Shown: piece by piece, positions 1-23,887 of the stretch
How the letters are laid out: the number at the start of each line of letters is the position of its first letter
Position numbering within the stretch: position 1 is the stretch's first letter
From: a virus
Length of the DNA: 23,887 nucleotides
Direction: 5' to 3' (one strand)
IMG/VR virus record: IMGVR_UViG_3300002137_000250
Coordinates: 1-23,887 of that record
Notes under the pieces: model-generated
What the model was told of the DNA's origin: nothing
What the model saw: only the letters and a program-made list of their open reading frames with translations
The model's database searches: none
Translations under genes and position numbers: made by a program

Positions 1-1
1 G

Positions 2-241
2 ACACTCGCCACACAAGCGCCGTTCACGCACTTTGCAAGTAGCGCAGGCCTGACTAATCACTTCACTGGGTATATAAATTCCTTTAGGAAAGGTCAACAT
101 ACTGGCGGTATTTTCACCGCAGACATCAGCTATCAGAATAACTATTCATTCAATGAAGGTTCAGGCACAACTTTTATAGATTCAATTAGTGCTGACAACG
201 CAACCATAACAAACTTGGGGTCTGGTGGCGGTGGCTGGTAA
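2..241 (+). CDS. C-terminal fragment of a LamG-like phage protein (partial, 5' end outside window)
   Basis: Frame 2 is open from the window edge to a TAA at 239-241, giving 79 residues. The segment YSFNEGSGTTFIDS followed by NATITNL resembles the first strands of concanavalin A-like/LamG domains, where F-[DN]-E-G-S-G-T-x-x-x-D-x is typical. The protein ends in a glycine run and a tryptophan (GSGGGGW). Such domains bind carbohydrate or decorate virions, and its place just before the scaffold gene suggests a head-associated or fibre protein. Too little is present to know the full protein. The fold is inferred from this short match only. Confidence 0.55.
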   Translation, partial: TLATQAPFTHFASSAGLTNHFTGYINSFRKGQHTGGIFTADISYQNNYSFNEGSGTTFIDSISADNATITNLGSGGGGW

Positions 242-303
242 AGGCTCAAACACTAGGCCGACAGATCAAAAGCGGTACTCTGATAACTACGAGAGGATAT
301 TCG

Positions 304-579
304 GTGAGCGAAGAACGCGACCTACAGAACAAGGTACAACGAGCAGACCATGCACAGAGAATCCTGACGGACAATCTAGTTCAGGAAGCACTGATCGGCA
401 TGAGGGAAGCGGTGTATCACAATATTAGGACTTCTCACTTTAAAGATGTAGCGGAGAGGGAAGACCTATACAAGATGCTTAAAACTGTAGACAGTTTCGA
501 GCGTCAATTTACGGATGCGATCAATGGCGGCAAAAAAGCCAGATCACTCCTAAAGGATATATTGAAACTGAGGAAATAA
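304..579 (+). CDS. Small conserved phage head-region protein, function unknown
   Basis: 91 residues from a GTG start, preceded by AGAGG about 7 nt upstream. It is rich in charged residues and predicted mostly helical, with a KDVAEREDLYKML stretch that resembles small proteins often found between portal/terminase and scaffold genes in tailed phages. I do not know a function. It lies 62 nt after the LamG-like gene and 3 nt before the scaffold gene, so it probably belongs to the head operon. A different-frame ORF starting at 225 overlaps it but has no family resemblance. A role in assembly, such as a small packaging or scaffold helper, is only inferred from position. Confidence 0.7.
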   Translation: MSEERDLQNKVQRADHAQRILTDNLVQEALIGMREAVYHNIRTSHFKDVAEREDLYKMLKTVDSFERQFTDAINGGKKARSLLKDILKLRK

Positions 580-582
580 ATT

Positions 583-1479
583 ATGGCAGCCAACCCCACG
601 GGAGCTACCGACATGAGTGGCGCGATTTCGCGTATGAGTTCATTGCTATCACCGGAGCCTGAACAGCCAACCGGAGATGTAGTGGAGGAGCGTAAAGCTC
701 CAGAAAGCACCGAGGTCGAAACAACTTCTACAGAAACACCAATTGGTGATACAGAAATAGAGGTGGAGCGATACAAGGTCAAAGTCGGAGAGGATGAGTT
801 AGATGTAACCCTCGAAGAACTGCGTAAGGGCTACATGATGGAGTCTGATTATCGCAAAAAGACTTCTGACGTAGCAGAGCGCAGAAAGGCGTTAGAAACG
901 AAAGAGGAAAGGATTGAAAGCCAACTGATAGAGGCGCAAGCCGTAGTTGAGTTCGAGATCAATAGTCTTGAGTCTCCAGAGATGAGGGAGTTGAAGGAGT
1001 ATGACCCGCAAGCGTATCTCAAAGAGTTTGAAAAGATACGTGGCAAGGTGGACAAGTTCAACAAATTGAAGGAGCAACGCCAGGTAGAGCAGCAAGAAAG
1101 ACACAAGGAGCGATCAAAGAAGGAGCTAGAATTGCTAGAGACAGCGATTCCAGAGTGGCTAGATCAAGATGTGCGGTCTAAGGAGGCCAATGAAGTCTTT
1201 GCCACAATGGAACAACAGGGTTTCTCTCGCGATGAACTTAGCGCCCTAACTGACCACCGAATGTTCGTAATGGCCCGTAAAGCCATGCTGTTCGACCAGA
1301 TCAATAACTCTGACCTAGAAAGCAAGAAGGTCAGAACTCCACCAAAGTCGCAATCACCGGGAGCGTCTACAGACAGCGCAACACGCGAAGCCAAGGAATC
1401 CAGCGATTTACGCGGGAAACTGAGGAAGTCTGGAAGCTCAAGGGATGCGGCAAAATTGTTCCGTTCACTAATGAAATAG
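583..1479 (+). CDS. Scaffold-like capsid assembly protein
   Basis: 298 residues directly upstream of the major capsid gene, the usual place for the scaffold. Residues 1-60 are low-complexity and acidic. Residues 64-110 hold the pattern YKVKVGEDELDVTLEELRKG followed by SDYRKKTSDVAERRKALE, common in phage scaffold or head-assembly proteins with a small beta-hairpin before a long helix. Residues about 95-190 are strongly helical and charged (probable coiled coil). The C-terminus (from about 255) is basic and Ser-rich, ending LFRSLMK; a basic C-terminal tail is how P22 scaffold binds coat. Function is inferred from position and composition. ATG start is 3 nt after the upstream stop. Confidence 0.75.
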   Translation: MAANPTGATDMSGAISRMSSLLSPEPEQPTGDVVEERKAPESTEVETTSTETPIGDTEIEVERYKVKVGEDELDVTLEELRKGYMMESDYRKKTSDVAERRKALETKEERIESQLIEAQAVVEFEINSLESPEMRELKEYDPQAYLKEFEKIRGKVDKFNKLKEQRQVEQQERHKERSKKELELLETAIPEWLDQDVRSKEANEVFATMEQQGFSRDELSALTDHRMFVMARKAMLFDQINNSDLESKKVRTPPKSQSPGASTDSATREAKESSDLRGKLRKSGSSRDAAKLFRSLMK

Positions 1480-1488
1480 GTAATTATT

Positions 1489-2457
1489 ATGACTGTACCC
1501 GCAGGTACTACCACGGCCCATGCTGCAATTGGTAACCGTGAAGATTTGGCTGACATCATTTACGACATCAGCCCAATGGATACGCCATTTTTGTCTGGCG
1601 TTCAAAAGAATAGCGCAACCGCTGTTTATCATGAGTGGCAGACCGATGCTCTTGACGCTGCTGCTGCTAACCGTAAGATTGAAGGTGACGATACTGTTGC
1701 CAACACTTTCGTAGCGACTACCCGTGTCGGTAACTACTGCCAGATCAGCAAAAAGGCAGTTAGCGTATCCGGTACTCAGCGAGCGGTTAATTCTGCTGGC
1801 CGAGCTGACGAATACAGCTACCAGTTGGCAAAGCGTGGCCGTGAGATAAAGCGTGACATGGAGTTTGCACTTACCCGCAACCAAGCTAGCTCTGCTGGTG
1901 GTGCTGGTACTGCACGTTCTTTAGCATCTGTTGAATCTTGGTTGTCTTCTAACAAGACTTCTCTAGGTACTGGTACTGCCCAAACTACCCCAGGATTCTC
2001 TGGTGGTACTGTTGCGGCTCCTACCGATTCAACTGTTGCAGGTACGTTCACTAAAGCTGGTCTTGATGCTGTTATTCAGGCTTGCTGGACTGCTGGTGGT
2101 GAGCCTGACGTTGTTATGGTCGGCCCTCACAACAGAACACGAGTATCAGGATTTGTTGGTATCTCTACTCTGTTTACTGATGCACAGGCTCAGGAATCAA
2201 CGTACCTTCAAGGTGCTGTTGACTTCTACAAGTCTAACTTTGGTACATTCCGCGTAGTTCCTAACCGTTTCCAGCGCGATCAAACTGCTCTGGTCTTGGA
2301 TATGGAATACTTCTGTCTTTCCACGTTGCGAAACATGGAAGTAGAGGAGCTGGCGAAAACTGGTGACTCTGATCGAAGCCAGTTGGTTTGTGAGTACACT
2401 CTGGAAGTGAAAAACGAAGCGGCAAGCGGCAAGGTTACTGACCTTACAGTGAGCTAA
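1489..2457 (+). CDS. Major capsid protein (SU10/DUF5309-like, HK97 fold)
   Basis: 322 residues. The N-terminal segment with IYDISPMDTPFLSGV, the YHEWQTDAL region and the later RNMEVEELAKTGDSD match the family of capsid proteins typified by phage SU10 (DUF5309), which adopt the HK97 fold and build the icosahedral shell. Codon choice is visibly biased to GCT, GGT, ACT and CGT compared with neighbouring genes, as expected for a very highly expressed protein. The ATG has TAGGT 8-12 nt upstream and lies 9 nt after the scaffold stop. A terminator follows the gene at 2465-2502, which would make this the end of the strongest head transcript. Confidence 0.9.
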   Translation: MTVPAGTTTAHAAIGNREDLADIIYDISPMDTPFLSGVQKNSATAVYHEWQTDALDAAAANRKIEGDDTVANTFVATTRVGNYCQISKKAVSVSGTQRAVNSAGRADEYSYQLAKRGREIKRDMEFALTRNQASSAGGAGTARSLASVESWLSSNKTSLGTGTAQTTPGFSGGTVAAPTDSTVAGTFTKAGLDAVIQACWTAGGEPDVVMVGPHNRTRVSGFVGISTLFTDAQAQESTYLQGAVDFYKSNFGTFRVVPNRFQRDQTALVLDMEYFCLSTLRNMEVEELAKTGDSDRSQLVCEYTLEVKNEAASGKVTDLTVS

Positions 2458-2464
2458 TTCATCT

Positions 2465-2502
2465 TGAGGATGGGGTCAATCTTGGCCCCTACCCTCATTT
2501 TT
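2465..2502 (+). terminator. Rho-independent terminator after the capsid gene
   Basis: Starts 8 nt after the capsid stop codon. Inner stem GGGGTCA (2472-2478) pairs with TGGCCCC (2483-2489, one G-U pair) around an ATCT loop; outer stem TGAGG (2465-2469) pairs with CCTCA (2493-2497) across a small internal loop. A run of five T (2498-2502) follows. It probably reduces read-through from the capsid gene into the less needed downstream genes. Confidence 0.8.
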
Positions 2503-2520
2503 ATATGATTAAGGATTTTT

Positions 2521-2664
2521 ATGCCAACCACTAGAGCAGAAAGAGAAGCATTCCTTATCCAGCAGGGAAAAGACAAAACTATTGACGAGCGCATGAGGGC
2601 TGCTGTTGCTCGCAGAAACAAAGCCAAGAAAAAGCCAAAGCCAAAGAAGCCAGTGGTCTACTAA
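2521..2664 (+). CDS. Small basic protein, unknown
   Basis: 47 residues starting at ATG 2521 with a clear AAGGA 5-9 nt upstream. The N-terminus (MPTTRAEREAFLIQQGK) is mixed and the C-terminal third is a lysine/proline stretch (KAKKKPKPKKPVVY) that could bind nucleic acid or another acidic surface. The stop overlaps the next start (TAATG). I do not recognise a family. Its location right after the capsid terminator, with the good ribosome site and coupled neighbour, makes it likely to be a real gene. Confidence 0.6.
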   Translation: MPTTRAEREAFLIQQGKDKTIDERMRAAVARRNKAKKKPKPKKPVVY

Positions 2665-2846
2665 TGAAAGACGCACACAAGCAAACAATGCTAAAATACT
2701 CAACAGTTGAGGAGTGGGCTGCGCGTCATTTGCGCGGTGAGCTTTCTCAAAAATTCAAAGATGCTTTCGACTCTGCACATGCAAAGCCAGTAGAGAAGCC
2801 AGCACGTAGAAGGCGGAGGGCCGCAAGTGTCGAAGCGTCTGATTGA
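2664..2846 (+). CDS. Small unknown protein with Arg-rich C-terminus
   Basis: 60 residues. ATG at 2664 overlaps the preceding stop by one base (TAATG), indicating translational coupling. The sequence includes YSTVEEWAARHLRGELSQKF, probably helical, and an RRRRR run near the C-terminus (residues about 49-53). The next gene starts inside its 3' end. No family recognised; together with its basic neighbour it may be a small virion or assembly accessory. That role is a guess. Confidence 0.6.
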   Translation: MKDAHKQTMLKYSTVEEWAARHLRGELSQKFKDAFDSAHAKPVEKPARRRRRAASVEASD

Positions 2847-3153
2847 TATAAACCCTTGGACTAAAACCAAGACATTCCATCATTATGACCATTCAACTGA
2901 CACCACTTATATTGAGGATGTTCAGGACGTAGAGCTGACGCTGAAACAGGCGAAACAGATGCGTGATGACCCTGCATATAAGGCTAGGGGTATTAAAGAA
3001 GATTATTACCACTACGCTAGAATACCCAACGCGGTACTGGTTGAGCTGATGCAGAAGTATCATCTTGATTGGCGCAATAACGACGACATGAAGAAGATCG
3101 AGCAGGTTGTTGCTAGAGACTATAAGTATTGCCTAACGGTAGACAAAATATGA
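2827..3153 (+). CDS. Conserved phage protein of unknown function
   Basis: 108 residues from a GTG at 2827, overlapping the previous gene by 20 nt. It resembles a family of short proteins found near capsid genes of podo- and siphoviruses, with an N-terminal segment on a converted signal/reporter (TFHHYDHSTDTTYIEDVQD) and a central QAKQMRDDPAY. I know of no assigned function. Its stop overlaps the start of the glycosyltransferase gene as ATGA, so it is the last standard head-region gene before the sugar cassette. Confidence 0.7.
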   Translation: MSKRLIDINPWTKTKTFHHYDHSTDTTYIEDVQDVELTLKQAKQMRDDPAYKARGIKEDYYHYARIPNAVLVELMQKYHLDWRNNDDMKKIEQVVARDYKYCLTVDKI

Positions 3154-4472
3154 GTGAGGAGCTTCTATTGCAAGCTCGCTCAATCATTAACGAAAGGCCG
3201 GATGAAGCACTGGCTATTTGCAACGATATACTCAATGACCATATAGACGATGATATAGCCCAAAAAGCTCTATTTATGAGTGGTTATATTATGATGGAGG
3301 CTGAACGGTTTGGTTTGGCTTATAACATTTACCAACGATGCGCCCAGCTTAACCCTAAAGTATCCTCTGTCTGGTCAAACATGGGGATGTGTTTAGAGGA
3401 GTACAGCCCGGCTAAAGCCAAGAAATGTTTTAAGAAAGCCTATTCTTTAGATAACAGGAACGCTGACGCATTAGCCAACGAAGGCTTGATGTGCTTACAG
3501 AGTGGTCAGCCTGAACGCTGTATTGAACTAAGCCAAAAGGCTTTAACTATTAAGCCTGAGTTAAAGGCCGCAAAGCATAATATGGGTTTAGCCCAACTAA
3601 TGTTGAGGCAGTGGAAAGAAGGCTGGGCAAACTATTACGACACCCTCGGCGTTAAGCACCGAGAGGGCAGGGATTACGGTGTCCCAGACTGGAATGGAGA
3701 GCCTGGTACTGTTGTTGTCTACGGTGAGCAGGGTGTAGGGGATGAGATTATGTTCTCAACCTGCCTTTATGAATTAGCTAAAACAAATGACATTATTCTG
3801 GATTGTGATGCAAGGCTGGAAAGACTATTCAAGCGGTCTTTTGACTTTCCTGTATATGGCACAAGATTTAAGCGTGAAACACCCATACTGGACGACCATA
3901 GCCCAGACTATCAGCTAGCTATAGGCCAACTGCCCTACTTCTACAGGAATTCAGAGGAATCCTTTACTGGAACGCCTCATTTAGTCCCAGACCCCGACAG
4001 GGTGATCCAGTGGGAGGCTTTATTTAAGACTTTTAAGGGCAAGAAGGTCGGCATAGCTTGGCGGGGTGGGCTTAAAAACACAGGTGAATCAAAAAGATCT
4101 CTGAATCTTGATGACTTGTCGCCGTTGTTTAACGATCAGGACACCTTTATAAGCCTCGAATACAAGCCTGTAGAGCAACGCGATTTAGACCGCTATAACA
4201 TCAAGTCTTACCCTGAAACTTCAGCAGGAGGCGATATAGACGCTCTAGCGTCCTTAGTGAGCCAATTAGACTATGTTGTATCGTCCTGTACGACTATAAT
4301 ATATGTTGCTGGGGCATTAGGGATACCTTGCTATGTTTTAACCCCAGAGTGTCCAGGTTATCGCTACCACTCAGAGGGTGATTTCCCTTGGTTCAATTCA
4401 GTACACTTAGTTAGACAGGACGGGACTTGGCTAAAGACAGTTGAAGGTTTTGCAAAAGAGGGCAACTGGTGA
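3150..4472 (+). CDS. TPR protein fused to a GT9/heptosyltransferase-like glycosyltransferase
   Basis: 440 residues from ATG 3150 (ATGA overlap with the upstream stop); an upstream in-frame TTG at 3129 is less likely. Residues about 5-160 are tetratricopeptide-like helical repeats (for example ALANEGLMCLQSGQPERCIE). From about 186 it becomes a GT-B fold: YGEQGVGDEIMF (191-202), VGIAWRGG (300-307) and the C-terminal nucleotide-sugar segment with SCTTIIYVAGALGIPCYVLTPE. This TPR-plus-GT9 architecture is known from bacterial glycan enzymes. It would transfer a sugar from a nucleotide sugar to an unknown acceptor, in the cytoplasm. It opens a three-gene cassette between head and adaptor genes. Confidence 0.85.
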   Translation: MSEELLLQARSIINERPDEALAICNDILNDHIDDDIAQKALFMSGYIMMEAERFGLAYNIYQRCAQLNPKVSSVWSNMGMCLEEYSPAKAKKCFKKAYSLDNRNADALANEGLMCLQSGQPERCIELSQKALTIKPELKAAKHNMGLAQLMLRQWKEGWANYYDTLGVKHREGRDYGVPDWNGEPGTVVVYGEQGVGDEIMFSTCLYELAKTNDIILDCDARLERLFKRSFDFPVYGTRFKRETPILDDHSPDYQLAIGQLPYFYRNSEESFTGTPHLVPDPDRVIQWEALFKTFKGKKVGIAWRGGLKNTGESKRSLNLDDLSPLFNDQDTFISLEYKPVEQRDLDRYNIKSYPETSAGGDIDALASLVSQLDYVVSSCTTIIYVAGALGIPCYVLTPECPGYRYHSEGDFPWFNSVHLVRQDGTWLKTVEGFAKEGNW

Positions 4473-5128
4473 TAACGATCTGTATAGGATTTGATCCCAA
4501 AGAGGCAATTGCGTACCACGTACTTTGTCACTCAATCCTGTCTAGGGCATCAGAGCCTGTGTGTTTTATCCCTATAAATAAGACCAATATCCCTGAATTT
4601 ACAAGGGGCATAGAAGACGGCAGTACAGAGTTCTCATTCTCACGTTTCTTGACCCCGTTTCTAAGCGGGTACACGGGGCGGTCTATATACTTAGACTGTG
4701 ACATGCTGGTGTTGTGCGACATTGCAGAGATATTTAATCACTATAATTTAAAAGCAGATGTCTCTGTTGTTAAGCACGATTATATACCAAAAGGGGGTGA
4801 TAAGTTTCTCGGTAACATTCAGCACGTTTACCCTAAAAAGAACTGGTCGTCTTTGATGGTGTTTTGCAACCATACCAAAGCCTGCTGGAGCTTAAAGCCC
4901 GAAATTGTAAACACTGCTACAGGTAAATACCTCCACCAGTTTGAGTGGGCTGATGATGTTGGTGAGTTGCCGAAAGAGTGGAACCATTTGGTGGGCGAGT
5001 GTGAGCCTAACCCTGACGCTAAGATTGTCCACTTTACCCTCGGAATCCCAAGTTTAAAGGGTTACGGGGATCAAGAGTATTCAGATGAGTGGTTTTATGA
5101 GTTAACGAAGGCATCAAGGTCATGCTGA
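4469..5128 (+). CDS. GT-A fold glycosyltransferase (GT8-like)
   Basis: 219 residues from a GTG start overlapping the previous stop as GTGA. The N-terminus MITICIGFDPKEAIAYHV and the block FSFSRFLTPFLSGYTGRSIY lead to a metal-binding DxD motif, D76-C77-D78 (YLDCDMLVL). A late histidine in IVHFTLGIPSLKGY fits the GT8-type second metal ligand. It should use a UDP-type sugar with Mn2+ and act in the cytoplasm; the acceptor is unknown. Being coupled to the GT9-like gene and a methyltransferase, it probably works in the same glycan pathway, whether on virion protein, host surface glycan or a small molecule. Confidence 0.85.
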   Translation: MITICIGFDPKEAIAYHVLCHSILSRASEPVCFIPINKTNIPEFTRGIEDGSTEFSFSRFLTPFLSGYTGRSIYLDCDMLVLCDIAEIFNHYNLKADVSVVKHDYIPKGGDKFLGNIQHVYPKKNWSSLMVFCNHTKACWSLKPEIVNTATGKYLHQFEWADDVGELPKEWNHLVGECEPNPDAKIVHFTLGIPSLKGYGDQEYSDEWFYELTKASRSC

Positions 5129-5634
5129 TTAGCGATGAGTACAGGCAAGAGCAGGAAACTCTGCACGAAAACCCTAATTACGGTGTTGCTTCTGTTGATT
5201 ACGCGCCATTAGTCACTAACCTTATCAATAAGATACAAGTCACGCACATGCTCGACTACGGCGCAGGTAAAGGCCGTTTAGCTAAGTCTATCAACCCTGA
5301 CCATGAGGTTACGGTTCATCATTACGATCCTGGCGTAAAGGATTGGTCTGATGCCCCGGACTCAGCCCAGTTCGTAACGTGCATTGATGTTTTAGAGCAT
5401 ATTGAGCCAGAGCATCTTGATGATGTTCTTGATGACTTGAGGCGGGTCACGGAGTTCTTTGGATTCTTTACCGTCCACACTGGCCCCGCTGTTAAGGTCT
5501 TAACCGATGGACGCAACGCTCATTTAATACAAGAGCCTCCGGCATGGTGGCTACCCAAGATAATGGAACGGTTTGAGTTACTGCAATTCAATACTGTTGA
5601 ACATGGATTTTATGTACTGGTGCAACCGAAATGA
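5122..5634 (+). CDS. Class I SAM-dependent methyltransferase
   Basis: 170 residues, starting 7 nt before the end of the glycosyltransferase gene. Motif I is MLDYGAGKG (43-51), the acidic end of strand 2 is HHYDPG (D69), and motif IV-like CIDVLEHI (87-94) follows, typical of small-molecule and sugar methyltransferases. No DNA-methyltransferase DPPY/NPPY motif is present, so a sugar or glycolipid substrate fits better than DNA. It closes the cassette: its stop overlaps the start of the adaptor gene (ATGA at 5631). Substrate is inferred only from its neighbours. Confidence 0.82.
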   Translation: MLISDEYRQEQETLHENPNYGVASVDYAPLVTNLINKIQVTHMLDYGAGKGRLAKSINPDHEVTVHHYDPGVKDWSDAPDSAQFVTCIDVLEHIEPEHLDDVLDDLRRVTEFFGFFTVHTGPAVKVLTDGRNAHLIQEPPAWWLPKIMERFELLQFNTVEHGFYVLVQPK

Positions 5635-6245
5635 GTATATCCACATATTTAGAGCTGAAGACAGCGATTCAGAACTGGTCTAAGCGCAGTGATACCCTGT
5701 CTGTTATCGACGATTTTATCGACTTAGCGGAATCTGACATAGCGGTTAACCTGAAAGTGAGAAGCATGGAGGGTACTGCTACAGGCTCCACAGGAACTAC
5801 TGATCGCTACCTGGCCTTACCTACGGGCTTTCTCTCTATGCGTAAGTTCCGTATCTATACGGGCGGTGCGTCTTTCGAGATAGAATACCGCGCCCCAGAG
5901 TCGATGAATATTCAAACCGCTGCTGGTCGCCCTAGATTCTTTACAGTTACGAATCAGGTTGAGTTTGACCGCGTACCTGACTCTGCCTATTCCTATGAAA
6001 TGGCGCACTTTAAGTCTCTAACAGCTTTATCGTCCAGTAACACAACAAACGATATATTGACTAGATTCCCTGCAATATATTTATACGGGTCACTGTTCCA
6101 CTTTGCACAGTGGGCGCATGATGATGCAATGATTCAAAAATACTCATTGTTATTTGATGAGGCAATGAAGCGAGCGAATAAATTAGACCGCAGAGGTCGC
6201 CACGGCCCTGCACCTGCAATGCACATCGAAGGCTCTACTCCATGA
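5631..6245 (+). CDS. Head-tail adaptor protein (P22 gp4 / SU10 adaptor-like)
   Basis: 204 residues. The helical N-terminus with TYLELKTAIQNWSKRSDTLSVI, DDFIDLAESDIAVNL and a later LTRFPAIYLYGSLFHFAQW pattern is characteristic of phage adaptor proteins that bind below the portal ring. It precedes the gp10-like gene, the same order as P22 genes 4 and 10. It therefore probably forms the ring joining portal to the tail plug. Start ATG overlaps the methyltransferase stop; the stop overlaps the next start. I am fairly sure of the family, less of the detailed counterpart. Confidence 0.82.
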   Translation: MSISTYLELKTAIQNWSKRSDTLSVIDDFIDLAESDIAVNLKVRSMEGTATGSTGTTDRYLALPTGFLSMRKFRIYTGGASFEIEYRAPESMNIQTAAGRPRFFTVTNQVEFDRVPDSAYSYEMAHFKSLTALSSSNTTNDILTRFPAIYLYGSLFHFAQWAHDDAMIQKYSLLFDEAMKRANKLDRRGRHGPAPAMHIEGSTP

Positions 6246-7630
6246 TCCCGATTGATATAGCTGGCCCTACAGGTGGACACCGTTCCTCTCAGTATGGCGG
6301 TGAAGTCACTCAGAATATGTACATTGATCTCTCTGAAGGGCGTAATGGTGTTCACGACTTCCCTGGCTTAAAGGTTTGGGCGGCTAAAAACGGCACAGAT
6401 CGTGGTATGCACGTTATGGCCGATGTCCTATACAAGCTCATAGGCACGACGCTGTGGCGAATTAGCTCTACTGCTGTCTACACATCTTTAGGGGCTGTAA
6501 GTGGGTCAGATAGAGCTGTATTCGCTGACGATGGCACAAATCTGTTCTTTACCGCCAGCAATAGTTTGTATAAGTACAACGGAACTACTGTATCGACCGT
6601 TTCTCAGTCTGTTGTCACGAATCCTAGATCAATTGCCTACATTAACAGGCAGTTCATTATAGCGGGTGATAACGGCTTATTTGGTACGTCTAACGCGGGG
6701 GACGGTAGCACTTATAACGCCTTGAATTTTGCAGAAGCGGAAGTGGCCCCAGACCCATTATTAAGACCTTACGTGTTCAGCCAGCTTGTCTATATGCTAG
6801 GGTCAAGAACCACTGAGCTGTGGTATAACTCAGGTGTTGGAAATCCTCCCTTTTCCCGAAAAGACACCTCTCTGGTAAATGTTGGGATTGCAGGCAAACA
6901 CGCGGTATCGAATACAGACCAATTTTTATATTGGCTAGGGGATGACCGGAAAGTTTACCAATGCTCAGGGGCTAACGCTCGCTCAGTGGGTTCTCAGGCA
7001 TTCGCTCACCATGTTGAGGCGATGGATAATGTGTCTGACTGCATTACTTCATCCTTTGTAATGGAGGGACAAGACTTTGTTTTATTCTCTTTCCCTTCTG
7101 GGGATCAGACTTGGTTATTCTCCGAGACTTACAGCTATTGGGTAGAGCTTGCATCAACAACTAATCTTGAGGGTGTTGCGTGGTACGCAACGTCAGTTAA
7201 ACGCTGCTATGGAAAGAATTTAGGCTCTGGTGGCGGTGATGTCATGGAGCTAGATTTAGACACTTACACCGATAACGGTCTGGCAAGGTTAAGGATTAGG
7301 ACGTTGCCTAATTTTAACGGGAAGATGATTGGTGCGCCTTCAAAGAGGATCACTGTTAAGCAGTTAAGGATCAACGCGGAAGTAGGTGTTGGGCTGGCAA
7401 CGGGTCAAGGTTCAGACCCCGTATTGATGTGTCAATTATCTCCTGATGGCGGTCAGACATGGCAAGCCCAGAGCAACGTATCTATAGGGGTTAACGGCGA
7501 TTATATGATCCCTGTAGACTTCTGGGACTTCTGCACAGGCTATGATGTAAGGGCTAGAATCCTTTGCTCTGACCCTGTTTATTTGTCAATGTTTGATGGT
7601 GAAGTAGATATAGAGGTCGCTGGATTTTAA
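6242..7630 (+). CDS. Packaged-DNA stabilisation protein (P22 gp10-like tail plug)
   Basis: 462 residues, close to the 472 of P22 gp10. It begins MIPIDIAGPTGGHRSSQYGG and has the family's repeated beta-propeller-like strands (for example AVFADDGTNLFFTASNSLYKYNG; and YWLGDDRKVYQCSGANAR), and a TYSYWVELAS segment typical of the family. In P22 gp10 sits below gp4 and stops DNA leaking from the filled head. Order after the adaptor agrees with this. Starts and ends are both in 1-4 nt overlaps with neighbours, so expression is coupled. Confidence 0.85.
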   Translation: MIPIDIAGPTGGHRSSQYGGEVTQNMYIDLSEGRNGVHDFPGLKVWAAKNGTDRGMHVMADVLYKLIGTTLWRISSTAVYTSLGAVSGSDRAVFADDGTNLFFTASNSLYKYNGTTVSTVSQSVVTNPRSIAYINRQFIIAGDNGLFGTSNAGDGSTYNALNFAEAEVAPDPLLRPYVFSQLVYMLGSRTTELWYNSGVGNPPFSRKDTSLVNVGIAGKHAVSNTDQFLYWLGDDRKVYQCSGANARSVGSQAFAHHVEAMDNVSDCITSSFVMEGQDFVLFSFPSGDQTWLFSETYSYWVELASTTNLEGVAWYATSVKRCYGKNLGSGGGDVMELDLDTYTDNGLARLRIRTLPNFNGKMIGAPSKRITVKQLRINAEVGVGLATGQGSDPVLMCQLSPDGGQTWQAQSNVSIGVNGDYMIPVDFWDFCTGYDVRARILCSDPVYLSMFDGEVDIEVAGF

Positions 7631-8268
7631 TGTCAAACGTAGATAGAACCCCGTTTAACATAGTCCCTAAAGAGTGGGCGTTTGACCCTGAGATCGGGCC
7701 TTTCATGCGCGAGCTTTTGGACGTTATCTGGCAGCTACGCACCAGGACAGGCGGGGATGATGATGTAATAGAGGATAAATTTACTTTAAACTACGGGTCT
7801 CCCGTTAGCGTAAGCACTCCAGACCCTATTGGATTCCCCTCCGCTGTTAGCATACCCACGCACATAGATTTTTCTGACAACAGCTTATCAATTGAGGCTT
7901 TAGAGCTAGCTAGACAAGCATTAGTTTCATCGCAAAATGCAACACCTATCGGCACGATTGTTCTTTGGTCTGGCGCAATTTCTGACATACCTGAAAACTG
8001 GCAGATATGTGACGGAACTAACGGCACTCCTGATTTAACCGCAAAGTTCGTTATACATGCAGACGCGGATTCAGGTGGCACTTATGATGTTGGAGATAAT
8101 AGCGCAACGGACATTACAGCAACTATAGGCGGGCCAAGCGCAACAGTTACAGTGGCATCGGGGAGTGGCGCTACCCCAGCAAGTGACGCGCACATTCACA
8201 CGCTATCTTGGTCAACAAGAATTCCACCACACTATGCGTTAGCTTATATACAAAGGATTTCTCTATGA
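7630..8268 (+). CDS. Tail fibre / collar-like protein
   Basis: 212 residues. The N-terminal part (MSNVDRTPFNIVPKEWAFDPEIG) is probably a virion-anchoring segment. From about residue 113 comes IGTIVLWSGAISDIP followed by NWQICDGTNGTPDLTAKF, the start of a phage tail-collar domain, and it ends with DAHIHTLSWSTRIPPHYALAYIQR, matching collar-domain ends in which a His-x-His motif binds metal. A position after gp10 is that of gp26 (needle) in P22, but this sequence is a collar-type fibre knob rather than a long coiled coil. It may be a short fibre or needle tip. Start overlaps the preceding stop by one base. Confidence 0.78.
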   Translation: MSNVDRTPFNIVPKEWAFDPEIGPFMRELLDVIWQLRTRTGGDDDVIEDKFTLNYGSPVSVSTPDPIGFPSAVSIPTHIDFSDNSLSIEALELARQALVSSQNATPIGTIVLWSGAISDIPENWQICDGTNGTPDLTAKFVIHADADSGGTYDVGDNSATDITATIGGPSATVTVASGSGATPASDAHIHTLSWSTRIPPHYALAYIQRISL

Positions 8269-8660
8269 TCGGAAGAAAAAAACAACTGTTCACAGGGAGG
8301 TTAGCTGGCGACCCCATTGCTGCACAGAGCTATTATGTCTGTCCTACTGATACACAGACGCAGGTTATATCTTTTTACGCCATGAACACAGACTCAGTTC
8401 TCACTAACTCTGCGCAGGCTATTCAGCTTTATCATTCGACAGCAGATGAGACATTTACGTTAAAACCAGAGAATATGCTGCATAGGCTTAGTTTGAACCC
8501 AGGAGAAACTAGAACCTGTATGCAGGGAATCGTATTATCGGCTGGCGATAAGTTACAAGGTTATGCGGAAGGCGGCAGCACAGATATAGCTGTAACGGCT
8601 TACGGAATTGAAATGGTGCAACCTTTAGGCAACCCTGTCGTACAAAGTTTCGACCCATAA
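8265..8660 (+). CDS. Small virion protein, paralogue of the next gene
   Basis: 131 residues from ATG 8265, preceded by AAAGGA and overlapping the previous stop as ATGA; a longer in-frame ORF starting at 8208 lies in the collar gene and is not preferred. Beta-rich, with no motifs of an enzyme. The C-terminal third (MQGIVLSAGDKL, then YGIEMVQ) aligns with the C-terminal third of the following protein (MQGMVLNSGDML, then FGIEITQ), so the two arose by duplication. Likely a tail or capsid-surface beta-sandwich; function unknown. Confidence 0.75.
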   Translation: MIGRKKQLFTGRLAGDPIAAQSYYVCPTDTQTQVISFYAMNTDSVLTNSAQAIQLYHSTADETFTLKPENMLHRLSLNPGETRTCMQGIVLSAGDKLQGYAEGGSTDIAVTAYGIEMVQPLGNPVVQSFDP

Positions 8661-8673
8661 AAAGGATTTAGTT

Positions 8674-9021
8674 ATGAGTGCAATTAAAAGAACACGATTA
8701 TGGGAGCCATTAACACTTCCCACAGGTGCAATAACAAAAGTCTACACTGCGCCAGAGTTTGTCAACACGCAGATTATTGTTGTAAATGCGTACAACAACA
8801 ACAGTATAAATGTGACAAAGCTAAGAGTTATGATTGTTAAGGCTGGGGCTGGCGTAAGCTACTTCACGGACACACTGTATTATGACACGCTTGCACAACA
8901 TCAAACAGGCCAATACATGCAAGGCATGGTATTAAACTCTGGAGATATGCTCTACGCGTTAGCAACTGGAAACGAAGTGGCTTTTAATGGATTCGGTATT
9001 GAGATAACACAAGGTGGGTAG
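8674..9021 (+). CDS. Small virion protein, paralogue of the previous gene
   Basis: 115 residues with AAAAGGA 7-13 nt before the ATG. Beta-rich. It shares the MQG-VL--GD-L and GIE--Q pattern with the gene ending at 8660 and is a diverged tandem copy. The N-termini differ (MSAIKRTRLW here), which suggests different anchoring or exposure. No known family recognised. Together they follow the collar fibre and precede the lysis genes, so a tail decoration or fibre-accessory role fits, but is inferred. Confidence 0.72.
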   Translation: MSAIKRTRLWEPLTLPTGAITKVYTAPEFVNTQIIVVNAYNNNSINVTKLRVMIVKAGAGVSYFTDTLYYDTLAQHQTGQYMQGMVLNSGDMLYALATGNEVAFNGFGIEITQGG

Positions 9022-9022
9022 C

Positions 9023-9358
9023 ATGGACGCAGTTGCAGATAAGGTATTAGAGAAAGTTGCCACTATGGATTTTATTGTTGCACTGGCTATCTCATCGTTT
9101 TTAGTTGGTGGAATTTGGATAAGCCTAAAAAGTGATGTCTCCCAGGCTCAAGAGGTATCAAGCGAGAACGCGGTAAAGCTAAACAGCATGAGCCAAGACC
9201 TGATAGATGTCAAAACGTCAGTTGCAGTTATCCAGGTACAAGCTGAAGAATCTGAGAAGCGCAACGCTGAACGAGCTACAGCCGCAGAAAAGCGTGATGA
9301 CGCACAGTCTCAAGAGTTACGCGACATAAAGCAGATACTTCTACAAGGGGCTAAATGA
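9023..9358 (+). CDS. Single-span membrane protein with coiled coil in the lysis cassette
   Basis: 111 residues from ATG 9023, with AAGGTGG 5-11 nt upstream; a GTG at 9014 is an alternative. A single hydrophobic segment (about residues 16-35, IVALAISSFLVGGIWISL) is followed by a charged, Glu/Lys/Ala-rich helix to the end, probably a coiled coil. It directly precedes the endolysin gene with ATGA overlap. This shape is seen in phage holin-associated or spanin-like proteins. The Rz-type spanin is elsewhere (10285), so a holin, antiholin or membrane tether role is possible. Not determined. Confidence 0.65.
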   Translation: MDAVADKVLEKVATMDFIVALAISSFLVGGIWISLKSDVSQAQEVSSENAVKLNSMSQDLIDVKTSVAVIQVQAEESEKRNAERATAAEKRDDAQSQELRDIKQILLQGAK

Positions 9359-9696
9359 GCAAATACTTCTCTAGGTCAGAATTTTCCTGCAATTGTGGCT
9401 GTGGTTTTGACACTGTAGATTTTGAGTTGATAGAGATGCTCGATCAGTTACGAGAGAATTTTGACAAGCCCATCCATATTACCAGTGGATGCAGGTGTCA
9501 GGAGTACAACGCCAAGGTAGGCGGCTCAGTTAACAGCCAGCACTTACTAGGTAGGGCTGCTGACATACAAGTAAAGGATGTAGACCCCGCTATCGTTTAC
9601 GAGATAGCCGACAAGATGGGTTTTGGTGGCGCTGGTTGTTATGCGACTTTTACACACGTAGACACAAGGGACGGGAAATCACGATGGGAAGGTTAG
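9355..9696 (+). CDS. Endolysin, peptidase M15 (D-Ala-D-Ala/L-Ala-D-Glu type)
   Basis: 113 residues with the M15A pattern: FSRSEFSCNCG near the start, SGCRCQEYN, then SQHLLGRAAD where H63 and D70 are zinc ligands, and FTHVD with H101 as the third ligand. It cuts peptide stems of peptidoglycan and would be released into the periplasm by a holin; there is no signal peptide. Length is usual for a compact M15 phage lysin. It overlaps the membrane gene upstream (ATGA) and the transglutaminase-like gene downstream (13 nt). Confidence 0.88.
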   Translation: MSKYFSRSEFSCNCGCGFDTVDFELIEMLDQLRENFDKPIHITSGCRCQEYNAKVGGSVNSQHLLGRAADIQVKDVDPAIVYEIADKMGFGGAGCYATFTHVDTRDGKSRWEG

Positions 9697-10067
9697 ACTT
9701 AGAATACTTAGCAAAAAACTTTGAATACAAGGCTGATGACTCAAGGAATAGCTGGCGTATACTAAAAGAAGATGACTTAAAGGGTGATTGTGAAGATTAC
9801 GCCCTGACTGCTTTATATATTGAGACAGGCAGTATGGTTAAGTTTTGGAAAGAGCTAATTATAGGCAGCGCAAAGATAAAATATTGCAAATCTCCTAGTG
9901 GTGGCGGTCATGCAATCCTCCAATATAAAGGGATGTATATAGATAACTGGCAACGCGAGTATGTTGATCTGGCGTATTTAATTGAAGCGGGTTATGAGAT
10001 AACAGGGATTAACTATCTTTGGTTGACGGCTTTAATAAAAGTAACTAAGGGTGCGCTTTTAAAGTGA
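9684..10067 (+). CDS. Transglutaminase-like cysteine protease (BTLCP-type)
   Basis: 127 residues from ATG 9684, which lies 13 nt inside the endolysin gene and has GGGA upstream; a longer start at 9636 would double the overlap. The sequence GDCEDYALT (Cys36) followed by GGGHAIL (His76) and YIDN (Asp87) gives the Cys-His-Asp triad of transglutaminase-like cysteine proteases (BTLCP type). Family members act on peptides or amide bonds; the substrate here is unknown. Sitting in the lysis cassette it could help wall cleavage or process a virion protein. The family call is quite sure, the role is not. Confidence 0.78.
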   Translation: MGRLDLEYLAKNFEYKADDSRNSWRILKEDDLKGDCEDYALTALYIETGSMVKFWKELIIGSAKIKYCKSPSGGGHAILQYKGMYIDNWQREYVDLAYLIEAGYEITGINYLWLTALIKVTKGALLK

Positions 10068-10288
10068 ATAAAATAGGGTGCTTTTTTAGCAATTTAGCTG
10101 AAAACCACATGCTATTTAGGCGGCTAACTTTACTCTGGGCCTGTTATCTAATTGAGAGAACTATATCAAAATTCTGGGATAACTTTGCAAATATCAACCA
10201 ATATCATGTTCCAGTTATTTTAGGTGTAATAGGGATACTGGCAACGGTTATTGGGTTCTACCTAGCAACAAGGGCGAAGAAAAAGTGA
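10064..10288 (+). CDS. Putative holin (small membrane protein)
   Basis: 74 residues from a GTG start overlapping the upstream stop as GTGA. It has a partly hydrophobic helix LFRRLTLLWACYLIER (about 17-32) and a strong membrane segment VPVILGVIGILATVIGFYLAT (about 48-69), ending in a basic ARAKKK tail. Short, with one or two spans and a charged end, located between endolysin and spanin genes: this is the usual form and place of a phage holin. Topology cannot be decided by eye. It overlaps the spanin gene downstream (GTGA). Confidence 0.65.
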   Translation: MNKIGCFFSNLAENHMLFRRLTLLWACYLIERTISKFWDNFANINQYHVPVILGVIGILATVIGFYLATRAKKK

Positions 10289-10662
10289 TATTTTCATTTC
10301 TCAAGTTTGCTCAGTCTAAGTTCTTTGTTTATATTGGGCTTGCTGTTGTTTTACTGGGCATAGGCTGGGGGATTTATAACAAGGGCTACAACGCTGGCTA
10401 TGATGAGCAGCAGGACGCTATAGACAGCCAGATCGCCAAGACACTGACAGAGGTTGTTTATATTGAAAGAAAGGTGGCAGAGAGCGACTTAGAGGCTGTC
10501 ACGGTAAATGCCACAAGAAAGGCAGAAATACGCTATGAGATTCTTAAAGTTGATAGGGTTATTGATACTTGCAACCGCGATCAGCAGTTGCAGTTCTTCA
10601 ACGACATTGTGCGAGCCATACAGTATTCGCCCAGTACCGGGAGAGTTAACTCAGCCCCTTGA
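10285..10662 (+). CDS. i-spanin (Rz-like inner membrane protein)
   Basis: 125 residues from a GTG start. An N-terminal membrane helix (about residues 12-30, KFFVYIGLAVVLLGIGW) is followed by a charged helical region and RVIDTCNRD near the C-terminus. A second protein (o-spanin) is encoded inside its 3' part in another frame, the classic Rz/Rz1 layout. The pair fuses inner and outer membranes at the end of lysis. This is the best evidence in the window for a Gram-negative host. Confidence 0.8.
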   Translation: MIFSFLKFAQSKFFVYIGLAVVLLGIGWGIYNKGYNAGYDEQQDAIDSQIAKTLTEVVYIERKVAESDLEAVTVNATRKAEIRYEILKVDRVIDTCNRDQQLQFFNDIVRAIQYSPSTGRVNSAP

Positions 10663-10810
10663 GCCTTTAAGGTTGGCGGAGAGTCCTGACGACATACAAG
10701 ATGCCTATATATATAACATGGAACGTGTTGGCATTTGTTATTCACAATATAATGGTTTATCCAAAGCAGTAAGGGATAGAGAGGCAGCGCAAACAAAAGG
10801 TATGCAATGA
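10535..10810 (+). CDS. o-spanin (Rz1-like outer membrane lipoprotein)
   Basis: 91 residues beginning MRFLKLIGLLILATAISSC, a lipoprotein signal with a lipobox-like ISSC; Cys19 would be the lipidated residue. The gene starts inside the i-spanin gene in the +1 frame and extends 148 nt past it. An in-frame ATG at 10508 would lengthen the N-terminus by 9 residues; the shorter start is chosen because it gives a conventional signal peptide. The mature part contains PVPGELTQP, proline-rich like other Rz1 proteins, but is longer than lambda Rz1. Stop overlaps the acetyltransferase start as ATGA. Confidence 0.78.
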   Translation: MRFLKLIGLLILATAISSCSSSTTLCEPYSIRPVPGELTQPLEPLRLAESPDDIQDAYIYNMERVGICYSQYNGLSKAVRDREAAQTKGMQ

Positions 10811-11247
10811 TCCGACTTGCGACTAAAGATGATTATAATGCTTTGGATAAAATGTGTTCCGAGTTTTGGGAACATGCGCCCTATGATGTTGCGTATAAAG
10901 CAGGGTCAGCAATAAACACATTTGATTTATGCCTATCTCAAGGGCTTTTATTTGTTGCTGAAATCAATCAAGAAATTATCGGCTTTACAGCAGGAATTGC
11001 AGTTCCTTTATTGGGCAACATGGACGTTTTGCATGGTACGGAATTGGCGTGGTGGGTTGCCCCAGAACATAGGGGAGGCACAGCGGGTATTAAGCTATTA
11101 AAACGCCTTGAAAGTGCAGCAAAAGAAAAAGGTTGCGTCTATTGGTCAATGGCATTTATGGAGACTTCAATGCCTAGCGTAGTAAAAAAAATGTATGAAA
11201 AACTAAATTACGAATTAAAAGAAACTAGCTACGGCAAGAGGTTATAA
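10807..11247 (+). CDS. GNAT-family N-acetyltransferase
   Basis: 146 residues. The acetyl-CoA-binding motif is visible in WWVAPEHRGGTAGIKLLKRL (R/Q-x-x-G-x-G/A like, residues 82-101), followed by the helix and a C-terminal MYEKLNYE typical of GNAT folds. It transfers an acetyl group to an unknown amine; such genes are often found next to ejection-protein genes in P22-like and related phages. ATGA overlap with the o-spanin gene shows it is in the same transcript. Possible targets are host or virion proteins; not known. Confidence 0.8.
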   Translation: MIRLATKDDYNALDKMCSEFWEHAPYDVAYKAGSAINTFDLCLSQGLLFVAEINQEIIGFTAGIAVPLLGNMDVLHGTELAWWVAPEHRGGTAGIKLLKRLESAAKEKGCVYWSMAFMETSMPSVVKKMYEKLNYELKETSYGKRL

Positions 11248-11248
11248 A

Positions 11249-12028
11249 ATGGCAATTACAGCAGGAGCAGCAATTTTAGGCGGGGCGGCGATAGGTGTTG
11301 CTGGTTCACTAATCGGAGGAAAGATGTCGGCAGACGCTTCTCAGCAGGCTTCTCAGGCACAAGTTGAGTCTTCAAGAGAAGCGCGAGAGCAGCAAGAGAG
11401 GTTAAACAAACCTTATATTGAGCTTGGAACCGAGAATATTGGAGCCTATCAAGACATACTTAATGACCCTCGATATAACACGTTCGAGACACTACAAAAA
11501 GACCCCTATGGGGCTGATTACCTATCTAATAACCCATTGTTTCAAGCCTCAATTGATAGCGCGGGGAGGCAGATGGGCGCGGGTTCAGCGGCGCAGGGCA
11601 AGTTAAGCAGTGGCGGTCTTGTGGACGCGCTATTCCAAAACTATATGGCTACGGGCGACCAGTATTACGGGAATTACTTACAACGCAGTGATTCACTGGG
11701 TTCTTCAGCTTATAACCGCGCTTTAATGCCCGTACAAATGGGGCAGAATGCAGCTAACTTCCAAGGCGTAAACTCCGCCAACCTGATAACAGGGGCCGGT
11801 AACGCTGTTGCAGCGGGGCAGATAGGCCAAGCTAACGCATGGGGGCAAACGGCTCAAAATATAGGGAATATTGGAGGGCAGGTATTGGGCTACGGCGCAA
11901 ACAGCGGATGGTTTAATGGCTCTCAGAGCGCAGGGCAGAACACAGGCTCGCTATATAACACGCCTCAGAATTTCGCGGCCCAACAGCCTGCCGCTGTTAA
12001 TTCCGGCGGATTTTACGGCAACTACTAA
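11249..12028 (+). CDS. Putative DNA ejection protein (P22 gp7-like)
   Basis: 259 residues. The N-terminus (GAAILGGAAIGVAGSLIGG) is a glycine/alanine hydrophobic stretch, followed by a Gln/Ser-rich helix (ASQQASQAQVESSREAREQQ) and a long low-complexity Gly/Ala/Asn/Gln region to the end. This is the usual make-up of P22 gp7-type DNA transfer proteins, which leave the virion with the genome and help it cross the cell envelope. It is first of three adjacent genes in the order gp7/gp20/gp16 of P22. Assignment rests on composition and order. Confidence 0.75.
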   Translation: MAITAGAAILGGAAIGVAGSLIGGKMSADASQQASQAQVESSREAREQQERLNKPYIELGTENIGAYQDILNDPRYNTFETLQKDPYGADYLSNNPLFQASIDSAGRQMGAGSAAQGKLSSGGLVDALFQNYMATGDQYYGNYLQRSDSLGSSAYNRALMPVQMGQNAANFQGVNSANLITGAGNAVAAGQIGQANAWGQTAQNIGNIGGQVLGYGANSGWFNGSQSAGQNTGSLYNTPQNFAAQQPAAVNSGGFYGNY

Positions 12029-12050
12029 TAAAAGATAGGGAGTTAAGAAA

Positions 12051-13268
12051 ATGCCAATTGATCCACGAATACCGATGATGGGTATCACCCCAGATATAGC
12101 CGGTGCGATGAGCCAAGGAATTTTGTCTGGGGAGAGAATGGCACAAGCCCCAATTCGGAATCAAATGTTGCAACAGCAACTTCAGGTGCAAGAAAACCAG
12201 CTAAACATGGCCCCACTACAAATGCAAAATGCAGAAATGACATTGCAATCAAATCAAAACGCTATGAAAAATGAGGCAGGAAATTTTGTTTATAATGCCA
12301 TAACTAGCGTACAAGCACTCCCTAAGAGTGAAAGGTTTGCAGCCACTCAACAAATAGCTCAACAGATGCAGGGTATGGGCTATGATAAAGTTTTAGGATT
12401 AAATGCTGATAATTTAGACGATGATCTGTCAGATGAGTCGTTACGTTCTATGGAGGCGGCGTTCAAGCCATTTTCTGACCAGTCTGGTGACAGAACCCCT
12501 TTTCAAAAAGGCTCAAGCGGGATGGTAAAAGACGGAGAAGGCAATCTTTTCTCTACCCAAGTTGTTTTTGACCCTGTTAGTGGCTCTAGCGGCTCCCAAC
12601 TTGTCCCTGTTGACCCCCGCGGCCCACAGTCTCCTGTTGGTGGCATCTCTCCCGTAAACACCTCTGGACTAACAATGGCAGAGGCTATTGGAATGTCAAT
12701 GACGAAAGCAACCGGTACATCTCAGGTAGCGATTCGGCAAGGTATAGCTCAGGATGCGTTTGTAAGTATAGGAAAGGCGAACGCAGCAATAGGAAATATT
12801 GATTCTGCTATAAAGGCAATTGATGACGGGGCAAATACAGGCCCGGTTGATAACTGGTTCCCATCGTTTAAAACATCAACTATCGAGCTACAGAACGCGG
12901 GTAATCGGATGGGATTGGATGTTATTGGGGCGGTTACATTCGGCGCATTGTCTGCTGGCGAGATGAAACTGGCTATGTCAACGGCTTTACCGATGGACAT
13001 GCAGCCTAAAGAGCTTAAAACTTGGCTGGGAACCAGAAAGAGAGCGCAGCACAAGTTGCGATCAGAGATGATGAAAGCGGCGCAACACTTTGAGTCTAAC
13101 GGCAGTATTAGCGACTACCTTGAAGGCATGAAGGTTAGGGGCGATTACACTTTGCGGAGTGACTTGCCAACAATAACAACGCCAGATCAAAGAGCTTCAC
13201 TTAAAAAAGGTGACCACTATTTGGCCCCTGATGAAAATGGCAACTTACAAACTTGGCAGGCAAACTAA
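12051..13268 (+). CDS. Putative DNA ejection protein (P22 gp20 position)
   Basis: 405 residues with AGGGAG about 11 nt before the ATG. The N-terminal quarter is Gln/Met-rich (for example QMLQQQLQVQENQLN), a common feature of ejection proteins that pass through the portal partly unfolded; a Gly/Ala/Ile central part and charged C-terminal helices follow. It sits between the gp7-like gene and the gp16-position gene, so it would fill the role of P22 gp20. I see no catalytic motif. Sequence similarity to gp20 itself is not obvious by eye. Confidence 0.68.
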   Translation: MPIDPRIPMMGITPDIAGAMSQGILSGERMAQAPIRNQMLQQQLQVQENQLNMAPLQMQNAEMTLQSNQNAMKNEAGNFVYNAITSVQALPKSERFAATQQIAQQMQGMGYDKVLGLNADNLDDDLSDESLRSMEAAFKPFSDQSGDRTPFQKGSSGMVKDGEGNLFSTQVVFDPVSGSSGSQLVPVDPRGPQSPVGGISPVNTSGLTMAEAIGMSMTKATGTSQVAIRQGIAQDAFVSIGKANAAIGNIDSAIKAIDDGANTGPVDNWFPSFKTSTIELQNAGNRMGLDVIGAVTFGALSAGEMKLAMSTALPMDMQPKELKTWLGTRKRAQHKLRSEMMKAAQHFESNGSISDYLEGMKVRGDYTLRSDLPTITTPDQRASLKKGDHYLAPDENGNLQTWQAN

Positions 13269-13270
13269 TC

Positions 13271-15121
13271 ATGGCGACTAACCAATTCGGTGACGTACTT
13301 GTAAGCCCTCTTGTTGAAGCGGCGGGGAACCCGTTTGGGGATACCCTTGTTGACCCTATTGTTGATGAGGTTATAGCTGCCCCACAAGTCCCACAACAAG
13401 ATCAGCAGTTCCAAGGCCGTCAGGCGGGATATGGTGCGAACGATATATCAGTTCTACCGGCTTTAGGTGAGATAGCTGCTGGCGCAAACCGCTCACTAAT
13501 GTACATCCCTGACGCTGCTGCAATGGCGCTTACAAAATCTATATCTGGCTATGCAGGTGTTTTAGATGTTATCGCAGGTAAGCCGTACAACGATAGAACT
13601 ACGTCCATATCTGACGCTATTGAGTCTTTATCTGGCTTTAGGCCGGGTCAGGGCGGCTATATGGAGGAAGGGACTGCTAAAGACGTTTTATCTGCTGCTG
13701 GGGAGGTTTTAATACCCGGCGCTATGGGATTGGCTTCCGTAGCCGGTAGGAACCTTGCGCGGCCTGTAGAGGCTGCTGCTGAGTTTTTAGGGTTCGGTAG
13801 TGCGGCTCCCGCAAATATTGCGAGGTCTGCTGTCACTCCACTCGATCAAATACCTGTAGGGGCTAATAGAACCCGCCTAGATAGGAAGGTAAGGACTGAG
13901 CTTGCTGTTAAAAGAGGTGAGGGAGATATTGAGTCTGTAGGCTATAAACTAGACCCAGAAGGAAATGTTGTTAAGGACGCAGCGGATAATGCCCTTGTTA
14001 AACGAGGCTGGACGGAAGGCACTGTCGCGATGCTTAAAACAGCCAATAAACCTACCCGTGATAAAGTTCGCCAGATGGTTGATATGGTAGATCGAGGTGT
14101 CCGTAATGACCGCTATAGGGACGCTAACCCACCCGGTAATATTGTAGGCAAGGCTGTTAATAGCCGATTAAAGATTATCCGTGATGCGTTTATGACATCA
14201 AAAGACGACCTAGACGCTGCTGCTGTTGGGTTACAGGACATGGATATTGATCTATCAGGGGCTATGAACACTTTAGTTAAAGACTTGGCGGATCAAAGGA
14301 TATTCGTTGAAGTTGGCGAGAATGGCGGGTTAATTCTTAACGAGGCGGGTGATGTAGCTATCGACTTCTCTAAGTCAACTATCCGTGGCGCAGACCCATC
14401 AATGAGGTTTGTTCAAAATTTAATGGACTATATCAATCAAACGCGCGGAGATTACAAGGCCATAGACGCACACTTTGCTAAGAAGTTTATTGACGAAAGC
14501 GTATCTTATGGAAAGCAGGTTGAGGGGCTTTCTGGAAACATGCAGCGTATTGCTAAACGTTTAAGGCATAACATTGATACATCTTTAGATGAGTTATCGC
14601 CTGAGTATGATGCCGCTAACACGATGTATGCTGACACAATTAGGGTTATAAATGGCGTACAAGACCTGGCGGGGAAAAAGGTCGATCTTCTCTCAGATAG
14701 TGCTGAGGAAGCGTTAGGCACAATGTCCCGAAAAGTGTTAAGTAACTATCAGTCCGGCCCTATAATGCGGGATGCTTTTAGTGAAATGGACGCTACAGCG
14801 GGGAAATATGCCGAGCAGATGGGCGCTAACCCCTCTATTTTGGACGATAGCATACCTGATTTAATTAGCGCAGAGGCCGCTATCAGAAACTCAGTCCCAG
14901 GAGTGGCTAAAGCTGGCTCTCTACAAGGTATTATAGGGGCGGAGACAGGGAAGCTAGGGCTAGCTGATGCTGCTGTAGACGTTGCTTCTGGAAGCCCTGT
15001 AGGGATGTTAAGGGCTGGGGTTAAAGCTGTTAAGGGCGCAACTAAGTCAGACCCAACAAGTTCTAAGGCTAAATTAAGGCAGCTAGAAGGTCTAAGGATA
15101 TGGCTGGATCAGGTAGAATAG
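13271..15121 (+). CDS. Putative DNA ejection / internal virion protein (P22 gp16 position)
   Basis: 616 residues from ATG 13271; an in-frame TTG at 13253 is possible. The first 35 residues hold a tandem repeat, QFGDVLVSPLVEA then PFGDTLVDPIVDE. A moderately hydrophobic Ala/Gly-rich part (about 60-180) is followed by long helical segments (240-500) and a basic C-terminus. Size (P22 gp16 is about 609 residues) and order after two other ejection-type genes fit gp16, which forms part of the conduit through the inner membrane. No lytic-transglycosylase motif is visible. The family is inferred from length, order and composition. Confidence 0.7.
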   Translation: MATNQFGDVLVSPLVEAAGNPFGDTLVDPIVDEVIAAPQVPQQDQQFQGRQAGYGANDISVLPALGEIAAGANRSLMYIPDAAAMALTKSISGYAGVLDVIAGKPYNDRTTSISDAIESLSGFRPGQGGYMEEGTAKDVLSAAGEVLIPGAMGLASVAGRNLARPVEAAAEFLGFGSAAPANIARSAVTPLDQIPVGANRTRLDRKVRTELAVKRGEGDIESVGYKLDPEGNVVKDAADNALVKRGWTEGTVAMLKTANKPTRDKVRQMVDMVDRGVRNDRYRDANPPGNIVGKAVNSRLKIIRDAFMTSKDDLDAAAVGLQDMDIDLSGAMNTLVKDLADQRIFVEVGENGGLILNEAGDVAIDFSKSTIRGADPSMRFVQNLMDYINQTRGDYKAIDAHFAKKFIDESVSYGKQVEGLSGNMQRIAKRLRHNIDTSLDELSPEYDAANTMYADTIRVINGVQDLAGKKVDLLSDSAEEALGTMSRKVLSNYQSGPIMRDAFSEMDATAGKYAEQMGANPSILDDSIPDLISAEAAIRNSVPGVAKAGSLQGIIGAETGKLGLADAAVDVASGSPVGMLRAGVKAVKGATKSDPTSSKAKLRQLEGLRIWLDQVE

Positions 15122-15123
15122 AG

Positions 15124-15237
15124 CTACTGGGTGAATAAACCCAAAATAACACCTACTATAAAAAACGCGGCGTAGATAATAACAATTGAAGTCAGTATTG
15201 CGCTAACAGTTACCCAGAAACTCATTTGGCAATCCAT
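15124..15237 (-). CDS. Possible antisense small membrane protein
   Basis: The reverse strand of the gap before the tailspike encodes 37 residues from ATG 15237 (33 from the in-frame ATG at 15225). Almost the whole peptide is one hydrophobic helix, VTVSAILTSIVIIYAAFFIVGVILGLF, shown here only as residues in the range 9-35 with flanking polar ends (MDCQ... and ...TQ). No strong ribosome site precedes either ATG. It could be a small inner-membrane protein such as an exclusion factor, or chance. No plus-strand gene occupies 15122-15281. Confidence 0.35.
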   Translation of the reverse strand: MDCQMSFWVTVSAILTSIVIIYAAFFIVGVILGLFTQ

Positions 15238-15281
15238 TGTAATTGATTGTTAAAACATATCACAGAATCAGGAGCAATAAC

Positions 15282-17594
15282 ATGGGCTACATTCTCGGAG
15301 AACCAACGGTTCAGCAATACTTTGATGCAAATGGCGATCCGCTAGAAAACGGGACAATCGAGTTCTTTATCTACAACACATCCACGCCTACCCCTATCTA
15401 CTCGAATAGCACAGGAACCTCTGCGGGAACCTCTGTTACTTTAAATAGTATTGGCGCACCTAAGAATGGCGGCACATCTATTGCTTTGTTCTTTGATGAA
15501 TCCGTTGTCTATAAGATTGTCAGGAAGGATTCCGCTGGCTCCGCTATAGCGCCGACTATTGGGCCTTATTACCCTAATGGTGGTTCAGCTATCACTATCG
15601 ACGCTGTAGCCTCGACTGCGACTGATAGCCTTTATGACTACACAGGTGCGTCTAATGGGGATCAGGCTTCTGTTGCCGGGTACTATGTTCCAGGTGACGG
15701 TGGTGGCGGGATGTTCTATTGGAATTCCACAAGTACGGCTGCTGACGATGGTGGTATTACTATTTTGCCAACAGGCCATGTTGGTAATGGTCGCTGGAAG
15801 CGAATTGCCGGTGACTGGATCAGCGTTAAAGCGTTTGGCCCCACAGGTGACGGTGTTACAGATGACACGACAGAGCTACAGGCCGCAGCGGATTATGCAG
15901 CATCAACTGGCATAGGCTTAACCGGCCACCAGGGGGATACATACCTATTTTCTACACTACTAATTAAAAATGGGGTGTCTGAGATTGACCTGTCGATGTC
16001 TACACTGCTTCCAGATGGCACAACCGTACCTGCTAACATAACAACAGAGGCGGCTGTCGTTTTACAGGGAGCGTTGACAGGTGGGACGGCTGTTGACAGT
16101 GCAAAGATTTCGCTAACAATTGATATGCAAAATGGTGACCGTACCGCTATCTTGGGAGATGGCTGCACTACTTGTCAGTTTATCAAAAATACAATCTATG
16201 GCTTTACGAACAGTGCCACTGATAATCACAGGGGTATCAGGCTGCAAGAAGGCGCTTCCTACAATCTCATAAGCGAAAATTATATAACCGGATTTGATGC
16301 GCCTACTCAGCGTGGGTTGATGATTGAGCTGTGGGCATCATTGACTGGCCTTACTGACTTTGGAGGGTTCTTTTCAGGCACGATTTCAAGACAACCAACC
16401 CCTGCAATGGGGAATATTATTAGCAATAACGTAATCAAGCAGGGTTCGTACTCAGTTAATCTACAGGGAGCGGAAAAGACTGTTGTTGATGGCAATGTCT
16501 TTTATAAAAATAACCACAGGTCTGTAATACTCCAGAATTCCTCTTGGAATAACATCATCTCAAACAATCAATGTTTGGAGTTTACCTCATCCGGTATTTT
16601 GTGCGGGTATGGGTCAAGTAATAATCTTGTCACCGGCAACCTGCTGAAAAATGAGGGTGCGCTTGGCGCGGGTAGTGGACAGGGTGCAATTATCTGTAAT
16701 ACCGGAGGCGCTAATAATCTGATTACAGGTAATTATATAGATGCTGGAGTGTTGTATAGCGTCTATATAGGCCCAGACTCTAGTTTTAATGTGGTTAAAG
16801 GGAACCATTGTAAGAATTTCTATTCGGCAGGCGTTCAGGTTGATAGTGACTGGATAGCGGCGCGGCCAACATACTCATTGTTTAGTCTGCCATCCTATGT
16901 CACCCCAGACTCAATTTTCCCAGGCGCTACTAGCTGGACGTATAACGATTTAGAAGGGACTGTGATACAAGATAATGTTTTTTATCACGGCTACACCGGC
17001 AGGAGTACAGCCGCGATCAGTCTGGCACAAATACAAAACACTCTTGTGGGTGCTACCACTACCGTGATGAAAAACACAACCATAAAGGGAAACTCCGTAA
17101 CATCAATGGATCAAATCACCTATGGTCTGTTTATTTATCAGGACGTAGCCAGCTCACAGCAAGAAGTCCGTGTTTCTGGTAACACCTGGAATCCCGATGC
17201 AGTGTTTGGTTCCTTCCTGGCTGCCGACACGACTGGCGTTACTGCGAACTTTAAAGATAACGGGGTGGTATTATCTGAAGCAAACGGGCTACTCGATGAG
17301 AAAATACACGGCGAAGTGGTCACTTTTACTGACGGTGATACAACGCCTAGTATCGGCGGTCATTATCGCTATTTCAGGGCAATAAACTCCGCCTCCACAT
17401 CCATAACTGATTTCGATGATCCAGTAGAGGGTCAGGAAATTCTATTCCGGCTGGATAACCAGACCACAATAGTCTATTCCTCTTTAATAATTAGACCGAA
17501 GGGGCTGGTTAATGTTGTTGGGCCAGACTCTAACAGCTTTATATCCTTTAAAAGTATTGCCGGAATCTGGTACGAGTTGTGGCGCAGTTTCTAA
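15282..17594 (+). CDS. Tailspike protein with P22-like head-binding and beta-helix domains
   Basis: 770 residues from ATG 15282 with AGGAG 8-12 nt upstream; the in-frame ATG at 15243 is less likely. Residues 1-100 resemble phage tailspike head-binding regions (PTVQQYFDANGDPLENG; later YKIVRKDSAG). From about 178, WISVKAFGPTGDGVTDDT begins a pectate-lyase-like right-handed beta-helix, with rungs such as YNLISENYITG and NNLITGNYI. The final 90 residues form a separate C-terminal domain. It should trimerise and bind or cut host surface polysaccharide, setting host range. It is the last late gene; the early left operon faces it. Confidence 0.88.
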   Translation: MGYILGEPTVQQYFDANGDPLENGTIEFFIYNTSTPTPIYSNSTGTSAGTSVTLNSIGAPKNGGTSIALFFDESVVYKIVRKDSAGSAIAPTIGPYYPNGGSAITIDAVASTATDSLYDYTGASNGDQASVAGYYVPGDGGGGMFYWNSTSTAADDGGITILPTGHVGNGRWKRIAGDWISVKAFGPTGDGVTDDTTELQAAADYAASTGIGLTGHQGDTYLFSTLLIKNGVSEIDLSMSTLLPDGTTVPANITTEAAVVLQGALTGGTAVDSAKISLTIDMQNGDRTAILGDGCTTCQFIKNTIYGFTNSATDNHRGIRLQEGASYNLISENYITGFDAPTQRGLMIELWASLTGLTDFGGFFSGTISRQPTPAMGNIISNNVIKQGSYSVNLQGAEKTVVDGNVFYKNNHRSVILQNSSWNNIISNNQCLEFTSSGILCGYGSSNNLVTGNLLKNEGALGAGSGQGAIICNTGGANNLITGNYIDAGVLYSVYIGPDSSFNVVKGNHCKNFYSAGVQVDSDWIAARPTYSLFSLPSYVTPDSIFPGATSWTYNDLEGTVIQDNVFYHGYTGRSTAAISLAQIQNTLVGATTTVMKNTTIKGNSVTSMDQITYGLFIYQDVASSQQEVRVSGNTWNPDAVFGSFLAADTTGVTANFKDNGVVLSEANGLLDEKIHGEVVTFTDGDTTPSIGGHYRYFRAINSASTSITDFDDPVEGQEILFRLDNQTTIVYSSLIIRPKGLVNVVGPDSNSFISFKSIAGIWYELWRSF

Positions 17595-17662
17595 TCCATC
17601 AGAACGGTAGGGACTATCCGTTTGCTCCTTTGCCGTTAGCTTTATGCCATAATAGGAATGGG

Positions 17663-17956
17663 TCAAAAAGGAATTGAATCCTCAAAGTCGTCAGCTTTAG
17701 CATTCAATGCTCTGTTGGCCTCAACAATACCCTTCTCATCCTGGCTGGCTTCATAGGTATCGACTTCTAGCTTGCCAATGTACTTACCATTGCCAGCCTT
17801 ATCGACCACCTTGGAGCCGTCTTTGCGATCCCAAGCCCAAAGCCCAGCGGTATGCTTTACGCCATTGATAACAACATCAACGCGCAATGCTGGGGCTTTC
17901 GGGTTATCGCTGACCACTTTGCTAATGATTACCTGTTTTTCGTTGTCATAGCTCAT
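17663..17956 (-). CDS. Short SSB-like ssDNA-binding protein
   Basis: 97 residues. Its C-terminus, DDFEDSIPF, matches the acidic -DDxIPF tip by which single-strand binding proteins recruit other proteins. The body is beta-rich (for example APALRVDVVING and KYIGKLEVDTYE), compatible with a small OB fold. It overlaps the exonuclease gene (ATGA) and is the last gene of the operon with Erf and YqaJ types, so it would coat ssDNA in phage recombination. It is shorter than bacterial SSB (about 170). The tip is a clear match; the fold is inferred. Confidence 0.7.
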   Translation of the reverse strand: MSYDNEKQVIISKVVSDNPKAPALRVDVVINGVKHTAGLWAWDRKDGSKVVDKAGNGKYIGKLEVDTYEASQDEKGIVEANRALNAKADDFEDSIPF

Positions 17957-18570
17957 TTTACCATCCTCTCTCTCATATCAATTTCGAGCTTTAATAGCTC
18001 GGCCAAAAACTTCATTACTTCATCCATCATTAAATTTATATAATCCTCTGAACGTTCCACTCTGCACACAAACAACTGAAGTTCATCCGGAAGCCTATCG
18101 TCGCAGCTCACAAAATCGCACCACTTGCGCCCTGTACAGGCCATTTGGAATTGCATTTGAGGATAGTATTGCTTGTCATAACTATCTGATTGAATACAGG
18201 CTAGGTGTTTAGCCGTATTAGGGCATTTTACCTCAATTAACCCATCATCCCCAACGAAACCGTCTGGGGAGGCTCCCATTGCAGAGTATTCAGGGTGAAC
18301 GATAAACTCAGCTTCTGTAACCTCATTTCCAGTGTTCAGCTCATAGGTCATTCTCGCAATAGGCTCAAGGTCTGTCCCTCGTTGCATTGCAGCACTCGTA
18401 AAACTCTCCTCCCGCTTACCTGTTAGCCGTTGGCATAGCAGCTCCATCATATAGTTCGTTCTGGTAGCTGCTGGCCCTGACTTGGTTTTAGCCATAACAT
18501 CTTTAACCCTAGACGCGGTTACTTTACCCAATCTGGCTTTAAACCATTCCTCTGACAGTTGTTCAATCAT
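17953..18570 (-). CDS. YqaJ / lambda-type 5'-3' exonuclease
   Basis: 205 residues. The PD-(D/E)xK nuclease motifs of the YqaJ/lambda exonuclease family are in order: RGTDLEP (E69), GASPDG (D103), IEVKCP (E113, K115) and YYPQMQFQM (Q138, Q140). It resects one strand of dsDNA to leave 3' overhangs for annealing by the Erf-type protein upstream in the transcript. The start overlaps the Erf stop by 8 nt and its stop overlaps the SSB-like start. All catalytic residues are present. Confidence 0.9.
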   Translation of the reverse strand: MIEQLSEEWFKARLGKVTASRVKDVMAKTKSGPAATRTNYMMELLCQRLTGKREESFTSAAMQRGTDLEPIARMTYELNTGNEVTEAEFIVHPEYSAMGASPDGFVGDDGLIEVKCPNTAKHLACIQSDSYDKQYYPQMQFQMACTGRKWCDFVSCDDRLPDELQLFVCRVERSEDYINLMMDEVMKFLAELLKLEIDMRERMVK

Positions 18571-19117
18571 TTGCTAGCTCCTCTTTGCGCTCATTATAAG
18601 CCTCTGTGAGCATTTCCCTAGACTTAGGGTACTGAGCCCATCTTTCTTTTAAAATCCCCCGTAGAGCCTCCAGAGAGCCACAGTCAGCTATACCGGCCAC
18701 AACGTCTGTCAGATCATCCTCTGACGTTCTCAGCATAGCACTTTCTGCGTCATCGTCTGCATTTGGAATACCCGCCATTGATTGCAAAGCGTACCGTCTT
18801 GCGTACGTTAGCGCGGCCCCTGCTGATTGTGGGTCTTGCTTGGTAATAGGTAGCACAAACTCAGACTCCAGCCACTCCCCGCTTGAGTGCATTAACCGGG
18901 TTGTCACTCCTACTCCACGATCTGTAGTGTACGGAAACTGCACGTAACTTAACCCATTTTTGGCGAAAGGTTCTTTAATAGCCTTTACCACGCTGGTCAA
19001 ATCCGCGTATTTAGACTTAAAGAACGGGTTTGCTGAGTCTTTAACCGCCCCGCCCATCTCGGCTTGAGCCAGGTTCATAGCTTTAGCCAGCTCAGTAATT
19101 GATTCAGACTGTTTCAT
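18563..19117 (-). CDS. erf: Erf-family single-strand annealing protein
   Basis: 184 residues from ATG 19117 (TGATG overlap with the upstream gene, AGGAAG in front); a GTG three bases earlier is possible. The Erf motifs include NPFFKSKYADLTSVVKAI (30s-40s), GLSYVQFP, and the glycine/alanine block with QSAGAALTYARRYALQS (about 95-115), which is diagnostic. Family members anneal complementary strands during phage recombination and circularisation, as P22 Erf does. It is paired with an exonuclease and an SSB-like protein. The C-terminal 60 residues are charged and variable. Confidence 0.9.
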   Translation of the reverse strand: MKQSESITELAKAMNLAQAEMGGAVKDSANPFFKSKYADLTSVVKAIKEPFAKNGLSYVQFPYTTDRGVGVTTRLMHSSGEWLESEFVLPITKQDPQSAGAALTYARRYALQSMAGIPNADDDAESAMLRTSEDDLTDVVAGIADCGSLEALRGILKERWAQYPKSREMLTEAYNERKEELAND

Positions 19118-19380
19118 CACGCTTCCTCCCTATAGTCATGGTCATAGTCAGCCTTGTCGCCCTCATCGGAATAAGTAGCCTCCATGCACCTCTCTGCCAA
19201 TAAAACCAACTCCAGCTCTGTCATGTCCCCTTGGCGATCTACCCCGTCCACACATTTAACCTCGTTGATATAGATTCCAGCATGAGTGTTAGTGTCTTTT
19301 TCCTCTGGCTGGTAGTCATAATCAACAATGACGTTATCGTGTTCAATATCGCAAATTTCAACGTATGTCTTTAACTGCAT
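19117..19380 (-). CDS. Acidic protein of unknown function
   Basis: 87 residues from ATG 19380, preceded by AAGGGG at a good distance; a start at 19404 has no such site. It is highly acidic with many Tyr and Asp/Glu (VIVDYDYQPEEKD; YDHDYREEA at the end). No family recognised. Acidic small proteins of phage early operons often act as DNA mimics or host-enzyme inhibitors, but nothing in this sequence shows that. It is coupled to erf. Confidence 0.68.
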   Translation of the reverse strand: MQLKTYVEICDIEHDNVIVDYDYQPEEKDTNTHAGIYINEVKCVDGVDRQGDMTELELVLLAERCMEATYSDEGDKADYDHDYREEA

Positions 19381-19456
19381 GTGGTTCCCCTTAATAATTG
19401 GCATATACTATTTATGGTATGTGTTGATAAAACTCGGTTCTATCGACGCATCTTTG

Positions 19457-19591
19457 TCATGTGCATGTGATGCCCCTCAAAAACATTGCGAATCCGTAAA
19501 TACCCGCGATGCTTGATACTGCTATTAACCCGCCAACTGCAAAGGCTATTGCAATCTCAAAACGCTTACTCTGCCGATAAAATGAGTTCAT
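19457..19591 (-). CDS. Small single-span membrane protein of the early left operon
   Basis: 44 residues. ATG 19591 overlaps the stop of the 100-aa gene as ATGA and has AGGTGA 5-10 nt upstream. A charged start (MNSFYRQSKRFE) leads to a hydrophobic helix, IAIAFAVGGLIAVSS then IAGIYGFAMFL, and a short tail RGITCT. The good ribosome site and coupling support a real gene. The topology is probably N-in. Early left operons of lambdoid phages carry small membrane or host-takeover proteins such as kil and superinfection exclusion proteins; the role here is unknown. Confidence 0.6.
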   Translation of the reverse strand: MNSFYRQSKRFEIAIAFAVGGLIAVSSIAGIYGFAMFLRGITCT

Positions 19592-19890
19592 TTTTTCACC
19601 TCAACTAGCTGGCCGTCTATGATTCGGTACATCGGGCCTGTCATTTCCTCTAAGGTGAAAACCTCTGCACCTGATTTGGTGATAAATGATAACCGAGTCC
19701 AGTTTCCGCTATTTTGCGATGTCCTTGTTTCTTTAATACCCTGGTCAGTGAATTCCTGCTTAAACGCACTCTCTGTTATTTGTATTTCAATCCTGCCGTT
19801 TGCGCCTGACCAGTTAACCGCTAAAACCTCGCGGGGCATTGCATTGCCAGCCGCTAAGTTCATTTGTTCAGCTATTTTTTCTATGTACAT
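19588..19890 (-). CDS. First gene of the early left operon, unknown function
   Basis: 100 residues with GGAGAG 6-11 nt before the ATG. Mixed alpha/beta composition with NWSGANGRIEIQITES and NWTRLSFITKSGAEVF; no motif recognised. It is the promoter-proximal gene of the minus-strand operon, a position used in lambda-like phages for antitermination or host-control genes, but the sequence has no Arg-rich N-peptide motif. It ends in overlap with the small membrane gene. I cannot assign a function. Confidence 0.7.
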   Translation of the reverse strand: MYIEKIAEQMNLAAGNAMPREVLAVNWSGANGRIEIQITESAFKQEFTDQGIKETRTSQNSGNWTRLSFITKSGAEVFTLEEMTGPMYRIIDGQLVEVKK

Positions 19891-19931
19891 GGTGTCTCTC
19901 CACTGTTATTCGGCCCTATGCCGATGTAGTT

Positions 19932-19960
19932 AGATTAGGTTATTTTCTTGACCTTGTAAA
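19932..19960 (-). promoter_or_regulatory. Promoter for the early left operon (sigma70-like)
   Basis: Read on the minus strand: TTTACA (19960-19955), 17 bp, TAATCT (19937-19932). About 42 nt upstream of the first gene's ATG. The region 19945-19963 holds TTCTT and AAGAA arms 9 nt apart, over the -35 box, a possible operator half-site pair. Spacing is ideal and both boxes match four or five of six consensus bases. Confidence 0.6.
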
Positions 19961-19967
19961 GAATTAC

Positions 19968-19995
19968 TTGTCATTTATTTTCGGTTGAGTATACT
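19968..19995 (+). promoter_or_regulatory. Promoter for the Cro-like gene and early right operon (sigma70-like)
   Basis: TTGTCA (19968-19973), 16 bp, TATACT (19990-19995), about 30 nt upstream of the ATG at 20026, which has TAGGAG in front. It is divergent from and directly next to the left promoter, and the two share a 135-nt intergenic region, as expected for a lambda-like control switch. Confidence 0.65.
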
Positions 19996-20025
19996 AATCA
20001 AGCACGCCAACAATAGGAGTCACCA

Positions 20026-20193
20026 ATGTTTATATGGAAGTCACGCGCAATAAAATGGGCTGGTTCTCAGGCAGAGCTGGCTAGAAGGCTAGGGATATCA
20101 AGACAGGCAGTGTTGCAATGGAAGGCTCGCCACCCAATTCCCCAGCGTCAGGCTATGAAACTAATGAAAATTGCCCCGGAGGAGTTTAAATGA
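20026..20193 (+). CDS. Cro-like helix-turn-helix repressor (YdaS/Cro family)
   Basis: 55 residues with GGAG 6-9 nt before the ATG. Residues 14-34, SQAELARRLGISRQAVLQW, form a clear helix-turn-helix; the C-terminus PQRQAMKLMKI fits the dimerisation end of short Cro-type proteins. It should bind operators in the intergenic region before it and switch early transcription. No CI-like gene is on the opposite side, where lambda has one. Its stop overlaps the next start as ATGA. Confidence 0.82.
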   Translation: MFIWKSRAIKWAGSQAELARRLGISRQAVLQWKARHPIPQRQAMKLMKIAPEEFK

Positions 20194-20405
20194 ACCAATT
20201 AAAAGGACTCGAAGCAGCTAGGTTAGTTCCTAGAGAGAAACGGCCATCAATGAGGGATGCAATCAACAAGAAATGCAAAGACTGTATTTACGATGATCTC
20301 AGCGGTCTAGGGACGTGGAGACAGCAAACAGAGGGGTGTACATCCACTGATTGCCCTTTATACCTATTAAGGCCGCTAACCATTGGAACTAAACGGTATA
20401 CATAG
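20190..20405 (+). CDS. Small Cys4 zinc-binding phage protein
   Basis: 71 residues. CKDC (C29, C32) and C50 with C55 in GCTSTDCPLY make a four-cysteine zinc site; the segment INKKCKDCIYDDLSG then GTWRQQTEGC is widely conserved in phages infecting proteobacteria. Function is unknown; a nucleic-acid or recruitment role is guessed from the zinc ribbon. Coupled to the Cro-like gene, and thus expressed at once after infection. Confidence 0.8.
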   Translation: MNQLKGLEAARLVPREKRPSMRDAINKKCKDCIYDDLSGLGTWRQQTEGCTSTDCPLYLLRPLTIGTKRYT

Positions 20406-20529
20406 GAGGAGGTAGGGTATGCTCACTTAGTGCTGTTTGTGCCTGTATATGATGCATGAGCAGTGCAAAAAGCGGACTAGAATGGATGTATAGGCCACAC
20501 AACCAGTAAATAGTTAAGGATGATAAATA

Positions 20530-20763
20530 ATGAGCCAAGCACTAGAAGTATTGAGTTATTTAAAAGCAGGTAATCGTCTTACGTCTTTGGAGGCAGTCAA
20601 GCTATTTGGAACATTAAGGCTGGCGGCTAGAATTCTCGATCTTAGGGATAAGGGCCACCAGATAGAGTCCGTGACGGTTGAGCGGCAGGGTAAAAAGGTC
20701 GCTCAATATCATTTAAACAAGAAAAAAACAGCACACGGCAAGCTGCCAGAGTCGGCTAAGTGA
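20530..20763 (+). CDS. Helix-turn-helix protein (HTH_39 type)
   Basis: 77 residues with AAGGA 9 nt upstream of ATG 20530. The pattern VLSYLKAGNRLTSLEAVKLF then LRLAARILDLRDKGHQI is that of the short winged-helix family often found in phage early operons, whose job is unclear but is thought to be regulatory. The C-terminus KKKTAHGKLPESAK is basic. A 124-nt gene-free gap with a 6-bp inverted repeat (TGCTCA at 20420-20425, TGAGCA at 20457-20462) precedes it. Confidence 0.8.
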   Translation: MSQALEVLSYLKAGNRLTSLEAVKLFGTLRLAARILDLRDKGHQIESVTVERQGKKVAQYHLNKKKTAHGKLPESAK

Positions 20764-20786
20764 TTATCATTACCCCAAGCCAGCTA

Positions 20787-20825
20787 GTTGGCAATTTGAC
20801 AGTCAGGCGGTTGGCAATCTGGACA
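20787..20825 (+). repeat. Tandem 12-nt direct repeat, 23-bp period
   Basis: GTTGGCAATTTG (20787-20798) and GTTGGCAATCTG (20810-20821) differ by one base and are 23 bp apart, about two helical turns. They lie upstream of the initiator gene and could be binding sites of a regulator or initiator. Only two copies are seen, so chance or a relic cannot be ruled out. Confidence 0.4.
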
Positions 20826-20826
20826 C

Positions 20827-20850
20827 AAAAAACCCTGCCGAAACAGGGTT
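20827..20850 (-). terminator. Rho-independent terminator on the minus strand
   Basis: AACCCTG (20831-20837) pairs with CAGGGTT (20844-20850) around CCGAAA. On the minus strand the hairpin is followed by six T (20832-20827); on the plus strand it is not followed by T. It would stop leftward transcription coming from the replication genes. No leftward gene was seen downstream of it in that direction until 19890. Confidence 0.65.
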
Positions 20851-20866
20851 AGTTGCGGTCAAAGCC

Positions 20867-20895
20867 TTGACAGCGCAAGGAAGTTCAACCATATT
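20867..20895 (+). promoter_or_regulatory. Possible promoter of the replication genes
   Basis: TTGACA (20867-20872), 17 bp, CATATT (20890-20895; matches four of six). The -35 box lies in an inverted repeat CCTTG/CAAGG (20865-20880), which may be an operator. It is 37 nt upstream of the initiator ATG. The -10 is weak, so this may rely on an activator or not be used. Confidence 0.35.
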
Positions 20896-20931
20896 GGAGA
20901 CACCACATCAACCAATGGGAAACATCTTACC

Positions 20932-21663
20932 ATGAAACACCCGCCGCGCAACATAGATCAATCTTGTTTTGATTGGCAAAAAATCATACTTAAAAAAACT
21001 GATATGCCCAGCAACGCTAAGTATTTAGCTTTGTACATGGCTTCATATATGAATATGAACCGTGATGTGGCCTGGCCGAGTCAAAAAACGATTGAAAGAG
21101 AAACGGGATTAGCTCACGCAACCATTCTTAAATGGCTAGATTTTCTAGTTGAGGAAGGCTGGCTAGCCAAGCAATCAGGCTCCAGAATTGAGTCAAATCG
21201 CTATTGGATTTCCTTCCCAAATGAGGTAGGTCAATTACTGACCTACGTCAACCAGCGAGAGGAGGTAGGTCAACCACTGACCTCTAATAACAATACAATA
21301 ACAAATACTATTATAAGAGATAAAAAGTTTAAGCCTCCAACGGTTCAAGAAGTTCAAGAATACTCATCTACTATCGACGCTGAGAGATTCTGTGATTTCT
21401 ATGAATCAAAAGGCTGGATGGTCGGTAAAAACAAGATGAAGGATTTTAAGGCAGCTATTCGCAACTGGGAGAGAAACAATGACAAACGGGACAATCAATC
21501 CAAGGCTGGCGGCAATACAGGACAGCCTGAGAGAAAACTTACCCCAGCACAGCGAACCGCTGCTAAACGAAAAGCCCTTGGAGAACGAAACGCATCCAAT
21601 TTGGGAGCTATGGCAACGAATGAACGAGATGTACGGACACCAGTGGGCCTCACAGCAGGGTGA
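20932..21663 (+). CDS. O-like replication initiator / replisome organiser
   Basis: 243 residues. Residues 25-80 form a winged helix-turn-helix (WPSQKTIERETGLAHATILKW) of the kind in phage replisome organisers. Residues 130-182 (FKPPTVQEVQEY to FKAAIRNWERN) resemble their conserved C-terminal part. It would bind the phage origin and recruit the helicase loader. The origin is probably inside the gene (21226-21340). The ribosome site before ATG 20932 is poor; a 6-codon mini-ORF at 20915-20935 overlaps its start as ATGA and may couple its translation. The 3' end overlaps the P-like gene. Confidence 0.82.
   Translation: MKHPPRNIDQSCFDWQKIILKKTDMPSNAKYLALYMASYMNMNRDVAWPSQKTIERETGLAHATILKWLDFLVEEGWLAKQSGSRIESNRYWISFPNEVGQLLTYVNQREEVGQPLTSNNNTITNTIIRDKKFKPPTVQEVQEYSSTIDAERFCDFYESKGWMVGKNKMKDFKAAIRNWERNNDKRDNQSKAGGNTGQPERKLTPAQRTAAKRKALGERNASNLGAMATNERDVRTPVGLTAG
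21226..21340 (+). other. Likely replication origin inside the initiator gene
   Basis: Two palindromic repeats: GTAGGTCA/TGACCTAC (21226-21246) and AGGTCA/TGACCT (21267-21283), with 5-nt centres and a 39-bp period. An A+T-rich stretch follows from 21285 to about 21330. They encode repeated EVGQxLT in the protein. In lambda the O gene likewise holds iterons plus an A+T-rich unwinding region. Origin function is inferred. Confidence 0.55.
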
Positions 21664-21940
21664 TGAGCCTAATGACACATGGGTGAAAGGGTTGGTAGGG
21701 ATCACCCCAATTCAATATGGAGCAGGATTGCGAGCCTTATTAACCCGTAATGACAAGTGGCCTCCTAACCTGGTTGAGTTCCGACAACTTTGTACTGGCT
21801 TCGATCCGGACGCTTGGAGGCACAGGGCTGAGAAAGTAGTTGATACGGGTTACATGCTTGAAGATACGACAAGTAAAGAGAAACGTGTTGCTGACGGTTT
21901 AGCGGCTTTGAAAGCATTGAGATTGGAGGTGGGTTTATGA
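21479..21940 (+). CDS. P-like helicase loader
   Basis: 153 residues. The core, from WELWQRMNEMYGHQW to NLVEFRQLC (about 42-106), resembles phage replication P proteins that bring the host DnaB helicase to the origin; the LTRNDKWPPNLVEF segment is typical. ATG 21479 has GGAGAG 5 nt upstream and lies 185 nt before the end of the O-like gene, in another frame. No DnaB-like gene is in the window, so the host helicase is likely used. It is shorter than lambda P (233 aa). Its stop overlaps the next ATG (ATGA). Confidence 0.78.
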   Translation: MTNGTINPRLAAIQDSLRENLPQHSEPLLNEKPLENETHPIWELWQRMNEMYGHQWASQQGDEPNDTWVKGLVGITPIQYGAGLRALLTRNDKWPPNLVEFRQLCTGFDPDAWRHRAEKVVDTGYMLEDTTSKEKRVADGLAALKALRLEVGL

Positions 21941-21950
21941 GGTGTCAAGG
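21924..21950 (+). repeat. 27-bp direct repeat, copy 1 (left of methyltransferase gene)
   Basis: 25 of 27 bases equal 22608-22634. It spans the last codons of the P-like gene (LEVGL), the ribosome site GGAGGT and the methyltransferase start (MRxQG). See the second copy and the finding on this junction. Confidence 0.9.
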
Positions 21951-22569
21951 TAAACCGCAAGGAATTGAATTACTAAACATGGACTGTATGAAGTACATGA
22001 CAGGTCTTGAGGATAACGCCTTTGAGCTTGCTATTGTTGATCCGCCTTATGGGATAGGTGAGAGTGGAGGGAGCCAGCGAACAAGAGGGAGCAAGCGAAC
22101 CAATGGAGTCAAAAAAGAATGGGACAACGAGAGGCCAAACCTGCAGTATTTTCAAGAGCTGCAGCGGGTAAGTGTGAATCAAATTATATGGGGCGGGAAT
22201 TACTTTGCTGACTTATTGCCTGCTTCGAGATGTTGGATATATTGGCAGAAGGATATGGGCGGGGACTTTTCTGATGGTGAGCTTGCTTACACGAGCTTTG
22301 ACAGGGTGCTAAAGCAGTTCAGGAAAAGAAGCGAGAGCCACCATCGAATACACCCCACACAAAAGCCCGTAAAACTTTACGAATGGCTGCTGACCAACTA
22401 CGCCAAAGAGGGCGACAGAATCCTCGACACCCATCTTGGCAGTGGCTCTAGTGCAATAGCAGCACACTACGCAGGCTTTGAGTTTGTAGGGACTGAGCTA
22501 GACCCTGACTACTTCAAGGCAGCACAAGAGCGATTTAACAATGAAACCAAACAGCAGGCAATGTTTTAG
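21937..22569 (+). CDS. DNA N6-adenine / N4-cytosine methyltransferase, beta class
   Basis: 210 residues. Motif order DPPY (35-38), then HPTQKP (139-144), then LDTHLGSGSSAIA (163-175, SAM site) is that of beta-class N6/N4 methyltransferases (N6_N4_Mtase). No matching restriction enzyme is nearby, so it is an orphan phage enzyme, most likely masking sites from host restriction or marking DNA. The GGAGGT ribosome site overlaps the P-like stop. It is bracketed by a 27-bp direct repeat. Target base and sequence cannot be read from the protein. Confidence 0.88.
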   Translation: MRCQGKPQGIELLNMDCMKYMTGLEDNAFELAIVDPPYGIGESGGSQRTRGSKRTNGVKKEWDNERPNLQYFQELQRVSVNQIIWGGNYFADLLPASRCWIYWQKDMGGDFSDGELAYTSFDRVLKQFRKRSESHHRIHPTQKPVKLYEWLLTNYAKEGDRILDTHLGSGSSAIAAHYAGFEFVGTELDPDYFKAAQERFNNETKQQAMF

Positions 22570-22597
22570 CCTTATTAGACTAACTGTGGAGAATTAT

Positions 22598-22624
22598 ATG
22601 ATAAAGCTGGAGGTAGGTTTATGA
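22598..22624 (+). other. 8-codon mini-ORF, remnant of a gene end
   Basis: ATG 22598 to TGA 22624, MIKLEVGL, with GGAG 6 nt upstream; it overlaps the next start as ATGA. LEVGL equals the end of the P-like protein, so this is probably a fossil copy of that gene's 3' end and may now couple translation of the next gene. Confidence 0.55.
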
Positions 22625-22634
22625 GGGGTCAAGG
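22608..22634 (+). repeat. 27-bp direct repeat, copy 2 (right of methyltransferase gene)
   Basis: Matches 21924-21950 except at two positions (G/A and T/G). It covers the mini-ORF end, the GGAGGT ribosome site and the first codons of the wHTH gene (MRGQG versus MRCQG). Confidence 0.9.
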
Positions 22635-22950
22635 CAGAAAGGGTGAAGCACAAGAACAGCGCGATAAGATCATGGCGATGTCAGAATTTATGTCTGGCGA
22701 GGAGTTTACTCAAAGTCAGGTGTGTACCCGGCTAGCCATTAAGGTATCTACCGCCAGCATTAGACTGAGGGAGTTACATCAAGATGGTTTAGTCGCTCGA
22801 AAAGAGTATCCGTCAGAAAATTCCAAGTCTGGAGTCTCTGTCCGATGGGTGAAGCGCAGGAGTACGCAAGCGTATTTATCGAAATCGTGGCGGAAGATAA
22901 CCAACGAGAAGCTGGGCATCTTCCCTAAACGGCTAGGGTCTTACGCATAA
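22621..22950 (+). CDS. Winged-helix DNA-binding protein
   Basis: 109 residues. A winged-helix pattern is seen in FTQSQVCTRLAIKVSTASIRLRELHQDGLVARKEYP (about residues 29-64; part quoted as motif only), with S-x-R-L-R-E-L in the recognition helix, followed by a basic C-terminal tail. Phages often carry such proteins in the early right operon; the job is likely regulatory. The start has GGAGGT upstream and MRGQG at the N-terminus, duplicated from or to the methyltransferase start. Target unknown. Confidence 0.78.
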   Translation: MRGQGRKGEAQEQRDKIMAMSEFMSGEEFTQSQVCTRLAIKVSTASIRLRELHQDGLVARKEYPSENSKSGVSVRWVKRRSTQAYLSKSWRKITNEKLGIFPKRLGSYA

Positions 22951-22963
22951 TTAGGGGGTTACA

Positions 22964-23215
22964 ATGATTATCATCCGCAGAGTGAGCCAAAAGCAGATGC
23001 TACAGGCTAAGAGACTGTACTGGGCCGGCAGGACTTATGCCCAAATCGGTAAAGTGATGGGGGTTCACCCTCAACGGGCTAACAAATATCTACGAATTCT
23101 GGATTTATATGGCATCGAATCGTTCCCAACTGCAACTCAAGCACAAATCAGAAGACACACTAGGCAAGCGGCCAAGGCATTACGCGATGCAGATACTAGC
23201 CCTGAAGGGCCATAG
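22964..23215 (+). CDS. Small helix-turn-helix protein
   Basis: 83 residues with a GGGGG run 7-11 nt before the ATG. AGRTYAQIGKVMGVHPQRANKYL is a clear helix-turn-helix of the type also seen in sigma-like and transposase DNA-binding parts; the rest is helical, with a basic stretch (QIRRHTRQAAKALRD). Possibly a regulator of the downstream early genes. No exact family recognised. Confidence 0.75.
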   Translation: MIIIRRVSQKQMLQAKRLYWAGRTYAQIGKVMGVHPQRANKYLRILDLYGIESFPTATQAQIRRHTRQAAKALRDADTSPEGP

Positions 23216-23315
23216 GAACGCCAGAGAGCGCACTGGTGAGATTTTAGCGTCTGCCCCGCCCCATTGGGTAAGTTTAATTAAAAGCCACGTCCGGCTATTG
23301 TGGGAGCAAGCATGA
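23187..23315 (+). CDS. Small basic protein, unknown
   Basis: 42 residues from ATG 23187, overlapping the HTH gene by 29 nt; AAGG lies about 10 nt upstream. ILALKGHRNARERTGEILAS and APPHWVSLIKSHVRLLWEQ look like a short helical protein of phage nin-type regions, recalled only loosely. The stop overlaps the next start (ATGA), supporting a real gene. A longer in-frame start at 23109 would overlap the HTH gene by 107 nt and is less likely. Confidence 0.5.
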   Translation: MQILALKGHRNARERTGEILASAPPHWVSLIKSHVRLLWEQA

Positions 23316-23629
23316 GCAATCCGAAAACAGACAGGCAAAGGAACGCTATCCACCTATGGTTTGACCAGGTGGCTAAAACCTTGAATGATTCGAGTATTGA
23401 CAAAGTTGTTGTGATCGAGGCACTAAACACTAGGGGGCTGGATATGCAGTGGACAGGGGAATCGTTCAAATCGGATGTTTATAAACCTATCTACCAAAAA
23501 GTCACAGCTCAAGAGTCTACAGAGGAGGCCAGCACAACAGATCACGATATTTGTTATCACGGGCTGGTTAAGTATTTTGGTCAGGAATTTGGGGTTCAGT
23601 TACCGCCCTGGCCCTCGAATGAAGGATAG
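23312..23629 (+). CDS. Conserved phage protein of unknown function
   Basis: 105 residues from ATG 23312 with GGGAG 6-10 nt upstream; a GTG at 23300 is possible. KTDRQRNAIHLWFDQVAKTLN near the start, a central QWTGESFKSDVYKPIYQKVT and the end FGVQLPPWPS are typical of a phage family that sits in late-early (nin-like) regions; its role is not known to me. The gene is packed against neighbours, consistent with the same operon. Confidence 0.75.
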   Translation: MSNPKTDRQRNAIHLWFDQVAKTLNDSSIDKVVVIEALNTRGLDMQWTGESFKSDVYKPIYQKVTAQESTEEASTTDHDICYHGLVKYFGQEFGVQLPPWPSNEG

Positions 23630-23637
23630 GAGCAACT

Positions 23638-23887
23638 ATGTGGATAATCCCCAACAATCACTCACTACACTCTCGCTTTGCACAGGATACGGTGGAATCG
23701 AAAGAGGACTTGAGCTTGCTGGAGAGCAGCTTAACGTCCTCGCTCATGTGGAGATCGAAGCCTTCGCCGCTGCGAACCTGGTCGCAAAGATGGAGCAGGG
23801 AAAGCTGGCTCCGTCACCTATTTGGACGAACCTTAAAACACTCCCAGTGGAGCCTTTTCGAGGCCGAGTTGACCTCCTTACTGGCGG
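23638..23887 (+). other. Second open frame over the C5 methyltransferase start
   Basis: ATG 23638, two bases before the methyltransferase GTG and sharing its AGGAG site (5 nt away), opens 83 codons with no stop to the window edge, rich in Trp, Ser and Arg (MWIIPNNHSLHSRFAQ; MWRSKPSPLRTWSQRW). It may be a dual-coded protein or chance. Confidence 0.3.
23640..23887 (+). CDS. C5-cytosine DNA methyltransferase (5' part, cut by window end)
   Basis: GTG 23640, 7 nt after AGGAG (23628-23632), gives MDNPQQSLTTLS then LCTGYGGIERGLELAG, the SAM-binding motif I of C5 cytosine methyltransferases, and later VDLLTGG, which comes right before the catalytic Pro-Cys motif that lies beyond the window. It would methylate cytosine in phage DNA at an unknown site. 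With the N6/N4 enzyme at 21937 the phage has two orphan DNA methyltransferases. An ATG two bases upstream belongs to another frame. Confidence 0.85.
   Translation, partial: MDNPQQSLTTLSLCTGYGGIERGLELAGEQLNVLAHVEIEAFAAANLVAKMEQGKLAPSPIWTNLKTLPVEPFRGRVDLLTG

Follow-up and report, generated by a model that had tools for sequence, protein, structure and literature searches.

Genes in phages lie close together, with overlaps of stop and start codons, and a standing question on mosaic genomes is how a gene can enter without breaking its neighbors. The sequence analyzed here, a virus record of 23,887 bases in IMG/VR (IMGVR_UViG_3300002137_000250, termed the window), retains evidence that bears on this question. 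A DNA methyltransferase gene in the window lies between two copies of a 27-bp sequence, each of which holds the end of one reading frame and the start of the next. Did the methyltransferase enter at the joint of two overlapping genes, and was that joint copied to both sides of it? The window and its relatives are metagenomic fragments.

The repeat copies and the genes they join

The P-like helicase-loader gene (positions 21479–21940, plus strand) shows a match to PHROG 109 (E-value = 1.7e-9). Its last codons, LEVGL and stop, contain the ribosome site for the gene that follows, whose ATG overlaps this TGA. The next open reading frame (21937–22569, plus strand) has a chain length of 210 aa and encodes a predicted enzyme, a beta-class N6/N4 DNA methyltransferase with matches to PF01555 (E-value = 9.8e-18) and PHROG 67. 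It carries the DPPY and LGSGS sequence motifs, and its C-terminal part is similar to CcrM, DpnA, MboIIA and RsrI (PDB matches). A small winged-helix (wHTH) gene follows at 22621–22950 (plus strand). It displays a sub-threshold match to MarR_2, and a tblastn search of phage records with its protein yielded no matches.

Copy A of the repeat, TGGAGGTGGGTTTATGAGGTGTCAAGG, is at positions 21924–21950 and copy B, TGGAGGTAGGTTTATGAGGGGTCAAGG, at 22608–22634, both on the plus strand; 25 of the 27 positions are identical. Each copy displays the elements that had been listed in the earlier note, i.e. LEVGL with a stop codon, GGAGGT, an ATGA overlap and an MRxQG start. The GGAGGT sequences of the two copies are equal and strong, with an anti-Shine-Dalgarno pairing energy of −10.6 kcal/mol. 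The segment between the copies is 657 bp (21951–22607, plus strand). The 8-codon mini-open reading frame said to end in the right copy is also present: ATG ATA AAG CTG GAG GTA GGT TTA TGA (22598–22624), translated as MIKLEVGL and stop. Its tail is formed by copy B, and it has a GGAG ribosome site of its own at 22588–22591, the whole element spanning 22588–22624 on the plus strand.

A search of the window with the 27-mer, allowing up to 3 mismatches, gave these two matches and no third site, and 100 dinucleotide shuffles gave none. The 18-mer core, GGAGGTNGGTTTATGAGG, is found at two sites only in the window. When the 36 gene starts of the window (630 pairs) were aligned at the start codon, the copy A/copy B pair agreed at 25/27 positions and the runner-up pair at 17/27, and the top pair score stayed at 21 or below in 3000 shuffles made within start-site columns so as to preserve the composition of each. 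Thus the repeat, confirmed by direct alignment, by both kinds of shuffle and by the start-pair comparison, is real; it is neither a product of chance nor a general ribosome-site element of the phage, the outcome that the earlier note had named as speaking against its own proposal. An Rfam scan for structured RNA gave no match.

The arrangement is found in a second, near-identical contig, IMGVR_UViG_3300002132_000186 (L002/L083), the only contig detected when IMG/VR was searched with a 26-bp pattern. This contig begins 52 bp before copy A, has the same 684-bp spacing and keeps the mini-open reading frame. The presence of the same structure in a second contig shows that the arrangement is not a single-contig assembly error. 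Copy A of this contig is GGAGGTAGG, and its two repeat copies agree at 26/27 positions. Alignment with window positions 21872–23839 displays a single difference in 1968 bp, at 21931 (position 60 of L083); this is inside copy A, and the second contig carries here the base of copy B. The lone difference may hint that the repeats have exchanged sequence, or it may be due to chance (about 1.4% for copy A). Window positions 23840–23887, compared with positions 1969–2016 of L083, show 10 differences in these last 48 bases, which are inside a C5-methyltransferase gene. So abrupt a change after nearly 2 kb of identity resembles the edge of a recombined segment or an effect of the contig end.

Native and borrowed halves, and relatives that lack the methyltransferase

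In about 80 homologues, the protein begins at a point equivalent to residue 9–12 of the window methyltransferase (MIELLNMDCMEYM and similar). Among them, the head MRCQGKPQ is found in the window methyltransferase only, and it mirrors the start of the wHTH sequence, MRGQGRKG. On this comparison, the MRCQG start is not the methyltransferase's own. The MRGQG start is taken as native to the wHTH gene, which has no close relative, by parsimony only.

No close relative of the P-like protein was found by direct search, nor by a P alignment search in bacterial genomes. At several loci (L125, L165/L166 and L167) a P-like gene runs via ATGA into another small gene. The P sequence of L167 ends with KLRESVGL and stop, overlapping at ATGA, and this supports a native origin in P for the LxxVGL end of copy A. 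Read from their sequences, copy A consists of the native P end, GGAGGT, ATGA and a borrowed wHTH-like start (MRCQG), and copy B of an orphan P end, GGAGGT, ATGA and the native wHTH start (MRGQG).

Two relatives, L084 and L085, display a joint of P with a wHTH-type gene and no methyltransferase. In L084 (identity with the window: HTH39 65%, O 70%, P 37%), P overlaps the wHTH-type gene directly via ATGA, and a relative of the window gene at 23312 (40%) comes next. In L085 (O 58%, P 49%), P leads directly to the wHTH-type gene via TAATG. The small post-P genes of L084 and L085 are weakly similar to the window wHTH protein (pairwise E-values 2e-5 and 9e-4), and their position and overlap agree with those of the window gene. 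A methyltransferase of the window's family is absent from both records, which are fragments. The records containing L084 and L085 gave no match to the major capsid protein of the window; thus these share the replication region with the window, not demonstrably the whole genome.

The earlier note had supposed that the P-like gene once ran directly into the wHTH gene, and had proposed a comparison with relatives lacking the methyltransferase. The predicted overlap of P with a wHTH-type gene is seen in L084 and L085, which supports the supposition at the level of protein and synteny, the two loci being too diverged for a repeat comparison at the DNA level. No close strain with just one copy of the 27-bp joint was found at the DNA level, and among relatives that lack the gene even the nearest are distant (P 37%–49%). 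The foreign head and the relatives without the methyltransferase point to the methyltransferase as the newcomer. Very probably it was inserted at the P/wHTH joint, with the joint copied to both sides. To look for a donor, the 20 bp that follow the methyltransferase were used as a query, and they matched only unrelated coding DNA (L174/L175).

The O-like gene of the window has a repeat of a different type. Two 22-bp copies of GAGGTAGGTCAAyyACTGACCT (20/22 identical) are at positions 21223–21244 and 21262–21283, 39 bp apart, and a similar 22-bp pair is at the equivalent place in the O gene of L084. These pairs resemble replication-origin iterons.

A proposed course of events and its alternatives

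In the proposed ancestor, the stop codon of the P-like helicase-loader gene would overlap the start of the wHTH gene (LEVGL TGA / ATG AGG), with the wHTH ribosome site inside the end of P. A methyltransferase segment of ~657 bp would have entered this joint, most likely by illegitimate recombination, after which the joint would be present on both sides. The left copy would keep the end of P and supply the methyltransferase with a ribosome site and its first five codons (MRCQG). In the right copy the wHTH gene would keep its own ribosome site and start, and the P end would remain there as the tail of the 8-codon mini-open reading frame.

An insertion before the stop codon would truncate P, one after the start codon would break the wHTH gene, and one between stop and start would part the wHTH gene from its ribosome site. 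Since this site is inside P, an insertion that spares its neighbors must duplicate the stop codon, the ribosome site and the start codon together. Only joint-duplicating insertions would spare both genes, and thus selection on the outcome would explain the duplication, whatever the joining reaction. From this anatomy, the duplication can be read as what selection lets survive. A joint with the ribosome site inside the upstream gene would be enterable only by duplication, and this would leave a footprint that is searchable in any phage genome.

Ribosomes that finish P are likely to re-initiate on the methyltransferase; translation of the wHTH gene is likely to start either in the same way, behind the mini-open reading frame, or from the gene's own GGAGGT. 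The near-identical copies could allow loss or exchange of the gene by homologous recombination. We infer the recombination mechanism, the translational coupling and this reversibility.

The order of arrival is not readable from the repeat alone, which is itself symmetrical. The wHTH gene might then be the newcomer, with P-methyltransferase as the older order and the wHTH start copied from the P/methyltransferase joint, but the relatives show P followed by a wHTH-type gene with no methyltransferase, and the methyltransferase family otherwise lacks the MRCQG head; this explanation is very unlikely. Another explanation is homologous allele exchange, by which the whole cassette (P, joint, methyltransferase, joint, wHTH), or the methyltransferase alone, would have come from a phage with already duplicated joints, the duplication predating the lineage. 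Exchange of a methyltransferase at one joint via a shared fossil start is displayed by L058 and L179 (see below), and over 1968 bp the window and L083 differ at a single base, which is in copy A and in L083 is the same as in copy B. However, a second phage family with the same joint was not found, and this explanation shifts the original event elsewhere and offers no replacement for it. We consider it rather unlikely.

A gene between direct repeats of its target is also the formal signature of a transposon-like insertion, here with a true 27-bp target-site duplication produced by a mobility enzyme. Terminal inverted repeats were looked for at the ends of the insert and none were found, on which ground a transposon or insertion sequence was rejected. 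There is no mobility gene among the listed open reading frames of the insert, 27 bp is long for a transposase, and the repeat lengths at other loci range from 15 to 32 and beyond, all of which makes such an event highly improbable. Lastly, two ribosome sites might become alike through the same selection, and both copies do have a strong Shine-Dalgarno sequence. But the similarity is limited to 2 of the 36 starts, with the next pair and the 3000 shuffles falling well short as given above, and the identity extends from the P codons through five codons past the start. For the window, the start-pair comparison and the shuffles refute convergence, whose probability is negligible.

Known systems and similar arrangements at other loci

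Insertion of the methyltransferase at the P/wHTH joint, the preferred reading, has known counterparts in gene gain with boundary repeats and in the long target duplication of restriction-modification (R-M) genes. Gene 68 of mycobacteriophage Island3 is an extra gene between ~50–60-bp direct repeats of the upstream gene's end, a sequence that is single in Brujita (PMC3029335). Like it, the window displays an extra phage gene that is bracketed by a gene-boundary repeat and is absent in relatives with conserved flanks. The Island3 repeat consists of the upstream gene's 3′ end, whereas the window repeat spans the stop codon, the ribosome site and the next start; it supplies the N-terminus of the newcomer, and a mini-open reading frame is left behind. 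The single-copy state is known at the DNA level for Island3/Brujita, and as gene order only for the window relatives.

Insertion of R-M genes in bacteria with long target duplication is attributed to Nobusato (2000) as cited in PMC1643837 and PMC3031569, and six type II systems of H. pylori have direct repeats on their two sides, with a single copy in strains that lack the system (PMC10423294). The window resembles these in having a DNA-modification gene between direct repeats of the target, with possible loss by recombination. Its gene encodes a modification enzyme (PF01555), and its repeats (25/27 bp, 26/27 in L083) are longer than the usual transposon target duplication. The R-M insertions are in bacterial chromosomes and are mostly complete R-M systems, whereas the window has a solitary phage methyltransferase, and its duplicated target is the stop/start joint of two overlapping genes.

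The Start-Associated Sequences (SAS) of Cluster K mycobacteriophages are a conserved 13-bp repeat that overlaps the ribosome site at many genes (PMC3203893). The window repeat also overlaps a ribosome site, but it has two copies only, flanking one gene, and with no further match in the window and the next start pair at 17/27, identity with the SAS was rejected. A moron (as defined in PMC3029335) is likewise a single added gene whose two neighbors adjoin each other in relatives. The window insert differs in having no terminator (0 terminator-like sites) and promoter-like matches at chance level (1 around the extra gene vs 1.0 expected), and a moron with its own promoter and terminator was rejected. 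The expression of the window methyltransferase appears to rely on the translation signals of the operon.

The stop/ribosome-site/start content of the repeat, the fossil mini-open reading frame with an orphan start, and the recurrence around methyltransferases are new. Arbiol is said to have described mobile regulatory cassettes of T4 in 2010.

Homologous methyltransferase loci were scanned for sequences shared by the start and the end of a gene. In L054 (3900–4660), the upstream gene ends with DERA and stop, overlapping the next gene's start MSELDDFF, and the repeat is 25/26 bp. The L054 methyltransferase also ends with DERA and stop, copied from the end of the upstream gene, and a fossil of the downstream start, MSELDDFFVFKLI followed by a stop codon, precedes the methyltransferase. 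L021 has a 20/20 repeat across stop and start, and L038 a 16/17 repeat. L202, in a Kushneria genome, has a 15/15 repeat (GGAGGTGCCGCATGA); the upstream gene ends SVGGAA and the methyltransferase FAGGAA, each before its stop codon. L192 displays an AT-rich 27/27 stop-to-start repeat around a Dam-type gene, and L214 a 30/32 repeat of low complexity around a chromosomal methyltransferase. In L007/L008 the upstream gene's end recurs 1355 bp downstream, past two tandem methyltransferases. The half-native/half-orphan topology recurs in L054, L021, L192, L202, L007/L008 and L038. No empty sites for L192, L202 and L007 were found among the collected loci. L005 and L044 (tandem methyltransferase paralogues) and L163 (zinc-ribbon paralogues) were set aside, the repeats there having a different cause.

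A related series is found at the terminase TerS/TerL joint. L046, L077 and L080 have the order TerS-MT-TerL and L180/L181 the order TerS-Dam-TerL, all with stop/start overlaps. L058 displays TerS-MT, a 26-bp fossil of the TerL start, and then Dam-TerL; L179 has a C5 methyltransferase after TerS, followed by the same 26-bp fossil and Dam-TerL. The first 200 residues of TerL, compared with L058, are 92%–99% identical in L046, L179, L180 and L181, 90% in L080 and 77% in L077. With TerL sequences this similar, gain and exchange of methyltransferases at one joint are visible among close relatives. The series is related to the window case but not identical with it: the repeat is the TerL start only, without a preceding gene end.

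An enrichment count was made on non-redundant loci with mechanical gene calls, leaving out the window and tandem paralogues. A start/end repeat score of at least 15, a threshold set after seeing the examples, was found for 7 of 141 methyltransferase genes and 4 of 990 others (Fisher one-sided p = 9e-5). For genes with same-strand neighbors on both sides the figures are 5/81 and 2/575 (p = 4e-4, with the same post hoc threshold). A methyltransferase search in bacterial phyla gave few further loci, and an added small set of 39 loci gave 1/27 methyltransferases (AT-rich) vs 0/59 others (p = 0.31). Individual cases, which come from several unrelated phages, are good evidence that the pattern recurs; its enrichment at methyltransferases, being post hoc, is a lead. 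As to the ribosome-site-based route of gene uptake by phages that the earlier note had suggested, similar cases around other phage methyltransferases speak for it, but the evidence is in part post hoc.

It is quite possible, and is proposed here tentatively, that several phage methyltransferase families repeatedly enter operons at overlapping-gene joints, which persist as duplicated stop/ribosome-site/start modules with fossil gene ends. Such modules would be a reusable and potentially reversible docking structure for gain, loss and swap without a dedicated mobility enzyme. If the footprint holds in a pre-planned survey, it would provide a simple detector of recent gene gains and help to explain the easy gain and loss of methyltransferases in phages.

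Two loci display repeats around genes of other types. In L013 (5482–6130), a gene of 203 aa that carries a PPCQ motif and matches PHROG 12600, a family of unknown function, lies between 23/24-bp direct repeats that hold a stop and a start codon. In L147 (4199–4720), a DUF551-containing gene, which is not a methyltransferase, has two identical 18-bp sequences, one at its start and the other immediately beyond its end.
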